64,000 bases of DNA from Candidatus Poribacteria bacterium (GTDB lineage: Bacteria > Poribacteria > WGA-4E > WGA-3G), in assembly GCA_028821605.1 (NCBI GenBank), contig JAPPFM010000059.1, forward strand, positions 62,001 through 126,000, read 5' to 3'. This document shows, in pieces, positions 1 through 64,000 of this stretch (positions within the stretch are counted from its first letter, which is position 1; each line of letters begins with the position of its first letter). The notes under the pieces were generated by a model that was not told the origin of the DNA, made no database searches, and saw only the letters and a program-made list of their open reading frames with translations. The position numbers were made by a program, and so were the translations under genes.

Positions 1-1531
1 CAGTCTGACCCGTTTTCACTCTTGGGGTACTCCGATCTTAGACTTGGCACCGTTTGCAAAATTACCAAAATTGCGCACCTTGGATATTTGCGGGGGTGAA
101 TTATCAGACCTTTCCGCTTTGGAGGGGTTAACAGGTTTAAAAGAACTCTATCTTGTAGGCAATGAAATTACGGATATCTCACCGGTGGCGAGTTTAACGG
201 GGTTGACCCGATTGAACCTTTCGGAGAACCAGATATTGGACGTATCTCCACTGGCGGGGTTAACCAACTTGACATGGATAGGAATTACCCACAATCCAAT
301 ATCGGATTTATCGGCTTTAGGAGGATTGTCTATTCCTATCCTTCACCACAACACCTCAGCGTTTCCAACGGGGGGTCCGATAATAGAGGGACCGTGGTTA
401 TGGGTGTTAGTGCCTGGGAACCGTGTCGGCGACGGAGATTTGCTTGCACAAGCGAGTAACGGAACCGTAACAGAAGGGAAAGTCGCGACTGTCGGGGCAT
501 CGGAAGGAAAATTAGTTGGAGAAAATGAATGGACAGCCGATAACATCACTCCTGCTGGGGGTAATAACATCGGTGAAATGCTGGGGGTCCAAGGTATGGG
601 AAACCTCGTCGTCTATGGCTCTGCCACCTTGAAATCCCCTCACGAACAGGAAACACGGATGTTTGTCGGACACCGGGATGGGGTCAAAGTCTATCTTAAT
701 GGCGAACTGGTTCACCAGAAACGTGACGGACATTGGGGTGAGGGTTACCACAGGTTTTTTCCTGTCACCCTCGACGAGGGCACAAACGTATTATTAGTCG
801 CACTTGACAACCATCACTTTAATCAGTGGAAAGGGTTTTTTGGGTTTGACACTGACACCAAATATACGGTGAACCCGCCGATTTCCCGAAGTGCATCAGA
901 AACTCCCACTTATGATGTAAATGAAGATGGACAAATCAATATTCTGGATTTAATCCTCGTGGGGCAAGATATGGGAAAAGCGCAGCCAATCAACGCGCGA
1001 ACAGACGTGAATGGCGACGGAAAGCGTAATATATCAGACCTCATCCTTGTAGCACAGCATCTCGGCGAAATCACGGGGATTCCCACCGCCCCTGCTGCAC
1101 TTGCACGAGACAGCATGAAATTAGACCCAGCAGTCATACAATCGTGGATAGCACAAGCGCAGGTTGAAAACGATGGCTCGCTTACGTTTCAACAAGGTAT
1201 TTCAAACTTAAAACGTCTTTTAATGTTGTTGATTCCAGAAAGGACAGCATTGCTTGCAAACTATCCTAATCCATTCAATCCAGAGACATGGATACCCTAT
1301 CAACTCGCAACAAGTGCTGCCGTTCAAATTCGTATCTATGCGACAAACGGCACCTTGGTTCGGACTCTGGATGTGGGGCATCAATCCGCGGGGATTTACC
1401 AACAGCGAAGTCGTGCAGCGTATTGGGACGGACGCAATCAACTCGGTGAATCGGTTGCCAGCGGTGTCTATTTTTATATATTTACAGCCGGTGACTTTAC
1501 GGCAACGGGTAAGATGTTAGTGAAAAAATAA
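1..1531 (+). CDS. LRR / PA14-like / dockerin surface protein, 5'-truncated (unit 1, gene A)
   Basis: The reading frame is open from base 2 and has no convincing start, so the gene begins upstream of the window; the HSWGTPILDLAPFAKLPKL stretch aligns with the interior of the gene at 5836. In order it encodes about four 22-residue internalin-like LRRs (to about 345), a PA14/carbohydrate-binding-like module beginning GPWLW (about 389-877), a two-repeat dockerin-like segment with calcium loops DVNEDGQIN and DVNGDGKRN (about 911-1070), and a C-terminal FlgD-Ig / secretion-sorting-like domain starting NYPNPFNPETW (about 1253-1528). The role is probably a secreted or surface-attached binding protein. 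It has no cytochrome or cohesin part, unlike its neighbour. Stop TAA at 1529-1531 lies just before the next gene's ribosome-binding site, so the two are co-transcribed. The architecture is clear; the ligand is unknown. Confidence 0.85.
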   Translation, partial: SLTRFHSWGTPILDLAPFAKLPKLRTLDICGGELSDLSALEGLTGLKELYLVGNEITDISPVASLTGLTRLNLSENQILDVSPLAGLTNLTWIGITHNPISDLSALGGLSIPILHHNTSAFPTGGPIIEGPWLWVLVPGNRVGDGDLLAQASNGTVTEGKVATVGASEGKLVGENEWTADNITPAGGNNIGEMLGVQGMGNLVVYGSATLKSPHEQETRMFVGHRDGVKVYLNGELVHQKRDGHWGEGYHRFFPVTLDEGTNVLLVALDNHHFNQWKGFFGFDTDTKYTVNPPISRSASETPTYDVNEDGQINILDLILVGQDMGKAQPINARTDVNGDGKRNISDLILVAQHLGEITGIPTAPAALARDSMKLDPAVIQSWIAQAQVENDGSLTFQQGISNLKRLLMLLIPERTALLANYPNPFNPETWIPYQLATSAAVQIRIYATNGTLVRTLDVGHQSAGIYQQRSRAAYWDGRNQLGESVASGVYFYIFTAGDFTATGKMLVKK

Positions 1532-1544
1532 AAGGAGATTGATG

Positions 1545-4118
1545 ATGAAACCCGGAAAAGACTTCGGAATCCAAACGCACGGTTTGTGCTACACTGCAAT
1601 TATCTTAACACTCATTCTATTAGGATTTGGAAGCGCGGAGGCACAGCAGAACCTTGCACAACAGGCATACAATATCTTTCAACAGAACTGCCTCACCTGC
1701 CACGGACCAAACGGTTCCTTTACCGAACAACTCATCATTGAATCTGCCCAAGGATTGATTGCTACCGGGACAGTTGTTCCTGGAAGCCCCGATGCCTCCG
1801 AGTTCTATAAGCGGTTGCTTGGTCCTACCGAAAACGGTGCCCAGATGCCTTTTGCACAACCGCCACTTCCACCGGCAGCAATTGAGACAATTCGACAATG
1901 GATTGCCGAAGGCGCGCAGGATTGGGAGGTCCAGCACGACATCACCTTCATTACAACCGATGCAATGCTTACCGCAATCCAGGCACACCTTGCCACCCTC
2001 GAGCCCTTTGACCGTCCCTTTGCACGCTACTTTACATTGACGCATCTCTATAACGCTGGTAAAAGTCTTGAGGAATTGGAGGCTTATCAACTTGCCCTCT
2101 CTAAACTCGTTAACAGCCTCTCTTGGGGATTTGAAATACGTAACCCGGTACCAATAGACATCGCTGAGACGATCTTCTACATTGATCTGCGGCATTACGA
2201 ATGGGACAGAAATAAAGCGTGGACGCAGCTTGAGCAGATGTACCCTTATAATATTGCGTTCAATGAGGAAACACGAGCGGGCTTGCTTGAAAAGTTAACG
2301 AACCTCCAAGCAGAAATGAAATGTGGGGTGCCGTTCATGCATATTGATTGGTTTCTTGGGACAGCATCCTTACCACCGCTCTACCACGACATTCTGGACT
2401 TGCCAGAAACCGATAGCGAATTGGAGAGAGACCTTGATGTAAATGTCGCGAGGAACATTGAGAGCGCGCCGGGGGTGCATGTCCGGCGCGCAGGTTTTAA
2501 AGAATCTGGTGTCTCGAATAACAACCGCGTCGTGGAACGCCACACCTCTCGGTACGGCGCGTATTGGAAAAGTTATGACTTTGCAGAAAATACAGGAACG
2601 CGGGATATCTTGACACACCCCCTCTCCTTTACACACGACGGCGGTGAAGTCGTCTTCAATCTCCCGAACGGATTGCAGGCATACTATGTGTCTGATGCCT
2701 CGGGTAACCGAATCAACGAAGCACCGATAGCCATCGTTAGAAACCTTGGCGCGAGTGATCCAACTGTGCGCAACGGACTCTCCTGCATCGGGTGCCATAC
2801 AGAAGGGATGAAGACGTTTGAGGATGAGGTGCGTGCTGTTTTTGAAAAGCAGCCTGACTCCGTTACCAAAGCACAGGTGTTGCGGTTGTATGTGGTGAAA
2901 TCGGAGATGGACACCTATGTGGAGGCAGATACACAACGTTACAAGGCAGCACTTGAAAAAACAGGCGGTGAATTCGATGGTATTGAACCGGTGTCTCGTT
3001 TCTACGAGGCGTTTCACGGGTCCCTTGATGCGCCACATGCTGCCGCTGCCGTCGGTTTAGAAACAGAGACATTCCTTAATGAGATTCGTAACAAACAAAG
3101 TTTACGAGACTTAGGTTTGGCTGGGCTCCTAAATGACAGAAACGTGAAGAGAGACACGTGGACAGAACAATTTCCTAACATAATTTCTGCCCTGTATTCA
3201 GACGACCCGTCAGATGATGAAGACGATGATCGCCGCACACCGACTGTTTACATTCCAGACGTGAACTTGCGAGCAGCAATTGAGGGGGCACTCGGCAAGA
3301 CCTCGGGGAGTGTGATTACACCGGCAGACATGGCAAAATTGACGCATATCATTGCAGATGAAAGAGACATCAGCAATCTAACAGGACTTGAGCATGCGAC
3401 GAATCTGGAACGGATAGAATTCCGTCGAAATGTGATATCCGACTTGTCTCCGTTAGCAGGATTAATCCGATTGAATAACATCAAGCTGCGCGGGAATAAA
3501 ATAACCGATGTATCCCCACTCGCAGGACTAATCAATGTGGACTGGCTCGGGCTTGAGGAGAACACAATCAGAAATTTATCCCCACTGAAGGGATTAGTAA
3601 AATTAAAGGGGATAGGGATTGAAGGTAACCCGCTATCCGATGTGTCACCCCTTTCAGGATTACTTAGCTTGGAAGGTATAAGAGCTTGGAATACTCCCAT
3701 ATCAGATTTTTCCCCCTTAGCGGAAGCACGCAGGCTGAGATGGATAGAATTTAGCGGCGACAGGTCCCTCTCGGAACTTTCATCTCTAAAAAACGTAAAA
3801 AGTTTAAGGCGTCTGGTAATCAACCATTGTGGTATTTCAGATATCTCTGGATTATCGGAACTAACACAGTTACAATCTTTAACGTTGCATGATAACTCGA
3901 TATCGGACATATCGCCCCTGGCAAATTTAAAGGGGTTGACACATCTGAATCTTGAGCATAACGTTATAAAAGATGTGTCGCCCCTTAAAGAATTAACCCG
4001 TTTAAAAGAACTGCACCTCAATAGTAACGTCATATCGGATGTATCACCACTTGCAGGGTTAGTCAACTTGGAAAACTGGATCTTCGCAATAACGCTATAT
4101 CTGACTTTTCGTCTTTAG
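1545..4118 (+). CDS. PSCyt1-like cytochrome c - LRR surface protein, N-terminal part of a frameshifted gene (unit 1, gene B)
   Basis: Start at ATG 1545, 7 bases after AAAGGAG (1531-1537); ATG 1542 is an alternative. A signal peptide (residues 1-34, ending GSAEAQ) is followed by a cytochrome-like domain with CLTCH (C49-C52-H53) and the MPF...WIAEGA pattern of planctomycete-type PSCyt1. A second CxxCH, CIGCH, lies at residues 414-418. LRRs of the IPDVNLRAAIEGALGK type follow from about residue 566. The frame then terminates at 4118 with an unrelated tail (WIFAITLYLTFRL). The intact paralogue at 8173 shows that reading should continue into the next frame after base 4075, giving PA14-like, cohesin, dockerin and C-terminal domains. 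The protein as written would lack its surface-anchoring end. Predicted site of action: outside the inner membrane, where haem is attached. Confidence 0.85.
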   Translation: MKPGKDFGIQTHGLCYTAIILTLILLGFGSAEAQQNLAQQAYNIFQQNCLTCHGPNGSFTEQLIIESAQGLIATGTVVPGSPDASEFYKRLLGPTENGAQMPFAQPPLPPAAIETIRQWIAEGAQDWEVQHDITFITTDAMLTAIQAHLATLEPFDRPFARYFTLTHLYNAGKSLEELEAYQLALSKLVNSLSWGFEIRNPVPIDIAETIFYIDLRHYEWDRNKAWTQLEQMYPYNIAFNEETRAGLLEKLTNLQAEMKCGVPFMHIDWFLGTASLPPLYHDILDLPETDSELERDLDVNVARNIESAPGVHVRRAGFKESGVSNNNRVVERHTSRYGAYWKSYDFAENTGTRDILTHPLSFTHDGGEVVFNLPNGLQAYYVSDASGNRINEAPIAIVRNLGASDPTVRNGLSCIGCHTEGMKTFEDEVRAVFEKQPDSVTKAQVLRLYVVKSEMDTYVEADTQRYKAALEKTGGEFDGIEPVSRFYEAFHGSLDAPHAAAAVGLETETFLNEIRNKQSLRDLGLAGLLNDRNVKRDTWTEQFPNIISALYSDDPSDDEDDDRRTPTVYIPDVNLRAAIEGALGKTSGSVITPADMAKLTHIIADERDISNLTGLEHATNLERIEFRRNVISDLSPLAGLIRLNNIKLRGNKITDVSPLAGLINVDWLGLEENTIRNLSPLKGLVKLKGIGIEGNPLSDVSPLSGLLSLEGIRAWNTPISDFSPLAEARRLRWIEFSGDRSLSELSSLKNVKSLRRLVINHCGISDISGLSELTQLQSLTLHDNSISDISPLANLKGLTHLNLEHNVIKDVSPLKELTRLKELHLNSNVISDVSPLAGLVNLENWIFAITLYLTFRL
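4072..4075 (+). other. one-base frameshift in an A run
   Basis: The sequence reads GAAAACTGGATCTTCGC. Adding one A restores NLEKLDLRNNAISDFS, matching NLERLDLRNNAISDFS in the paralogue ending at 12843. The restored frame stays open through GPWLWMIAPTGG into the gene part at 4208. Either the base is missing by mutation or it was lost in a homopolymer during sequencing or assembly. Confidence 0.85.
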
Positions 4119-4207
4119 AGAGATTACTTGGGAAAGGATCTATCAAATGGCAGGGAAATCCGGGTTTCCCACAAGGCGGTCCGAAAATAGCAGGTCCCTG
4201 GTTATGG

Positions 4208-5770
4208 ATGATTGCTCCGACAGGAGGAAGGATAGGTCAAGACGCTGCTGCCTCTGGGATAGATTTTCTTAAACAAATGAGTAACGGCGCTGTAACGGAG
4301 TTGGAAATTGCTAACAATGGTGCAACTGAGGGGGAACCTGTTGGAAACGCGGTGTGGATATCCCACAAAATCGATCCTGAAGCACACAATAACATCAATA
4401 AAATGCTGGACAGTCTTGACTTTGAAAAGGAGAGGGAAGATAGGAAACACTATGTTATCTATGGTTCTGTTATCCTGCATTCACCACGTGAAGAAAAAAC
4501 AACGATGTTTGTCGGGAGCCATCATCATCACAAAGTCTGGCTTAATGGGCAATTGGTTAATGAGAATTACGGTTGGGCTGACGGTTACCAAGACTTTTTT
4601 CGCGTTACACTGAAACAAGGCGTGAATGTTTTGCTAGTCGCAGTTTATACAGATAATATTTGGTGGGCCGGTTATTTTGGGTTCGCCCCTGACGCGGAAT
4701 ATACTGTATTACCTACTGGCACCAGATTCTCCTTGTCTACAGAGGCAACACAAGTAGAGGTCGACGGTACGTTTACCCTCCATCTCAGGGCAGAAGATAT
4801 CGCCGATTTAGCAGGTTGGCAAACAGATATTAGGTTTGACCCCACTGTTCTGAAAGTAAATAGCGTGACCGAGGGCAGCTTCTTGGAGCAAGGCGGCGGA
4901 CGCACCTATTTTCGGAGAGGCACGATTGATAACACAACAGGTAGGATTAAGGGTGTAAATTCACTGAGGATTTCTGAAGGCGGGGTGAACGGTGAAGGCA
5001 CGCTACTGTCAGTGAGATTCACCGCTATCGCAAACGGAGAAAGTCGCGTGTCGATGCGTAACTTTCAAGTGGGTTCCAGTACCGGCGAGACAATCTCTGC
5101 TACACCACCCGAAATTCTCATCACCGTGGCGGCACCTGAGCCTGTTTTCCCGGCTTATGATGTCAACGAGGATGGCGTAACGGATGCAATGGATGCACAA
5201 TTGGTAGTGACAGCGTTGGGTCAAAAACCGCCTGAGAACCCACGCACCGATGTGAATGGCAACGGGGTTGTAGATGGAAAAGACCTCATTCTTGTTGCTG
5301 AACATCTTGGCGAAGGTCCTGCACCGGCTGCGCCCTCAAATATCGAACTGCCTCCAGGGGTGACGCTCGAAATGGTTGAATATGCATTAGATGTCCTGCG
5401 CGCAGCAGATGACGGGTCGCTCACTTTCCAACGCGGGATTGAAAACGTTGAGCAACTCTTGACGTTGTTTATTCCAGAGAAGACGGCTTTACTTCACAAC
5501 TACCCAAATCCGTTCAATCCTGAAACATGGATACCCTACCAACTCGCTGAACCCGCGGATGTCACATTGCACATCTACGCGGTGGATGGTGCTCTGGTTC
5601 GGAGATTGGATTTGGGTCATCAGACTGCAGGTATCTATCAGCACCGGAGTCGTGCTGCATATTGGGATGGTAAAAATGAACTCGGTGAATCCGTCGCAAG
5701 TGGTGTCTATTTTTATACACTCACCGCTAACGATTTCACTGCTACCGGCAAAATGCTCGTGATGAAATAA
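4208..5770 (+). CDS. PA14-like - cohesin - dockerin - FlgD-like C-terminal part of the frameshifted gene B
   Basis: The first in-frame ATG is 4208, but coding similarity extends upstream to about 4077, so this is the distal part of the gene that begins at 1545 rather than a separate gene; no ribosome-binding site precedes 4208. Domains: PA14-like (MIAPTGG to about 4710); one cohesin-like beta-sandwich (about 4725-5130; FSLSTEATQVEVDGTFTLHL, then LAGWQTDIRFDPTVLKV); a two-loop dockerin-like segment (DVNEDGVTDAMDAQLVV and DVNGNGVVDGKDLILV, about 5155-5315); and the conserved NYPNPFNPETW C-terminal domain (about 5500-5767). Carrying a cohesin and a dockerin in one chain suggests assembly with itself or sister proteins; that is an inference. 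The paralogue at 8173 has two cohesins. Confidence 0.8.
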   Translation: MIAPTGGRIGQDAAASGIDFLKQMSNGAVTELEIANNGATEGEPVGNAVWISHKIDPEAHNNINKMLDSLDFEKEREDRKHYVIYGSVILHSPREEKTTMFVGSHHHHKVWLNGQLVNENYGWADGYQDFFRVTLKQGVNVLLVAVYTDNIWWAGYFGFAPDAEYTVLPTGTRFSLSTEATQVEVDGTFTLHLRAEDIADLAGWQTDIRFDPTVLKVNSVTEGSFLEQGGGRTYFRRGTIDNTTGRIKGVNSLRISEGGVNGEGTLLSVRFTAIANGESRVSMRNFQVGSSTGETISATPPEILITVAAPEPVFPAYDVNEDGVTDAMDAQLVVTALGQKPPENPRTDVNGNGVVDGKDLILVAEHLGEGPAPAAPSNIELPPGVTLEMVEYALDVLRAADDGSLTFQRGIENVEQLLTLFIPEKTALLHNYPNPFNPETWIPYQLAEPADVTLHIYAVDGALVRRLDLGHQTAGIYQHRSRAAYWDGKNELGESVASGVYFYTLTANDFTATGKMLVMK

Positions 5771-5835
5771 TTTCCCTCTACGTTTGGAAGTTTGGAAAGT
5801 ACGCCAACAAGTGCTACAAAAGGAGATAAACCTCA

Positions 5836-8112
5836 ATGCAACTCACTAAAATACAACATACTTTCATCTGCACGCTCGTGCTTTGCGCGACGCTGTTTCT
5901 GATATTTCCACTAACCACAACGGCACAAACCGTTAACATTCCCGACGCGAACCTACAAGCGGCAATTGCAGAGGCACTCGGTAAAGCACCAAACGCTCGG
6001 ATTACCGCAGATGAAATGGCGAGGTTAACGAATAATTTTGATGCGAATAACAGAGGCATCAAGGATTTGACTGGGCTTGAAGCTGCGACAAATCTGGATG
6101 ACTTAAGGCTTAACGACAATCTAATATCCGATATATCTCCAATCAAAGGATTGATAAGGCTGCGTCACATAGAGTTGGAAAATAACGCTATATCTGATCT
6201 CTCTCCTCTTCAAGGATTAATCAGCTTGGAGCAGCTACGGTTTTCGCATAATCTGATAACCGATCTCTCTCCGCTCCAAGGCTTAATCAACTTGCGCGGG
6301 ATAGCGATCCATCACAACGCAATATCCGATTTATCCGCCCTCGCGGGTCTAATAAAATTGGAATGGATAGGGATGAGCCATAATCCGTTGGCAGACCTCA
6401 CACCACTTGATGGGTTAGTTAACTTGCATAATTATCACTCTTGGGGCACGCCTGTAGTGAACCTTGCCGCCGTGGCGAAATTGCCGAAACTCAGGGAGAT
6501 AAATGTGTGCGGCGGAGAGATATCGGATATCTCCGCCTTAGCCAACGCGAAGGGTTTAAAAGAGCTTTACCTTATTGATAATGAGATTTCGGACCTATCA
6601 GCCTTGGAAGGGTTAACAGGTTTGACACGTCTGAGTCTTAAACATAATGAAGTATCCGATATATCGTCTCTTGAAGGGCTAAGCAGCCTCACATGGTTAG
6701 AACTCCACGACAATGCAATATCGGACGTATCTCCGCTTGCGAAACTAAATAACTTGACATGGTTAGATCTTAGCGAAAATGCGATAACGGATGTATCCTC
6801 TCTCACACTTTTGCCCAACTTGACATGGATGGGACTCAACGACAATGCAATAATGGACGTAGCAAGTTTAGAAAGATTTCCTGAGAACACATCTATCTCA
6901 CACTCAAGTTTCATTAACTCCGCTTTCCCGGAAGCCGGTCCAAAAATTGAGGGACCTTGGTTATGGGTAATTGTGCCAGGATCACGCCTTGACCACACAG
7001 ACCTGCTGGCAAAAGCGAGTGGGGGTGCCGCAACAGAGATAAAAGTCGCTACCTTTGGGGCAACTGACGGAAAATCCGTTGGTGACAGCAAATGGAGAGC
7101 ACATAAACTCTCCCCGACGGGTGGGAATAACCTCAACGAAATGACAGATGCACTCGGTTGGGGGTCAGGTTCGGAAATATATGACCATGTCGTTTACGGT
7201 TCCGTCACGTTGAATTCCCCGCGTAAACAGGACACAACGATGCTTGTCGGGAGTGATGATGAGGTGAAAGTTTGGCTCAACGGCGAGTTGGTTCACTATA
7301 ACCCTGTGATACGGGGTGCTGGCGATTTCCAAGATGCGTTTCCTGTTACACTGAAGCAAGGCGTAAACGTCCTATTAGTTGCTGTTGACAATCGCGGACA
7401 CGGAGCCTTTAGCGGTTTTTTCGGTTTCGCACAAGATACGGAATATACAGTAAACCCACCTGAGAGAAAATTTATCATAAAAACACCCGCATGGGATGTG
7501 AACAGAGATGGACTAACGAACATTCTGGATATCATTCTGGTAGGTCAGGATATGGGAAGGGACAGACCTACCAACACGCGAACCGATGTAAACAAGGATG
7601 GAAAGCGCGATATCTCAGACCTTATCCTCGTGGCACAACACCTCGGCGAACTCAGCGGAATTTCTGCTGCACCTGCTGCGCTTGCCGTAGACAGCATGGA
7701 ATTAGATCCGGCAGTGATACGCGGATGGATAGCACAGGCATCCCTTGAAAATGATGGTTCGATCGCCTTCCAACAGGGAATCGCGAATCTCCAACAACTT
7801 TTGGCATTACTGGTTCCTAAAAAAACGGCATTGCTTGCAAACTATCCGAACCCGTTCAATCCAGAAACGTGGATACCGTACCAGCTCGCTGAACCTGCCG
7901 ATGTCACCTTGCGTATCTATGGCATGAGTGGTGTATTGATTCGGACGTTGGATATGGGACACCAGTCTGCTGGTATCTATCACCAACAGAGTCGCGCAGC
8001 GTATTGGGATGGGAAAAATGAACTCGGTGAATCTGTGGCAAGTGGTGTCTATTTTTATACCCTAACCGCAGGCGATTTCACGAAAACGCGTAAAATGTTG
8101 ATAATGAAATAA
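5836..8112 (+). CDS. LRR / PA14-like / dockerin surface protein (unit 2, gene A)
   Basis: Start ATG 5836 is preceded by AAAAGGAG (5818-5825). The 758-residue product has a signal peptide (1-31, ending TTTAQT) and an N-terminal LRR cap (IPDANLQAAIAEALGK). About a dozen 22-residue LRRs of the LTWLDLSENAITDVSSL type run to about residue 350. A PA14-like module follows from GPWLWVIVPGSR (about 373-545), then a dockerin-like pair of calcium loops (DVNRDGLTN, DVNKDGKRD; 553-605) and the FlgD-like C-terminal domain (about 665-758). It is the full-length equivalent of the truncated gene at position 1. A 60-base gap separates it from the next gene, so co-transcription is likely. The probable job is ligand binding at the cell surface; the partner is unknown. 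Confidence 0.9.
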   Translation: MQLTKIQHTFICTLVLCATLFLIFPLTTTAQTVNIPDANLQAAIAEALGKAPNARITADEMARLTNNFDANNRGIKDLTGLEAATNLDDLRLNDNLISDISPIKGLIRLRHIELENNAISDLSPLQGLISLEQLRFSHNLITDLSPLQGLINLRGIAIHHNAISDLSALAGLIKLEWIGMSHNPLADLTPLDGLVNLHNYHSWGTPVVNLAAVAKLPKLREINVCGGEISDISALANAKGLKELYLIDNEISDLSALEGLTGLTRLSLKHNEVSDISSLEGLSSLTWLELHDNAISDVSPLAKLNNLTWLDLSENAITDVSSLTLLPNLTWMGLNDNAIMDVASLERFPENTSISHSSFINSAFPEAGPKIEGPWLWVIVPGSRLDHTDLLAKASGGAATEIKVATFGATDGKSVGDSKWRAHKLSPTGGNNLNEMTDALGWGSGSEIYDHVVYGSVTLNSPRKQDTTMLVGSDDEVKVWLNGELVHYNPVIRGAGDFQDAFPVTLKQGVNVLLVAVDNRGHGAFSGFFGFAQDTEYTVNPPERKFIIKTPAWDVNRDGLTNILDIILVGQDMGRDRPTNTRTDVNKDGKRDISDLILVAQHLGELSGISAAPAALAVDSMELDPAVIRGWIAQASLENDGSIAFQQGIANLQQLLALLVPKKTALLANYPNPFNPETWIPYQLAEPADVTLRIYGMSGVLIRTLDMGHQSAGIYHQQSRAAYWDGKNELGESVASGVYFYTLTAGDFTKTRKMLIMK

Positions 8113-8172
8113 AGGGCATAGCCAAAACGGACTGCGAGCACTGTTCGCTCCTACACGAAGGAGAAAAAACGG

Positions 8173-11100
8173 ATGAAAGGTTGGAAGAACTTCATCAAAA
8201 TTAGTATTCTATTAATACTTATTTTGGGGTATCAAACTACTGAGGCACAACAGGATCTCGCACAACAAGCGTATGAGATTCTCGACCATAACTGTTCAGG
8301 CTGCCACGGAGAACACGGCACCTTCACAGAGCAGCTTATCATCCGAAGTAGCCAAGAACTAATTGAAACTGGAGCAATTATTCCTGGAAATCCTAACGAT
8401 TCAAAATTCTACCAGCGGTTAATCGAGACCGATCTGGCAAGACGGATGCCACTTAACGCACCCCCACTCACCCAAGAAGCACTCAATACAATTCACCAAT
8501 GGATTCAAACAGGTGCAACGGACTGGACTACCTTTACACGTCCGGACATCGATTTCATCACGCCAAACCAAGTGCTTGAAACGATTGAAGGTCACGTCGA
8601 ATCTCTCGCACCATTTGACCGCGCCTTCGCGCGTTATTTTACTCTCACACATCTCTATAATGCTGGCGAGACGACTGAGGCACTACGTGCCTATAGCGTC
8701 GCGCTCTCGAAATTAGTAAATAGTCTATCTTGGGGTTTTGAAGTCAAAAAACCGACACCTATTGATCCGAGCGGAACAATCTTTCACATCGACTTACGGC
8801 ACTACGAGTGGGATATCAGAAATGAAGCATGGACACAGATTGAAAGGGAATACCCCTATAAGATTGAATTCGATTCTGAAACGCAAGCAAATCTAAACGA
8901 AAAACTGACGAACCTACGTGAAGAGATGAGGTGCGAAGTGCCGTTTGTTCATGTTGACTGGTTTCTTGCGACGGCATCATTGCCGCCGCTCTATCACGAC
9001 ATTCTGGATCTGCCAGAAACAGATCGTGAGTTAGAGAGGGACCTTGATGTGAATGTCGCGAGGAATATCCAGAGTGCGCCGGGGGTTCGCGTCTGGCGCG
9101 CAGGTTTCAACGACTCAGGTGTCTCAACTAACAATCGCGTCGTGGAACGTCATACGTCTCGATATGGTGCGTATTGGAAAAGCTACGACTTTGCTGGAAG
9201 CGTCGGTGCACAAGATATCTTTACACATCCACTCTCTTTTGCACCTGACGGTGGCGAGATAATCTTCAATCTTCCCAACGGTTTACAAGCATATTATATC
9301 TCAGATGCATCTGGTAGTCGGATAAATGTAGCACCCACCACTATCGTTTCTAATCCTGCAGCGAGCGATCCTGCCGTGCGGAATGGGCTTTCGTGTATCG
9401 GTTGCCACACAGAAGGGATGAAGACGTTTGAAGATACGGTGCGCACAACGGTTCAACGGGCGCAAAATCCGAGGTTTGATAAAGAGCAAGCGTTGCGTTT
9501 GTATGTAGAAAAGGCAGTGATGGATGCGCTCGTAAAGGATGATAAAATACGTTATGAGACAGCACTTAGAGCGACGGGAGGCATCCCTGGTGGTATTGAA
9601 CCTGTGCATCGGTTCCATGAAGTATTTCACGATCCTCTTAATGCATCATACGCTGCGGCTGCTGTTGGGTTAGAAACTGACGTTTTTCTTCAAGAGATTC
9701 GCGAGAAGTCGAGTTTACAGAACTTAGGTTTGACGGGGCTAATTGATGGTGGAAACGTGCAGCGCGACACATGGACAGATCGGTTTGATGAAGTGATTGC
9801 TGCGCTGAATTCGCCTGACGATCCGAGTATTATTACCCCTGTCGTTGTAGACCGCACCCAACCGACTCCAACGGGTGCTGTTTACATCCCAGATGTGAAT
9901 CTCCGCGCAGCGATTGAAGAGACACTCGGGAAAGTGCCCGGTGCTTCAATCACCACAGAGGATATGGCGAGATTGACGCGTCTTGAGGCGGATGAAAGAG
10001 GCATCCGCGATTTGACAGGACTTGAGTATGCAATAAATCTGGAACGGATAGAATTCCGTCGCAACGAGATATCTGATCTATCGCCACTCACAGGATTAAC
10101 GCGCCTGAATAACATCAAGCTACGAGGGAATAGGATAACCGATGTATCACCATTGGCAGACTTAACTAACGTAGATTGGCTGGGGCTTGAGGAGAACGCG
10201 ATTACCGATTTATCTCCCTTGAAGGAGTTAATAAAATTAAATGGAATAGGGATTTCAGGGAACCCTATAGCCGATGTGTCGCCGCTTACGAGTCTCATTA
10301 GTTTGGAAGGAATAGATGCTTGGCGCACGCCTATTTCAGACTTTTCGCCCTTGGCGAAATTACCAAGACTAAGATGGATAGGGTTCGGCAATGATAGATC
10401 CGTATCAACTATTCCGTCTCTAAAGGGATTAAAAAGTTTAAGACGTTTGGAAATCAGCGACTGTAACATCTCAGACCTTTCGGCATTAGCGGAATTAACA
10501 CAACTGGAATGGTTGACATTGGTTAATAATTTAATATCAGACGTGTCTCCATTGAGTCATCTAAAAGACTTAGAACATCTGAACCTTGATGCCAATGTTA
10601 TATCAGATGTCTCACCCCTTGCTAAACTAACAAAGTTGAAGGTGTTGTATCTTGAGAACAACGCCATATCGGATGTGTCGCCTCTCAAGGACTTAACCAA
10701 CTTGGAGCGATTAGACCTCCGTAACAATGCGATATCCGATTTTTCGCCTTTAGACGGATTACCTGAAGAAACCTTCATTCGGATGGAGGGCAATCAGGGA
10801 TTTCTTGTAAGAGGCTCAAGAAAAATAACAGGACCTTGGTTGTGGATGATCGCACCGACTGGTGAAAGAGGCGGGGCAAATGCCGCCGCCTCTGGGATAG
10901 ATTTCCTTGCACAAATGAGTGACGGTGCTGTAACGGAGTTAAAGATCGCTACCAACGGTGCGACAGAAGGGAACCTTGTTGGTAACAAAGTGTGGACAAT
11001 TGGGGAACTCTCTCCAACAGGCGGAAATAACATTAATGATATGGCGAATGATACGCGCTTGGGATCAGGTGATATAAATGATCACGTTGCTTACGGTTCC

Positions 11101-12843
11101 GTTGCCTTGGATTCACCGCGAGAACAAAAAACAACAATGCTTGTTGGAAGTGATGATGCTGTCAAAGTCTGGCTCAACGGGGTTTTGGTTCACAACAATC
11201 CTGTAAACCGCGGTGCGGGTGATTTTCAAGATCAGTTCCCTGTCACCTTGAAAAAAGGAACAAACACTTTGTTAATTGCTGTCTATGAGAGAGGCGGTGG
11301 TTGGAGCGGCTTTTTCGGGTTTGAAACTGGTACGGACTATACAATTATACCCGCCGATACCAGATTTTCGCTTTCCACAGAAACCACACGTTTTGCAACT
11401 GGGGATACATTTACTCTCTATCTAAATACAAAAGGTGTCGACGATTTAGCAGGATGGCAATCCGATATTATATTTGACCCAGTTGTACTAAAAGCAAACA
11501 GCGTGAAGGACGGCAATTTTCTGAGGCAGGGTGGGGGACGAACCCACTTTTTGGAAGGCGCGATTGATAACACAGAAGGGAGAATCACCGGTGTGGGTTC
11601 AGCGCGGATCTCAGAAGGGGGAGCAGACGGTGATGGCACACTGCTTTCCGTCACATTCACGGCGAAAGCTGCCGGAGAAACACGAGTTGCACTGCGTGAG
11701 TTCCAAGCCGGTTCCAGTACTGGCAAAGCAATGCCATCTGCTTCGCCTGATATAACTATTACTGTGGGGGACCCGTCTACCTTAGATGTCAGCGATACCG
11801 CGTTCTCCCTTTCCACAGATACAGCGTCCGTCCACCTCGGCGATACCTTCACGCTTCGCCTCAGGGCAAAAGATATTACCGATTTAGCGGGATGGCAATC
11901 TGACATTGCATTCGATCCTGCTGTGCTTGAAGCAGTTGAGGTGAGCGAAGGCGACTTTCTGAAGGCAGAGGGTATAAGTACCTTTTTCGGCACTGGCACG
12001 ATTGACAACACCACTGGTAAAATCACCAACGTAAGCACAGCACGGTTCAAGGGTGGGGTCAGCGGCACCGGCACGCTGCTATCAATCATATTTACAGCGA
12101 AGGCTGTCGGAGAAACACGTGTAACGTTTAGCAACTTTTATGCGGGCTCCAGCAGCACTGAGGTAATTCCCTCAGACACCCCCGAAATTGCCATTACTGT
12201 TGAAGACAGTGCGTTCCTCACTTCGGATGTAAACCGAGACGATCAAGTGAACGTTCTCGATCTAATTCTGGTGGCACAACTCTTGGGTTCCACTGCATCC
12301 GGGGACAGTCGAGCTGATGTTAACGGTGACGGAACTATTAACGTTTTGGATCTAATCGTTGTTGCACAACATTTGGGTGAGTCAACCGAGGGGGCTGCTC
12401 CTTCTAATGTTGCGGCTATAGACAGCTTGGGACTAAACCCTGCGATGATTCAGGCATGGATAGCACAAGCACAAATTGAAAATGATGGATCGCTCGCTTT
12501 CCAACAGGGTATTGCTAAACTTGAGCAGCTTTTGGCGTTGTTCATTCCAGAAGAGACGGCTTTACTTCACAACTACCCAAATCCGTTCAATCCTGAAACG
12601 TGGATACCCTACCAACTCGCGGAACCCGCGGAAGTCACGGTGCATATCTATGCCACGAATGGTATCTTGGTGCGGACGTTGGCGTTGGGTTACCAACCCG
12701 CCGGTATCTATCAGTATCAGAGTCGAGCGGCATATTGGGATGGCAAAAATGAGGTCGGTGAATCTGTGGCAAGTGGTGTCTATTTTTACACCCTCACAGC
12801 AGGCGACTTCACTGCCACGAGAAAAATGTTGATCAGGAAGTGA
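8173..12843 (+). CDS. cytochrome c - LRR - PA14-like - double cohesin - dockerin surface protein (unit 2, gene B)
   Basis: ATG 8173 follows GAAGGAG. This 1556-residue protein is the intact version of the frameshifted gene at 1545. Order: signal peptide (1-25); PSCyt1-like domain with CSGCH (C41-C44-H45); a roughly 300-residue linker domain; a second haem-type motif CIGCH (C408-C411-H412); LRR array (about 571-866); PA14-like (about 887-1059); cohesin-like domain 1 (about 1062-1198) and 2 (about 1209-1343), both containing LAGWQSDI.FDP.VL; dockerin-like calcium loops DVNRDDQVN and DVNGDGTIN (about 1351-1404); FlgD-like C-terminal domain (about 1464-1556, NYPNPFNPETW). The motifs imply a secreted, haem-bearing scaffold protein. 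The combination of redox, repeat-recognition and cellulosome-type docking modules is odd, and its function cannot be assigned. Confidence 0.9.
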   Translation: MKGWKNFIKISILLILILGYQTTEAQQDLAQQAYEILDHNCSGCHGEHGTFTEQLIIRSSQELIETGAIIPGNPNDSKFYQRLIETDLARRMPLNAPPLTQEALNTIHQWIQTGATDWTTFTRPDIDFITPNQVLETIEGHVESLAPFDRAFARYFTLTHLYNAGETTEALRAYSVALSKLVNSLSWGFEVKKPTPIDPSGTIFHIDLRHYEWDIRNEAWTQIEREYPYKIEFDSETQANLNEKLTNLREEMRCEVPFVHVDWFLATASLPPLYHDILDLPETDRELERDLDVNVARNIQSAPGVRVWRAGFNDSGVSTNNRVVERHTSRYGAYWKSYDFAGSVGAQDIFTHPLSFAPDGGEIIFNLPNGLQAYYISDASGSRINVAPTTIVSNPAASDPAVRNGLSCIGCHTEGMKTFEDTVRTTVQRAQNPRFDKEQALRLYVEKAVMDALVKDDKIRYETALRATGGIPGGIEPVHRFHEVFHDPLNASYAAAAVGLETDVFLQEIREKSSLQNLGLTGLIDGGNVQRDTWTDRFDEVIAALNSPDDPSIITPVVVDRTQPTPTGAVYIPDVNLRAAIEETLGKVPGASITTEDMARLTRLEADERGIRDLTGLEYAINLERIEFRRNEISDLSPLTGLTRLNNIKLRGNRITDVSPLADLTNVDWLGLEENAITDLSPLKELIKLNGIGISGNPIADVSPLTSLISLEGIDAWRTPISDFSPLAKLPRLRWIGFGNDRSVSTIPSLKGLKSLRRLEISDCNISDLSALAELTQLEWLTLVNNLISDVSPLSHLKDLEHLNLDANVISDVSPLAKLTKLKVLYLENNAISDVSPLKDLTNLERLDLRNNAISDFSPLDGLPEETFIRMEGNQGFLVRGSRKITGPWLWMIAPTGERGGANAAASGIDFLAQMSDGAVTELKIATNGATEGNLVGNKVWTIGELSPTGGNNINDMANDTRLGSGDINDHVAYGSVALDSPREQKTTMLVGSDDAVKVWLNGVLVHNNPVNRGAGDFQDQFPVTLKKGTNTLLIAVYERGGGWSGFFGFETGTDYTIIPADTRFSLSTETTRFATGDTFTLYLNTKGVDDLAGWQSDIIFDPVVLKANSVKDGNFLRQGGGRTHFLEGAIDNTEGRITGVGSARISEGGADGDGTLLSVTFTAKAAGETRVALREFQAGSSTGKAMPSASPDITITVGDPSTLDVSDTAFSLSTDTASVHLGDTFTLRLRAKDITDLAGWQSDIAFDPAVLEAVEVSEGDFLKAEGISTFFGTGTIDNTTGKITNVSTARFKGGVSGTGTLLSIIFTAKAVGETRVTFSNFYAGSSSTEVIPSDTPEIAITVEDSAFLTSDVNRDDQVNVLDLILVAQLLGSTASGDSRADVNGDGTINVLDLIVVAQHLGESTEGAAPSNVAAIDSLGLNPAMIQAWIAQAQIENDGSLAFQQGIAKLEQLLALFIPEETALLHNYPNPFNPETWIPYQLAEPAEVTVHIYATNGILVRTLALGYQPAGIYQYQSRAAYWDGKNEVGESVASGVYFYTLTAGDFTATRKMLIRK

Positions 12844-12854
12844 AGAATGGTCTG

Positions 12855-13232
12855 CTATTCCGCCGATGGTTGATTGCTGTAAAAACCGAGAAAGGCAATA
12901 TCGCGTAAGCCTCGAAAAAGTCGTCGTCGAATCTGAAAACGGCTCTTTGCCCAACCCTCTACATATCGCACTGCATCGCGTGGTGGGAGTTGTGTAAAAC
13001 GACACAACTTCCCTTTGAAAAGCAGCGGTCCCCATTGGAATAGATGTAGTCCAAAACGGAGTTGCCGCTGCAACGTTTTGGGCAGTTGCTGGGCGAACGT
13101 GTCAATAGCGATGATAGGCGTATCCAATGCGGTATCGCATGGAACCCCTACCATATACGCGCATACGGATTTAAGGATCTCATGTTCGACTTCAGTGAAA
13201 AAGTAGGTGGCTTTCGGCGGTGCCCTAAACAT
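12855..13232 (-). CDS. gluconate 2-dehydrogenase subunit 3-like protein
   Basis: A 125-residue product starting MFRAPPKATYFFTEVEHEIL. The start ATG overlaps the upstream gene's stop in ATGTTTAG, indicating translational coupling. The pattern FTEVEHEILKSVC...DTFAQQLP....LRFGLHLFQW resembles the small subunit 3 family (PF13618-like) that usually partners a flavin-containing GMC-type sugar dehydrogenase. The usual twin-arginine signal is not visible, and no GMC dehydrogenase lies in the window. Coupling to a sugar isomerase/epimerase fits a role in sugar oxidation, but that is inference. It ends 12 bases from the convergent cohesin-protein gene. Confidence 0.6.
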   Translation of the reverse strand: MFRAPPKATYFFTEVEHEILKSVCAYMVGVPCDTALDTPIIAIDTFAQQLPKTLQRQLRFGLHLFQWGPLLFKGKLCRFTQLPPRDAVRYVEGWAKSRFQIRRRLFRGLRDIAFLGFYSNQPSAE

Positions 13233-14148
13233 CGGCTTGCTCACTCGATTGCGACAAAGACGCACACAATTCTCGTGCCTCTACCACCAGTTCCGCTTCA
13301 CAGGGACGAATCTCTAATACCTTCAAAATATCTGACGGCAGCTGCTTAAAGAGTTCGTCCCACTCAAGATCACCGGTCCCCGGTGGATGATACGCCCCAA
13401 GTCCTTTCAGATCGTGCAGGTTCACGCCGACGAGGTGTTCAGCATACTGCTCAAGCCATATATCCGCCCAGCATACGCCGAGTTTCTCCTGCAACACAGC
13501 ATGCCCCATGTCGTGCCAGTAACGCATTGGGCTGCCGTAAAACTTCTCAAGGAACAGTCCAACCTCGTCAAAATTCGGGATTTGGTAATAATGCGGACGG
13601 TTTTCAATAGCGATACAGAGTTCCATTCTCAAGGCGCATTCGTTTAATTCGTCAAGACTCCGTAACACTGCGTCTTGGTGTTTCGCTTCCTTACGTTTCC
13701 GCCACTCGGTGGCTTCGGTCACTTTTTGATCAAAAGCTTCAAACTCACGCTCGCCATAATTATATAGGTCTCTCATTAGATAGGACCTATCGTAAGTGTC
13801 AACTTCACCGAGATGGAGGACTACAATCGGCACCTCCAATTCAACGGCAAGCTCCATCGTTTGGAGGGTACGACGGACAGCCTCTTCCCGTTCGTCCGTA
13901 TTGAGACTGGAAAGTAAAATTTTGTCTTTCTCTGCTTCTGTCTGTGACGTTCCGGGCAGGATAGGACAGAAGTTGTGGATCGAACAGGCCGGTCTTTCTC
14001 GAAGGGATGGTTTGAGCTGCTCTAATTGATCCGGTGTGAGATGCCGACTAAGTTCAATTGCCTCAAAGCCGAGGTCTTCAAGTTCATCAAACAGAACAGC
14101 ACCGTCTTGCTGTTTCAAGGCATTCCACAGTGTTGAAATCGCTAACAT
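13225..14148 (-). CDS. sugar phosphate isomerase/epimerase (TIM barrel, AP endonuclease 2 family)
   Basis: Start ATG 14148 (MLAISTLWNALKQQDGAVLF) was chosen because it sits directly after an AAGGAACATTAAAAGA leader; upstream in-frame codons fall in a repeat. The 307-residue product shows the xylose-isomerase-like TIM-barrel pattern: FEAIELSRHL, IVVLHLGEVDTYDRS, metal-binding candidates E and H in CIAIENRPHYYQIP, WHDMGHAVL and VGVNLHDLKGLGAYHPPGTGDLEW, ending with VLEIRPCEAELVVEA. This family isomerises or epimerises sugars or inositols using a divalent metal. Substrate unknown. Overlaps the downstream subunit-3-like gene by 8 bases. Cytoplasmic; no signal peptide. Confidence 0.75.
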   Translation of the reverse strand: MLAISTLWNALKQQDGAVLFDELEDLGFEAIELSRHLTPDQLEQLKPSLRERPACSIHNFCPILPGTSQTEAEKDKILLSSLNTDEREEAVRRTLQTMELAVELEVPIVVLHLGEVDTYDRSYLMRDLYNYGEREFEAFDQKVTEATEWRKRKEAKHQDAVLRSLDELNECALRMELCIAIENRPHYYQIPNFDEVGLFLEKFYGSPMRYWHDMGHAVLQEKLGVCWADIWLEQYAEHLVGVNLHDLKGLGAYHPPGTGDLEWDELFKQLPSDILKVLEIRPCEAELVVEARELCASLSQSSEQADV

Positions 14149-14242
14149 TCTTTTAATGTTCCTTGCGGTTCGTTGAGGAAGGACGTAGCAGGAAAGCCCC
14201 ATTCCGTATATCCGGTTTCCCGCCCGTTGGTTGGGTTTATCT
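14149..14242 (-). repeat. dispersed leader repeat with ribosome-binding site, copy 1
   Basis: On the minus strand the core CCTCAACGAACCGCAAGGAA (14159-14178) ends in an AAGGAA ribosome-binding site directly before the isomerase start. A further part, with AAACCCAACCAACGGG and GGATATACGG, is shared with the copy at 59524-59610. Confidence 0.75.
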
Positions 14243-14285
14243 GCTTTGTCAATCCCCAGCAATTCGTAAAAAGAGCATCCACCTC

Positions 14286-14318
14286 TTACCGACAACTGAC
14301 AACCGATAACTGACTACT
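14286..14318. repeat. heptameric repeat tract at the purN stop codon
   Basis: Imperfect 7-base units of the type ACTGACA / ACCGATA (CGACAACTGACAACCGATAA). On the minus strand the tract supplies the TAG stop of purN. Related tracts lie near 22465, 36811, 37050-37183, 43362, 44467, 45253, 48493 and 50481. Confidence 0.7.
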
Positions 14319-14916
14319 GCACGATTACTTTTCGTCCTTCAACCTTCAATCTACCCTGTGCGTACCATTTAATAACCTCAGGATAGAGTTTATGTTCTTC
14401 AACCTGAATTCGGTTATGCAAACTCTCCTCGTCGTCCGTATCCAGAACGGGAACGGCGGACTGCGCAATGATAGGACCGGAATCCACATCTTCATCAACA
14501 AAGTGAACGGTGACACCCGCTATTTTCACACCATAAGCCAATGTATCAGCAACAGGATGCGCGCCCGGAAATGCTGGTAAGAGTGTGGGATGGACATTGA
14601 TAATTCGGTTCCGGTACTTGCGCACGAAGGGGGGTTGAAACAATTTCATGAAGCCCGCAAGGACAATTAATTCGACACTGTATTGTTCGACGAGCCTTGA
14701 GATTTCTGCGTCAAAGTCTTGGCGACTCTCAAAATTTTGGGTTTTTACAACATGTGTCGGTATACCTGCACGTTTTGCGCGTGTGAGCGCGTAAGCCTTG
14801 CGTCGATCACTGATCACAACAGCGATCTCAATACCACTCGTTTCGTCTTGATGTAGCTGCTCAATCAGGGTTTGCAGGTTGGTTCCACTCCCTGAAACGA
14901 GGACTGCGATCTTCAA
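14314..14916 (-). CDS. purN: phosphoribosylglycinamide formyltransferase (GART)
   Basis: Third step of purine synthesis: transfers a formyl group from 10-formyl-tetrahydrofolate to glycinamide ribonucleotide. TTG 14916 is chosen as start (LKIAVLVSGSGTNLQTL) because AAAGGA lies 7 bases upstream and the family begins with this strand; a longer frame would run into the preceding gene. The 200-residue length is typical. The phosphate-binding GSGTN loop, the catalytic segment INVHPTLLPAFPGAHPV (Asn and His) and VDEDVDSGPII (catalytic Asp) are all present. It follows the double-VWA gene by 10 bases on the same strand, so they are probably co-transcribed although functionally unrelated. The stop codon falls in a heptamer repeat. 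Confidence 0.95.
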   Translation of the reverse strand: MKIAVLVSGSGTNLQTLIEQLHQDETSGIEIAVVISDRRKAYALTRAKRAGIPTHVVKTQNFESRQDFDAEISRLVEQYSVELIVLAGFMKLFQPPFVRKYRNRIINVHPTLLPAFPGAHPVADTLAYGVKIAGVTVHFVDEDVDSGPIIAQSAVPVLDTDDEESLHNRIQVEEHKLYPEVIKWYAQGRLKVEGRKVIVQ

Positions 14917-14926
14917 TCTTGATCCT

Positions 14927-16699
14927 TTACCAGTACGAATTGTTTGTTGTATGTCCCTCTGGGATAGGCACCCAGACCCCACCAGTTTTTTCCGCCACCT
15001 CCTGTTGGAAATCATCGTAAGTGCCGACGACGCTGACGAGGATCTGCTTCTGCTCTAACATTTGGATAATCGCGAGGGGTGAGTATTCACCTTTTGCGGG
15101 TTCATCTGTAACGAGAATAAAATAGGGTTGTGCATTCGATCGGAGTTTTAGCCGTCGTATCCCTTCCGCCACAGCGTCTAATAACATCTCATTTTCCCGG
15201 CACGGCAGTTCAATAATCTTCCGAATCTTCTCCAGTTTTTGCGGCGGATTAAAAACGTTGACCATGTTCATAGATGCGCGCGATCGGAAACGCACCACAC
15301 CTATCTGATAGTCCACAAAGGCGTTATCCCAATCACGAACGAGAATCTCAAGTTGCTTCAAAAAATGCGGGAGTTTCTCATCCATACTCTTGCTACCGTC
15401 AACGAAGAGGACAATATCGACTGGGGTGCTGCCGCTCAGTTTCAACGCGATATCCCCGACTTTTGTAACATTTGCCCACTGCGCTTGGCGTAATGACACG
15501 GCTTTATTTCTTGGATGCATCGATGTATGAGTTTGCGGCGGCTTTTTGCGTTTTGGATCTTCCGGAATGAGATGCCACTTACCACCTGTCTCAGAGGCAA
15601 GTGCCTGATGTTCCTCAAGCGGAAGACCGAGGACATTCACATAGATACCGAACTCTCGGCAGTACGCAACGGCATCTTTCAGTTTAAGCCCCTTTAGGCT
15701 TGTAAAAGGTTCATCGGTAACAAGAATAAAATGCCGCTTGGATGTCGCCCGGAATCGGAGTTCTTTGACCGTTTGCACAATAGCATCTAAAGCGTTTTCG
15801 TCCTGATGGGTGTAAATCGCTTGAAGGGTGCGTTTGTATTTCGCGTAACTCTTTGTTAGTTGGACGACTGTGATGACGTTTTCTTTCTTACGCGCCCAAA
15901 ATTCTGTCACACCGAGCGCGTAATCTATCTTGGAGGCTTTGTATACATCCACCATTTCATGCAAATGTGCTATAACGGACTTGATATTATCCCCCATGCT
16001 ACCGCTGGCATCAATGACAAAGACCACGTCAATTGGACCGCCCTCGCTTGTCTCCACAATCTCCTGTGCGAGTTTTCTCATAAGCCTCGGAAAGGAAACA
16101 TGCGGTAGTGCTTCCCGTTTTTCCTGAACCTCTGCCAATTGTGCTGGAGATAGTCCTTCCTCCTCTTCCACTATTTTAAGTGTCGTAACTTGTGGGGCAC
16201 GTTGAATCCTCGGTGGACCAGGACGTTTCGCCCCGAAGGTCGTATCGCCTGCTGGACTTGCAGCTTCCGTTTTCGCCAAATTCCCTTCAACATCCTGAAG
16301 TGTACGGACAGCAGTACTGACCTCATTCCAGTTTTCTCTGGACAGATCCAGAGATGTCGATGGATTTTCCGTCTCAACTTCGGTTTGCAAACTACGTCCT
16401 AAGGCAGGACGTGGCGTTTCGGTATCCACCGTAACAGGCGTTGCAAGAGACGGCGGTAATTCCCCAGTACTGACATCCGGTTTTATAAATTCATGCTCAA
16501 GCGCGCGAAGACGCGGCGAAACCTTTTTCAATGGTGTCTTCGGTCGAGCAGTGTTTTCGACTGAAATAAGCTCTGCCGTTAGATTCACCTTCTCTGATAC
16601 TATTGGCTGATTTTTCACCACGAAGTAGAACGTCGTGATGAAAAAAAAGAGATGGAATATCAGCGAAATGAACAACGCTTTGCGAGTTACTGATTTCAT
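14927..16699 (-). CDS. membrane-anchored protein with two von Willebrand A domains
   Basis: The 590-residue product has one N-terminal membrane segment (LFISLIFHLFFFITTFYFVV) followed by a long Pro/Thr-rich periplasmic linker. VWA domain 1 has MIDAS motif DASGS (about residue 229) and VTDEPFTS; VWA domain 2 has DGSKS (about 433) and VTDEPAKGEYS. The two domains appear to be duplicates (FILVTDEP in both; GGKWHLIPE against GGVWVPIPE). MIDAS-type VWA domains bind a divalent metal and usually mediate protein-protein contact. The start of the protein resembles a TonB-family N-terminus, but no TonB C-terminal domain is seen. It lies 209 bases downstream of the ECF sigma/anti-sigma pair and may be part of that regulon; target unknown. 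Confidence 0.8.
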   Translation of the reverse strand: MKSVTRKALFISLIFHLFFFITTFYFVVKNQPIVSEKVNLTAELISVENTARPKTPLKKVSPRLRALEHEFIKPDVSTGELPPSLATPVTVDTETPRPALGRSLQTEVETENPSTSLDLSRENWNEVSTAVRTLQDVEGNLAKTEAASPAGDTTFGAKRPGPPRIQRAPQVTTLKIVEEEEGLSPAQLAEVQEKREALPHVSFPRLMRKLAQEIVETSEGGPIDVVFVIDASGSMGDNIKSVIAHLHEMVDVYKASKIDYALGVTEFWARKKENVITVVQLTKSYAKYKRTLQAIYTHQDENALDAIVQTVKELRFRATSKRHFILVTDEPFTSLKGLKLKDAVAYCREFGIYVNVLGLPLEEHQALASETGGKWHLIPEDPKRKKPPQTHTSMHPRNKAVSLRQAQWANVTKVGDIALKLSGSTPVDIVLFVDGSKSMDEKLPHFLKQLEILVRDWDNAFVDYQIGVVRFRSRASMNMVNVFNPPQKLEKIRKIIELPCRENEMLLDAVAEGIRRLKLRSNAQPYFILVTDEPAKGEYSPLAIIQMLEQKQILVSVVGTYDDFQQEVAEKTGGVWVPIPEGHTTNNSYW

Positions 16700-16809
16700 T
16701 TTTTAGTGTGGGCAGCAATGTCGTGCGTACTAAGGAAAAATTTTACGGTGTAATACAGAAATATGTGGACATCTGCTAATAGGCGCACCTTGATGAAGAT
16801 TAAGATTTT

Positions 16810-16868
16810 AATTCGGTAATACAGAAGCAGTTATGTGGGTAGGTTTTCTAACCCCAAATTACCGAATT
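16810..16868. repeat. inverted repeat in the intergenic region before the VWA gene
   Basis: Perfect 11-base arms AATTCGGTAAT (16810-16820) and ATTACCGAATT (16858-16868) flank a 37-base centre. A related GTAATACAGAA...ATGTGG block occurs twice (about 16751 and 16816). No gene is visible in 16700-16908. The element resembles a small non-autonomous repeat or a regulatory palindrome. Confidence 0.55.
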
Positions 16869-16908
16869 CATCTGAGCGTGTCAACCTATAGTGTATCGTT
16901 AACGTAAC

Positions 16909-17511
16909 CTACTTCCGCTGAAGGTAGGTTGTCAGTAAACGTTTAGGTGGTTCGTGCTGAATAACCTCAAAAGAGATTAACTTTTCACCATCCAGCGCAT
17001 GCGATTTCTTCAATGCATGCACCGACTGTCCAAACCTATCACTGGGGGATTGGTAAAGTGTCGCTCCCACCATTGTAAAAACAGCGAAGGTCAATACAAA
17101 TATGTAAATTGGACTGCGTGTCCGAATATTGTAACGCAGCTTGTCAGCCAATGTCGAGGCGTGTTGCCCCCATCCAAGCGATGCTTCAATGAATTGCGTG
17201 GCACGGGACCAAAGCGACTCATGCTTCTTCTCATATTCTTTTGCTTCCGACACGCGCGTCATCACACTGTTCAGGAAGCCATCAGAAATTTCTACTTCGC
17301 CGCCGTGATGTAGGAAGTTGTCAACCTGCTGTAACGATTGGACCTGATTGGAACAGGAAACACACTGTTTGAGATGGTGTCGGATGAGATGGCGTTTCCA
17401 TACTGGTAATTCCTTATCAATGTAAGCGGAGAGTTCATCTGGACTTACGATTTGCGCTTCACATTTTGAACTACGTACATCTGGGAATTCGGTTTGTCTA
17501 TATTTTTTCAT
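16909..17511 (-). CDS. anti-sigma factor with zinc-finger N-terminus
   Basis: The 200-residue product starts at ATG 17511 (MKKYRQTEF), overlapping the end of the sigma factor gene by 14 bases; ATG 17517 is the alternative. The N-terminal SPDELSAYIDKELP...HLIRHHLKQCVSC carries the HxxxCxxC signature of the ZAS anti-sigma domain (residues about 50-60). One membrane span follows (IYIFVLTFAVFTMVGATLY, about 140-160), then a short external tail. The role is to hold the partner ECF sigma factor at the inner membrane until an envelope or redox signal releases it. Gene order and overlap strongly support pairing with the sigma gene. Confidence 0.85.
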   Translation of the reverse strand: MKKYRQTEFPDVRSSKCEAQIVSPDELSAYIDKELPVWKRHLIRHHLKQCVSCSNQVQSLQQVDNFLHHGGEVEISDGFLNSVMTRVSEAKEYEKKHESLWSRATQFIEASLGWGQHASTLADKLRYNIRTRSPIYIFVLTFAVFTMVGATLYQSPSDRFGQSVHALKKSHALDGEKLISFEVIQHEPPKRLLTTYLQRK

Positions 17512-18100
17512 TGACACTCTCCTCCGCGATTCCCGCTTTGATAAGCAGTTTTTTCATTTTTTGCCGAGCACGGTGAATCAATGCTTTAACAGCACCTACC
17601 GAGCATCCGAGAATTTCCGCAACCTCTTCATACCGCAGGTCTTGATATGTAACGAGCGTTAGTGCCACGCGTTGGTTTTCTGGTAACTGTGCCAATGCTT
17701 TTCGGATAATTTGTCTTTGTTCCTTTTTCTCTAAGAGTACGTCCGGCAGATAGCGGGTATCCCGCATGATGTCGGCGTGGTAAACATCTTCACCCTCTTC
17801 AACCAAGTCTTCCAAAAAACAGGTATTTCGGCGTGTGCGGTTCCGAATCTCGTTCCGAGACAAATTAGTGGCGATCGTATAAAGCCAACTTTTGAAGGAG
17901 GCCGTTGGTTCATAGCGGTTCGCACTCTTGAAGACCCGCAGGAACGTTTCTTGGGAGAGGTCCTCCGCCCGTTGATAATCGTCGATAGAACGGTGAATGT
18001 AGTTAATCAAGGGGTTCTGATACCTCCGTACCAGCAACTCGAAGGCACTCATATCCCCTTTACCACATTTCACCATCAAATCTTCATCTGAAACAAACAT
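17498..18100 (-). CDS. RNA polymerase ECF-type sigma factor (sigma-70 family)
   Basis: The start at ATG 18100 (MFVSDEDLMVKCGKGD) directly follows a leader-repeat ribosome-binding site (AAGGAACATAAAAAA). The 200-residue product has region 2 (FELLVRRYQNPLINYIHR, AEDLSQETFLRVFKS, FKSWLYTIATNLSRNEIR) and region 4 (LPENQRVALTLVTYQDLRYEEVAEILGCSVGAVKALIHRARQ, in two parts), with no region 1.1 or 3, as in ECF sigma factors. It directs RNA polymerase to a stress or envelope regulon. Its coding end overlaps the anti-sigma gene, so the two are made in balance. The regulon is unknown, though the downstream VWA gene is a candidate. Confidence 0.92.
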   Translation of the reverse strand: MFVSDEDLMVKCGKGDMSAFELLVRRYQNPLINYIHRSIDDYQRAEDLSQETFLRVFKSANRYEPTASFKSWLYTIATNLSRNEIRNRTRRNTCFLEDLVEEGEDVYHADIMRDTRYLPDVLLEKKEQRQIIRKALAQLPENQRVALTLVTYQDLRYEEVAEILGCSVGAVKALIHRARQKMKKLLIKAGIAEESVNEKI

Positions 18101-18129
18101 TTTTTTATGTTCCTTGCGGTTCGTTGAGG
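18101..18129 (-). repeat. leader repeat with ribosome-binding site, copy 2
   Basis: CCTCAACGAACCGCAAGGAA on the minus strand, directly followed by CATAAAAAA and the sigma-factor ATG. The upstream extension is more diverged than in copies 1, 4, 5 and 6. Confidence 0.75.
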
Positions 18130-18198
18130 CGTGAGACGATGCCCTCCCCATAGACTCAACCCATTCGTTTCTGTTAACGGGTGGAACCGCTATTTGGT

Positions 18199-18756
18199 TT
18201 ACGTATTCCCGTCAAAGTCTAATTGAAGTTTCAACTTAAGCTTCATCGCTGTTTTGTATGCGCTAACTGCTTCGCGTCGCTTGCCTTGAAATGTATAGAC
18301 TGCCCCAAGTTCAGAATGTAACTCAGGATGCTCCGGTATAAAACGGATGGCACGCGTATAAACCTCAACAGCCTCGTCGTAGCGTTTGAGCAAACGATAG
18401 GTCGCTGCAAGATTCAGGTGTGCTGTCGCTTCGGTTGGTTCGCACGCGACCGCCATCTTGTAGGCATCTACTGCTTTCTCATAGTCGCCCTGCATAAAAT
18501 AAGCCAAACCGAGATGGAAATGTGCTTCAGCGGATTCACGATTATGTTGAATTACCTGCTGAAATTCTTCGATTGCTTTCGCGTAGTTTCGGACATTTAA
18601 AGCATCCGCGCCCTGCTTCAGATGTTTAGCAGCGATTTGATGCGTGTGGATATCAAGGTGCCCCCGCTGAATGAGTTTCACTTGTGTCTCATTTGAAGAC
18701 ACAGCGGAATCTTCAGGTGTTAAGGCACGTTCCGTATCGGTTTTGGGGTCTTTCAT
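18199..18756 (-). CDS. TPR-repeat protein
   Basis: ATG 18756 (MKDPKTDTERALTPED) is chosen for its AGGAAAAG just upstream; a GTG at 18786 overlapping the preceding gene is possible. The 185-residue product has about three to four tetratricopeptide repeats from residue 55 on, with canonical spacing: AEAHFHLGLAYFMQGDYEKA, ATAHLNLAATYRLLKRYDEA, PELHSELGAVYTFQGKRREA. TPRs form protein-binding superhelices. No signal peptide or catalytic domain is present. It follows the FGE-like gene on the same strand with a 23-base gap. Role unknown. Confidence 0.8.
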   Translation of the reverse strand: MKDPKTDTERALTPEDSAVSSNETQVKLIQRGHLDIHTHQIAAKHLKQGADALNVRNYAKAIEEFQQVIQHNRESAEAHFHLGLAYFMQGDYEKAVDAYKMAVACEPTEATAHLNLAATYRLLKRYDEAVEVYTRAIRFIPEHPELHSELGAVYTFQGKRREAVSAYKTAMKLKLKLQLDFDGNT

Positions 18757-18779
18757 CTGTCTTTTCCTACAAGAACTAA

Positions 18780-19670
18780 CTAACACGCAATGCGGAATCC
18801 TATCACAAACTCTGCATATTCGTTGCTAAAAAAGTCGTAACTGGTGCAGGTACTGTAATCATGATTGTAATACCATGCGCCACCACACGCCACTCGGAAA
18901 TTGCCTTCATCATCATAAGCTGTGTCCGTCCACTCCCAAACATTACCCACCAGGTCGTAGCAACCGAACGGACTTACGCCATCCCTGAAACTAACGACTG
19001 GAGTTGTCGTCCCCGCACCGAGTTCTGCGGTGTTGCACCGCGGCTTATCAATTTCATATCCCCACGGGAAAAGTCTATCATCAGCACCACGTGCGGCGTA
19101 TTGCCATTCTGGAAATGTCGGCAGCCTGCCACCGATATAAATCGCATAAGCCTCTGCATCTTCACACGTAACCCAGACAACAGGATGATCGCCTCTGTTT
19201 GCTGGGTAGATGCTATCCGTCCAATCCTGCGGTGGTGTATGTCCAGTCTCCTGAATGAATCGCTGATACTGCGCGTTCGTTACAGGATAAACACCGAGTT
19301 CAAATCCGCCCATTTCCAAGGGCGCGCCTTCTTCGCCGATACAGGCTGTCCCTGCCGGAATACAAACGGTCGCATCTAATACTTGCAGTGCGGCATCTCG
19401 AATATCCTCATCTTCGTATGAAAGCGCGTAACCGATTGGCGAGATGACTTCACCAACAGGTGGTGTTGTGAGTTGCGGCATCGCCTCCCAGCCAAGTTCT
19501 GTGCTGAGCAGCAACCGCGCGGCATCGGATAGCGATTCGTCGAAGTGCCACGTCCAATACTCTCGACAAAGTTTCTGGAAGGCATCCGGTGTATTGCTTT
19601 CTACGAGTGCAATTCGAGATTCCTTTGACCTCGTGATATTTAGGATATTTTTTGTTGTAACGCCGTTCAT
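18780..19670 (-). CDS. formylglycine-generating-enzyme-like (SUMF1 / FGE-sulfatase domain) protein
   Basis: Start ATG 19670 (MNGVTTKNIL) has GGAG 6 bases upstream; ATG 19679 is also in frame. Residues 1-105 are a helical region of unknown family. Residues about 108-296 match the FGE/SUMF1 fold: VCIPAGTACIGEE, FELGVYPVTNAQYQRFI, HPVVWVTCEDAEAYAIYI, GGRLPTFPEWQYAARG, FGCYDLVGNVWEWTDT and a final FVIGFRIAC. True FGE oxidises a sulfatase cysteine to formylglycine using a Cys pair. A cysteine is present in YSTCTSYDF, but the second of the pair is not clear, so this may be a non-catalytic relative (as in many C-type-lectin-like fold proteins). No sulfatase is in the window. Confidence 0.75.
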   Translation of the reverse strand: MNGVTTKNILNITRSKESRIALVESNTPDAFQKLCREYWTWHFDESLSDAARLLLSTELGWEAMPQLTTPPVGEVISPIGYALSYEDEDIRDAALQVLDATVCIPAGTACIGEEGAPLEMGGFELGVYPVTNAQYQRFIQETGHTPPQDWTDSIYPANRGDHPVVWVTCEDAEAYAIYIGGRLPTFPEWQYAARGADDRLFPWGYEIDKPRCNTAELGAGTTTPVVSFRDGVSPFGCYDLVGNVWEWTDTAYDDEGNFRVACGGAWYYNHDYSTCTSYDFFSNEYAEFVIGFRIAC

Positions 19671-19823
19671 GCGCTCCATATTTACTTATGATAGCATAAA
19701 GAAGCGGTTTTATGCAATATACTTTTCGGGTTTTTTAGACTCTTGAAATGTTCTACAAACCGATAGCCCTTACAAGACTACGGAGAGAAGGTTATACAAT
19801 AACACCAAATGTGAATCTCCTTA

Positions 19824-20519
19824 TTATCCATCCAAACCTAAAATTGCGGGAATTTCAGTCAACGAAGCCACTTCGTAGTCAGGTCGAGTTTCTGTATCAT
19901 TCAATACACCTTCTCGGTTGAGCCAGACGGAAGACACGCCTGCGCTCCGCGCGCCTGCAATATCGGTTTCAAGGGAGTCGCCTACATGGAGGAGATGCGC
20001 GAGTTCACAACCTGCTCGCTGGGCAGTTATCTCAAAAATTCTTGGATCCGGTTTCTCAACCTGTACATCTTGCGAAAAAACAACAAAGGTGAAATATCCT
20101 TCAAGTCCGCAGCGTTCAGGGTAGGTATTCCCATTCGAGAGCAACCCCAACTTGAAATGCGGTGCTAAAGCGTCAAAGGTTGGGATGACATCAGGATACA
20201 ATTCTATATCTTCAAAACGGTGTTTCCGATATATCGCATTCAGATGGACCGCGAGTTCTTTATCCGGGCAACCGACATGTTCGAGTGTTCTCTCAAATGC
20301 ACGTAACCTGATTTCTTCAAGGCTCCAGATTTTGCCCTTTACCGCTTCAGCAAATTGCTCTCGAATCGCAATCATTTCGTCAATTGTTAGTTCTAAAACA
20401 CGTGCTGTTGGAACCTTTCTTTGCAGCTCCGCCAGTGTGTGCTGGAGTGAATGCCGCATCACCTTCCGAAAATCCCACAGGGTCATGTCGCCATCAAAAG
20501 AGATCGTTGAAATTTGCAA
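19824..20519 (-). CDS. HAD-superfamily hydrolase
   Basis: Start TTG 20519 follows AAAGGAAATACCC. The 231-residue product has HAD motif I DGDMT (D8 nucleophile, D10), motif II LLSNG (S in GLLSNGNTYP), motif III lysine in VEKPDPRIF and motif IV GDSLETDIAGA, with an alpha-helical type I cap between (AFERTLEHVGCPDKELAVHL). This arrangement is typical of phosphoglycolate-phosphatase-like or haloacid-dehalogenase-like phosphatases acting on small phosphorylated compounds. It lies 37 bases downstream of the MazF-like gene, at the end of a compact operon. Substrate unknown; cytoplasmic. Confidence 0.88.
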   Translation of the reverse strand: MQISTISFDGDMTLWDFRKVMRHSLQHTLAELQRKVPTARVLELTIDEMIAIREQFAEAVKGKIWSLEEIRLRAFERTLEHVGCPDKELAVHLNAIYRKHRFEDIELYPDVIPTFDALAPHFKLGLLSNGNTYPERCGLEGYFTFVVFSQDVQVEKPDPRIFEITAQRAGCELAHLLHVGDSLETDIAGARSAGVSSVWLNREGVLNDTETRPDYEVASLTEIPAILGLDG

Positions 20520-20556
20520 GGGTATTTCCTTTCTGAAGCAAGGTTGATAGTCTTGT

Positions 20557-20916
20557 TTACGGAATGTCTAATGTTGCCTTTAGACAAGTATCTATCTGTT
20601 GCATTGCTGAGTCAGGAAGCCTTCCAATAATCCGAGGGATTAACCTTTGATCATGGGTGACCAAATTTTCACATTGGACGATTGAATCAAAGCGAAGTTT
20701 TGCTTGCTGCCCTTCAAATGTTGAGATGTCAATGAAGTATTGCGTAGGGGCTCCAGTCCTTCGCTGAGGACTGCTGGTGATGAGAGCCAAAATTGTGTCA
20801 TCAAGTCTTTGATTCCATACGTCCGATTGCACAACAAGTGCAGGACGTATTTTGCTTCCGGTGTGGTTGCTATAAGGGAAATCCACCAGAACTATGTCAC
20901 CGCGTTGAACTTTCAT
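20557..20916 (-). CDS. MazF/PemK-like toxin (type II toxin-antitoxin endoribonuclease)
   Basis: ATG 20916 follows GGAGGTGTG. The 119-residue product MKVQRGDIVLVDFPYSN... fits the MazF/PemK/CcdB fold: RGDIVLVDFPYSN, RPALVVQSD, TILALITSS and LRFDSIVQCENLVTHD, with the conserved arginine before PALVV. Family members cleave mRNA at short motifs when free of antitoxin. The gene overlaps the preceding antitoxin-like gene by 20 bases, a typical arrangement for paired translation. It is unusual in sitting inside an operon of metabolic-type genes. Confidence 0.88.
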   Translation of the reverse strand: MKVQRGDIVLVDFPYSNHTGSKIRPALVVQSDVWNQRLDDTILALITSSPQRRTGAPTQYFIDISTFEGQQAKLRFDSIVQCENLVTHDQRLIPRIIGRLPDSAMQQIDTCLKATLDIP

Positions 20917-21178
20917 CACACCTCCGTGGAACCATGTCGTTGTAAACGTCCATTTCTGGATCATCCCAACCGGCTCGAAGCCCGGCTTGAATGAGGATGT
21001 AGCGACGCTCTTCCTCAGTGAGTGGCCCGTCGTCGTAGTAGACCCCTTTTCGCATGAGTTCAAACGTTTCAACAGGTAACACAACATATTCCACTTTTGT
21101 TTCTGGATCCACTAACCGTACAGGTGTCTCCTGAGAATCCTTGATCGCTTTTTGAATTTCTTTAGTAAGAGTTATCAC
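20897..21178 (-). CDS. putative antitoxin of the MazF-like toxin
   Basis: Start GTG 21178 (MITLTKEIQKAIKDSQETP) has GGAGGAG 5 bases upstream, and GTGA overlaps the previous gene's stop. The 93-residue acidic product contains VRLVDPETKVEYVVLPVETFELMRK, then GPLTEEERRYILIQAGLRAGWDDPEMD. I cannot place it firmly in the MazE, Phd or AbrB families. The call rests on its size, acidity and 20-base overlap with the toxin gene. It would bind and neutralise the toxin and probably repress the operon. Confidence 0.65.
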   Translation of the reverse strand: MITLTKEIQKAIKDSQETPVRLVDPETKVEYVVLPVETFELMRKGVYYDDGPLTEEERRYILIQAGLRAGWDDPEMDVYNDMVPRRCDESSTR

Positions 21179-21576
21179 AATTGCTCCTCCGTTGTTGATA
21201 CACCAATCGAGGCGTGGATCTGCGCAAATTTCCACGACTCGTCGGTTTTTTCTAAGACCCCTGTCATCCGCATCACGAATTCCTCTGGTATGCCCTGCCA
21301 CTTGAGTCGCCAGACCTGACGTGTGTAGAACCACGCGACATCGTCCCGTTCCTGTACCTCAAGGTTGATAAACTGAATGCTGAAATCCTCTGTGCTCGCG
21401 ACATGGTCCTGATAATACGTCGTGATGCCCGCGCTCCCCTCAACAACCTCGTCAGCATCGGTACCGATCTTGACGTAGTAGGCAGCGGGGAGCATCATTG
21501 CAGCGAGGGTTTCAGCATCTCCAACGACAAGTGCGTCAAAATACGCCTTTACCGTATCATGCGCATTCCGCATCAT
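21175..21576 (-). CDS. SnoaL / NTF2-like fold protein
   Basis: Start ATG 21576 (MMRNAHDTVKAYFDAL), with AGGA 5 bases upstream and a 20-base overlap with the TenA-like gene. The 133-residue product has the cone-shaped NTF2/SnoaL pattern: AYFDALVVGDAETLAAMM, EGSAGITTYYQDHV, DVAWFYTRQVWRLKW and GVLEKTDESWKFAQIHAS. Such proteins are small enzymes or binding proteins for hydrophobic or polyketide-like compounds; this one has no recognisable specificity. Its TGA stop overlaps the antitoxin GTG start. Confidence 0.75.
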   Translation of the reverse strand: MMRNAHDTVKAYFDALVVGDAETLAAMMLPAAYYVKIGTDADEVVEGSAGITTYYQDHVASTEDFSIQFINLEVQERDDVAWFYTRQVWRLKWQGIPEEFVMRMTGVLEKTDESWKFAQIHASIGVSTTEEQL

Positions 21577-22147
21577 GAATTCCTGTGAGCGCATCCCACA
21601 AGGCAGCACTCATTTTCTCACACGCCTGTACAACAGTGGCGTATGAATCCGATGGCAACGTGCCGATGTACGCAAGCAGCTTCTCCGCTTCATGCTCATT
21701 GTGTGAATGCGTTTCAAAGTAAGGCTCTACCGATTTCGGGAGCTGGTAGAATGCCTTTAAACCCGCGAGTTTCGATTGGGCAGTTGCTGGTTGCTGTGCT
21801 TCAAATGCATAGAGCGCGCCGAGGGCAGTCGTAGGTTCCGAAAAGAGTTCATCTGCTGTTTCCATCAGTGCTTTCACTTGCGGAATTTGTGCTTCGGTAA
21901 CAGTGGTGTCAAGTCCAGCTGCGAAGTCAGCCCACAAGTCGATGTGCTCCGTCTCTTCCGCTGCGATTTCGGCATCATTGAGGGTCTCCCAACCCTCTGG
22001 CATCATGGAAATAAAAGCCCCATATTCACGCGCATAGGATCGTAGGGCTTCGACTGGCAGCTCGCCAGCACTCCACGCTTGGTAAAAGGGATGATTGAGT
22101 AAGTTATAATCTGCAATTTTGCTGTCTAACGTTTGTTTGAAATCCAT
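21557..22147 (-). CDS. TenA / PqqC / CADD-like helical-bundle protein
   Basis: Start ATG 22147 (MDFKQTLDSKIADYNLLNHP); the open frame upstream is only tandem-repeat sequence. The 196-residue all-helical product has NHPFYQAWSAGELPVEALRSYAREYG, EETEHIDLWADFAAGL and ETHSHNEHEAEKLLAYIG. Those Glu and His positions resemble the di-metal ligands of CADD-type proteins in the TENA/THI-4/PQQC superfamily (CADD makes p-aminobenzoate from its own tyrosine in Chlamydia). TenA thiaminase activity is less likely without its Cys. It is the first gene of a five-gene overlapping operon with SnoaL, antitoxin, toxin and HAD genes. The function here is inferred only at superfamily level. Confidence 0.7.
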   Translation of the reverse strand: MDFKQTLDSKIADYNLLNHPFYQAWSAGELPVEALRSYAREYGAFISMMPEGWETLNDAEIAAEETEHIDLWADFAAGLDTTVTEAQIPQVKALMETADELFSEPTTALGALYAFEAQQPATAQSKLAGLKAFYQLPKSVEPYFETHSHNEHEAEKLLAYIGTLPSDSYATVVQACEKMSAALWDALTGIHDAECA

Positions 22148-22210
22148 TAAATTGATTACTCCATTTCTTTTGTGTGGATAAAGTTCAACAGGACGTTGAT
22201 GCTTTACACA

Positions 22211-22318
22211 GCAATTTTCGGTTTGCAAGCGACACCGACTTTTGAATAGCAAGTTTTCGGTTTGCAAGCGACACCGACTTTTGAATAGCAAGTTTTCGGT
22301 TTGCAAGCGACACCGAAA
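22211..22318. repeat. 39-base tandem repeat (about 2.8 copies)
   Basis: Units begin at 22211, 22249 and 22288. Each contains TTTTCGGTTTGCAAGCGACA, followed by CCGACTTTTGAATA in the complete units; the first unit is one base shorter and the third is truncated. It lies in the leader region of the TenA-like operon. The rest of the 22148-22576 gap holds a heptamer tract (about 22463-22490) and a promoter. Confidence 0.85.
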
Positions 22319-22506
22319 ATGCTGTTCGTAGCATGCTTTTAATATAGCACATAGATTCCTTCAGTGTCAAACAAAGGTTATTTATTTTTCAGAGGCATTC
22401 AGTGAATCCTGTGAATCCCGATTCAGACAATTAAGGCTACATCTTCACGACACCTTACCTACTGGTAACTGACAACCGATAACTGAGTACTTCCGAAAAA
22501 ATCGTT

Positions 22507-22534
22507 TTGAATTAAACCTGAAATTTGATATAAT
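22507..22534 (+). promoter_or_regulatory. predicted sigma-70-type promoter of the dioxygenase gene
   Basis: TTGAAT (22507-22512), 16-base spacer, TATAAT (22529-22534). The start codon at 22577 with GAGAGGAG ahead of it is about 35 bases past the expected transcription start. Confidence 0.5.
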
Positions 22535-22576
22535 CGTTAACATGACTGGAAGCGTTATTTCTCAGAGAGGAGTGCT

Positions 22577-23320
22577 ATGACAGAAGAACAGAAATTCATC
22601 TTCGACCTCAAAGGCTACCTGTTAATTCCTGAAGTTTTAGTGCCTTCAGAGATTGCGGCACTGAAAACGCAAATTGAGACGATCCGAACAGATCCCGAAT
22701 CTTTACCACCACATGAACGGCAATTTCCAGGCGGGACTGCTTCGTTTTTAATTGATCATCCCGTTGTACTTGACATTCTCCATGAAATTCTGGGAGAAGT
22801 TCGGATGGAATCCAGCTGGTTCACCTATCGCACCGTAGGAAACGGCGGCCCCCCACCACACGGTGGTGTGCGAAATGTGAATCCCAATTTCAATTACCAG
22901 TGTCGAGAGGGGAAAATATACTCTGCACTGACGCGAGTTGTCTTTGAACTGAACGAGGTCAAGACTGGCGAAGGTGGCACGTTATTCTTGCCGGGAAGCC
23001 ATAAAGCAAATTTCCAAATTCCTGAAGCACATCGGCAGACAGATTCACCGCTCTTTGAAACGTACAGTTGTCCGCCAGGCTCGGTCATCATTTTTACAGA
23101 AAATCTTTGTCATTCCGGAGTTGCGTGGCAGAATCCAGATCGACCACGGATAGCTATCTTCAATTGTTATAATTTCGTTGGGTGTCAGTTTCATAAGCCG
23201 TCCGTACCGAAGCATGTGATTGAAGGATTGCCTCCTGAGAAACAGACATACTTTCGTAATGTCTGGGTTTGGCATCAAGGGGGTCCCGACAACGGGAAAA
23301 ATTTGCGTTACGAGGGCTAA
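22577..23320 (+). CDS. phytanoyl-CoA dioxygenase (PhyH) family protein, HGG-type active site
   Basis: ATG 22577 follows GAGAGGAGTGCT. The 247-residue product has the PhyH double-stranded beta-helix: N-terminal FDLKGYLLIPEVL, LTRVVFELNEV, GGTLFLPGSHKANFQIP and GSVIIFTENLCHSGV. The distal iron ligand is H179, and an Arg (R189/R191) for 2-oxoglutarate follows. The proximal motif, normally HxD, reads H95-G-G (PPPHGGVRN). This subgroup often has HGG; loss of the carboxylate ligand is also seen in Fe/2-oxoglutarate halogenases, so the chemistry may not be simple hydroxylation. Substrate unknown; cytoplasmic. It is likely transcribed alone or with the following small genes. Confidence 0.85.
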   Translation: MTEEQKFIFDLKGYLLIPEVLVPSEIAALKTQIETIRTDPESLPPHERQFPGGTASFLIDHPVVLDILHEILGEVRMESSWFTYRTVGNGGPPPHGGVRNVNPNFNYQCREGKIYSALTRVVFELNEVKTGEGGTLFLPGSHKANFQIPEAHRQTDSPLFETYSCPPGSVIIFTENLCHSGVAWQNPDRPRIAIFNCYNFVGCQFHKPSVPKHVIEGLPPEKQTYFRNVWVWHQGGPDNGKNLRYEG

Positions 23321-23403
23321 TGCGTGTTGCGCGCAGAAGACGTTCTATAATGTTGTAAAGGACCGGAACAAGAGAGCCTCGCGTTCCAATCCGGATACCA
23401 CGC

Positions 23404-23733
23404 ATGGCTCCAGAAACAAGAACACCATCCGCATCACTGATCCATGTGGCACGGACTGACGCAGCCCGCAGTGTCTCTAAGTGGCGTTGGATAGCATTTG
23501 GCGCGGTTCTCAGTGTCCTGCCCGTAATCAATGTTGTGCTTCTCGGTATAAGTACCCTTGTGATGAGCACCTTAGCACCCAAAATCGATCTGTCCACGTC
23601 GAAACGCTTAACGTTCTATTTCCAAAATCCCGCGTGTTACACAGCGGAATATCGACGGACAGCAAAGCGGTTACGGTGTATTCGGACGTTCTATGGATGG
23701 CTCGCTGGTGTCATTATTTTAAATCTCTTTTAA
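23404..23733 (+). CDS. possible small membrane protein
   Basis: A 109-residue frame with two hydrophobic stretches, WIAFGAVLSVLPVINVVLLG and TFYGWLAGVIILNLF, separated by a basic, Cys-containing segment (FQNPACYTAEYRRTAKRLRC). It fills the otherwise empty 23321-23813 gap and precedes another small membrane protein. I see no clear ribosome-binding site at the ATG and do not recognise a family. A competing frame on the minus strand is also open, so coding is uncertain. Confidence 0.35.
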   Translation: MAPETRTPSASLIHVARTDAARSVSKWRWIAFGAVLSVLPVINVVLLGISTLVMSTLAPKIDLSTSKRLTFYFQNPACYTAEYRRTAKRLRCIRTFYGWLAGVIILNLF

Positions 23734-23777
23734 GGTTTTTTAACTATGGGTCATCGTTTCGGCAAAACGGGTCTTAT

Positions 23778-23800
23778 CGAACCGCAAGGAAAATTAAAAA
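23778..23800 (+). repeat. leader repeat with ribosome-binding site, copy 3 (plus strand)
   Basis: CGAACCGCAAGGAAAATTAA occurs here in the plus orientation, just before AAAAAGGAACGAGAAAATG of the DUF202 gene. It is the same core as the copies at 14149, 18101, 47221, 47361 and 59524. Confidence 0.7.
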
Positions 23801-23813
23801 AAGGAACGAGAAA

Positions 23814-24140
23814 ATGTCAGATAAACCAAGGCCTTACACAGGATTGGAAGACCAGCTTATCCTGCGAGACCATCTCGCTGCGGATCGGACTATCCTCGCG
23901 AATGAGCGAACCTTCCTCGCCTATATCCGTACGGCACTGACGCTATTCGTTGCTGGTTTATCTTTCGTCCATCTCAAAATTTTTGAATCACGCATTTTTG
24001 AGGCGATCGGTATCATCTTCATCTTGCTCGGCATTGCGACCTTCTTCGTTGGACTCTTCAGATACAAACGGATGCAAGCACTGATTCACAAGATTAAACA
24101 GGAAGAATTAAAAGAATTAGGAGAAAAAGACGCAATATGA
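23814..24140 (+). CDS. DUF202 / YidH-family membrane protein
   Basis: ATG 23814 follows AAAGGAACGAGAAA. The 108-residue product matches the DUF202 pattern: RDHLAADRTILANERTFLAYIRTALTLFVAGLSFV, then a second span (IGIIFILLGIATFFVGLFRY) and a charged tail MQALIHKIKQEELKELG. ANERTFLAYIRTAL is the family hallmark. The family's role in the inner membrane is unknown; yeast relatives associate with polyphosphate-linked transport. Its TGA overlaps the next gene's ATG (ATGA), so translation is coupled. Confidence 0.88.
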   Translation: MSDKPRPYTGLEDQLILRDHLAADRTILANERTFLAYIRTALTLFVAGLSFVHLKIFESRIFEAIGIIFILLGIATFFVGLFRYKRMQALIHKIKQEELKELGEKDAI

Positions 24141-25165
24141 AAATAAGAGAGGTTGTTGTAACAGGTCAGAACCAAGTGGAGCTGCAGACTGCCGATATAG
24201 ATGCACCGGTGCTCGCTTCCAACGAATTGCTGATAGACACAGAATACACTTTTATCAGTAGTGGTACAGAACTCGCAAATTATACAGGGAGAGAACCGAA
24301 GGTCTTCCAGAAGGGTGCATGGTGTGAATACCCGTGGCGTTCTGGTTATGCGAATGTCGGCATCGTACATGAAGTCGGTGCAGGGGTCAACCGTGCAGCA
24401 CCCGGCGATCGGGTTTTCACTTATGGACGGCACGCTTCAACGATTCGATATTCACAAGATCGGCTGGTCGCGCCTGTCAGAGAAGCAGTAGATCCGGCTG
24501 TCGTTGCAGCATCACGGATGGCAGGCGTTGCAATGACGGCGATTATTGTCGGGGAGATTGGGACGAACCCGTGGGTCGTTGTTTTTGGATTAGGGCTTGT
24601 TGGAAATCTGGCATCACAGATGTTTCAGATTCACGGATGCCGTGTAATTGGTGTAGATCCGGTGGCAGAGAGACAGAAACTTGCACAGCGGTGTGGGATT
24701 CGTCATACCGTCGGTGGCGATGCTGACGAAGCACAAGCACACGTTGAAGAAATTACGGGTGGTGAGCTTGGCAATATCACTGTTGATGCAGTCGGACATA
24801 GTGGTGTCGTTATGCAGGCACTCCGTGCTACCGCTAATCATGGGCAACTCATCATCCTTGGTTCACCGCGCGTTGAAGTCCAAGGAAACCTGACTGATTT
24901 GCTCTCCGAAACGCATCTACGATGGATTACCATCCGTGGCGCATTGGAATGGTGTGTGCCGATGTATCCAGACATCGGGAACCGAACCTCTCAATGGAGC
25001 AAACAGCAAACTATCTTTGACTGGATGGCACGCGGGCAATTGCACGTTGAACCTTTAATCTCACACCGCCTCAAACCTGAACAGATTAAACAGGCTTACG
25101 ACGGTCTTCTCAATGAACCGAATGTATACACAGGCGTTGTTTTGGATTGGTCTTCTTCGTCTTAA
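24137..25165 (+). CDS. MDR-family (alcohol dehydrogenase-like) oxidoreductase, no zinc ligands
   Basis: ATG 24137 overlaps the DUF202 stop. The 342-residue product has the GroES-like N-terminal half and a Rossmann domain with GLGLVGNLASQMFQ (GxGxxG) and VIGVDPVAERQKLAQ. The position where zinc-dependent members carry Cys-Gly-x-Asp reads FISSGTELANYTGRE, and no structural Cys4 cluster is present. This matches the BchC/threonine-dehydrogenase-like branch that carries an S-G-T-E-L motif. It presumably oxidises or reduces a sugar or polyol with NAD(P); substrate unknown. It is followed 20 bases later by a WD40 gene. Confidence 0.82.
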   Translation: MKIREVVVTGQNQVELQTADIDAPVLASNELLIDTEYTFISSGTELANYTGREPKVFQKGAWCEYPWRSGYANVGIVHEVGAGVNRAAPGDRVFTYGRHASTIRYSQDRLVAPVREAVDPAVVAASRMAGVAMTAIIVGEIGTNPWVVVFGLGLVGNLASQMFQIHGCRVIGVDPVAERQKLAQRCGIRHTVGGDADEAQAHVEEITGGELGNITVDAVGHSGVVMQALRATANHGQLIILGSPRVEVQGNLTDLLSETHLRWITIRGALEWCVPMYPDIGNRTSQWSKQQTIFDWMARGQLHVEPLISHRLKPEQIKQAYDGLLNEPNVYTGVVLDWSSSS

Positions 25166-25185
25166 CTTGGTAGAGAGAAATTATT

Positions 25186-26079
25186 ATGGAAAAAACAGAA
25201 CTGTTTCAGAATTGCATCCAATCTGAGTTACCTCCGGGACTCAAATCAAGGTTCGATAAAAAGCAGGTGATGGCTATTACGTTCTCGCCAGACGGCACCC
25301 GGCTCGCTGCGGGCGGTGATGGACGTATCTGGATATACGACACAGCCAGCGGCGCGCAATTCGCGATGCTCTCAGGTTATACAGAACACATGCGGGCATT
25401 GGCATTTGCGCCAGATAACTCTCTGCTCGCCAGTGGGAGTGAAGATAATACGCTCCGACTTTGGGATACTGCCACCGCTCGAGAAGTGCTAACACTGGCT
25501 GGGGATTCCAATCTGGTGAACGCATTAGCATCATCTTCACCGGATGGCGTTCCGCTTCCCGGATGGGATCAACGCACAGAACGGTTGCTTGCATCCTCTA
25601 CTGAAGCACCGGGGCGAATTAGGAGTTTGGCATTTTCGCCAGATGGTACAACGCTCGCCAGTGGGAGTGCGGATGGCAAGATTCGCTTATGGGAAGTTGA
25701 AACGGGCAGGATGCTCTCCACCTTTTCAGCACACGATGGACTTGTGTTGGCGTTGGCGTTTTCACCACAGAATGAAGTATTGGCAAGCGGTGGTTCGGAC
25801 ACGCTTGTTCGGGTGTGGAATTTGGAAAGTAAACATCTCCTCTCCATTCTAAGAGGGCATACCGATTCAGTCAATGCGTTAGCTTTCTCTGGTGACGGTG
25901 AACTGCTTGTAAGCGGCGGGCGAGATAACTACATTCAGTTATGGGATGTAGATGACGGTAGCACTATGTCTATGTTCCCCGTACAGGAAGGCACCATTCG
26001 GGAATTGACTTTTTCAACGGACGATGCAAAACTTATATATACGACCCAGGACGGTGTGCTTCTCGTAAGGGAACGATGA
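25186..26079 (+). CDS. WD40-repeat protein (cytoplasmic)
   Basis: A 297-residue product with about six WD40 blades: MAITFSPDGTRLAAGG...IWIYD, ALAFAPDNSLLASGSEDNTL, LAFSPDGTTLASGSADGKIR, LAFSPQNEVLASGG, LAFSGDGELLVSGGRDNYIQ. There is no signal peptide and no catalytic domain, so it probably forms a propeller that binds partners. ATG 25186 is preceded by GGTAGAGAG. An irregular stretch after the second blade (NALASSSPDGVPLPGWDQRT) looks like a degenerate blade. The decayed WD40 gene just downstream suggests local duplication of this family. Confidence 0.88.
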   Translation: MEKTELFQNCIQSELPPGLKSRFDKKQVMAITFSPDGTRLAAGGDGRIWIYDTASGAQFAMLSGYTEHMRALAFAPDNSLLASGSEDNTLRLWDTATAREVLTLAGDSNLVNALASSSPDGVPLPGWDQRTERLLASSTEAPGRIRSLAFSPDGTTLASGSADGKIRLWEVETGRMLSTFSAHDGLVLALAFSPQNEVLASGGSDTLVRVWNLESKHLLSILRGHTDSVNALAFSGDGELLVSGGRDNYIQLWDVDDGSTMSMFPVQEGTIRELTFSTDDAKLIYTTQDGVLLVRER

Positions 26080-26143
26080 AGTCACAAAAAAGAAAAGATC
26101 CTAACGCTCGAATTCATTTGAGGATAAACGACAACACATAATT

Positions 26144-26173
26144 GCTGAACCTGCAGGAGGATTCGGCTTTTTT
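26144..26173 (+). terminator. possible rho-independent terminator of the WD40 gene
   Basis: GCTGAA (26144-26149) can pair with TTCGGC (26162-26167, one G-U pair), followed by six T residues (26168-26173). The short stem makes the call tentative. Confidence 0.4.
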
Positions 26174-26276
26174 GTTTTCGTGCTGCAAAAGTTGCTTCTT
26201 CTATCTTTTTAAGGTTGGAAGGTTTCTATAAGGATAAACAGCAAAGTCCATGAACTGCCCCTGAAAGGAGAAAGCA

Positions 26277-26718
26277 ATGAAACTGAGAGGATCCCTCCGC
26301 GAACGTATTCGATGGTGCAAGAGCGATAGGCTGCCCGGACAAACCTTCAAAAGAAAGAAATGGATTTTCGTGTTAATTGCGTTGATCTGCGCCGCATTTG
26401 ATGTGCTCCTACTCTACATTGCAGATAAAACCATATTCATATTGCTAAGGAATGCCCCGTATTAACCTAAGAAATATGCCCAAGAATACACGCATCTTGC
26501 TACTTTCAGAAAGGATCCCCACCAGAAATGGCAGGATGCCATTGACGCTATTGCGTTTTCACCGGATGGACAAACGCTTGCCAGTACAGGCAAGCGTTGG
26601 CGGAATACGATTTTTATCTGGGATGTGGAAAATCGTCGGCCGCTCACTACCATTACGGAACCGTACACTTATGGGATATAACAGGAAGAACAAAAAGTGA
26701 ACAGACAAAGGAGGAATA
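26277..26718 (+). pseudogene. decayed membrane-anchored WD40 protein
   Basis: AAAGGAG precedes ATG 26277, which opens a 62-codon frame with one membrane span (WIFVLIALICAAFDVLLLYI) that stops at TAA 26463-26465. Reading on in the same frame gives PKKYAQEYTHLATFRKD and then a WD40 blade, AFSPDGQTLASTG...TIFIWDVENRRPL. The reading then shifts frame, and the end of a different blade, YGTVHLWDITGRTKSE, appears about 26650-26700. A membrane-anchored WD40 protein has therefore acquired a stop and lost its middle blades. The 62-residue stub could still be made. The rest of the 26080-26276 gap shows only the possible terminator. Confidence 0.7.
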
Positions 26719-26721
26719 ACA

Positions 26722-27543
26722 GTGATTGGTCTCTCTTATCATGCGGGTGGGATGAAAGACATCCCTCTACAAGAAGTTATCACGATCCTCGCCGATGCAG
26801 GCTACGATGCAATCGAGATGATGTGCGGACCAGAAGCGCATATCCCCTCCGGCGAAGTCACTGACGGTTTGCTCAAAGAGGTCAAAACTATGGTAAGCGA
26901 CAGCGGCTTAAAGGTCTCTGTCATCAATCCGTTTACCGGAGGAGGTCTATACCAATTGGCAGTAGAGGATCAACAAGGAGCCGTAGACCATTACGCTCTT
27001 CTTCAAGATGTAGCAGTCGCCCTTGGAGCAGGTGGTGTTAACTTCCTCACTGGATATGGCGGTGAAAACGGCGACCCGTTCGCATGGCGACTCCTCGTTG
27101 ATGTACTGAAACCGATCTGTCAACGTGCCGAGGAACTCGGTATCACAATGAATATCCACAATCATGAAGCAACGACAATTGATTCCTCTTCAAAAGTGAC
27201 GCTTCTGATTGAACACGTCGGATCTGACGCGCTGAAGTCTCTGAACGACATTACCAATTTCTATCATCTCGGTGAGGACATCGCTGAAGTTACCGAAAAG
27301 CTGGGACCGCTCACGACGCACTGTCATGTAAAAGGTGTGACAGGCATGTACCCTTACAGCACCTTTCTGATTCCGGGTGAGGAGGGAGATGAATTGGATT
27401 TTCGGACCTTTGCGGAGAGTTTGGGGAAAGTCGGTTACGATAAGTATATCTCGGTGGAAACATTTCCGCACATGCGGATGGAGAAGGCACAAATTGCTCA
27501 CGATATGATGGCTGGGACATTGAAGGAATTGGGTTTGAGATAA
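26722..27543 (+). CDS. sugar phosphate isomerase/epimerase (TIM barrel)
   Basis: GTG 26722 follows AAAGGAGGAATAACA, an excellent ribosome-binding site. The 273-residue product is a compact xylose-isomerase-like barrel: GYDAIEMMCGPEAHIPSG, LKVSVINPFTGGG, MNIHNHEATTIDSS, FYHLGEDIAEV, THCHVKGVTG and KYISVETFPH. The candidate metal ligands are Glu and His residues in these strand ends. The family includes hydroxypyruvate isomerases, inosose and tagatose epimerases and dehydratases; the exact substrate cannot be told. It stands alone after the WD40 pseudogene and converges on the dioxygenase gene at 27664. Confidence 0.8.
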   Translation: MIGLSYHAGGMKDIPLQEVITILADAGYDAIEMMCGPEAHIPSGEVTDGLLKEVKTMVSDSGLKVSVINPFTGGGLYQLAVEDQQGAVDHYALLQDVAVALGAGGVNFLTGYGGENGDPFAWRLLVDVLKPICQRAEELGITMNIHNHEATTIDSSSKVTLLIEHVGSDALKSLNDITNFYHLGEDIAEVTEKLGPLTTHCHVKGVTGMYPYSTFLIPGEEGDELDFRTFAESLGKVGYDKYISVETFPHMRMEKAQIAHDMMAGTLKELGLR

Positions 27544-27607
27544 ATACAGAACAGGTATTGAGACATGGAAGGATAGGAAACCTACCCCTATGTCCCTCTG
27601 CATGTAG

Positions 27608-27628
27608 GGGCAGGTCTTGTGCCTGCCC
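27608..27628. terminator. GC-rich hairpin between convergent genes
   Basis: GGGCAGG (27608-27614), loop TCTTGTG, CCTGCCC (27622-27628), then TTT, between the convergent isomerase and dioxygenase genes. The surrounding GTAGGGGCAGG...TGCCTGCCC resembles a dispersed palindromic repeat also seen, diverged, at 33259. It could terminate the plus-strand transcript. Confidence 0.5.
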
Positions 27629-27663
27629 TTTCAATTCCACAAGCAAACGGATTTTGCCCCGTT

Positions 27664-28461
27664 TCAAGATTCATCAGTTTCCAACGCTTTGATACCGGGC
27701 CAGTCTCGCCACATATCTTTGTTTGGCGGCTCTTCCTGAGTTTGCTCTAATTCTATCTTGCGAAAGTCATACAGGACTGCCTGCCGAATCTGCCGTGAAT
27801 AGTTATGACCAGCAGCATGTCCGATGCGATGATGCCAGAAGACGACATCTCCCGCGTTGCCGTAGCATTCAACGCCTGGTCCTCTGCTGATGCGCTCACG
27901 GTCAACATCATACTGTGGTGTTGGCTCGTTTTTGTATTGGGAGTGGTAATCGTAATAGAAGACTTGATGGCTCCCGGGCCAGACAGTAAACCCACCACCT
28001 TCGGGTGGCACGTCGTCAATATAACCGACAGCACCGAGATGAAACGGATGCGCGTCTACATGACACCCAATTGACTTTTTGGGAACATCACCGTAAGGAA
28101 GCGTACAATAGATACCACGCACACGGTCGGGTTGCACTAAATTCCCTTTACCCAAAAGCTGCTCTGCCATCCGCCAGACGTTTGGGTTAGTCGCGAGCAA
28201 TTGGACCATCCAATCTTCACCACCCGGCTCACGGAAATTCCAACGGAACCCTCGGCGATTATTGTCTTTGTCAACGTTTTCTTCTTCAGAGGTGAAGGGA
28301 CCGATCCAAGTTTCAGGGTCATCACGTCTGCGTCCTTCAGGTGCACCGTCCCAAAGCCTTGTCCGTGCCCGTTCCATCAATTCAGGGTTAAGGACGTTCC
28401 GTTTCACTAAGTAACCCTCTGTTTTGAAAAATTCAATGTCCTTCTGTGTAAGTTCAACCAT
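27664..28461 (-). CDS. phytanoyl-CoA dioxygenase (PhyH) family protein, HxD-type active site
   Basis: ATG 28461 (MVELTQKDIEFFKTEGYLV) with AAGGATATAGGACA upstream. The 265-residue product has the Fe(II)/2-oxoglutarate oxygenase signature: H134-V-D136 (IGCHVDAHPFH), then PPEGGGFTVWPGSHQVFYYD, and a distal His in HHRIGHAAGHNYS followed by Arg (SRQIRQAVLYDF). It should hydroxylate a small molecule or lipid-like substrate in the cytoplasm. Unlike the paralogue at 22577 it retains the HxD carboxylate. Its promoter would lie in the AT-rich 28462-28700 region, where I see no other feature. Confidence 0.85.
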   Translation of the reverse strand: MVELTQKDIEFFKTEGYLVKRNVLNPELMERARTRLWDGAPEGRRRDDPETWIGPFTSEEENVDKDNNRRGFRWNFREPGGEDWMVQLLATNPNVWRMAEQLLGKGNLVQPDRVRGIYCTLPYGDVPKKSIGCHVDAHPFHLGAVGYIDDVPPEGGGFTVWPGSHQVFYYDYHSQYKNEPTPQYDVDRERISRGPGVECYGNAGDVVFWHHRIGHAAGHNYSRQIRQAVLYDFRKIELEQTQEEPPNKDMWRDWPGIKALETDES

Positions 28462-28709
28462 TGTCCTATATCCTTCTTCATTGAAGTCGCACAAGGTGTG
28501 CTGATGGGAATGTTTACGATATACAAATATGTTAAAAAGGATTAAAAGCCAACTCTCTAACCGATGTTAAAGAATTTTAAAGACATTTAACGATTTTTTC
28601 AAGGAAAAGTAACAAATTTTTCGTATTTGACATTACTTTTAAAGTTGGAGAAGGTGAAATTGGGAACTTTACCAGTGAAGATGGGAAAATTCGCTGAAAA
28701 CGACGACAT

Positions 28710-28738
28710 TTGACAACACTGCGCATTTCTACTATAAT
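28710..28738 (+). promoter_or_regulatory. consensus sigma-70 promoter giving a probable leaderless mRNA
   Basis: TTGACA (28710-28715), a 17-base spacer and TATAAT (28733-28738), both hexamers perfect. The expected transcription start, 7-8 bases on, coincides with ATG 28746, and there is no ribosome-binding site in between. Confidence 0.75.
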
Positions 28739-28745
28739 TAAACGC

Positions 28746-30980
28746 ATGCCAAGACTCATAATTGCCCTACTGCTAACGCTCTCATATCCAACACTTCTCC
28801 TTGCACATCCAGAAGGAACAGGTGATCACGTTGTTGAAGCCTACCGAATTGTAGGCGAGCCACCGAAAATTGATGGGATATTAGACGATCAGGCGTGGCA
28901 GCAGGCAGAACCGCGCAGCGGTTTTATTCAACTCGAACCGGCGCGCGGTAGTCCCGCAACCGACGACACAGAATTCCGCATCGCTTACGATGTGCATAAC
29001 CTCTACGTCGCATTCCGATGTTACGATGCTGAACCCAACAAAATCATCAATCGACTAACGCGACGTGGCGATGTTTATGCCTCGGATGTCATCTCTTTCT
29101 TCATTGACCCACATCACGATCATCGCACAGGCTATAAATTCGCCACAAACCCAGCGGGTGTCCAAAGTGATAACTATCGGTATGAGGATACGCAACGCGA
29201 CAGCAACTGGAAAGGGATCTGGTGGGTTGAAAGCAATATTGATGAATCGGGTTGGAGTGCCGAGTTCAAAATCCCTTTCTCAAATTTCCGATTCACTGAC
29301 AAACCGACACAGATTTGGGGTTTCGATGTGGAACGGGTAAACCGCCGGAAAAGCGAAGTCACTGTGTGGAAACAGTTAACACAGGCGGGTGTCGTCACGC
29401 GGATGTCCGATTTAGGGCACATCGTAGATATCCAAGGTATTGAGACCGGAAAGAACTTTGAAATTTCGCCCTATCTTTTAGGCGGCGGTATGGATGATGC
29501 CGATACCAATTTAACTCGACAGTTGGGAACAGGTTTGGATGTGCAATACAGTCTCACGAGTGCTTTGAAGGCGAACGTCACTGTCAACCCTGATTTCGCA
29601 CAGGTTGAAGCAGATCAATTGGAGATCAATTTGACCCGTTTTCCGACGCGCTTTCCAGAAAAACGCCCATTTTTTGTCGAGGGAAACAGTTTCTTTGAAA
29701 CGCCATACAACCTGATGTTCAGCCGTCGGATCGGGAGTCGTGGCAATATTCTCTGGGGCAGTAAACTTACCGGGAAAGTTGGGAACTATTCCATTGGTGT
29801 CTTGGGAAATCAAACCGGCGAATTCGGTTTTTCCGACACTACTTCATCTGGAAAAGAGGAGGCATGGTTTTCTGCAATCCGTGTTAAACGCGATATCCTC
29901 AAACGTTCAAACGTCGGAATTCTATTCGTGAATAAGGAACAATCCGGCAGTGACCCTTGGGAACACAGTCGAGTGGGCGGTATTGATATGAACCTCGCCC
30001 TGGGCAAGACTTATCACCTCACCGGACAATATGCGGGTAGCTTTCATCCGGGCGAGGATAGCGATAACTTTGCCTATACTGTTGACTTCGCACAACGCAA
30101 CTATCTTTGGAGCAGCGGTATTGGATTTGAACGGGTCGCGCCACACTTTGAAATCAATCAGACAGGGTTTCTACGGAAAGAACGAAACCGTGGCTGGCAG
30201 CGTGTTTACATGCGCTCCTCTTATTCTCCACATTGGGGCAATCATCAATTTTTTTCTGGCGTAACTGCCCGCCTTTCGCAAAGCCTCTACACACCAGCGT
30301 ATTTTACTGAATGGGGGCTGCGGAACCCAGACTTGTCTCTCTCACCTGAATTCGATGAAGACCTGCTCAGATGGAGTGCAGGTGCGGACATCGGGATGGA
30401 CTTCAGGGAAATCCTCTTAGATGATATTAATGTCTATTATTTCCGAAGTCGGGAAGTTGAACTCACTGAAGTGTTTACAGCAGACAGATACGGGTTTGAG
30501 ATTGACACCAACTCCACATATCCAATTGCTTTCGGGATCGCTGTAGATTTCGCAGACTATTTTAACTTCGGACGACAACAAGCAGGCAAACAACGGGGTC
30601 TCTCCTTTGAATCCACCTTACGACCACAAAGCAATTTTTCCATAGAATTAGACAGCAGCTACGCGCAGAGCCTTGATTTAGAAGGTGCCATTGACGGCAG
30701 ATTTTTCGTTAGTTCGCTGCGTGCGACATACCTATTCACACGTGAATCATTTCTCCGAATGTTTGCACAGGCGAGCAGGGCACGTCCACTATCTACCGAA
30801 ATTCATGAGAGTTACCTACTCAGTCTTCTATTCGGGTGGGAATATAGCCCGAAAAGCCACTTTTTTATTGCATATAACGAGGCTTGGGGTGATGCTTTCA
30901 TTGGTACGACCACTCGTCGTGAGTTACAGTTAGAAAACCGGGTCATTGTTGTTAAAGTAACGTATCTCTATAACCTGTGA
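28746..30980 (+). CDS. CBM9-like - DUF5916 outer membrane barrel protein
   Basis: ATG 28746 (MPRLIIALLLTLSYPTLLLAH) opens with a signal peptide; the in-frame codons upstream lie inside the promoter. The 744-residue product has an N-terminal CBM9-like domain (about 30-215: PPKIDGILDDQAWQQAE, LYVAFRCYDAEP, IDESGWSAEFKIPFS) and a DUF5916 beta-barrel region with VNPDFAQVEADQLEINLTRFPTRFPEKRPFF (in two parts: the PDFxQVEAD and EKRPFF hallmarks) and alternating strands to the end. It should sit in the outer membrane, probably binding glycans. It is followed by unrelated small membrane genes. A second CBM9-like domain in the window lies in the 59730 gene. Confidence 0.85.
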   Translation: MPRLIIALLLTLSYPTLLLAHPEGTGDHVVEAYRIVGEPPKIDGILDDQAWQQAEPRSGFIQLEPARGSPATDDTEFRIAYDVHNLYVAFRCYDAEPNKIINRLTRRGDVYASDVISFFIDPHHDHRTGYKFATNPAGVQSDNYRYEDTQRDSNWKGIWWVESNIDESGWSAEFKIPFSNFRFTDKPTQIWGFDVERVNRRKSEVTVWKQLTQAGVVTRMSDLGHIVDIQGIETGKNFEISPYLLGGGMDDADTNLTRQLGTGLDVQYSLTSALKANVTVNPDFAQVEADQLEINLTRFPTRFPEKRPFFVEGNSFFETPYNLMFSRRIGSRGNILWGSKLTGKVGNYSIGVLGNQTGEFGFSDTTSSGKEEAWFSAIRVKRDILKRSNVGILFVNKEQSGSDPWEHSRVGGIDMNLALGKTYHLTGQYAGSFHPGEDSDNFAYTVDFAQRNYLWSSGIGFERVAPHFEINQTGFLRKERNRGWQRVYMRSSYSPHWGNHQFFSGVTARLSQSLYTPAYFTEWGLRNPDLSLSPEFDEDLLRWSAGADIGMDFREILLDDINVYYFRSREVELTEVFTADRYGFEIDTNSTYPIAFGIAVDFADYFNFGRQQAGKQRGLSFESTLRPQSNFSIELDSSYAQSLDLEGAIDGRFFVSSLRATYLFTRESFLRMFAQASRARPLSTEIHESYLLSLLFGWEYSPKSHFFIAYNEAWGDAFIGTTTRRELQLENRVIVVKVTYLYNL

Positions 30981-31048
30981 TAACGTGAGTTCAATATACG
31001 GGGCTGGTTCTCGTAAAACTGAAGCCTCTGCCTATACCAAGTTAAAAA

Positions 31049-31077
31049 TTGTAAAAAGAATCAAGGTGTGATATAAT
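31049..31077 (+). promoter_or_regulatory. predicted promoter, possibly leaderless
   Basis: TTGTAA (31049-31054), 17-base spacer, TATAAT (31072-31077). The start codon at 31084 is 6 bases past the -10 box and lacks a ribosome-binding site, as at 28746. Confidence 0.55.
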
Positions 31078-31083
31078 AAAGCC

Positions 31084-31452
31084 ATGAAAGATTTTATACT
31101 GCTATTCTTCAATGTTCTATTAACGGTAATAGGACAAATCCTGTTCAAACACGGCATGAATATGGTAGGTCGTGTCAATAGCGTTCAGGACGCGTTGGGG
31201 AAACTGACACAGGCGTTTCTTAACCCTTATGTCCTCAGTGGGATTGCAATATACGGTTTCACAACGCTCGTGTGGCTGGTTATTCTGTCACGTGTTAAAC
31301 TGAGTATAGCATATCCGATGCTAAGCTTCGGGTATGTCCTGTCAATTCTGTTTTCTTGGATGCTGTTCAAGGAATCCATCCCCAAGACCCGCATAATAGG
31401 TGCTTTGATTATCTGTATCGGTGTCTACCTCGTTGCACAAGGAGAGTCTTAG
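31084..31452 (+). CDS. EamA / small multidrug resistance-like membrane protein
   Basis: The 122-residue product has four predicted membrane spans: LLFFNVLLTVIGQILFKHGM, YVLSGIAIYGFTTLVWLVIL, IAYPMLSFGYVLSILFSWML and IIGALIICIGVYLVAQ. The LSIAYPMLSFGYV and TRIIGALIICIGV segments are typical of a single EamA half-domain or of ArnE/ArnF-type flippase subunits. Such proteins act as dimers in the inner membrane, exporting drugs or flipping lipid-linked sugars. The next gene begins 3 bases after the stop, implying one operon. Specificity unknown. Confidence 0.8.
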   Translation: MKDFILLFFNVLLTVIGQILFKHGMNMVGRVNSVQDALGKLTQAFLNPYVLSGIAIYGFTTLVWLVILSRVKLSIAYPMLSFGYVLSILFSWMLFKESIPKTRIIGALIICIGVYLVAQGES

Positions 31453-31455
31453 TCA

Positions 31456-31899
31456 ATGGCAGAACCAGTAAATGTTCATACTGGACCCAATACGCAAGGT
31501 GAACCTGCTCCCGCCCGTTCCTTTGTTGCGATGATATTATCCGCAATTCTACCGGGACTCGGTCAGCTATATTTGGGACAATCCGCAAAAGGGATTATTA
31601 TCCTTATCGTTTTTGCTTCTGCACTCGGTATTTTTTACGTCAATTCACTACCGATAACGGAATGGAGCGATTTAATGCGGTTTAAACCTGCCGCGAAAGA
31701 GAACCTTACATCAGACAGCGCAGGGAATTCTGTGGGACAGGAGTCTTACGCAATTCACATTTGGACGTTTGACGATGGAGAAAAGTTGATGTATCGTCCT
31801 TCTTGGAAATTGAAAATCAGCGCGTCCATTCAAGGGATTTTATGTTGGTTCTATGCAGTTGGAGACGGATGGCGAGGTAGGCGCAGGATTAGAAAATGA
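31456..31899 (+). CDS. small membrane protein with LPGLGQLYLGQ motif (DUF5683/TM2-like)
   Basis: A 147-residue product starting 3 bases after the previous stop. VAMILSAILPGLGQLYLGQSAKGIIILIVF is the glycine-rich first hairpin common to small TM2/DUF5683-like proteins. An external segment (IHIWTFDDGEKLMYRPSW) separates it from a final span (ASIQGILCWFYAVGDGW) and the basic tail RGRRRIRK. Function unknown. Its end overlaps the earliest start of the following lipoprotein gene. Confidence 0.7.
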   Translation: MAEPVNVHTGPNTQGEPAPARSFVAMILSAILPGLGQLYLGQSAKGIIILIVFASALGIFYVNSLPITEWSDLMRFKPAAKENLTSDSAGNSVGQESYAIHIWTFDDGEKLMYRPSWKLKISASIQGILCWFYAVGDGWRGRRRIRK

Positions 31900-33259
31900 A
31901 GATTGGGAGACTGGAAGATTGGAAGATTGGAAGAAAATAATAATTCAATGCGGAATTCTCCTCCTTGTCTTGGTAATTGGGTGCCAAAATGATACAGCAG
32001 TCCTGAAAAAGAGTGAAGAACTCTTGAACGCTGGAACCCCACAAGATGCGGTGGTGGAACTGGAGGCTTTTATAGAAACAGCACCCGAGGAACCGAAGGC
32101 GCGGATGTTGCTCGGGAAAGCCTACAATGACTTGGGACGTTACAATGATGCCGTTACCGAGTTACGAAAAGCCTCACAACTCTACGCCGCACAACCGGAA
32201 GAACGGATTACAGCACGGCTTGAGTTGGCGCGCACCTATTTAAGGTTCGGGGACAGAGACTCAGCCTTTCGAGTGCTCCGGCTTGTTCAGCGGAGTATGC
32301 CAGATCCCGAAGTCCTGCGTAAAATTATCGAACTTGTTGGCGACAGTTATCACGCAAAGCGACTGACCCGCGGCGATTCAGATAACTATTCACCCACCTT
32401 CTCACCAGACGGCACACAAATCGCCTTCGCATCGTTCCGACTCGACAACGGCGAAATCTATTTGATGGATCTAAGCGGACGCATCCAACGCCGTGTAACG
32501 TTCACAACAGATTTCAACGATAGTTCACCAGCATTCCTCACGGTTCCAAACTATCTGTTTTACAGCAGCGAACCGAAGTCCTCTCGTGAAGTTCAAGTTG
32601 TCATCCAAAGTAGTGGTTCCACACCGATCTATGCTGGCTTTTATGTGACACACATTCACAGCAAAATAACGCGATGCGTTTTGCCAGTAAGTTTTGGTGC
32701 CCGCGTGCCTCGCACGTCGCCTACTGGAGATTTGGTTGTTTATGAATCCAATGCTGACGGAAATTTGGAATTATACCTTCTCGATTTGGAGGGTACTGAT
32801 CTCGCCCAACTTACCCCAGAAAGCATCAAACACAAACGCATCACCTTTAACGAAACCGATGACGGAAGCCCAACATTCTTCCCCGACGGGAAACGCATTA
32901 TGTTTGTCTCATCGCGAAATGAAGTGAATCAACTTTACACTATAGGTATTGATGGGCAAAACGAGAAGCACTTCAATCCAAATCGTTACGATTGTTACAA
33001 CCCCAGTGTGTCCCCTGACGGAAAAACAATTGCTTATGTCTCCGCAAGAGATGGCGATTGGGAAATTTATCTAATTGACGCAGATGGCAAAAATGAACGG
33101 CGAATAACCAACGACATCGGTAGATCTATTCAACCCACCTTTTCGCCTGACGGACGGCACCTCGCGTTTGTTTCCGACAGAAGCGATACTTTCCATATCT
33201 ATCTGATGTCTCTGGACGAACCTGTTACGCGTGAGGATTTGGTTAAACGTTTGCAGTAG
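31853..33259 (+). CDS. TPR - TolB-like beta-propeller lipoprotein
   Basis: In-frame ATG 31853 overlaps the preceding gene by 47 bases; a TTG near 31918 just ahead of the lipoprotein signal may be the true start, since the first 25 residues derive from an 8-base tandem repeat (ATTGGAAG). The signal CGILLLVLVIGCQND has a lipobox VIGC. Two to three TPRs (EEPKARMLLGKAYNDLGRYND) are followed by at least five TolB/PD40-type blades: YSPTFSPDGTQIAFASF, SPTFFPDGKRIMFVSSR, NPSVSPDGKTIAYVSAR, QPTFSPDGRHLAFVSDR. It is likely an envelope lipoprotein that binds partners. The stop TAG lies in a palindromic repeat. Confidence 0.82.
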   Translation: MQLETDGEVGAGLENEDWETGRLEDWKKIIIQCGILLLVLVIGCQNDTAVLKKSEELLNAGTPQDAVVELEAFIETAPEEPKARMLLGKAYNDLGRYNDAVTELRKASQLYAAQPEERITARLELARTYLRFGDRDSAFRVLRLVQRSMPDPEVLRKIIELVGDSYHAKRLTRGDSDNYSPTFSPDGTQIAFASFRLDNGEIYLMDLSGRIQRRVTFTTDFNDSSPAFLTVPNYLFYSSEPKSSREVQVVIQSSGSTPIYAGFYVTHIHSKITRCVLPVSFGARVPRTSPTGDLVVYESNADGNLELYLLDLEGTDLAQLTPESIKHKRITFNETDDGSPTFFPDGKRIMFVSSRNEVNQLYTIGIDGQNEKHFNPNRYDCYNPSVSPDGKTIAYVSARDGDWEIYLIDADGKNERRITNDIGRSIQPTFSPDGRHLAFVSDRSDTFHIYLMSLDEPVTREDLVKRLQ

Positions 33260-33279
33260 GGGCGAGGTTACCTTGCCCC
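33259..33279. repeat. palindromic repeat supplying a stop codon
   Basis: GGGGCGAGGT (33259-33268), T, ACCTTGCCCC (33270-33279), one mismatch. It starts inside the TAG stop of the lipoprotein gene and lies just before GGAGGTAAAATCAATATG of the next gene. A similar but decayed copy is at about 50585. Confidence 0.6.
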
Positions 33280-33301
33280 TGCGCTTGGAGGTAAAATCAA
33301 T

Positions 33302-34264
33302 ATGCTTCAGGTAACCAAACCAGAAGGTTTCGGCAACATCCAACTGGAAGAAGTGCCGATACCGGAAATAAATGAGCACCAAGTTCGAGTGGAGACGGAT
33401 ACAACGTTGATTAGCCGCGGCTCCGAACTATTTCGACGATACATCCGAGAAGAGGCAGTCCCGCCCTCAATTATGGGATACTCACTCACAGGCACTGTGG
33501 ATACTGTTGGGGCTGAGGTAACGAGCTATCAGGTTGGAGAACGCGTTATGGTCGTCGCACCGCATGCGCAATATGCTATCGCTGAGCCTAACGCAACTGA
33601 AGGACGTATTGTCCCGCTCCTTGACGGTGTCAGTTTTGAAGAGGGGACTTTTCTCCCACTCGCCACGAGTGCTGTCGCTTGGTCGGATTCGTCCGGCGTG
33701 AAAGCAGGAGACACTGTCGTTGTTTTGGGACAAGGCTTGGTAGGAAGCCTGATGATGCAGGTGTTACGCGGCTATAACCCAGCGCGGATTATTACCGTCG
33801 ATGCGCTGCCGCTCCGATGCGAACTCTCAACGCAGCTTGGTGCTGATGTCGTCATAAACGCCGACGACGCAGACCCAGTTGAAGAAGTCCGCCGCCTTAC
33901 CGATGGCAAAGGCGCAGATTTGGTCATAGATTGTGTCGGTGGATACGCTGGCATCAAATCCTTTGAACAGGCACAAGACATGACACGCCAGTTTGGTATC
34001 ATCCAACTTATTGCGCTTTATCAACAAGCACCGCTCCCTTTACATTCCTCGAAAATAATGAGTAAACGTCTCGTCGCTGGTATCTTAACGGACGAACCCC
34101 GTTCACAGATCGCTGCACGCGCCTTGCAAAAGATACAAAACGGCGAGATCCGTGCGTCTGAGATGATCACCCACCGTTTCCACTACACCGAGGCGAAAGA
34201 CGCGTTTGACCTCCTCTGGAATACGCCAGGTGATGCGCTCGGAGTCCTGATAAAATGGCAGTAG
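33302..34264 (+). CDS. MDR-family oxidoreductase, no zinc ligands
   Basis: ATG 33302 follows TTGGAGGTAAAATCAAT. The 320-residue product has a GroES-like half (QVRVETDTTLISRGSELF) and a Rossmann half with VVLGQGLVGSLMMQVLRG and ITVDALPLRCELSTQLGADVV. The catalytic zinc Cys/His positions are replaced (ISRGSEL), as in the paralogue at 24137, with which it shares the E-V-G-A-x-V...GDRV/GERV arrangement. It is probably an NAD(P)-dependent dehydrogenase of sugars or polyols. It overlaps the following methyltransferase by 10 bases, so translation is coupled. Confidence 0.82.
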   Translation: MLQVTKPEGFGNIQLEEVPIPEINEHQVRVETDTTLISRGSELFRRYIREEAVPPSIMGYSLTGTVDTVGAEVTSYQVGERVMVVAPHAQYAIAEPNATEGRIVPLLDGVSFEEGTFLPLATSAVAWSDSSGVKAGDTVVVLGQGLVGSLMMQVLRGYNPARIITVDALPLRCELSTQLGADVVINADDADPVEEVRRLTDGKGADLVIDCVGGYAGIKSFEQAQDMTRQFGIIQLIALYQQAPLPLHSSKIMSKRLVAGILTDEPRSQIAARALQKIQNGEIRASEMITHRFHYTEAKDAFDLLWNTPGDALGVLIKWQ

Positions 34265-34830
34265 ATGTCCCTTCACGAGAAGTTGAGTTTCGTACCGAAT
34301 TACGCGGTATGCCGCTGACCTTTTCCGCAACGTGGGGTCTCTTCTCACCGAAAGACATTGATGCTGGAACACAACTATTGATCGAACATCTGGACATCCA
34401 AGAGAATGATACCTGCCTTGACCTCGGATGTGGATACGGTGCCATTGGCATTACACTCGCCAAACGTGTACAAACAGCCACCGTCTATATGGTGGACAAG
34501 GACTTTGTTGCAGTTGACTACGCGCGTAAAAACGTGCAGCAGAATCGACTCCAGAACTGTCATGTCCTCTTGAGCAATGGATTCAGCCACCTTCCTGACA
34601 TTCAATTCGATCTCATCGCCTCCAACCTTCCTGCCAACGTCGGTAAGGAACTTCTACAGATTTTTCTTACCGACGCTAAACAGCATCTCAAACCCGATGG
34701 ACGACTCTATGTTGTTACCATCTCAGGACTCCGAGCGTTCATCAAACGCAACTTCTTGAGCATATTCGGGAACTACCGGAAGGTTAAACAGCGTCACACC
34801 CATACGGTCGCGATGGCAACGCAAGTGTAG
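34255..34830 (+). CDS. class I SAM-dependent methyltransferase (RsmC/MTS-like)
   Basis: A 191-residue product whose start ATGGCAGTAG overlaps the dehydrogenase stop. Motif I is CLDLGCGYGAIGITLAKR, then a post-I acidic residue in VYMVDKDFVAVDYARKN, and motif IV FDLIASNLPANVGKE; N-P-P-[FY] of classical N-methyltransferases is replaced by SNLPAN. The N-terminus LRGMPLTFSATWGLFSPKDIDAGTQLL matches the MTS family, which includes 16S rRNA guanine-N2 methyltransferase RsmC. With the N-terminal domain missing (RsmC is about 340 residues), the target could be RNA or a small molecule. Confidence 0.8.
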   Translation: MAVDVPSREVEFRTELRGMPLTFSATWGLFSPKDIDAGTQLLIEHLDIQENDTCLDLGCGYGAIGITLAKRVQTATVYMVDKDFVAVDYARKNVQQNRLQNCHVLLSNGFSHLPDIQFDLIASNLPANVGKELLQIFLTDAKQHLKPDGRLYVVTISGLRAFIKRNFLSIFGNYRKVKQRHTHTVAMATQV

Positions 34831-34902
34831 CGTTTTATCCTCGTTCAGAGAACTACCCCGTTCACGAAGCATGGCACGACTGTAAGTGCTACCCCGAAAG
34901 AT

Positions 34903-34931
34903 TTGACATAGGCGTATCCGTTGGGTATAAT
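34903..34931 (+). promoter_or_regulatory. consensus sigma-70 promoter of the transglutaminase gene
   Basis: TTGACA (34903-34908), 17-base spacer, TATAAT (34926-34931), both perfect. Expected start near 34938 gives a leader of about 74 bases before GTG 35012. Confidence 0.75.
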
Positions 34932-35011
34932 TGTAACACTGTAGAAAATACAACAAACACTCAAAACTTTCTCACCCATTAAACAAATCCCCCAAAGGAG
35001 AAGCACAACAA

Positions 35012-36814
35012 GTGATCCGTTTCAGTTTTATGTTAGCGATAATTGCTTGTGTTGGTATGTCTATTAGTCCTATCTTTGCGCAAGAAGAAGCTGCAAGTGG
35101 TGGAACCGTCCGAGGTAAAATCACTGATACAAGCAACGCACAAAATCCGATTGAAGGCGTTCAAGTTAAAATTATCGCTCCAGATGGCACAGAATTCACA
35201 GCAGCAACCGAGGCCACCGGTGAGTACAAACGAACGAGTATCCCCCCGGGCCGCTATCTTATCAATATTCATAAAAAAGGGTACGGCGATCGGCGTGGGA
35301 AACCTGTTACAGTTGTTAACGGTGGTGATCACTATGTTCCACTCAAGATGACCAAAAAGGCGGATAGCACTTCCTTCACCCAAAGACTTCAAGAACTCCA
35401 AAAACTGATGGCATCTGAGAATATGACACAAAACCCGCAAGAACATTGGTACAGCATTACCTTGATGAATATTAAAATCGGTTACATGCATTCGTCTACT
35501 GAAAAAGTTGAGTATCAAGGGGAAACGGTGGATCGGAATAAAGTTGATATAGTTATGAATTTTAAGGCACTCGGGACGGCTGTGACAGTTGAAATTACGC
35601 GTGTTGAGTATACAGGACCTGACGCAATGCCGCGCCACTTTCTCTCAACCTCCAACGAATCCCGTTTAAAACAGGTCGAGGGATCAATTGTAGATGGCGT
35701 TGCCCACCTTAAAACAACACTCAACGGTGAAACCACTGAATCAGAAATTCCTGTGCCATCGGATACTATTTCTGAACACGTAGGGGTGACATCACTGTTA
35801 AGGCAGAAGGAACTTAAAATAGGGGACAAACGGACTTTTCACATATTTAGTTTCGATCTGCTGAAGCCAGTGAAGACGGAAATTGAGATTTTAGAAAAAG
35901 AGACCTTAACCTATCAGTCCGAGGAAAAGCAGGTTTATGTTTTGCGTCAGACAATGGACATGATGAACGGTATTACCGCCAAGCTGTGGATTGATACCGA
36001 CGGCGTAAACTATCGGACAGAGGTGCCGTTGATGGGGCTTTCCATGGTAACCATGAAGACCGACAAGGAAACTGCCGTTGGTGAGACAGAAGAAGTCGAT
36101 ATCGTCTTAAAAACTCGCATCCTCCCCTCCGGAAAACGTCCTACGCCGAGAGCAGAACGCCTTGAGGCAGAAGTAAAACTCTCAACAGGGAACATCGCTG
36201 AAGTTTTTAGGTCTAACCCTCAACAGAAACTTGAAGTAAGTAATGTACACGCCGGTAAACTTTCCATTGAAGTCCCATCAATCATAGCGGAGGACTGTCC
36301 GAACCTACCCATTCAGAATATAGAAGGTGAATTTCTGGCTGCAAGTGCCTATATTCAAGCTGATCATCCCGATATTCAGGCGAAGGCTGAGGAGATTTTG
36401 GAGGGCGAAGTCAATTCATGGCGTGCTGCGGAAAAATTATGTCGATGGGTTTATGCATCTATTAGCGACAAAAAAATGAGCGGAGGTTTCGGTTCATCAC
36501 TAACGACGCTGGAATCACTTTCTGGGGATTGTACAGAACACACCGTCCTTTTTATTGCGCTCGCACGTGCTGCTGGAATACCCGCACGGATCTGTTCCGG
36601 TATCGTATTCGCAAAAGATGCTTTTTACTACCACTTCTGGCCCGAAGTCTATGTTGGCAGATGGATACAAATGGATCCAACATTGGACCAAGTCGTCGCC
36701 GATGCGAACCATATTCAACTCGGTGGCAGCCTTATGGAGTCGGACAACCTCATGGAGTTCGCAGACGATGTTTTCCATACGCTCAATCAACTTGAAATTG
36801 CCATCGTTGAATAG
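35012..36814 (+). CDS. secreted transglutaminase-like protein with carboxypeptidase-regulatory-like domain
   Basis: GTG 35012, with AAAGGAG 11 bases upstream. The 600-residue product has a signal peptide (1-23, ISPIFAQ), a CarboxypepD_reg-like beta-sandwich (about 32-112: VRGKITDTSNAQNPIEGVQV, TGEYKRTSIPPGRYLINI), a long beta-rich middle, and a C-terminal transglutaminase core. Its catalytic triad is visible as Cys in SGDCTEHTVLFIALARAAGI, His in YYHFWPEVYV and Asp in QMDPTLDQ. Such proteins act outside the inner membrane as proteases or cross-linkers. It has its own consensus promoter. The stop TAG begins a heptamer-like tract. Confidence 0.85.
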   Translation: MIRFSFMLAIIACVGMSISPIFAQEEAASGGTVRGKITDTSNAQNPIEGVQVKIIAPDGTEFTAATEATGEYKRTSIPPGRYLINIHKKGYGDRRGKPVTVVNGGDHYVPLKMTKKADSTSFTQRLQELQKLMASENMTQNPQEHWYSITLMNIKIGYMHSSTEKVEYQGETVDRNKVDIVMNFKALGTAVTVEITRVEYTGPDAMPRHFLSTSNESRLKQVEGSIVDGVAHLKTTLNGETTESEIPVPSDTISEHVGVTSLLRQKELKIGDKRTFHIFSFDLLKPVKTEIEILEKETLTYQSEEKQVYVLRQTMDMMNGITAKLWIDTDGVNYRTEVPLMGLSMVTMKTDKETAVGETEEVDIVLKTRILPSGKRPTPRAERLEAEVKLSTGNIAEVFRSNPQQKLEVSNVHAGKLSIEVPSIIAEDCPNLPIQNIEGEFLAASAYIQADHPDIQAKAEEILEGEVNSWRAAEKLCRWVYASISDKKMSGGFGSSLTTLESLSGDCTEHTVLFIALARAAGIPARICSGIVFAKDAFYYHFWPEVYVGRWIQMDPTLDQVVADANHIQLGGSLMESDNLMEFADDVFHTLNQLEIAIVE

Positions 36815-36909
36815 TTATCAGTTAAAGAAGTTCCTGATAAACCCATATCTTCTTTGAAACCATTAGCACTTCAGAGACGATAATATCTTCAGGACTTACG
36901 CAGCTTCCT

Positions 36910-36979
36910 CGCTGGCGAGGTGTTTTGCTTGGGTATTTCTGCGTATTTCTGCGGATTTCCTCCAGAAACCTCGCCAGCG
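36910..36979. repeat. MITE-like element with 12-base inverted arms
   Basis: CGCTGGCGAGGT (36910-36921) and ACCTCGCCAGCG (36968-36979) are perfect inverted repeats. The core TTTTGCTTGGGTATTTC (36923-36939) also occurs at 55216-55232. The 36815-37183 gap holds no gene: only this element and heptamer tracts. Confidence 0.7.
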
Positions 36980-37049
36980 GCGTGTGGTAGCCGCATTACC
37001 ATTTCAGAGACGATAGTATCCTAAAAGAAGGTGTACATCTATCAAAAAC

Positions 37050-37183
37050 CAAAACTGATGACTGATAATCGAAAACTATTCCTCTTTAACCATCAACTCG
37101 ATTCCGTTATAAATGTTAAGGCACGAGTTGATGGTTAAAACTGACGACCCTCTTAACTGACAACTAACAACTGATAACTACTG
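37050..37183. repeat. heptameric repeat tracts upstream of the BatA-like gene
   Basis: Two tracts of ACTGATG/ACTGATA/ACTGACA type units (about 37050-37078 and 37135-37180) flank a CATCAACTCG...CGAGTTGATG inverted repeat (37089-37133). The second tract runs to the start codon at 37184, where no ribosome-binding site is visible. Confidence 0.65.
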
Positions 37184-39448
37184 ATGGCATTCCTCAATCC
37201 GCTCTTCCTTTTCGGACTTCTCGCCGCTGGCATCCCATTGATTATCCATCTCTGGAACCGTCGCCGCGTTGTAACAATAGATTTCAGCAGTCTGATGTTC
37301 CTTACAGCGGCACATCGCGAAAACGCCCGCCGATTCCAACTCCGGCAGCTTCTCATTTTACTCTTGCGAATGCTAATTGTCGCGCTCATTGCGCTCGCCT
37401 TGGCACGTCCCTTTTTGACGCTTGGACTGCCCGTCGCGTCCGTGCGTGCGAAAACCGATCTCGTTATCGTTTTAGATAACTCCTATAGTATGGCGTATCA
37501 AGACATCGATGGCATTCGGTTCGAGAAAGCGAAAACTTTGGCGACTGATATCCTCAACACTTTGCGGCACGGTGACAGTGCCGCGCTGATATTAATGTCA
37601 GATATTCCGAAACCCATCTTTCGACAACTCACACCAGACATCGCGGGTGTCACTGAAGCCATTACCGATACGGAAGTCTCTTACCGCACCACGAACGTCC
37701 AGCCCAGCATTGAACTCGCCCACGAAATCCTTGCTGAGTCAGAACAACTGAACAAAGAAATCTATTTAATTTCAGACTTCACCCAAAACGGATGGAAGAA
37801 CTGGAGTCGGCTCCCAAATCGTTCCGGTGCTCGTATTTCCCTGATTCCTGTTGCCAAAAGTGAAGCACATAACACAAGTATTAAAGAAATTCGTCCCTCC
37901 AATCAACTAATAGGCGTAAATTTACCACTCCAATTGAATGTGACGACTGTGAACCATTCAGTAGCACCCTTGGAGGAAGATATACTAACGTTGTTCATTG
38001 GAGGCGAAAAACAAAAAACTATGAGTTTTTCTGTCGGCGCAAACGAATCACTGAATACAACTTTAATACACAACTTTTCTACACCCGGCACGCATATCGG
38101 TTACTTTACATTAACAGAAGATCGGCTCAATATTGACAATCGGCGTTATTTCGCCTTAAATGTTCTCGGTGAAGTGCGTGTGCTATGCGTGGGAGAACAG
38201 ACGGAATACCTAACATTAGCACTAAACCCACATAAAAATAGCCATCAGCAATCGGTTTCCGTTAGCAATCAGCAAAGAGATTTTCCTAACACCCGTCAAT
38301 CACCGACAGCCGACGGTCTCCGACTGCTAACAGCCGATACAATGATTTTACCAACGCAATGCACACCCGTCGAGTTTGAGACCTTCCCTTTGGAAGACTA
38401 TGATGTCATCATTCTCGCGGATGTGCCAAAAATCTCTCGTCGGACGAACGCGCAACTCCAAGAATTCATCCGTCATGGCAAAAGTATCATTGCCTTCGTG
38501 AGCAGCCGCAGTGAGGCAAAAAGTTACAACGAACTTAGTGACGTTTGGTTGCCTGCGCAACTTGGAAGTGCGCTGACCTGGACACCTCCACAACGGATCA
38601 ACGCGTATCAGGAAGACCATCCCGTCTTTGATGTGTTTTCAAGTGAAGGATTCTCTACGCAATACGCACCGCAGTTTTACAACGGCGTGACATTATATCC
38701 CTTGTCGGAATCCAACGTTATTGCCCGTTTCGGGGACGATATACCCTTTCTCGTTGAACGAAGTCAAGGCACAAGTATTGTGCTACTCTATAATTGTGGA
38801 CTCCTTACACAACAGGCGACGACATCTACCGCCACCACAGCTTATACAAATGACCTACTTGTTAATCCGTATTTCCTTCCAATGCTCCAACAGAGCGTAC
38901 TTTATGCAGCGACAGCCAGTAACAATCTTTTAGCATGGGAAGGATATATCGGCGACACCTATACAGCAAGTTATCCGCAAAGTGCCGGTGGGAAAGTGTC
39001 TATTCGCCTAAAGAGCACAGTTGGCGAATGGGACGATGATACCTCCAATATAGACGATAGTATAGTGGTGCCAATTGCTGAAGATGGCACATTGAGATTC
39101 CAAGGCACAGAGCGTCCCGGTATCTATCAAGTTGAGGTGCAAACGCAAAATAGGCTCCAACGAGACTTCTTTGCAGCTAACGTTGACACCACCGAAAGCG
39201 ACTTAACAGAGATTCCTTTGGAACAAGCCGCAGCGCGCGTCGGTGCCCAAACAGCAACAGATCAGGAAACCGAGGGCGTAGCGATAGAAGCCGACGCTTA
39301 CAACATCAATCGACACGGTAGGGAAATTTGGGGCGAATTGCTGATCTTAGTCGTTTGTCTTATGCTCCTCGAAAGTTTTCTCTCGAACCGGGATCCCCAG
39401 TCGTTACAGGGAAGAGGCAAAAACGTACGCACGGCAGGTGAAAACTAA
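37184..39448 (+). CDS. BatA-like protein with VWA domain
   Basis: The 754-residue product begins MAFLNPLFLFGLLAAGIPLI, the BatA N-terminal membrane signature, followed by IHLWNRRRVVTIDFSSLMFL. A second span (LLRMLIVALIALALA) precedes a VWA domain with MIDAS motif DNSYS (about residues 95-99) and a metal-loop region near VQPSIELAHEI. The middle (about 250-640) holds a beta domain and a glutamine-amidotransferase-like fold (DYDVIILADVPKISRRT). A C-terminal span is LLILVVCLMLLESFL. BatA-type proteins are linked to MoxR systems for envelope complex assembly; no MoxR gene is seen here. Residues about 352-388 come from a heptamer repeat. The stop overlaps the next start (TAATG). Confidence 0.82.
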   Translation: MAFLNPLFLFGLLAAGIPLIIHLWNRRRVVTIDFSSLMFLTAAHRENARRFQLRQLLILLLRMLIVALIALALARPFLTLGLPVASVRAKTDLVIVLDNSYSMAYQDIDGIRFEKAKTLATDILNTLRHGDSAALILMSDIPKPIFRQLTPDIAGVTEAITDTEVSYRTTNVQPSIELAHEILAESEQLNKEIYLISDFTQNGWKNWSRLPNRSGARISLIPVAKSEAHNTSIKEIRPSNQLIGVNLPLQLNVTTVNHSVAPLEEDILTLFIGGEKQKTMSFSVGANESLNTTLIHNFSTPGTHIGYFTLTEDRLNIDNRRYFALNVLGEVRVLCVGEQTEYLTLALNPHKNSHQQSVSVSNQQRDFPNTRQSPTADGLRLLTADTMILPTQCTPVEFETFPLEDYDVIILADVPKISRRTNAQLQEFIRHGKSIIAFVSSRSEAKSYNELSDVWLPAQLGSALTWTPPQRINAYQEDHPVFDVFSSEGFSTQYAPQFYNGVTLYPLSESNVIARFGDDIPFLVERSQGTSIVLLYNCGLLTQQATTSTATTAYTNDLLVNPYFLPMLQQSVLYAATASNNLLAWEGYIGDTYTASYPQSAGGKVSIRLKSTVGEWDDDTSNIDDSIVVPIAEDGTLRFQGTERPGIYQVEVQTQNRLQRDFFAANVDTTESDLTEIPLEQAAARVGAQTATDQETEGVAIEADAYNINRHGREIWGELLILVVCLMLLESFLSNRDPQSLQGRGKNVRTAGEN

Positions 39449-41439
39449 TGAAACATCTTTGGTATGTCGCGCGCTCGTTTCGGACTTTATGTTTAATTGT
39501 CTTGCTTACCATAAGCATACAAGTTGAAACTTCAGCAGAAACGGCAGACACTGCACAGCGTAAAAGCGTCTCTTTAAAAGGTGAAGCGAGCGTTGTACGT
39601 AGTCTTGTCATTGATGGGAACGAGTCATTTTCCGAACAGGAAATTCGCGCGTTGATGCAGACAGATGTGTGGCGTGTTTACGATGAAGCGATTCTGAAAT
39701 CAGACCTTGAAGCGATTATAGACTTCTATCGGAAAAACGGGTACCGTTTCGCGCGTGTGGGTGAAGAGCACATTTCTGCCAAGAAATTCGCGGACGGTGT
39801 TTATCTCGGTATTGAAATTGACGAAGGCACTATCGGGGAAATTACTTTATCGGGTAACGAGAAAACCAAGAAAGACGTAGTCCTCCGTGAACTCTTGTTT
39901 GAAGTCGGGGATACCTATGTAGAAGCGGATAAGGAAGAAAGCGAGCAAATACTCCGAGACAAGACCTATATTGGCGCAGCAAGGATTGAGTCACTCTGGA
40001 ACGCTAACACAAACACGGTTAAGGTGCATGTCAATATCACAGAGCTCTGGTCGCCGCCGCTCCCTTCATTCGATCCCGCATTAAATAGTCAGGGTGGAAC
40101 ATTTCTTTTAGGGATACGGGAATCCAATGTCTTTGGTTCTGGTCATGACACTGAAGTCCGGTATCAGCGAATTAGTGAGATCGGCGAAAAGACAAAGAGT
40201 CTACTCACATGGAAGTATAGGATGCCTCGCGTTTTCAGCTCACATTGGAATTTTGATGGTGCCTATATTCAAAAACGAGAGGGAGATTCATGGGCAGTTG
40301 TGCTTGAACGTCCACAATATACGCTGAAGAGCCGATGGAGCGCGAAGTTTAGTCTCTCAGAAGCAATAGGTGATTTCGCGTGGTATGAAATGATCCCACT
40401 CTCCGATAGGTTAGAAGCAACAGATAGATTTGAGGTGAATCTTCAAGGCGTAGCTGGAAGAGTCCGCCGATATTTCGGGGACCGAGAACGACAAAACTAT
40501 ATTGGGATTTGGGCAACTTCACGCCGTTCAAAGTACGTGTTGATTGAGAAACGCCATGACTCTATGGCGGCACCATCAAACCGCGACATTAAATTGGTTG
40601 GTGTTACCGTGGGGCGAAAACGCGTCACCTACTATAAAACCCGGTTCATCAGAAGGATGGGGCGCGACGAAGATTTTTTCGTCGGATCTGAATACGCTTT
40701 CTCACTCGGACAAGCTTCCCCTCTATACGGTTCAGACAAAGCAGAAACCTACGCAAACCTTATCGGTAGATCGGGTTGGACAGCGGGAAACCGTATCTTA
40801 GGTACAATCCTTATAGATATCGGCACATACTTTACAACCCGAATTGAGCGTTCCATACTGCAGGCGCAAACCTCATGGTATTACACGGATGTATTCAACA
40901 CAGGCGACATCTATACAGTCGACAAAGGATTTCGTAAGAACGGTTTTTTCGATTTTCATCAAACGTTTGTGGCGGAATTCAAGACGGAGATGTTGTTTGG
41001 ATGGCGTGGTGAAAGTCAGGTCGTCCTCGGAGCCTTCAATGGACTGCGAGGTTACAACTACCGACAATTTAACGGCGAAAAAATGATGGTACTACGTCTT
41101 GAAAGCCGAACCGTTTGTGGCGGGACCCTCTTCAGAAAACTTGATGATGGGATTGAGGCAGTTGCCACGTTCATCGTGAGACCGTTTATCAAACGCTCTG
41201 TTAACTTAGGTCTTATCGTAAGTGCTACTGCCTTTACTGACATCGGTTACATCTGGAATGGACATCACACATTCAATCTGGCGGAACCGAAACGGAGTGT
41301 TGGATTCGGGCTACGGGGTGGATTTGCCAAAGTCAGTAATGCCGGCATATTCCGCGTTGAATTTGCATTTCCGATTGACGCGCCTTCCGAACCCGCGTTC
41401 AAACAGATGATCTTTTGGGGAATTGAGCGTACATTTTAA
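39448..41439 (+). CDS. Omp85-type outer membrane protein with two POTRA domains
   Basis: ATG 39448 shares its A with the previous TAA stop. The 663-residue product has a signal peptide (1-30), POTRA-like domain 1 (about 50-128: VRSLVIDGNESFSEQEIRAL...YRKNGYRFARV) and 2 (about 129-201: IGEITLSGNEKTKKDVVLRE), and a surface-antigen-type beta-barrel (about 210-663) ending FWGIERTF with the terminal Phe expected for BAM-dependent insertion. Full BamA has five POTRA domains and about 800 residues, so this is a dedicated transporter or assembly factor rather than BamA. Coupling to the BatA-like gene suggests a shared envelope function. Confidence 0.85.
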   Translation: MKHLWYVARSFRTLCLIVLLTISIQVETSAETADTAQRKSVSLKGEASVVRSLVIDGNESFSEQEIRALMQTDVWRVYDEAILKSDLEAIIDFYRKNGYRFARVGEEHISAKKFADGVYLGIEIDEGTIGEITLSGNEKTKKDVVLRELLFEVGDTYVEADKEESEQILRDKTYIGAARIESLWNANTNTVKVHVNITELWSPPLPSFDPALNSQGGTFLLGIRESNVFGSGHDTEVRYQRISEIGEKTKSLLTWKYRMPRVFSSHWNFDGAYIQKREGDSWAVVLERPQYTLKSRWSAKFSLSEAIGDFAWYEMIPLSDRLEATDRFEVNLQGVAGRVRRYFGDRERQNYIGIWATSRRSKYVLIEKRHDSMAAPSNRDIKLVGVTVGRKRVTYYKTRFIRRMGRDEDFFVGSEYAFSLGQASPLYGSDKAETYANLIGRSGWTAGNRILGTILIDIGTYFTTRIERSILQAQTSWYYTDVFNTGDIYTVDKGFRKNGFFDFHQTFVAEFKTEMLFGWRGESQVVLGAFNGLRGYNYRQFNGEKMMVLRLESRTVCGGTLFRKLDDGIEAVATFIVRPFIKRSVNLGLIVSATAFTDIGYIWNGHHTFNLAEPKRSVGFGLRGGFAKVSNAGIFRVEFAFPIDAPSEPAFKQMIFWGIERTF

Positions 41440-41450
41440 GTAGTTAAGGC

Positions 41451-43358
41451 ATGGACATACCCTCACATACTTCAGTCGAAAACGTTACCTGGCGAGCCAT
41501 ACTCTTAGGTTTGCTAACACTCCCACTCAATATCTATCTCGTTGTTCAGACAGAGACAGTGTGGACAACGCAATACCCCACCACGATGGCGATTTTCTTC
41601 AACGCCGTCTTTACGCTCTTTCTCGTTGCCCTTTTCAACCTGTTCCTAACGCGCTATCTCCCAAAGTGGCAGCTCACACAAGCAGAAATGCTGACGGTCT
41701 ACCTCATGGTAACACTGGCATGCGTTGTCTGCGGACACGACCTGTTGCAGGCGACAATGTGCGTCTTGGGGCATGCAACGTGGTTCGCTACACCAGAGAA
41801 TGAATGGCAGTCGCTCTTCTTCCGATACATCCCGGACTGGATTGCCGTGATGAATCGACGTGCTTTAGCCGGCTATTACGAAGGCACCTCAAACCTATTT
41901 GAAATGGAGCACATGCGCGCATGGCTCACACCGGTGTTAGCATGGCTGGTTTTCTTCTCTGCGCTTGCGTTCTCCATGATGATGCTGAGCGTCATCCTCC
42001 GTAAACAGTGGATTGAACACGAAAAGTTGAGTTACCCGATCATCCTGCTTCCTTATGAAATGACGAAAGACGCAGGATTCTACCGAAACCGACTCCTCTG
42101 GATAGGCTTCGCTATCGGATGTGGACTTGATCTACTCAATGGTATCAGCTTTCTCTATCCCTTCGTACCGAGTATCCCCATTCGGCACGACATCGGACGC
42201 TTGTTCACAGAGAAACCGCTCAGTGCTATCGGTTCAACACCTATTCATCTGAACCCTTACGCTATCGGTATAGGCTTCTTAATGCCGTTGGATTTGTCAC
42301 TCTCTTGCTGGTTGTTCTACCTTTTCTGGAAGGCACAACTCGTTGTCGGCGCGATGACAGGGCTGAATCAGACACCGGGTTATCCACATATTGACATGCA
42401 ATCGACGGGTGCGTACTTTGGACTCTGTTTCTTTGCACTTTGGATAACACACAAGCACCTCTGGCAGGTTACGCGTAATATTTTAGGTTTGAAAACGAAT
42501 CTTGATACGACAAATGAACCGATGGGCTATCGGAGCGCGTTTTTCGGGTTCCTGCTCGGTCTTGCAGTCGTGTTTGGATTTTGCCTGAAGGCAGGGATGT
42601 CGTGGTGGGGCGTACTTGGGTTTTTCAGTATTCAATTCATACTTGTTTTAGCGTTCACCCGGATGCGTGCCGAACTTGGAACCCCGACGATGGACTTCTA
42701 TCGTGCCGGTCCCGGACTCTTCCTTACGTCGCTTGTTGGTTCCAGAAAGATTGGTCCGCCGACGTTGACAGGGTTTGCCTTTCTTTATGGGTTCACCCGC
42801 AATTACCGTTCGCAACCGATGCCGAACCAGTTGGAAGGATTTAAACTCGCCGATAGAGGCGGAATTAACTCGCGTCAAATTCTTTGGGTGATGTGGGGTG
42901 CGACAGTTATCGGGTTAGCTATTGGGTTTGTTGCGTTCCTTCACGCCGGTTACCGACATGGCAGTCTGGGAACATGGCGCGGGCAGGAGGCTTTCAGCGA
43001 TCTACAACGCTGGTTAACCCTCCCGAACGACACAGACTGGGGACGCATGGGATTTTTTGGTTTCGGCATCACGCTGACGCTGACAACACTCTTTATGCGC
43101 CTGCGGTTTATCTGGTGGCAGCTCCATCCACTGGCTTATCCGCTTGCAGGGAATTGGAATTTCGGTAGGCTCTGGTTCCCTGTATTTCTGGCGTGGTTGC
43201 TAAAATCCCTATTGATTCGCCACGGTGGGATTGGCGCGTATCGCCGAACACTGCCGCTCTTTTTAGGGACAATGCTCGGCGAATTTGTGATGGGGAGTAT
43301 ATGGGCAATTTTAGGGCTATTTCTTGAACAACGGATGTATTCTTTTAAACACTGGTAA
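41451..43358 (+). CDS. polytopic membrane protein of the DUF6785/OPT-like type
   Basis: The 635-residue product has about 12 or more membrane spans (for example AILLGLLTLPLNIYLVVQ, TMAIFFNAVFTLFLVALFNL, GLDLLNGISFLYPFVPSIPI, FGFLLGLAVVFGFCLKAGMS). The gene begins 12 bases after the Omp85 stop. Features such as EHEKLSYPIILLPYEM, MRAELGTPTMDFYRAGP and NRRALAGYYEGTSN recall oligopeptide-transporter-like DUF6785 proteins found in planctomycetes and Poribacteria; the family assignment is from memory. It is presumably an inner-membrane transporter of unknown substrate. Confidence 0.7.
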   Translation: MDIPSHTSVENVTWRAILLGLLTLPLNIYLVVQTETVWTTQYPTTMAIFFNAVFTLFLVALFNLFLTRYLPKWQLTQAEMLTVYLMVTLACVVCGHDLLQATMCVLGHATWFATPENEWQSLFFRYIPDWIAVMNRRALAGYYEGTSNLFEMEHMRAWLTPVLAWLVFFSALAFSMMMLSVILRKQWIEHEKLSYPIILLPYEMTKDAGFYRNRLLWIGFAIGCGLDLLNGISFLYPFVPSIPIRHDIGRLFTEKPLSAIGSTPIHLNPYAIGIGFLMPLDLSLSCWLFYLFWKAQLVVGAMTGLNQTPGYPHIDMQSTGAYFGLCFFALWITHKHLWQVTRNILGLKTNLDTTNEPMGYRSAFFGFLLGLAVVFGFCLKAGMSWWGVLGFFSIQFILVLAFTRMRAELGTPTMDFYRAGPGLFLTSLVGSRKIGPPTLTGFAFLYGFTRNYRSQPMPNQLEGFKLADRGGINSRQILWVMWGATVIGLAIGFVAFLHAGYRHGSLGTWRGQEAFSDLQRWLTLPNDTDWGRMGFFGFGITLTLTTLFMRLRFIWWQLHPLAYPLAGNWNFGRLWFPVFLAWLLKSLLIRHGGIGAYRRTLPLFLGTMLGEFVMGSIWAILGLFLEQRMYSFKHW

Positions 43359-43361
43359 AAT

Positions 43362-43395
43362 GGTTATCAGTTATCGGTTGTCAGTTAATCTGATG
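43362..43395. repeat. heptameric tract between convergent genes
   Basis: GGTTATCAGTTATCGGTTGT followed by CAGTTAA. On the minus strand it supplies the TAA stop of the DUF4097-like gene. Confidence 0.65.
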
Positions 43396-44464
43396 ATTTC
43401 TGTAGATGGATATTTCCACCAGAGGTACGCAATTTCAGCAAGGGTCCGCCGCCATTTATACTACCTTTCAATCTATTTTTTGCAACCTTCCCTTGAATAA
43501 CCGATTCTACCACAAAATCCGTTGAGACATGTCCGCCGCTGGTTTCTGCTTCTACGTCAACAGCAATGTCCGGGATAAGAATGGTGGTTATTCCGCCACC
43601 CGACGTGTGCAGACTACAGTCACTATCGGGTTGCGTTATCATAAAGGCATGGATGTTGCCTCCTGACGTTTTCGCATTCACACTCCCACCAACGTTCTGC
43701 AGTATGATGTTGCCTCCCGAGGTCTGGACATCTGCCCCGCCACTACACTTCGCAACCTTGATGCTGCCTCCTGAAGTCTTGCCCCAAATAGAGCCTTGAA
43801 CGGCACCAAAGCGGAGGTTGCCACCTGAAGTTCGTGCTTGAACATCACCTGCAACATTGACCACTTCAATACTACCACCGGACGTTTTCAGTTCTGCTTG
43901 ACCACCACATGATGTGAGTTCGATATTTCCGCCGGATGTTCGTCCCCACACTGTCCCCGCAATATCCCCTAAACGCAAATTGCCGCCTGAAGTCTTCGCA
44001 CGGACATTACCATCAAGGTCAGCGACCGAAATACCACCACTTGAGGTGTCCAAGTCAATATTGTACTGTCGAGGCACCGTTACAAGAAAATGGATTTTCA
44101 AGCGATTTAACTTTTTTCGCCAGTGTTCTCGACCGCGTTTGAAAGCTCCGTCAATACGAACATCGGAACCTTCGTGTTCAAATGCTAACTCAAAATCCTT
44201 AAGCACTTCCTGAGATGCCTTAGCCAATTTAGATTTTGATTCTTTCGTGACGATAACCTCAACTTTATCCTGTTCAGCGGTTTGAATATCAATCGCACCG
44301 AACTCCGACACAATAGTCAAACTTCCGCCAGCATTGACACTAAACGCTTTCTCAATCTTTTCCAAAACAGGTTCCTCCGCCTTTAGAGATGTAAATTGGC
44401 AGCCAGTACTATAGAATAGAAGTAATACTGAGCAAAAAAAGAGTAAGGGGCTAAACATCTTCAT
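43385..44464 (-). CDS. DUF4097-like beta-helix lipoprotein with TSGG repeats
   Basis: ATG 44464 (MKMFSPLLFFCSVLLLFYS) starts a lipoprotein signal with lipobox STGC. The 359-residue product has a leading domain (VNAGGSLTIVSEFGAIDIQT...VEVIVTKESK) and then about ten turns of a regular right-handed beta-helix with period about 18-19 residues and a strongly conserved TSGG corner (AKTSGGNLRLGDIAG, GRTSGGNIELTSCGG, LKTSGGSIEVVNVAG, ARTSGGNLRFGAVQG, GKTSGGSIKVAKCSG). This is DUF4097 style (putative adhesin). It is probably anchored in the outer membrane or periplasm. The end lies in a heptamer tract. Confidence 0.82.
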   Translation of the reverse strand: MKMFSPLLFFCSVLLLFYSTGCQFTSLKAEEPVLEKIEKAFSVNAGGSLTIVSEFGAIDIQTAEQDKVEVIVTKESKSKLAKASQEVLKDFELAFEHEGSDVRIDGAFKRGREHWRKKLNRLKIHFLVTVPRQYNIDLDTSSGGISVADLDGNVRAKTSGGNLRLGDIAGTVWGRTSGGNIELTSCGGQAELKTSGGSIEVVNVAGDVQARTSGGNLRFGAVQGSIWGKTSGGSIKVAKCSGGADVQTSGGNIILQNVGGSVNAKTSGGNIHAFMITQPDSDCSLHTSGGGITTILIPDIAVDVEAETSGGHVSTDFVVESVIQGKVAKNRLKGSINGGGPLLKLRTSGGNIHLQKSSD

Positions 44465-44466
44465 TG

Positions 44467-44580
44467 TATGAGTTATCAGCCATCGGTTATCGACTTTCAG
44501 ACAAGAGGTTTTTTGGTGAACTCTCACTGCGAGGCAACTCTCTTACTGATTGCTGAGCACTGATGGCTGACACCTATTCT
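44467..44580. repeat. heptameric tracts upstream of the DUF4097-like gene
   Basis: GAGTTATCAGCCATCGGTTA (44469-44488) and CTGATTGCTGAGCACTGATG (44545-44564) are imperfect 7-base arrays flanking about 55 unique bases between the minus-strand genes at 44464 and 44587. Confidence 0.6.
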
Positions 44581-44586
44581 CCTATT

Positions 44587-45174
44587 CTAAAGTTCTTTGT
44601 TTTGTTCAACCTGTTGTGTCCGGATCTCTTGGAGTATCTCCACAACAGTCTCCATCTGCCCTTCAAGCTTGGCAATACGCTGTTCAACAGACGTTGTTGA
44701 TTCTAAGTCCTCATCTTCGTCTGAGGTGACCTCAACGGTCTCGACGGTATCAACGTTATCTTCTCGTGGTTGTCCGCTCCAGACATCTTTGAGGAAGGAA
44801 GGCATCGATTGTCGCACAACTTCACCGACATCTTTCAACTCATCGCCGATGGTTTTCTTGATTTGCGAGAAGTCAAAATCGTCGGCGCAGCTCTCTCTAA
44901 CGTAAGCGGAGACTTGATGACACGCGAAGCAAATATCACCAAAAGCCGCATCCTCTTCTAAAGGTTCAAACAGACCGTCGGGTACTGCACCAAGGTCAGC
45001 AAGGAGGTTAAGGGCATTGTTAAATTGTCGAGCACATCGCTCCTGACCCTCTGAAAATTGGTCTGTAATCGCTGAAGTTTCGATGAGGCGTGCTGTTGCT
45101 TCCAATAGCCGCAGAATCTGCCGTATCTCCTTCATCCGACGTATTTCCTTCTGGTCTTCCCATTCGTTAGACAT
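44587..45174 (-). CDS. hypothetical acidic protein with CFACH motif and coiled-coil tail
   Basis: ATG 45174 with AGGAGAAAATC upstream. The 195-residue product is not recognised. N-terminal half: helices with IRQILRLLEATARLIETSA and ERCARQFNNALNLLADL. The middle carries DICFACHQVSAYV, a CxxCH that resembles a c-type haem site, but with no signal peptide it more likely binds a metal or is coincidental. The third quarter is very acidic (VTSDEDEDLES). The C-terminus is a predicted coiled coil (VEQRIAKLEGQMETVVEILQ). It is a stand-alone gene between repeat-rich gaps. No function proposed. Confidence 0.65.
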   Translation of the reverse strand: MSNEWEDQKEIRRMKEIRQILRLLEATARLIETSAITDQFSEGQERCARQFNNALNLLADLGAVPDGLFEPLEEDAAFGDICFACHQVSAYVRESCADDFDFSQIKKTIGDELKDVGEVVRQSMPSFLKDVWSGQPREDNVDTVETVEVTSDEDEDLESTTSVEQRIAKLEGQMETVVEILQEIRTQQVEQNKEL

Positions 45175-45200
45175 GATTTTCTCCTATTTATGTAGATTTA

Positions 45201-45417
45201 CCTATATAGAGTTCCTTCAGACTGAAAAGGATAGTAAAATTTTTTAACTCTAAGAATAGTTATCGGTTTTCAGTTAAGAGGTTTTCGTCTAACAGAACCC
45301 TCTTGTAACTGACGACTGACAACCGAAAGATTTTCGTAGAAAAATCGTACTGAAAACTATTCTTTGCGCTTGTCTATATAGACCCACTTCAAGCCAAAAG
45401 GATAGTGAAAAAATTTA
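45201..45417. repeat. two direct copies of an AT-rich block around a heptamer tract
   Basis: CTATATAGAGTTCCTTCAGA...AAGGATAGTAAAATTTTTTAA (45202-45246) and CTATATAGACCCACTTCAAG...AAGGATAGTGAAAAAATTTAA (45374-45417) are about 75% alike. Between them lies a heptamer array (45253-45327). No gene is seen in 45175-45431. Confidence 0.55.
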
Positions 45418-45431
45418 ATGAGGTTGACAGG

Positions 45432-46646
45432 CTAAGAAGTTTCCGCCTTTAATTCAGCAACATTCCGGCGGATTTTAATTGCTGCCTTAATGATATCCTC
45501 TATATCTTCTTCGCTCGCCATCAACACATTTTGACTTAAGGAGAGACCTGTTTGACATATCTTCTCAGTTTCAGGACAATGAACATCATCATAATTGAGA
45601 TCCTGACCGAAAAGATTAGAGGCGAGAAAAGGGGCTCTATACATAGGCGTTGAATACCAGTATCCCATCGGTATTCCCTCCGCGCGCATCGCACGGAGAA
45701 ACGTCTCACGTGAGATGTCCTCAAACTCCTCAGCGTCAAAGAGTGCTTTATAGCCGTGGCATCCGCCGCGTGTGGCGCGCGGGTCAAGTGGGGTGACCTT
45801 AATGCCCGGAATCTCGCCGAGCCAACCATCTAACCATCGCATACTCTTATGCCGGTAGTTGGTTTCAGCTTCAAGTCGCGTTATACGGGAGAGAAGGAGT
45901 CCCGCTTGCCACTCTGTCATGCGGAAGTTACCACCGAAGGGTTCTGCCTCCCCGAACTCAGCATCGGGTAGTGTGCGTCCACAATTATGGAGGGCATAAG
46001 CGCGTTCATAGAGTTCTCGATCGTTTATGAGGACGATACCACCTTCACCAGCACACAAGTTTTTCGAGGACTGAAAACTAAAACACCCGAAATGACCCCA
46101 ACTCCCGACACCGCGCCCGCGCCATTCCGCACCATGTGCCTGTGCGCAATCCTCAACAATCTTAAGGTTATGTCGATTCGCAATATCAACAAGCGCGTCT
46201 AAATCTGCTGGATATCCTGCAATATGGACAGGCAAAATGGCTTTCGTTTTTTCTGTTATTGCAGCCTCTACTTTAGAAGCATCCAGTAGAAAACTGTCGG
46301 GAGCAGTGTCTACAAAGACAGGCACGGCGTGCGTCATCAGAATCGCGACGACTGTTGCTTGGAAAGTATACGGTGTCGTGATGACTTCATCACCCGGACA
46401 AACGCCAGCGGCTTTCAGGGCGATATAGAGTGCCGATGTGCCGCTATTGACGCAAACGCCATATTTTGCCCCTTGGAAGTCAGCAAATTGTTGCGCAAAT
46501 TCTGGCACCCTCGGTCCACCGACCCCCCATTGTCCACTCTTGTAAATGCTTTCAAACGCTTCGATATCGGCAGGATCCTGCGTGGGCCAGGTCGGATAGG
46601 AATCAGTTCGGACAGGTTCACCACCGTTTATTGCCAATGTTGCCAT
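45432..46646 (-). CDS. DegT/DnrJ/EryC1/StrS-family PLP aminotransferase
   Basis: ATG 46646 (MATLAINGGEPVRT) with GGGGGA 7 bases upstream. The 404-residue length is typical. Family landmarks: NSGTSALYIALKAAGV, PGDEVITTPYTFQAT, VEDCAQAHGAEWRGRGVGSWG, the PLP lysine in FSFQSSKNLCAGEGG, and NFRMTEWQAGLLLSRI. Such enzymes usually transaminate keto-sugars with glutamate for surface glycans or secondary metabolites; some act as deoxysugar dehydratases, but those have His instead of Lys. No partner sugar-nucleotide gene is nearby. The next gene, DUF402, lies 18 bases upstream on the same strand. Confidence 0.9.
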   Translation of the reverse strand: MATLAINGGEPVRTDSYPTWPTQDPADIEAFESIYKSGQWGVGGPRVPEFAQQFADFQGAKYGVCVNSGTSALYIALKAAGVCPGDEVITTPYTFQATVVAILMTHAVPVFVDTAPDSFLLDASKVEAAITEKTKAILPVHIAGYPADLDALVDIANRHNLKIVEDCAQAHGAEWRGRGVGSWGHFGCFSFQSSKNLCAGEGGIVLINDRELYERAYALHNCGRTLPDAEFGEAEPFGGNFRMTEWQAGLLLSRITRLEAETNYRHKSMRWLDGWLGEIPGIKVTPLDPRATRGGCHGYKALFDAEEFEDISRETFLRAMRAEGIPMGYWYSTPMYRAPFLASNLFGQDLNYDDVHCPETEKICQTGLSLSQNVLMASEEDIEDIIKAAIKIRRNVAELKAETS

Positions 46647-46664
46647 CTTTTCGTCCCCCTTCAC

Positions 46665-47219
46665 TTAAGGTAACTTCTCTACATAATCCCGCAAATCTGG
46701 AAGCTCCGCTCTATCAAACACTTCTTGCAAAAGAGATTCTAAATGACCATCTTCAACCTTAACAATCAATGTATCCAGGACATCTCGTGCTTTTCTTTCC
46801 AATTCAGAATCAATCGCGCCATTTTGAATTGCATCTTCAAACTCGTCTTCATCCTGAATTTCGTAGGTGCCATCTGGATTTACCCAAAGGTCCAAGAACA
46901 GATCCGTTATTTCAAAACGATTAAGTTTCCCGTTTACATCCACATCTCGCTTGACTGGCTTTAGAACATCACAATAATAACCCGTCCACTCGTTATCCAG
47001 ATTGTAAACTTTGCCGACATCGTACCACAGTCCAGTAAACACAAACCAGATGGCGGCGAAGTTATCCCCTAAAACTATCTCACCGTTTTGAACGATAGGT
47101 GAGGACGGTTTAACCCGTTGAGAGGTAACAATAACCGCATCGTCGAGATAAAGCAATTCCTGTTGAAAGTGATTAACTCGATCGGGGGGCCTTTTATAGG
47201 TAAGTGTTACTATTTCCAT
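46665..47219 (-). CDS. DUF402-family protein (FomD/RNA-processing-like)
   Basis: ATG 47219 (MEIVTLTYKRPPDRV) follows leader-repeat copy 4 (AACCGCAAGGAAAATTAAAAGA). The 184-residue product contains EWTGYYCDVLKPVKRD, FEITDLFLDLWVNPDGTYEI and QDEDEFEDAIQNGAIDSE, matching the DUF402 core, whose members (for example FomD or ribonuclease-associated Ntdp-type proteins) hydrolyse nucleoside di/triphosphate bonds. The Asp-rich strands (DLFLDLWVNPDG, DEDEF) would hold metal. Substrate unknown. Probably transcribed with the DegT gene. Confidence 0.78.
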   Translation of the reverse strand: MEIVTLTYKRPPDRVNHFQQELLYLDDAVIVTSQRVKPSSPIVQNGEIVLGDNFAAIWFVFTGLWYDVGKVYNLDNEWTGYYCDVLKPVKRDVDVNGKLNRFEITDLFLDLWVNPDGTYEIQDEDEFEDAIQNGAIDSELERKARDVLDTLIVKVEDGHLESLLQEVFDRAELPDLRDYVEKLP

Positions 47220-47462
47220 TCTTTTAATTTTCCTTGCGGTTCGTTGAGGTGGATTGGGGCTTGAAAGTCTCTCTCCGTATACCGCTTTCCATTTCATTCC
47301 AAGCTACGCGCTCTTTAATGTAGGACTTATGCGATTTTCTGAGAGACACTCACGTTCCATTCTTTTACTTTACCTTGCGGTTCGTTGAGGTGGATTGGGG
47401 CTTGAAAGTCTCTCTCCGTATATCCGTTTTCCATTTCATTCCAAGCTACGCGCTCCTTTATG
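47217..47462 (-). repeat. tandem duplication of the long leader repeat (copies 4 and 5)
   Basis: Blocks 47217-47320 and 47358-47462 are near-identical over about 104 bases. Each begins with a TAAAGAGCGCG or TAAAGGAGCGCG end and closes with CCACCTCAACGAACCGCAAG then an ATG-containing AAAGAATGGAA. Copy 5 drives an 18-codon frame MERECLSENRISPTLKSA (about 47305-47361, minus strand), and copy 4 leads into DUF402. Confidence 0.8.
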
Positions 47463-48483
47463 TTAAACGGTAGGACGCAATTGCTTCACGGAAGGCTTTG
47501 ATATGCTTCGGCGTTGTTCCACAACAACCCCCTATTAAGGACGCACCTGATTCAATGAGTTCGGGAACATGACTTGCCATCTCTGTTGGTGTCTGTGTAT
47601 AAACAGTTTGATGATTTTCATCAAGTTTCGGCATGCCAGCGTTCGGATATGCCATCATTCGTTTATCCCGAATATCTTTATCCGTAAGTGCCACTTGGAG
47701 CTGCTGAGTACCCGTAATTGCATAAGGCATTCCCGTATGTTCATCACGTCTGGATTCAGCACCACAGTTCACACCGATGATGCTAACGGAATCCAATAAC
47801 GAATCTCCGTTTGAAAACTCACCGTGTGTGAGAATATCCAGCAAATCCGCTGGAGAATTCCCCCAATCTGTCCGATAGATGACATTACCAGTCCGCCGCT
47901 CCTTCGTCCATTTGTAGGTCAAGTTCACTGCAATCGGAAGAGAAGTCTCACGCGCAATATCTACGGCGATTGCCGCCTCTTTCGCGGAAAACATCGTCTC
48001 AAGGCAGAGAAAATCCACACCCTCTTCTGCCAAGGTATGGATTACCAATTTATGTGCCTCTCTCGCGTCCGCATTTGGAATGCCGAAAGTCGTATCTCCA
48101 CTATCGGCTTCAATCGCACCGGGGGAGGGTCCCACGGAGCCTGCAATATATACCTCTTTTTCGCTCTGTTCGACAGCGGCTTTCGCATGTTGAACAGCGA
48201 GTCGTGTGAGCCGTTGTGCGTCCGATATGTCTTGTCCCGCCATTTCCAGATGGAGTGGAGATGCCACAAACGTGTTTGTTCCAATTGCCTCAGCACCCGC
48301 GTTGATATAATCCGAATGAATATCAATAACACTCGTGGCATGCAATTCATTGGCGAGTGCACTGTTAGCGAGTTCTATACCGCGTGCGAATAACTGCGAA
48401 CCGAACCCACCATCATACAGGATAGGTTCATCCGATTTTAATCGTTCTCGAAAAGGTGTTTTAACTATTGGGTTTTTGCTCAT
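47458..48483 (-). CDS. homocysteine S-methyltransferase-family protein
   Basis: The 341-residue product has the family landmarks: PILYDGGFGSQLFARGIEL, AGAEAIGTNTFVASP, VYIAGSVGPSP, FLCLETMFSAKEA, and the zinc-binding cysteines in IIGVNCGAESR and LIGGCCGTTPKHIKAF. This is the (beta/alpha)8 barrel of MetH module 1, BHMT and MmuM. It would move a methyl group to homocysteine from S-methylmethionine, betaine or a methyl-corrinoid protein. The RACo-like activator next to it and the corrinoid protein at 53108 favour corrinoid coupling, which is an inference. ATG 48483 with AAGAG upstream. Confidence 0.88.
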   Translation of the reverse strand: MSKNPIVKTPFRERLKSDEPILYDGGFGSQLFARGIELANSALANELHATSVIDIHSDYINAGAEAIGTNTFVASPLHLEMAGQDISDAQRLTRLAVQHAKAAVEQSEKEVYIAGSVGPSPGAIEADSGDTTFGIPNADAREAHKLVIHTLAEEGVDFLCLETMFSAKEAAIAVDIARETSLPIAVNLTYKWTKERRTGNVIYRTDWGNSPADLLDILTHGEFSNGDSLLDSVSIIGVNCGAESRRDEHTGMPYAITGTQQLQVALTDKDIRDKRMMAYPNAGMPKLDENHQTVYTQTPTEMASHVPELIESGASLIGGCCGTTPKHIKAFREAIASYRLT

Positions 48484-48492
48484 TTTTTCTCT

Positions 48493-48584
48493 TAATAGTT
48501 GTCAGTAACTCGCTTGTAGCGGCGAAAAACATTCTCACCTGCAACACATCTAACTGGTAACTGACAGCTGATAACCGACAACTC
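48493..48584. repeat. heptameric tracts between the methyltransferase and activator genes
   Basis: AATAGTTGTCAGTAACTCGC at 48490-48509 and GGTAACTGACAGCTGATAAC at 48557-48576. The latter immediately follows, on the minus strand, the TAG stop of the activator gene at 48585. Confidence 0.6.
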
Positions 48585-50474
48585 CTAAGCCATCGGTTTG
48601 AATTGACAACCTTCCACGAATATATCAAAGAAATCTGGTGTCGTTTCCAATTCAATATGCTCGATGTTGCTAACGAAAACTTCAATATGTGCGCGCTTCC
48701 TTTCAGAAAGGAGGACAGCGGTCGCACCTGCTACCGCGGCGTTACCGATTTTGACGACATTTGCCTCGGGTACAGGCGCGAGAAATCCAATTTCAACTGC
48801 ATCTTGCAAGTTAACATAATTGGCGAATCCGCCCGCTAAAAAGAGTTTCGTGATGTTCTCAGGAACGCAGCCGAAGTGTCGGAGAACAATATATTGTCCA
48901 CAATAGTTTGCTGCCTTTGCTTGTGCCAAATTGCTCGCGTCCTCGCGTGAGAAAGTAATGCCGTGTTCCGGTAGAAGCGACATAATGCGCTGCTTCCTAT
49001 CCGCAAAAACGCCCTTTGGTGTCATCTGATCGTTCCGACGCAGCTCAGCGAGGAGTGAAATCAGTCCAGAACCGCACAGTCCCTGTGGTGTTTCTCCGTC
49101 AATTGTATCATAGTCGAACTGATTACCATTCCATTTTACAGACTCAATCGCACCCGGGTAAGCAGGCATCCCGTATTCAATACCACCACCTTCAAATGCT
49201 GGACCCGCAGGACACGATGCCGCCACCATCCGCTCTGCATTGCCGACGACGACCTCTGTATTCGTTCCGACATCAACCAGCATGATGACCTCATCCCGTG
49301 AAGGAATATCGATCGAAACTAAATCCGCTGCAACATCTGCACCGACATGGCTGGCAATCAATGGCAGACTGGACACCATCGCCTTCGGATTCGCACGGAT
49401 CCCCAAGCGACGGGTCTTTTCAGTCAGTGAAGTGGTTGCGCGGACACCCTCCCGATATTCATGCTCAATCAGTGATTTATACGGTTTTTGACCGATGCTT
49501 TGGACATCCTGTTTGAAGAAAATGTCGCGCATTGTCGTGTTACCGGCGACGACAACCTCATAAATCTCTTGGCGGACGAAGTTGTGGCGGGTACACATCT
49601 CCATAATCTCGCTGTTTAGTGCAGCGATAAGTGAACGGCGCAGTTCTCCCTGAAATTCACCGTCGTAGGTGATGCGATTCATAATATCGCTACCACCGAA
49701 ACGCTGCGGGTTTTCAAAGGAACTGACAGAAACGGTTTCCCCGTTCTCCAGATTCACCAGATTTGCCACCACCGTCGTTGTTCCGATGTCTAATGCCAAC
49801 CCGTAGAGATGTCCTCGGTAGCGGTCAATAGGTTCGTCGTTGTAATAGACAGTCCCATCGCAATGAACGACTCTCGGATCTAATTCCGGTGCCCCTCCGT
49901 CCGTTACCACAGCATGCGTCAGAATTTTAGGTGTGCGCCGAAGTGGGGTGAACTCAATGTCCTTATCAACATCAAGGACAACCGCTTGGCAGGCGAGGCG
50001 ATAGTTGTCTCGGAGGAAGGCTTCTGCTTCATTGGGAGGTTGGAGACCCTCCATACCACGTTTAATCTCAACGATGCATTCGTGGCACTGTCCGGTTCGG
50101 AAACAAGAGGTAGGGACTTGGACGGTTAAATCGTCCGCATAATCAAAAATAGTTTTTCCGGGGGTGAGTTGATAGACCTTTCCGTCGCATGCGATCGTGC
50201 CTTGGGATTCTGCTGTTCCATCAGGCGCATCGGTTTCCCACGCACTCCGATAATCTAACTTATCGTCCCCGACACAGAGCAGACCCGTCCCTTCATCAAT
50301 CTTCCGCTGGTTTCGGCAGCCGAACTTTGCCGTGCAGTGGTCAAATCGATTTTTGTAGGGACAACGGTAGGTGGATTGTTCATCCGCATGGACAACCAAA
50401 CCTTCAAAAATTTGCGTGATTTTATCAAGTCGTTTTTCGTATTCGGCTTTATCTATTTTATTTATTTTTTTCAT
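48585..50474 (-). CDS. corrinoid activation / regeneration protein (RACo-like, 2Fe-2S + ASKHA)
   Basis: The 629-residue product has four parts. N-terminal (1-80): Cys-rich CPYKNRFDHCTAKFGC...LLCVG, a possible additional metal site. Residues about 95-180: plant-type 2Fe-2S ferredoxin (DGKVYQLTPG, TSCFRTGQCHECIVEIKRG, RLACQAV). Residues about 180-600: ASKHA actin-like ATPase with LYGLALDIGTTTVVANLV, VAGNTTMRDIFF, EVIMLVDVGTNTEVVVG, GLCGSGLI and KLFLAGGFANYVN, the DUF4445 / RACo pattern. Such proteins use ATP to reduce Co(II) in corrinoid methyltransferase partners. The partner is probably the B12 protein encoded at 53108. No ribosome-binding site is obvious at ATG 50474. Confidence 0.88.
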   Translation of the reverse strand: MKKINKIDKAEYEKRLDKITQIFEGLVVHADEQSTYRCPYKNRFDHCTAKFGCRNQRKIDEGTGLLCVGDDKLDYRSAWETDAPDGTAESQGTIACDGKVYQLTPGKTIFDYADDLTVQVPTSCFRTGQCHECIVEIKRGMEGLQPPNEAEAFLRDNYRLACQAVVLDVDKDIEFTPLRRTPKILTHAVVTDGGAPELDPRVVHCDGTVYYNDEPIDRYRGHLYGLALDIGTTTVVANLVNLENGETVSVSSFENPQRFGGSDIMNRITYDGEFQGELRRSLIAALNSEIMEMCTRHNFVRQEIYEVVVAGNTTMRDIFFKQDVQSIGQKPYKSLIEHEYREGVRATTSLTEKTRRLGIRANPKAMVSSLPLIASHVGADVAADLVSIDIPSRDEVIMLVDVGTNTEVVVGNAERMVAASCPAGPAFEGGGIEYGMPAYPGAIESVKWNGNQFDYDTIDGETPQGLCGSGLISLLAELRRNDQMTPKGVFADRKQRIMSLLPEHGITFSREDASNLAQAKAANYCGQYIVLRHFGCVPENITKLFLAGGFANYVNLQDAVEIGFLAPVPEANVVKIGNAAVAGATAVLLSERKRAHIEVFVSNIEHIELETTPDFFDIFVEGCQFKPMA

Positions 50475-50647
50475 GTTTATTGGTTATCGTTTTTCGGTTT
50501 CCAATAGGTGTAGTTTGATGGAAACTCAGAATTTTGGGACTTGCCCATCAGTGATTTTTGTTAGACAATATAACGATCTAACCGTAGGGGCGAGGTTTCC
50601 TTGTCCAATCCGAAGCAGCTACCACCAATTTGGAACTGGATGAAGCA

Positions 50648-51478
50648 CTAATTCTCTTCAATTAGTTTCTTCAAATCTTGAATAAAATGCTCGAAAAGTT
50701 TGACCTTGTCGCTTTCTTCAAGTTCTTCCGCTGTGAGTACGTAAGTCCCGTCAAGTTCTACCTCTGCAATGATTCGCTCTCTCTTTGGCACGTCTACAAT
50801 TTTTAAGGCTTCGTCTAAATCAGCCGTGATGAGATAGAACTTGATGGATGCTTTATTTTCCTCCGTCTGAAGTTTGCGTTTCCAATAAGCTTGCTCGATG
50901 ATCCGGTCTTTCAAATTAACCAGACACGAGATTACAGCGATAACGCGAGAATTTTCAGGCGTGTAAATAGCGAAATCAACATTTGGAAGGTAAGAATTGA
51001 ATTCTCCGTAGTTAATTGTCAAATGTCGTTTAACGTCTTCCAATTCTTCAGAAAGGGTGCTGCTATTTTCTAATTCATAACAACTAATCACCTTTAGATC
51101 TAACGCTTTAGCGGCTTCGGTGATAATATGTCTTATCCTTTCTCTAAAAGTACTGCCCTTAGCAGTACGCCAGTCTTTTCCCAGTTCGTCTGTCAAGGAA
51201 ATAGTTAAACCTTCCAAGGCAACAGTACCTGCAAGGTCACCCCATAAAGCGGATTCTCCATAGTGTTCGCTGAGTTGGTCCATGACATCTCTTGTGTCGT
51301 CAACAACGCTGAAATCTATGACATTCCGTTCTATCAGGATGTTTACTAAGGGGTCTACTAACGTGTCATTATATCCTAGCTCGTAAAGAGTATCGGTAAG
51401 AATGTTTTTCCTACCGTCAAGAGGGCGATCCTCACGTGCAGTTGGGGCTGCTATGATAGGTTTAGTTGTATTATCCAC
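50648..51478 (-). CDS. BsaWI-like restriction-endonuclease-family protein, degenerate active site
   Basis: GTG 51478 overlaps the previous gene's stop in GTGGATAA. The 276-residue product has NILTDTLYELGYNDTLVDPLVNILIE, then YLPNVDFAIYTPENSRVIAVI and SCLVNLKDRIIEQAYWKRKL. From memory the latter resembles BsaWI/CCGG-family type II enzymes, where SxKxxxR[D/E]R provides the catalytic Lys and recognition residues. Here the D (NVD) and final DR remain, but the Lys position is L, giving SCLVNLKDR. It is therefore probably catalytically altered, perhaps a DNA-binding subunit. No cognate DNA methyltransferase is in the window. Translationally coupled to the nuclease gene upstream. Confidence 0.6.
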   Translation of the reverse strand: MDNTTKPIIAAPTAREDRPLDGRKNILTDTLYELGYNDTLVDPLVNILIERNVIDFSVVDDTRDVMDQLSEHYGESALWGDLAGTVALEGLTISLTDELGKDWRTAKGSTFRERIRHIITEAAKALDLKVISCYELENSSTLSEELEDVKRHLTINYGEFNSYLPNVDFAIYTPENSRVIAVISCLVNLKDRIIEQAYWKRKLQTEENKASIKFYLITADLDEALKIVDVPKRERIIAEVELDGTYVLTAEELEESDKVKLFEHFIQDLKKLIEEN

Positions 51479-52673
51479 TGTTTAAATTTTCCTCACTATT
51501 AAGATTAATAAGATACTCACGCCCAGTATCAGAGATTTCCCAAATACCACGTGGAGAATTAACTATCATCAGCCCTCTATTTATCAATTCTCGGCGCATA
51601 TCGTGAACTCGATTTTCCCAATACAAATGTCCGGCCGGACGTTGTGATAGATCTATTGGTTTCAATTCATTTTCCATTAATCGGCGAACTGTTCTGAGTA
51701 CCTCACTGGTGATTGCAGAGCCACCAAGTTGGATTAAGGCTTTTAAAATAGGTAAAGCATAGCTCGTTCGTGGAAGTGGAGTATCAGAAACTTCAGCACT
51801 ATGTTGGTGCGAAAAGGCATTCCGTGTTGGGGGTTGTGGTGATTTTTGGGCATCCACATCGCAGAGGTATTCAAGCCCAGCATTAGAGATTTCCCAAATA
51901 CCCCACGGAGAATCATCTTTCATTAGACCTTTACTGATTAATTCTCGTCGCATGTCCTGGGTCCGATTATCCCAATAAAAATGACCGTCCGATCGACGGG
52001 ACTTATCTATTTCTCGCAGCTCATTAGCCGAATCCATGAATTGATAGACCAACTCTAATACTTGGTGGGTCGCTCCAGAACCTCCAAGACTTTCTAAGGC
52101 CCTCAGGATCGGTAATCCGTAACTCTGCCGTGGTAAAGGAGTATCGGACAATCGGGGTTGAAACGCTTCTTGTGCCTCCACTTTTGCTTTCCCTTGCTCA
52201 ACGTTAGACTTAGAGAGGTATTTTTTGAAATCCGATACTGCTTCTTGTTGTATCTCCAGATCAATTGAACAGAAAATCCTGTCTTCCCACGGGATAACCC
52301 TTCTTGCAGGCGTACTCGTTAAATTGGGCAGATAGAAATCCCATATCTTTCCATTTGTGATAACAGCTATTTCTATCCCTGCTTGAAAAGCATATTGGCA
52401 AATTTGTGCTTGATATTTCTCAATGCTTGTGCCCCAACGTTTACACTCAATGAACACTAAAGAGGTATCATCTTGCTGCAAAGCATAGTCAACTTTCCCA
52501 TCGCCGACTTTCTTTTCTGGAAATACCTCTAAAGTATATAAATTGTCATCTTGCCAATCTAAGGATCTGAGAATAGGGAGAACAATATACTGTTTAGTCG
52601 CAGTTTCATCAAACTTATGATTTTCAATTGTTTGCCTGCACTGTAGGATATCAGAAATAGTTTGTGCTAGCAT
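51471..52673 (-). CDS. HsdR_N-type PD-ExK nuclease with two Mrr_N-like winged-helix domains
   Basis: ATG 52673 (MLAQTISDILQCRQTIENHK) with GGGGAAGCGC upstream; an earlier in-frame start at 52805 is unsupported. The 400-residue product has a type I restriction R-subunit N-terminal-like nuclease domain (about 20-145) with D62 (GKVDYAL) and E76-C-K78 (VFIECKRWG), plus the QxxxY-like YQAQICQYA: an apparently intact PD-(D/E)xK site. After a Lys-rich linker come two similar Mrr_N-like modules (about 180-275 and 295-390), each starting SDTPLPR.SY.LPIL.AL and ending R-E-L-I-x-x-G-L-M...GIWEIS. It should cut DNA, with the duplicated modules recognising it. Stop overlaps the BsaWI-like gene. Confidence 0.75.
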   Translation of the reverse strand: MLAQTISDILQCRQTIENHKFDETATKQYIVLPILRSLDWQDDNLYTLEVFPEKKVGDGKVDYALQQDDTSLVFIECKRWGTSIEKYQAQICQYAFQAGIEIAVITNGKIWDFYLPNLTSTPARRVIPWEDRIFCSIDLEIQQEAVSDFKKYLSKSNVEQGKAKVEAQEAFQPRLSDTPLPRQSYGLPILRALESLGGSGATHQVLELVYQFMDSANELREIDKSRRSDGHFYWDNRTQDMRRELISKGLMKDDSPWGIWEISNAGLEYLCDVDAQKSPQPPTRNAFSHQHSAEVSDTPLPRTSYALPILKALIQLGGSAITSEVLRTVRRLMENELKPIDLSQRPAGHLYWENRVHDMRRELINRGLMIVNSPRGIWEISDTGREYLINLNSEENLNSG

Positions 52674-53107
52674 GCGCTTCCCCGTTATAGACTTCCAACT
52701 TGATGAATCAGGACTCATACCTATTGTTACGTAACTGTTACGGCAGCATAACCACGATGTTCTTCGGCAACTGAACATCATTTTTCCGCTCAAAGTCAGT
52801 AACACTTTCGTATATTAACGTAAGTTGTCCCCTATTATAGACATAGCACTCCGCTGGAGTGCAATCGCGTAAATACGCCGTTTCCTATAGACATATCACC
52901 CCTAATGAAGTTTAATAAAATATTTGGGTAATTCTATGTTCCTCCAAACCCGGTAGGTGCGGTTTGCAACCGCACCGGACTTCCACAAGGAATTACCCGA
53001 TTAAATTCTTAATCTTCATACGGGGTGGGGAAAGAGACGAAAACCCTTTCTGAAATGTGCAAAACTTGTTAGTAGCAACTTGGATTATATTACATATTGA
53101 TTTCGGT
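52674..53107. other. 434-base gap upstream of the restriction-like operon
   Basis: No gene is visible. It holds the inverted repeat GCACTCC/GGAGTGC (52846-52862), a repeated ATAGACATA motif on both sides of it, and the nested palindromic element at 52926-52998. The promoter of the minus-strand nuclease gene presumably lies at its left end. Confidence 0.5.
52926..52998. repeat. MITE-like element with nested inverted repeats
   Basis: The outer arms GGGTAATTC (52926-52934) and GAATTACCC (52990-52998) are perfect. An inner palindrome GGTGCGGTT-TGC-AACCGCACC spans 52956-52976. The GCGGTTTGCAACCGC core recurs, diverged, as ACGGTTTGTAACCGC at 55236-55250. No coding capacity. Confidence 0.75.
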
Positions 53108-53866
53108 TTACCATTCCTCATCTGTCGCTTCAAGAAACTGCTTGGCGAGTGCGACACAAGCCAGTGCATCCTTACCGTATCCATCAGCACCCATATCATC
53201 GGCAAATGTTTGGGTAACCGGGGCACCGCCTACCATAATCTTGACCTCTTCCCGCAAGTCTTCGTCAATAAAGGCATCAATTGTTTTTCCCATGTTCGGC
53301 ATCGTTGTCGTTAGCAGTGCTGACATACCCAAAATCGGTGCTTCGTATTCCTCAACAGCCTCAATAAATTCATCTTCAGAGGTATCAACACCCAAATCGT
53401 ATACAACGAAACCCGCGCCGCGCAACATCATAATGCATAGATTTTTGCCAATGTCGTGCAGATCACCCTTGACGGTTCCCATAATCACTGTTCCAACAGG
53501 CTCAATGCCTGAATCCGAGAGAATCGGTTCAATATGCGCCATTCCCGCTTTCATTGCGCGGGCACAAGCTAAAACCTCCGGGACAAAGATGAAATTCTCG
53601 CGGAACTTGATGCCGACGATGCCCATCCCTGCGATGAGTCCGTCATCCATAATTTCCAGTGCTTCTGTGCCTTTTTCCAGAGCTGCTTCCGTTAACTCAT
53701 CAACGGTGTGGTGGTCGCCGTCAATAAGCGCAGCAGAGATGTCTTGCATGGCGGGTGTTGCCTGCGCGAATATCTCAATTGTCCGTTCTATTTCGTCAGG
53801 TTCTTCTAAGAACTCTTCAATCTCTTCTCTAAGAAATTCGTTTGCGATGTCATTAATAGATGCCAC
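53108..53866 (-). CDS. corrinoid (B12)-binding methyltransferase cognate protein
   Basis: GTG 53866, with GAGGAGG 11 bases upstream. The 252-residue product has a helical cap (LIDGDHHTVDELTEAALEKG, VGIKFRENFIFVPEVLACAR, MKAGMAHIEP) and a Rossmann-like B12-binding domain with the diagnostic DxHxxG lower-ligand motif in VKGDLHDIGKNLCIMMLRGA, then GMSALLTTTMPNMG and IMVGGAPVTQTFADDMGADG. This fits MtaC/MttC/MtbC-type corrinoid proteins, which carry a methyl group between a substrate methyltransferase and an acceptor. The N-terminal extension of about 30 residues is longer than usual. The predicted helpers (activator, homocysteine methyltransferase) lie downstream on the same strand, beyond the restriction-like genes. 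Confidence 0.92.
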   Translation of the reverse strand: MASINDIANEFLREEIEEFLEEPDEIERTIEIFAQATPAMQDISAALIDGDHHTVDELTEAALEKGTEALEIMDDGLIAGMGIVGIKFRENFIFVPEVLACARAMKAGMAHIEPILSDSGIEPVGTVIMGTVKGDLHDIGKNLCIMMLRGAGFVVYDLGVDTSEDEFIEAVEEYEAPILGMSALLTTTMPNMGKTIDAFIDEDLREEVKIMVGGAPVTQTFADDMGADGYGKDALACVALAKQFLEATDEEW

Positions 53867-54015
53867 AGATTTTGAAGCCTCCTCAAAAGGAGAATGATAC
53901 CATATACCCTAAGAAATAGCAAATGAAATTTTCCACCAACAGGAAAGACACAGAACCCTTCCCAATGTATTCTTTATCTCAAGTGCCATTTTTAGTCCAT
54001 ATTACACCATATTTT

Positions 54016-54654
54016 TTAGAATTTTTGCCACATCGGGATAGCTACTACCAGTTCGTTTCGTAGTGCCTGAATCTCTTCAGATAGGAAAGAGAGTAAGCGT
54101 TGCATTATCCGAGTGGCATCATCTATCGGGCGAGCATCAAGGGCACGCTCAAGTTCTTCTTGCAATTGATAGGCTTCATTGAGTCGAGTCCACTTTTGGC
54201 TCCGATCGCGACCGTGTTGCTGTAGCCATGCCCGGTTCAGACGGAGTGTGGAAACGTGATATTCACCACAAGCTGTAAGAGACTGAAGCAAACCATCGTC
54301 AGATTCAATAAAATGAACTCCAACATCTTGTTCACGACACGGATCTGCAAAGCGATAGCCTCGGCGAAGTTGTTCGCTCGTCGGCCATTTGTCGTGTTTT
54401 ATCATATTGCACGGAATGCAAACCCAATAGAGATTGGTATAGTCATTGACAGGGCCGCCTCTGCTGCGTGGTTTAAAGTGGTCAATACAAAAGGCTTGGG
54501 GACCGCCTTTCATTTGCTCGTGAACACCGCAATAAGCACAACGGAAATCGAAGTCCCTGCGTAGATAAGGCTCAGCATTCCTATATCCAACTCTGCCTCT
54601 CATCACAGGTGGTGATTCTTGTCGACAGATACGAGGGGATGTTTTTTGATTCAC
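54016..54654 (-). CDS. HNH endonuclease
   Basis: GTG 54654 overlaps the Phd-like gene's stop (ATGTGA); a later ATG at 54603 (MRGRVGYRNAEP) is possible. The product (212 residues) has a classical zinc-bound HNH core: CAYC (C39, C42), IDHFKPRSRGG with catalytic His59, then YTNLYWVCIPCNMIKHDKWP with the Asn, second Cys pair and last His. The remainder is helical (LNRAWLQQHGRDRSQKWTRL) and may bind DNA or a partner. HNH enzymes nick or cut DNA. The overlap with an antitoxin-type gene suggests a toxin-like or defence role, but this is not proven. Confidence 0.8.
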   Translation of the reverse strand: MNQKTSPRICRQESPPVMRGRVGYRNAEPYLRRDFDFRCAYCGVHEQMKGGPQAFCIDHFKPRSRGGPVNDYTNLYWVCIPCNMIKHDKWPTSEQLRRGYRFADPCREQDVGVHFIESDDGLLQSLTACGEYHVSTLRLNRAWLQQHGRDRSQKWTRLNEAYQLQEELERALDARPIDDATRIMQRLLSFLSEEIQALRNELVVAIPMWQKF

Positions 54655-55070
54655 ATCAATTTTCTCAATTCTTGCAATTTGGTAACAACCTCCTCGAATC
54701 TCTGCTTCCAATTTTCATCTCGTAAGGTAGCGCGTCTCTGCATCGATTGTATGAGTGGCTGGGCTGCTTCCGCGTCATCAAGCTGTTGGTTCAACTCTGC
54801 CAACTTGATTTCTTCCTCGGATGTTAATCCAGTAGCAAATTTCTTATCCAGCAACTCATGATAAACCTCAAGCATGTCTGTAGGGAGTGCGTAGTCAAAG
54901 GCATTTTCACTTTCATCTGGGTGCCATTTGCGATACTCATCCATCGGGACAATTGCTGCCACGGGCTTCCCATTGTGTTCAAGGACAAGGCTCTCATGTC
55001 CTTCCCAACTTGCTCGAAGTAGATTCTCGATTTGAGGTGGAAGCTGGTCCAATGAGATTGTTTTATTCAT
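54651..55070 (-). CDS. Phd/YefM-like antitoxin-type protein
   Basis: ATG 55070 with AAAAAGGAGATGTACCC upstream. The 139-residue product starts MNKTISLDQLPPQIENLLRA and continues ESLVLEHNGKPVAAIVPMDEYRKW, the Phd/prevent-host-death fold used for operator binding. A long helical, charged C-terminal half (about 70-139, EEEIKLAELNQQLDDAEAA, WKQRFEEVVTKLQELRKLM) would wrap a partner. The following gene, overlapping by 4 bases, encodes an HNH endonuclease rather than a typical RelE/Doc toxin. Autoregulation is likely by family precedent. Confidence 0.78.
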   Translation of the reverse strand: MNKTISLDQLPPQIENLLRASWEGHESLVLEHNGKPVAAIVPMDEYRKWHPDESENAFDYALPTDMLEVYHELLDKKFATGLTSEEEIKLAELNQQLDDAEAAQPLIQSMQRRATLRDENWKQRFEEVVTKLQELRKLM

Positions 55071-55192
55071 GGGTACATCTCCTTTTTAAATAGCATCTTC
55101 AGTCTTTATTATACCACGTTTGTTAGAGTACTTGCCATGTCTTCTGCAGTACGTTTAGGATAATTTAGTTTTCGGTTTTTTTAATCCGGTTT

Positions 55193-55262
55193 TGGACCAC
55201 CAGATCCGGTAGGGTTTTTGCTTGGGTATTTCCTTACGGTTTGTAACCGCGCCGGGACTGCG
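55193..55262. repeat. decayed MITE-like element
   Basis: GATCCGGTAGGGTTTTTGCT...ACGGTTTGTAACCGCGCCGGG combines the TTTTGCTTGGGTATTTC core of the element at 36910 with the GCGGTTTGCAACCGC-type palindrome of that at 52956. The 55071-55407 gap otherwise holds only the terminator. Confidence 0.5.
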
Positions 55263-55343
55263 AAAAAAGGACCAAAACCCAATAAATGCTTAAAACTAAA
55301 TGACTCTATAGCATTGGATGAAAGCAGAACTACAGAAAATTGG

Positions 55344-55370
55344 ATAGGCGTGCCTTGGCAGCACGCCTAT
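55344..55370 (-). terminator. hairpin downstream of the TRAP genes
   Basis: ATAGGCGTGC (55344-55353), loop of 7, GCACGCCTAT (55361-55370), perfect 10-base stem 38 bases past the dctP-like stop. On the minus strand a T-rich CCAATTTTCT follows. Confidence 0.65.
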
Positions 55371-55407
55371 TCGGGAAAGGTTTACTGAAAAGCTACTCCA
55401 ACCTCAC

Positions 55408-56451
55408 CTATTTGCCTTTTCGGTATTCTTCCAAAAGGGCATTGATCTTGTCAAGAAACTCCTGTGAGTAAATCTCACCGACGAGCTGCTTATGGGTTTC
55501 CACAGCAATGGCATCCCACGCCTCACGGGCATCATCTTCAAACGCAACGATTTCAATGCCTGCCTTCTTTTGCAGTGCCTCAAGTGACCTTTCATTATCT
55601 TTGCGAATACTCTGAATTAGTTTGCCCTGATACGCTTTGGCAGTCTCACGCAAAACCTTTTGCTGATCAGGAGAAAGCTGATCGAACTTCTCCTTCGTCA
55701 TGACGGTGGCACCAACACCAACGCTAACAGGTAGATCCGTCATATATTTAAATTTATCAAACCATTGCAGTGCCACAGTGACATACGGTGATACGGCTAC
55801 GGCGTTAAGTCGACCGGAATAAAGCGACCCCAAAACCTGCGTAACCTCACCTGGGACAGTCGCAACCCCAGCCTTCTTGTAGAATTCAAGCCCAATTTTG
55901 TCGGTCGTACGGACCCACATCTTGACGCTTGGCGACTGCAGGTCGGCAATATTCCTGATGGGTTGATTACTGAATATGTAATAGAAGCCGATATCCCCCA
56001 TACCGAGCAGGACATATCCGGCATCCATAAAAGTTTTGTAGAGGTCCTCGTAGAGATAGTCGCGGACATAGTCAAGTTCTTCGTAGGTTTTGAACATCCG
56101 CGGCAGTTGAAAAATCAAGACCTCTTTCTCAATTTCGCCAAGTCCAGTGGCTGTCATAGCCCCTGCATGGAGCAGTCCAGCACGCATCTTGCGGACGACA
56201 TCAATTTCATCGCCTTGTACCCCGTTCGGATAGAAACGAAGTCGGATATCTCCATCCGTTTTGGCGCGAATTTCTCTCGCCATGGCATCAAAATTGTTCA
56301 TCCAGGTGGAACCCTTCGGTGCGAGTGTCGCGAACTTAATAGATTCCGCTGCAAGAGTAGCCACTGGTAAACACAGCACCCCTAAAATCAATAGAACCAC
56401 GCCAGCTAAACCAGTGGCGTGTGTTTTAAATCCTGTTTTCTTTTCTCTCAT
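55408..56451 (-). CDS. TRAP transporter substrate-binding protein (DctP family)
   Basis: ATG 56451 shares a base with the previous gene's TAA stop (TAATG). The 347-residue product has a signal peptide (VVLLILGVLCLPVATLAAES) and the P-type TRAP binding-protein pattern: IKFATLAPKGSTWMNNFDAM, DIRLRFYPNGVQGDEIDVVR, MRAGLLHAGAMTATGLG, VKMWVRTTDKIGLEFYKKAG, and GATVMTKEKFDQLSPDQQ. The conserved arginine that binds organic acids is probably in VKMWVRTTD. It delivers a substrate to DctQ/DctM membrane subunits, which are not found nearby. Substrate unknown. Overlap with the TatT-like gene suggests a TPR-dependent TRAP system. Confidence 0.9.
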   Translation of the reverse strand: MREKKTGFKTHATGLAGVVLLILGVLCLPVATLAAESIKFATLAPKGSTWMNNFDAMAREIRAKTDGDIRLRFYPNGVQGDEIDVVRKMRAGLLHAGAMTATGLGEIEKEVLIFQLPRMFKTYEELDYVRDYLYEDLYKTFMDAGYVLLGMGDIGFYYIFSNQPIRNIADLQSPSVKMWVRTTDKIGLEFYKKAGVATVPGEVTQVLGSLYSGRLNAVAVSPYVTVALQWFDKFKYMTDLPVSVGVGATVMTKEKFDQLSPDQQKVLRETAKAYQGKLIQSIRKDNERSLEALQKKAGIEIVAFEDDAREAWDAIAVETHKQLVGEIYSQEFLDKINALLEEYRKGK

Positions 56452-57359
56452 TATTCTGTCTCCTCTTCTTCCAATTCTGGATCAAAAAGAACATCCGCCT
56501 GATCAAGCCAGCGTTTGGCGCGTGCTTTTGCTAACGAGGTTGCAGCTTCCTCCCCGGGATAAATATCCGATGGTGCATCAAGCACTTCCTGTAACGCTTG
56601 CTTGTATAATTTCACGTCCTGTTTAGGATAGGCATAGTAACGTGCGAGATAGAATTTGCTCATCAAGAACTTACCGTCATTGATTCGATCTACATGATCG
56701 ATGTGTTCCTTTGCCTTCTCTGGATCGCCACCAATTGAGACCGACCGGTCGCCGTAATAGACGGTATAGAACAGATGCGCGCTTCCGTAGTAGAAGGTTT
56801 CGTCCAACTCAAGAACCCTCCGCATCATCAGTTCCACCCGCGCCAAGTCAATTACCTGCATCGGGTCATCCTTCTGAAGGCTAATGCCGCGCCCCATCGC
56901 ATAAGCCGCCCAAAACATCGGTTCAACATCGTTCTTTTTCAGTTTCTGAAGTGCTTTTTCAAACACATCCATATCAACAGTTCTTGCTTCATTGAAGGTT
57001 TTGTTGGATTTCGCCAATGCTTTGAATGCATAAGCTTCAGAACGTTTATAATAATCGATTGCGCGTGCGCGCAGCTCCTCCGCGGTCTCTAAATCACCTG
57101 CTATTTCAGCCTCTTCCATCTTATCTTCGATAAAGCCGCTGTAAGATGAATACGCGCGAGCCGTCTTAGTAATGAGATTCTTATTCCCAACCTTAGCCAG
57201 ACGTTCAAGTGTACCGATGTTTCCCTCAAGGGTAGCTTCTACCACAGCGAGGTCGCTCTCCCCCTGAATTCTCGCCAACTTGGCAAGACCGCATCCACCT
57301 AAGAGCATTGGGAGGAGTAGTAAGAAAGATATACGAAAATAAAACTTGCTGTATATCAT
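56451..57359 (-). CDS. TRAP-associated TatT (T component) lipoprotein
   Basis: ATG 57359 with TAGGAGGT upstream. The 302-residue product has a lipoprotein signal with lipobox LGGC (LLPMLLGGCGLAKLARI) and a helical TPR-like body (AEIAGDLETAEELRARAIDY, EPMFWAAYAMGRGISL, LARVELMMRRVLELDETFYYG, HIDHVDRINDGKF). This matches TatT, the outer membrane-linked, TPR-containing partner that traps ligand for DctP in some TRAP systems. TAATG coupling to the following gene for the binding protein supports this. The acidic C-terminus (DPELEEEETE) is typical. Membrane subunits are missing from the neighbourhood. Confidence 0.85.
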   Translation of the reverse strand: MIYSKFYFRISFLLLLPMLLGGCGLAKLARIQGESDLAVVEATLEGNIGTLERLAKVGNKNLITKTARAYSSYSGFIEDKMEEAEIAGDLETAEELRARAIDYYKRSEAYAFKALAKSNKTFNEARTVDMDVFEKALQKLKKNDVEPMFWAAYAMGRGISLQKDDPMQVIDLARVELMMRRVLELDETFYYGSAHLFYTVYYGDRSVSIGGDPEKAKEHIDHVDRINDGKFLMSKFYLARYYAYPKQDVKLYKQALQEVLDAPSDIYPGEEAATSLAKARAKRWLDQADVLFDPELEEEETE

Positions 57360-57447
57360 GGGTATTAAATTACCTCCTATAAGCGTTGTGTACCTGTATT
57401 GTATAATAGTCGCGGTTGTAACTCCAATGAAAACAAATATATCCGCA

Positions 57448-58287
57448 TTAATGATAAAGGAAAAGTGGGATTTCCGTTTCGTGAATCAGATGATATGTGA
57501 CGCTACCGACGAAAAATTCACGGACACTCCTTCTGCCGTAAGCACCCATCACCAACATATCAATGTCATTTTCCGCGATATAGGATTTGACAACAGTATC
57601 AGGATGTCCACTTCGTGTGGCAAGCTTCGGTTTAATCCCGTAACTCTCAAAAAAACCACCAAGATTGCCTAATAACTCTTGTGCAGCTGCAGCATCGTTA
57701 TTAACAGTAAGAAGCGTTATGTCACAAGCATCCCATATACCGAGTAGAAGAAACATGTGTACGGCTTTGGAAGCCGGGATGCTATTGTCATAGGCAACAA
57801 GGACGTTCTTAATCTCCCGTACGGAATCTGAGACAGCCAGTACTGGGATAAGTCCATTCTTTAAAACACGTTCAAGCGTCCCATAAGTTTCATTCGCATC
57901 ATATTCAAAAGATGTCTGCTTCCCGATGACAATGAAATCGTGAAATTTGGATTCCTCAATAAGTTCGGAAACAGGACTGCCGATATCGGTGTGTAAAATG
58001 GCATTTATTTTACGCTCATCGCAGATACGCGCAAAACTATCAAGGATCGCTTTTGCTTCCGCTTGCGTTTCTTCCAACAACTGATCTTCAAGTTTTACAT
58101 CATAATGCGTGCCACCGATTGGCACCGGTCCACTTGAGGATTGAATGCCGGGTTCGTCGATAATAGCGACACCTGTAATTGTTGCGTTGTGATTCAGAGC
58201 GATTTGACATGCATACTCAATTGCTGCTTCTGCATGCGAAGAACCGTCTAAACCGAGTAAAATTTTGGAAAAATTTGAATGTCCCAA
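57448..58287 (-). CDS. tandem universal stress protein (UspA x2)
   Basis: TTG 58287 with GAGGAGG 9 bases upstream. The 279-residue product contains two UspA folds: the first begins KILLGLDGSSHAEAAIEYAC (about 9-145), the second VLVAYDNSIPASKAVHMFLL (about 160-279). The second carries a G-x2-G-x9-[ST]-type nucleotide loop near VMGAYGRRSVREFFVGSV. Universal stress proteins bind ATP/AMP and help under starvation or oxidative stress; the target is unknown. Stands alone between the TatT and YgfZ genes. Confidence 0.9.
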   Translation of the reverse strand: MGHSNFSKILLGLDGSSHAEAAIEYACQIALNHNATITGVAIIDEPGIQSSSGPVPIGGTHYDVKLEDQLLEETQAEAKAILDSFARICDERKINAILHTDIGSPVSELIEESKFHDFIVIGKQTSFEYDANETYGTLERVLKNGLIPVLAVSDSVREIKNVLVAYDNSIPASKAVHMFLLLGIWDACDITLLTVNNDAAAAQELLGNLGGFFESYGIKPKLATRSGHPDTVVKSYIAENDIDMLVMGAYGRRSVREFFVGSVTYHLIHETEIPLFLYH

Positions 58288-58410
58288 AATAAAATTCCTC
58301 CTCTACAGTTTTACCTGCGCGCCTGTCGTACCAAACTTGAAAATTAACGTTAAACAGCGCGCATAGAAACCTTATCGTGATACTGAGTGTAGCAAGTATC
58401 GGCTGATAAG

Positions 58411-59523
58411 TTATGCTGAAAATGGCAGTCGTACGACTGTGGCATCAACACGTCCATCTGAGGTCTCAACTTGGACGCGACTGCCCGCTTCTGTGACCGC
58501 AATACGGACGTATCCCAAAGCGATCTCTTTTGCGAGTGTTGGGGCAAAAGAGGCACTCGTAACCCAACCAACCGCCTTGTCTCCGTTGAAAACCTTTGCA
58601 TTTGAACGAAGTTTGCAGTCGTTTTGCGTTATCGATTTCCCGTCTACCTCAAGACCGCGTAGAAGCCGATTCGGGTGTCCACGATATTTCATGCGTGCGA
58701 CAATTTCCTGTCCGATATAACATCCCTTCTCAAAATCGATAGCGTGTTCCAATTCAGCCTCAAGCGGAATAACAGCATCGGTTAATTCCGTCCCATATCT
58801 GGGCACACCTGCTTCAATGCGAAGCGACTCAAGGGCGTCCCAACCGATCAGTTGAACGTTAAAACGCTCCCCTTCAGTCATCAACGTTTCCCAAAGCGAC
58901 CCTAACGCCTCGGCAGCGGTATAAAGCGTCCAACCCATTTCGCCAGTGCTATCTGTTCTCACACAGACGATCGTGTGTTTAAAGTCTCCATCTGCTTCAC
59001 GAACACAGTTATGCCGTTCAGGCAAAGCAGCAAGCCCGTTCAAACCCAGGACAGACTGAACAAGGTCCGCTGACCTTGGACCGTGGACAGCAATTGCCCC
59101 AGTTTCAGCGGTTACATCGGAAAGTTCAACGTCATCAGCGATGATGTATTTATCCAATTCGCTGAAAAGGCTTTCCGTGGTCTCAGGCGCGGTGTCAATA
59201 CTGATTACATCTTCAAGAACAGTGATATTCAAATCGGCGATAATTTTGCCGCGATGCGTTAAGAGCATGGCATAAGTGCCCTGTCCGGTTGTGAGACTTT
59301 CAACATCATTGGAGATGATACGATGTAGAAATTTTGCCCGGTCTTCACCCGTTAACCGATGCCTGCTGCGATAGGACACGTCAACAATACCAACGTTGTT
59401 CCTGACAGCGAGGTGTTCAGAGATAGCATCAGTGAATTGTGTGGGGATATTCCAATCCAAATGCTTTTCTGCAAAAGTCGCACCGAGTTGTTCATGAATA
59501 GAATAGAGTGGTGTTGTTTTCAT
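58411..59523 (-). CDS. YgfZ/GcvT-like folate-binding protein
   Basis: ATG 59523 directly after leader-repeat copy 6 (AACCGCAAGGAAAATTAAAAAA). The 370-residue product has a GcvT-like N-terminus (NNVGIVDVSYRSRHRLTGED, FLHRIISNDVESL) and the YgfZ signature KGCYIGQEIVARMKYRG (about 283-299), with the conserved Cys. In bacteria YgfZ uses folate in repair or assembly of Fe-S clusters, and the GcvT relatives make methylene-tetrahydrofolate from glycine. The KGCYxGQE motif favours YgfZ. Fe-S proteins such as RACo elsewhere in the window may benefit; that is inference. Confidence 0.88.
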   Translation of the reverse strand: MKTTPLYSIHEQLGATFAEKHLDWNIPTQFTDAISEHLAVRNNVGIVDVSYRSRHRLTGEDRAKFLHRIISNDVESLTTGQGTYAMLLTHRGKIIADLNITVLEDVISIDTAPETTESLFSELDKYIIADDVELSDVTAETGAIAVHGPRSADLVQSVLGLNGLAALPERHNCVREADGDFKHTIVCVRTDSTGEMGWTLYTAAEALGSLWETLMTEGERFNVQLIGWDALESLRIEAGVPRYGTELTDAVIPLEAELEHAIDFEKGCYIGQEIVARMKYRGHPNRLLRGLEVDGKSITQNDCKLRSNAKVFNGDKAVGWVTSASFAPTLAKEIALGYVRIAVTEAGSRVQVETSDGRVDATVVRLPFSA

Positions 59524-59610
59524 TTTTTTAATTTTCCTTGCGGTTCGGTCAGGTGGGCTGGATGCAATAACGTCCCTCTGCGTATATCCAGCCCTGCCCG
59601 TTGGTTGGGC
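59524..59610 (-). repeat. leader repeat with ribosome-binding site, copy 6
   Basis: On the minus strand: AAGCCCAACCAACGGGCAGG, GGATATACGCAGAGGGACGT, then CCACCTGACCGAACCGCAAG and GAAAATTAAAAAA ending at the ATG of the YgfZ-like gene. It is the fullest version, closest to copy 1. Confidence 0.75.
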
Positions 59611-59648
59611 TTACGTTTCTTTAATTTTCCTATTGGTATCTTTTTTCA

Positions 59649-59690
59649 TTAAAAGATGCGATCCAAACGTAAAATGAATTTCGGATTTCG
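59649..59690 (-). pseudogene. C-terminal remnant of a duplicated Omp85 gene
   Basis: On the minus strand CGAAATCCGAAATTCATTTT continues to read RNPKFILRLDRIF and stop, matching the end RSPKVILRLDRIF of the gene whose stop is at 59730. It abuts a partial leader repeat (59691-59708, CCACCTGACCGAACCGCA). Only 13 codons remain. Confidence 0.65.
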
Positions 59691-59729
59691 TGCGGTTCGG
59701 TCAGGTGGTCCCGTTGATCTCCTTCTTGA

Positions 59730-62700
59730 TTAAAAGATGCGATCCAAGCGCAAGATGACTTTTGGACTTCGCAAAGAGAAAGATGAATCGAGCGGTCCTG
59801 CTATTTCAACCCCAAGACTCCACGGCGAGGCGGTAGCGAACGGATCCGCAAAAACAGAGCCTCCGATGCCGATTGATGTTTTCAGTCGTGTCATAAAACC
59901 CTCAAAATCGGAAAAGGGCATCTCATCATACCACCACACACTGCCCGTATCCAAGAAACAACTGAGTGACCATCCAAGCATAACATCTTGGTCGGTGAGT
60001 ATCGTCTCTTTGATAAGACGATACTCAAGGTTAACCAGGAGTCGGCTATCCCCAGCGAATGCGTTAAAGTCGTGACCGCGCAGGGTGTTACCACCCCCAA
60101 GATGAAGGAGCCGTTGTCTGGGCAATGGGGCATCAGAAAAATCACCCGCAACGCGAACGTTTAAATGATGTGGACCCGATAAAGGTGTGTAGCGCGCCAC
60201 CTCAAACCGATAGAAATTGAAGGCGTAATCCCCTCCGAAACTTTGCCCCGCTACTTCAATTGCGAATTGACCGCGCCATCCACGCCGAGTTCGCTCATTT
60301 GCAGAAAACAGCGTGTGGAAATGCCGTGTGCTTGTTGATTTGTGGTCCCGGGTGTCAAACCCAAAAACGAGGGAGAGATTCCTCAGCTGTCCCCGATCAA
60401 TTCGAGCATTGCCTCGCTTAAGTCGATTCCGGTTTAAGTAACTCCAATCCGTTGATTTAGAGAGGTTATCGTGCTTTTCCCCTGTAAATTCCAATCTGAG
60501 ATAACTCCATAGAGTAGGCGCGTAGGTGATCCATCCTTGGGCCCCTGAACGTTGGTAATAATCTTGAAGTGCGGAACCGTAATAGGTAGCACTCAGAGTA
60601 GCATCACCGTGATGTAGATAAACATTAGAACTGACATCGGTAAGTTTATAAAGACTCCCACCCAGTTTCAGAAGTTGTCGCTTAGAGAATCCCTGCTCGA
60701 CACCAATTTGATAGTTCCATATTTTGCTCGAAAATCCACCGCTTATTGAACCGAAAACCTGTTCTCTGCCTGTGAGTTGTGTGGCGAGTGTCCCGCCCGC
60801 ACCGAGCATTAACCCGTGAACACGATTGAATTGAACGATCGGAAAACCGCCGGGTCGTGCAAAGGGCTGTTCCTCAATGTCAATAATCATGACATTTTTT
60901 CCACCTTCACGTTGAACACGCCAATTCCGAACCGATTTGAAATGCTCACTGTTCTCACTGAGTTCTTTACTCATGCGATTTATCTTCGATTGACCGAAGG
61001 TATGATGGTAAACATCCGCGGTTTGTGAACCCCGTTCTCCAGCAACCCCGATTTTCAGATCAAGTGCTGATAACAGCTCCGCCTCCGAGATTCGAGTATT
61101 CCCAGTGAAACGAACTTCGTGCAATGCCCCTTCGTCAATGTTAAATTCAAGGATATTGTCAACAAATTGATATTCAACCGTGGCGAATTCATATCCACGA
61201 TTTAAATAAAAATCAGCAATTAAGAGTTGTTTCAGTTTAACAACCGCAGCAGCAAGATAGCCGGATTTTAACTGGAACCAATCCTTAATGAATTGCGAAG
61301 GAAAACTTCTATTCCCTTCAATCTTAATTTGTTGAGCAAAAGACACAGGGGCTTCCGTCACTTGGATATGTAAATTGACACTTGGCTGGAAGGCTGGAAG
61401 GCTGGAAGGCTGAGTACCCCGTCTTTCACCCTTCCTATCTTCCATTCCAGTTTCTTGCTGATCGCTGACCGCTGATTGCTGACGGTTGTCGGGTTTTTGA
61501 CTAGCATCGACCTGTTGAGTCTCCAAACGCACATCCTGAAACCAGCCCTGTTCCCGTAATTCTGCGATTAGCCAAGAGAGTTGTGGAAGTGTGATGATAT
61601 CCTCAGGTTGAACGGGGAGGAACTTTTGGATGACCTCCGTTGGAATCTTGGTGTTACCTTTGATGTCAATAGCAGCAACCTTGAATTTCGCCTCGGGTGC
61701 AAAGTCTTCAGAGGTGGGTGCCATCGTTACGAATTCCAAAAAACCCATTGCTGGACCGTAGCGTCCCGAAAGTGCACCTACATACTCCTGAGGCGAATGT
61801 GGCCACCAGGGATACTCGTCATCATAAATTGGCTGCCAATAACCATATTCTCTGGTCGTAGAAGGTATAAGACTTTTCGTGTTACGAGTGTACATCTTAC
61901 GGTGGACGTTAAAAAGCCACCTGTTTTCAAAAGCGGAAGCAGACTGCGGATCTATCTTAGCGGAGTCCTCCAACATTTTACGCGGGAGAGCGATTTCAAG
62001 ACTCCAAAAAGTGGTATTAATTTGGGTAGCAACTTCTGCTTCTGAGTTCCATACACGATCCGCGTTGAACGATGTTTGCATCGCTGTCCGATCCAAAGTA
62101 CTTTGGACATCACGAGGCGCGAATCGGAAATTGGGTTCTCCAGGGGTATCAATTTGCTGATCAAAATAGGCACCGATTGGATTGATGACAAGGTGATAAT
62201 AGATATCAGTTTTTGGATTCGGGTCAATTAGGATTTCAATACACTCATCTTCCCAAATCGGTGAGTCATGCTGAGTTTGTGAAACATACAGAAGATAGAA
62301 GTCAAATACGTACGCCTTTATCCCGATATAAAAATTCTCTGCATCCCACATTAAAAAGGTTTCAGTCAGGTTTTTAGGTGCACCGGTGCCATTTGGATTT
62401 TGAAATGGAGGAAGCGCACCAGCTGTTTGCCACACAATTTCAGATAAATTGCCGTCAATAACAGGCGACTGTGTTATTTGCGGAACAGACTGAGCAACAT
62501 CCGCAAACGGATTCGGTTCAGCATCCGCAAGTTTGTCTTTGTCACTCGATGAACCCGGCAGAAGTGAAATCGCATCGGTGGCTTTCAACCGCAACAGCGG
62601 TCCACCATCGTTAACAATGGTTAACCCCGTCTCATCGTCAATTTGTGCTGGCAAATTGACAACGATTTGTTGTTTCTCACTCTCAAATTCGACATCAGCA

Positions 62701-63548
62701 GCGTAATTTTCAGGAAGCTGTAAGCGAATGCTACCACCTCCCGCTGTTATATCCATCGGTGCTGCAACGGGGTCAAGGATCAGCAACCCAATTGAGCCGT
62801 TTTGCGTCTCCAGTTTGTTTTGCCCTTGGGTTAGCAAGATTTTTCCATCAATATCACCCTTCACCACACTGATGGTATAGTTGCCCAAGGTTTCATCTAA
62901 ACGGACATCCCCTGTCCCCATTGCGATTTCTATCTTCCCACGGATACGCTGGAGGCTTATACTTCCCGCTTTCGCCTGAAGCTTAACAGATATATCCGCA
63001 GGCGTTTTAATCGTACATTTCAATTGAAGTTGGTCGCGAAGTGTTGTTGGTAGATCTCCTATATTAGAGGGTTCATTAGGTTGTTCCTCAGGAGAGTTAC
63101 CTGGTAGTTGGACCTCCAACTGAAGTGCACCATCGTTTTGTCCACCGGTCAATGCGATGCTGTCAAGGTAAGTGCGAATTAGCGTATCCTGTTCTGTGTT
63201 TGTAGCCGGTGCCTGTTTCTCAAGGGTGATGGTGATGCTTTCACTCTCCGTAGCAATTAAGTCAATGTTACTGGGAACATCCATACCTAACTCTATCCGA
63301 TAAACGTCTTCGGAATTGAAGACTTCCGTTGATGTTGTCCCGACTATCAAGGTCTGCTCTTCATTGGCTGATTCGTTGGCGGTTGGAAGTGGTGTCTCTC
63401 CTACGACTTCGTGATCCGCTGCATCTACATGCTGGCCAGATAAATTTAGCGCGAACATGAAGAAACAAAATAGATATAGATAAGAGGGAATCGCGCGAGA
63501 TCGGGGTGCCATTCCAAGAAGATTCCTTTTTAACCCAGCAGCATGCAT
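59730..63548 (-). CDS. giant fusion: DUF4097-like - CBM9-like - POTRA - Omp85 outer membrane protein
   Basis: ATG 63548 opens the frame, but ATG 63512 (MAPRSRAIPSYLYLFCFFMF) with AAGGAA upstream may be the real start. The product (1272 or 1260 residues) has a signal peptide, a DUF4097-like beta-helix segment (about 50-340, LQRIRGKIEIAMGTGDVRL, ISVVKGDIDGKI), a CBM9-like domain (about 353-600, SPVIDGNLSEIVWQTAG, LMWDAENFYIGIKAYVFD), three POTRA-like domains (about 619-730, 732-805, 806-890) and an Omp85 barrel (about 896-1272) ending LDRIF. A heptamer- and 8-mer-derived insertion sits in the first POTRA (about 683-722). Fusion of glycan-binding modules to an Omp85 protein is unusual; it may be a carbohydrate-linked secretion or uptake channel. 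Confidence 0.8.
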   Translation of the reverse strand: MHAAGLKRNLLGMAPRSRAIPSYLYLFCFFMFALNLSGQHVDAADHEVVGETPLPTANESANEEQTLIVGTTSTEVFNSEDVYRIELGMDVPSNIDLIATESESITITLEKQAPATNTEQDTLIRTYLDSIALTGGQNDGALQLEVQLPGNSPEEQPNEPSNIGDLPTTLRDQLQLKCTIKTPADISVKLQAKAGSISLQRIRGKIEIAMGTGDVRLDETLGNYTISVVKGDIDGKILLTQGQNKLETQNGSIGLLILDPVAAPMDITAGGGSIRLQLPENYAADVEFESEKQQIVVNLPAQIDDETGLTIVNDGGPLLRLKATDAISLLPGSSSDKDKLADAEPNPFADVAQSVPQITQSPVIDGNLSEIVWQTAGALPPFQNPNGTGAPKNLTETFLMWDAENFYIGIKAYVFDFYLLYVSQTQHDSPIWEDECIEILIDPNPKTDIYYHLVINPIGAYFDQQIDTPGEPNFRFAPRDVQSTLDRTAMQTSFNADRVWNSEAEVATQINTTFWSLEIALPRKMLEDSAKIDPQSASAFENRWLFNVHRKMYTRNTKSLIPSTTREYGYWQPIYDDEYPWWPHSPQEYVGALSGRYGPAMGFLEFVTMAPTSEDFAPEAKFKVAAIDIKGNTKIPTEVIQKFLPVQPEDIITLPQLSWLIAELREQGWFQDVRLETQQVDASQKPDNRQQSAVSDQQETGMEDRKGERRGTQPSSLPAFQPSVNLHIQVTEAPVSFAQQIKIEGNRSFPSQFIKDWFQLKSGYLAAAVVKLKQLLIADFYLNRGYEFATVEYQFVDNILEFNIDEGALHEVRFTGNTRISEAELLSALDLKIGVAGERGSQTADVYHHTFGQSKINRMSKELSENSEHFKSVRNWRVQREGGKNVMIIDIEEQPFARPGGFPIVQFNRVHGLMLGAGGTLATQLTGREQVFGSISGGFSSKIWNYQIGVEQGFSKRQLLKLGGSLYKLTDVSSNVYLHHGDATLSATYYGSALQDYYQRSGAQGWITYAPTLWSYLRLEFTGEKHDNLSKSTDWSYLNRNRLKRGNARIDRGQLRNLSLVFGFDTRDHKSTSTRHFHTLFSANERTRRGWRGQFAIEVAGQSFGGDYAFNFYRFEVARYTPLSGPHHLNVRVAGDFSDAPLPRQRLLHLGGGNTLRGHDFNAFAGDSRLLVNLEYRLIKETILTDQDVMLGWSLSCFLDTGSVWWYDEMPFSDFEGFMTRLKTSIGIGGSVFADPFATASPWSLGVEIAGPLDSSFSLRSPKVILRLDRIF

Positions 63549-63590
63549 GATCTTGTAATATCGGCTCGAAAACTATGGCTACAGAATTGC

Positions 63591-63619
63591 TTGACACATT
63601 TTGAATAATACTTTATACT
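63591..63619 (+). promoter_or_regulatory. predicted sigma-70 promoter of xylA
   Basis: TTGACA (63591-63596), 17-base spacer, TATACT (63614-63619). Expected start near 63627; the coding start is 63752. Confidence 0.65.
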
Positions 63620-63751
63620 TATTTATTGGAAAAGTCAAGCGGTTTTTTCGTACCCTTCATCGCTATACAAACGTTTGTAAAGTAAAACGAATTAAAGCCA
63701 ATCAACCTGAAACGAAGTAGAATAAGGAAACACTGCACACAGGAGAAAAAG

Positions 63752-64000
63752 ATGAGCGAACCTGCTAAAGAAGCAACAGAATACTGTTTCTCTTTTGGAC
63801 CATGGAACATACATGAAGGGTTAGACCCCTTCGGACCGCCCGTTCGAGAGTCGTTCAGTTTTGACGAAAAGGTTGGATTTTATCGGGACCTCGGTTTTGT
63901 TGGAATTCAATTTCACGACGATGACATCGTGCCAGATATTGATGAGAAAACACACGCGCAGCTAATCGCGCGGACAAAAAGCGTCAAAACACAACTTGAC
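63752..64000 (+). CDS. xylA: xylose isomerase, 3'-truncated by the window
   Basis: ATG 63752 with ACAGGAGAAAAAG upstream. The 83 visible residues, MSEPAKEATEYCFSFGPWNI...DPFGPPVRESFSFDEKVGFY, and FVGIQFHDDDIVPDI match the N-terminus of class I (actinobacterial-type, about 390-residue) xylose isomerases, in which this FHDDD segment holds the catalytic His (and nearby Asp). Converts D-xylose to D-xylulose (and glucose to fructose) using two divalent metals, in the cytoplasm. It has its own promoter and lies divergent from the giant Omp85 gene, with an intergenic region of about 200 bases. Confidence 0.85.
   Translation, partial: MSEPAKEATEYCFSFGPWNIHEGLDPFGPPVRESFSFDEKVGFYRDLGFVGIQFHDDDIVPDIDEKTHAQLIARTKSVKTQLD

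What the first reader, a model, noticed from the sequence alone, without database searches (positions are those of the whole stretch)
50648..52673. Two-gene restriction-like module without a methyltransferase
Gene 1 (51471-52673) has an intact D...ExK nuclease core of the HsdR_N type fused to two duplicated Mrr_N-like modules. Gene 2 (50648-51478), overlapping by 8 bases, resembles BsaWI-type enzymes but has SCLVNLKDR where a catalytic Lys is expected. No DNA methyltransferase is present within the window. A coherent reading: gene 1 supplies the cutting, gene 2 a repurposed recognition subunit, acting on modified or foreign DNA. I know of no described defence system with this pairing.
Basis: partly seen in the sequence, partly recalled or inferred. 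Interest (0 to 1): 0.75.

Follow-up and report, generated by a model that had tools for sequence, protein, structure and literature searches.

The report
Nuclease plus dead restriction-enzyme partner
In a sponge-symbiont bacterium, an apparently intact DNA-cutting protein sits beside a restriction enzyme that has lost its cutting site; in related species the dead partner is kept under selection and sits next to several quite different DNA-restricting nucleases, which suggests a shared non-cutting helper rather than half of one fixed enzyme.

Summary
Gene 1 (51471-52673, -) has a D62...E76-x-K78 nuclease core plus two Mrr_N modules. Gene 2 (50648-51478, -) is a BsaWI-type fold (Pfam 8e-23). Aligned to the BsaWI crystal sequence it has lost three catalytic positions, not one (E92>R112, D145>N166, K165>L186). 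None of 20 orthologues keeps the E/D/K triad; 14 of 14 close tandem paralogues keep it. Both genes are under purifying selection. The 'two-gene system without methyltransferase' is a local state. In four related genomes the same gene pair follows a methyltransferase and an HNH nuclease. Elsewhere gene 2 follows a GmrSD-type nuclease (9 copies), the methyltransferase+HNH pair alone (5) or an FRG-TPR-Mrr_N protein (1). The cognate methyltransferase family (83-93% identical in this family) is absent from this 98%-complete genome (best 40%). The window site carries a GmrSD or a methyltransferase+BsaWI-tandem cassette in sister species, and a TPR-gene remnant lies upstream of gene 1, so cassettes are swapped there. 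Best reading: gene 1 is an active, probably modification-dependent nuclease; gene 2 is a non-cutting accessory pseudoenzyme shared by several restriction effectors, so far found only in Candidatus Poribacteria. Mechanism is inferred, not shown.

The parts
51471..52673 (-). Gene 1, 400 aa: HsdR_N-type PD-(D/E)xK nuclease domain followed by two Mrr_N modules
   Evidence: start ATG shared with homologues, GGGGAAG upstream
52224..52673 (-). Gene 1 nuclease domain (residues 1-150); D62 at 52488-52490, E76 at 52446-52448, K78 at 52440-52442, Q90xxxY94
   Evidence: invariant in six homologues; dN/dS 0.06-0.08; no faster evolution than relatives
51849..52127 (-). First Mrr_N module (residues 183-275), the one present in the four closest homologues
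51510..51764 (-). Second Mrr_N module (residues 304-388), found only in this copy; 56.7% identical to the first, 57.6% to the Mrr_N tail of an FRG-TPR protein in L085
50648..51478 (-). Gene 2, 276 aa, GTG start, overlaps gene 1 by 8 bases; catalytically dead BsaWI-fold protein
51179..51478 (-). Gene 2 N-domain (about 100 aa, helical in the model); found only in Ca. Poribacteria; stands alone behind a methyltransferase and HNH nuclease in L105/L171
50651..51178 (-). Gene 2 C-domain, BsaWI-like; R112 at 51143-51145, N166 at 50981-50983, L186 at 50921-50923 replace E92, D145, K165 of BsaWI
   Evidence: BsaWI residues from PMC4652773
52744..52816 (-). Remnant of the 3' end of the TPR gene that lies at this place in sister species (ESVTDFERKNDVQLPKNIVVMLP*)
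   Evidence: 81-86% DNA identity to the TPR genes of L067, L094, L070; reading
53108..53866 (-). Left flank of the cassette site: B12-binding corrinoid protein
48585..50474 (-). Right flank of the cassette site: RACo-type corrinoid activator

Best explanation
A restriction cassette at an exchangeable chromosomal site. Gene 1 is an active nuclease: an HsdR_N-type PD-(D/E)xK domain cuts DNA, and the Mrr_N winged-helix modules recognise or tether to it (nuclease motif shown by sequence; cutting and recognition inferred). As its cognate methyltransferase family is missing from the genome, gene 1 most likely acts on modified or otherwise marked foreign DNA, in type IV fashion, or its cutting is conditional (inferred). 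Gene 2 is a pseudoenzyme: it keeps the BsaWI fold but has lost the catalytic triad, so it does not cut. It is co-translated with whatever restriction nuclease lies upstream and most likely works as a non-cutting DNA-binding or scaffolding subunit for it. Its N-domain, which can occur alone beside methyltransferase and HNH genes, is the likely contact part (inferred). It arose when this N-domain was joined to the C-domain of a BsaWI-type enzyme; the joint probably lies downstream of the E92 position.
For: Triad lost in 20 of 20 orthologues, kept in 14 of 14 close paralogues, with the alignment anchored on the BsaWI crystal sequence. ORFs intact; dN/dS 0.12-0.26 in the C-domain against the window copy, and low also for pairs where both copies already lack K165. 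Gene 1 motif invariant, dN/dS 0.06-0.08, no rate increase in the window copy. Gene 2 lies -8 to +24 bp behind the upstream gene in all 19 loci measured. Partner swap table. N-domain alone behind methyltransferase + HNH. Methyltransferase family absent from G000.
Against: No activity, binding or phage data exist. Gene 1 scores under the Pfam HSDR_N cut-offs and its model is poor (pLDDT 54.6). Modification dependence is inferred from absence of the orthologous methyltransferase; one of the other N6/N4 methylases in the genome (21 matches) could protect against gene 1. Five of 20 gene 2 copies still keep the lysine, so loss of cutting was gradual. C-terminal similarity to active paralogues suggests gene conversion, which could mimic constraint.
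Confidence: 0.5

Rival explanations
1. One reading: gene 1 cuts and gene 2 is its dedicated recognition subunit, together one two-subunit restriction enzyme for modified or foreign DNA.
For: Overlapping genes; adjacency kept in five genomes; dead active site; both under selection. The window copy keeps part of the recognition motif (K190-D191-R192 for R-(D/E)R).
Against: Only 5 of 21 gene 2 copies have gene 1 directly upstream (one copy ends at a contig edge). The closest gene 2 (82%) sits at the same site behind a GmrSD-type gene. The R-(D/E)R motif is degraded differently from copy to copy. Gene 1 brings its own Mrr_N modules.
Confidence: 0.2
2. Orphaned remnant: an older methyltransferase-HNH-gene 1-gene 2 cassette lost its first two genes and the remainder is decaying or idle.
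For: Four relatives carry the full four-gene order; a decayed TPR tail lies just upstream.
Against: Both ORFs intact; gene 1 nuclease domain dN/dS 0.06-0.08 and no faster than in the four relatives; second Mrr_N gained.
Confidence: 0.15
3. Gene 2 is a recombination border or hitchhiker: its 3' half is shared by most cassettes at two sites, offers homology for cassette swapping, and has no protein function of its own.
For: C-domain shared between gene 2 and the active tandem enzymes, both usually last in the cassette; tail fragments in G069 and G079; two sites with interchangeable cassettes.
Against: dN/dS about 0.2 over the gene, also after loss of the lysine; conserved close spacing to the upstream gene; N-domain kept alone in L105.
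Confidence: 0.12
4. Gene 2 is a restraint: it holds the upstream nuclease inactive or represses its expression until infection, replacing protection by methylation.
For: Occurs with nucleases lacking an adjacent methyltransferase (GmrSD cassettes, window); translational coupling.
Against: Also present where a methyltransferase exists; one inhibitor for unrelated nucleases is hard to picture.
Confidence: 0.08

Closest known systems
BsaWI (type IIP, W/CCGGW, CCGG family; PMC4652773)
   Same: Gene 2 C-domain: Pfam RE_BsaWI 8e-23; top structural hits PfoI, BstEII, AgeI, BsaWI; helical N-part plus C-domain of similar total length
   Different: E92, D145 and K165 replaced by R, N, L; R-(D/E)R changed to K-D-R; N-domain has no detected sequence relation; no methyltransferase alongside
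Tandem BsaWI-type R-M cassettes of Poribacteria (methyltransferase 437 aa + two about 226-aa enzymes; L087-L099)
   Same: Nearest relatives of gene 2's C-domain (47-57% identity), same two chromosomal sites, last gene of the cassette
   Different: Both enzymes keep E/D/K and R-E-R; short different N-part; with a methyltransferase
HsdR_N-type nucleases (HsdR N-terminal domain proteins)
   Same: D...ExK...QxxxY core; relatives of the domain in 30 of 85 genomes of the phylum
   Different: No helicase motor, no HsdM/HsdS; C-terminal Mrr_N modules
Mrr / type IV modification-dependent enzymes
   Same: Mrr_N modules with a PD-(D/E)xK nuclease, no cognate methyltransferase
   Different: Domain order reversed (nuclease first), HsdR_N-like nuclease in place of Mrr_cat, second protein gene 2
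GmrSD-type (DUF262) enzymes, type IV
   Same: Sister cassette at the same site: GmrSD-like protein + gene 2
   Different: Different nuclease chemistry (GmrSD_N + HNH-like C-end)
Heterodimeric type II enzymes (BbvCI, BtsI, LlaJI)
   Same: Restriction nuclease made by two genes
   Different: In BbvCI both subunits carry a catalytic site; here the second is dead and its partner changes

Membership tests
BsaWI / CCGG-family restriction endonuclease (gene 2) | Sequence family and fold | tested here: met
   RE_BsaWI 8.1e-23; Foldseek top hits PfoI, BstEII, AgeI, BsaWI, but E 0.01-0.1
BsaWI / CCGG-family restriction endonuclease (gene 2) | Catalytic residues E92, D145, K165 | tested here: not met
   R112, N166, L186
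BsaWI / CCGG-family restriction endonuclease (gene 2) | R-(D/E)R CCGG recognition motif | tested here: inconclusive
   K190-D191-R192 in the window copy, degraded in orthologues
HsdR_N-type nuclease (gene 1) | D...ExK core with QxxxY | tested here: met
   D62, E76, K78, Q90/Y94 invariant in six homologues
HsdR_N-type nuclease (gene 1) | Curated Pfam cut-off for HSDR_N / HSDR_N_2 | tested here: not met
   20.6 and 22.7 bits against 25.1 and 25; homologue L076 passes with 41 bits
Type I R-M | HsdM, HsdS and helicase motor next to HsdR | tested here: not met
   Gene 1 has no motor domain and the flanking genes are metabolic
Type II R-M | Cognate methyltransferase | tested here: not met
   None in the window; cassette methyltransferase family absent from the genome. 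A non-homologous protector cannot be excluded
Type IV restriction | Nuclease with recognition module, no methyltransferase | tested here: met
   HsdR_N + Mrr_N, no adjacent methyltransferase
Type IV restriction | Cuts only modified DNA | not testable with these tools
   Needs biochemistry
Known anti-phage defence system (PADLOC-DB 2.0) | Match to a system model | tested here: not met
   Only weak part-matches: REase_MTase_IIG 1.9e-4, Cas4 0.005, PDC-S02 0.0018

The most novel reading that the evidence does not exclude
Gene 2 is a generic restriction pseudoenzyme: a catalytically dead BsaWI-fold protein with a Poribacteria-specific N-domain that serves as shared accessory subunit for chemically unrelated restriction nucleases (GmrSD, HNH with methyltransferase, HsdR_N-Mrr_N), so that nucleases are exchanged while the dead subunit stays.
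Probability: 0.35. Interest if true: 0.7.

Novelty: new variant of a known kind. Interest (0 to 1): 0.5.

Why it matters
If true, it shows restriction enzymes turning into non-cutting subunits that are then reused by other restriction nucleases. The active tandem paralogues and the inactivated copies survive side by side at the same chromosomal sites, with graded loss of catalytic residues, so the path from enzyme to pseudoenzyme can be tested directly.

Tried and rejected
Cognate methyltransferase in the genome: searched, only 40% identical relatives. Catalytic lysine moved to K190: rejected as general rule, since the position is E, A or G in some orthologues and D145 is lost as well. Carriage by phages: no relatives of gene 1 or gene 2 confirmed in viral contigs. 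Plasmids: only distant HsdR_N relatives of gene 1, at most 60% coverage. Gene 2 N-domain as ABC-3C middle component MC2: weak Pfam match (0.02, 4 of 11 members), no gene 2 locus matched in a genome search, profile comparison failed on coordinates; dropped. Fold of gene 1: model too poor to use. Promoter and terminator scan: nothing beyond chance. Literature: no paper with both Mrr_N and HSDR_N in a defence context found.

Full report
Observation. Two genes on the - strand, 51471-52673 (400 aa) and 50648-51478 (276 aa), overlap by 8 bases. Gene 1 has two Mrr_N modules (Pfam 3.8e-16) behind an HsdR_N-like nuclease domain; the HSDR_N scores are just under the curated cut-offs, but D62, E76, K78 and a QxxxY motif (Q90, Y94) are invariant in six homologues. 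Gene 2 matches RE_BsaWI at 8e-23.

Gene 2 is catalytically dead. In BsaWI the active site is E92, D145, K165 and D175, and R169-D170-R171 reads CCGG (PMC4652773). A profile of gene 2 relatives finds the BsaWI crystal sequence (4zsf, 3.3e-7), and the alignment puts E92, D145 and K165 on R112, N166 and L186 of the window protein, and R-D-R on K190-D191-R192. Of 20 gene 2 copies from 18 genomes none keeps all three residues; single residues survive in some copies (lysine in five). All 14 close paralogues, most of which occur as tandem pairs behind a 437-aa methyltransferase, keep them together with R-E-R. The AlphaFold model (pLDDT 75, pTM 0.67) has PfoI, BstEII, AgeI and BsaWI as top Foldseek hits, at weak E-values.

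Gene 2 is nevertheless kept. All 20 ORFs are open. dN/dS is 0.18-0.32 against the window copy over the whole gene. Window against the G065 copy, both with the K>L change, gives 0.19 in the C-domain. Caveat: exchange with active paralogues in the C-terminal part could add to apparent constraint. The tree of C-domains needs at least two transitions between gene 2 and active enzymes; copies L080, L082, L083 and L084 carry a C-domain nested among the active ones but share the gene 2 N-domain. All gene 2 copies but L085 lack E at the E92 column, so the joint probably lies after it.

Gene 1 is under strong constraint: dN/dS 0.06-0.08 for the nuclease domain against four homologues. The window copy is no further from three outgroups than its relatives are. 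These homologues (75-77% identical) have one Mrr_N; the second is peculiar to the window copy.

Context. Gene 2 loci fall into cassettes: GmrSD-type protein + gene 2 (9); methyltransferase (267 aa) + wHTH-HNH nuclease + gene 2 (5); methyltransferase + HNH + gene 1 homologue + gene 2 (4); FRG-TPR-Mrr_N protein + gene 2 with methyltransferase + HNH downstream (1); gene 1 + gene 2 alone (the window); one copy ends at a contig edge. The gap to the upstream gene is -8 to +24 bp in 19 loci. In L105/L171 the N-domain alone (97 aa) follows methyltransferase + HNH. In G027 HsdR_N-Mrr_N, FRG-TPR-Mrr_N, methyltransferase and HNH occur together without gene 2.

Cassette exchange. The window site lies between a B12-binding protein and a RACo-type activator. 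The same flanks, at 81-85% DNA identity, hold TPR-GmrSD-gene 2 in G065, methyltransferase-tandem enzymes in G060, and TPR-methyltransferase-tandem enzymes in G082. In the window a 73-bp piece at 52744-52816 matches the 3' end of the TPR gene of these species: a scar of replacement. Gene 2 of the window is closest (82%) to the GmrSD-associated copy at the same site, while gene 1 is closest to copies in another genus, so the pair as seen was probably assembled by exchange. A second site (xylose-isomerase-like, oxidoreductase, ABC genes) shows the same kinds of cassettes.

Methyltransferase. None in the window. The cassette methyltransferase is 83-93% identical within the family and 64% in a different family of the order; the best match in this 98%-complete genome is 40%. 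The absence is therefore genuine at the level of this gene family, but many other N6/N4 methylases exist in the genome.

Distribution. In 84,980 species genomes the gene 2 N-domain was found in 17 loci, all Candidatus Poribacteria. No relatives of gene 1 or gene 2 were confirmed in viral contigs.

Mechanism. Shown by sequence: intact nuclease motif in gene 1, dead site in gene 2, selection on both, partner exchange. Inferred: gene 1 cuts modified or marked DNA; gene 2 binds DNA or scaffolds the upstream nuclease without cutting. I give the overall reading 0.5.

Novelty. All parts belong to known families, except the gene 2 N-domain, which matched none. New, as far as the tools and library showed, is a dead BsaWI-fold protein kept as constant partner of exchanged restriction nucleases: a new variant of a known kind.

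Noticed in passing
L087, L088, L089, L091, L092, L094, L096, L099: Tandem pairs of BsaWI-type enzymes, both with intact active sites where aligned, behind a 437-aa methyltransferase: possibly a heterodimeric type II enzyme.
   Followed up: partly
window 54016-55070: HNH nuclease (Pfam HNH 1.3e-6) overlapping a Phd/YefM antitoxin-like gene (1.3e-7), a short distance upstream of the cassette, beyond the B12-binding gene.
   Followed up: partly
L082, L089, L093, L096: Truncated GmrSD-type genes (224-241 aa) ahead of methyltransferase cassettes, as if cassettes had been inserted into them.
   Followed up: no
L071, L076, L085, L150: FRG-domain proteins with TPR repeats, some ending in Mrr_N, travel with these cassettes.
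   Followed up: partly
L071 7835-8577, L072 6268-7010: A Gp49-like (DUF891, toxin-like) gene plus a 135-aa gene directly behind gene 2: a possible toxin-antitoxin pair beside the cassette.
   Followed up: no
G000 genome: 21 matches to N6/N4-type DNA methylases in one 6-Mb symbiont genome.
   Followed up: no
window 21557-22306: ORF that begins with tandem copies of LQTENLLFKSRCR, probably a non-coding tandem repeat.
   Followed up: no
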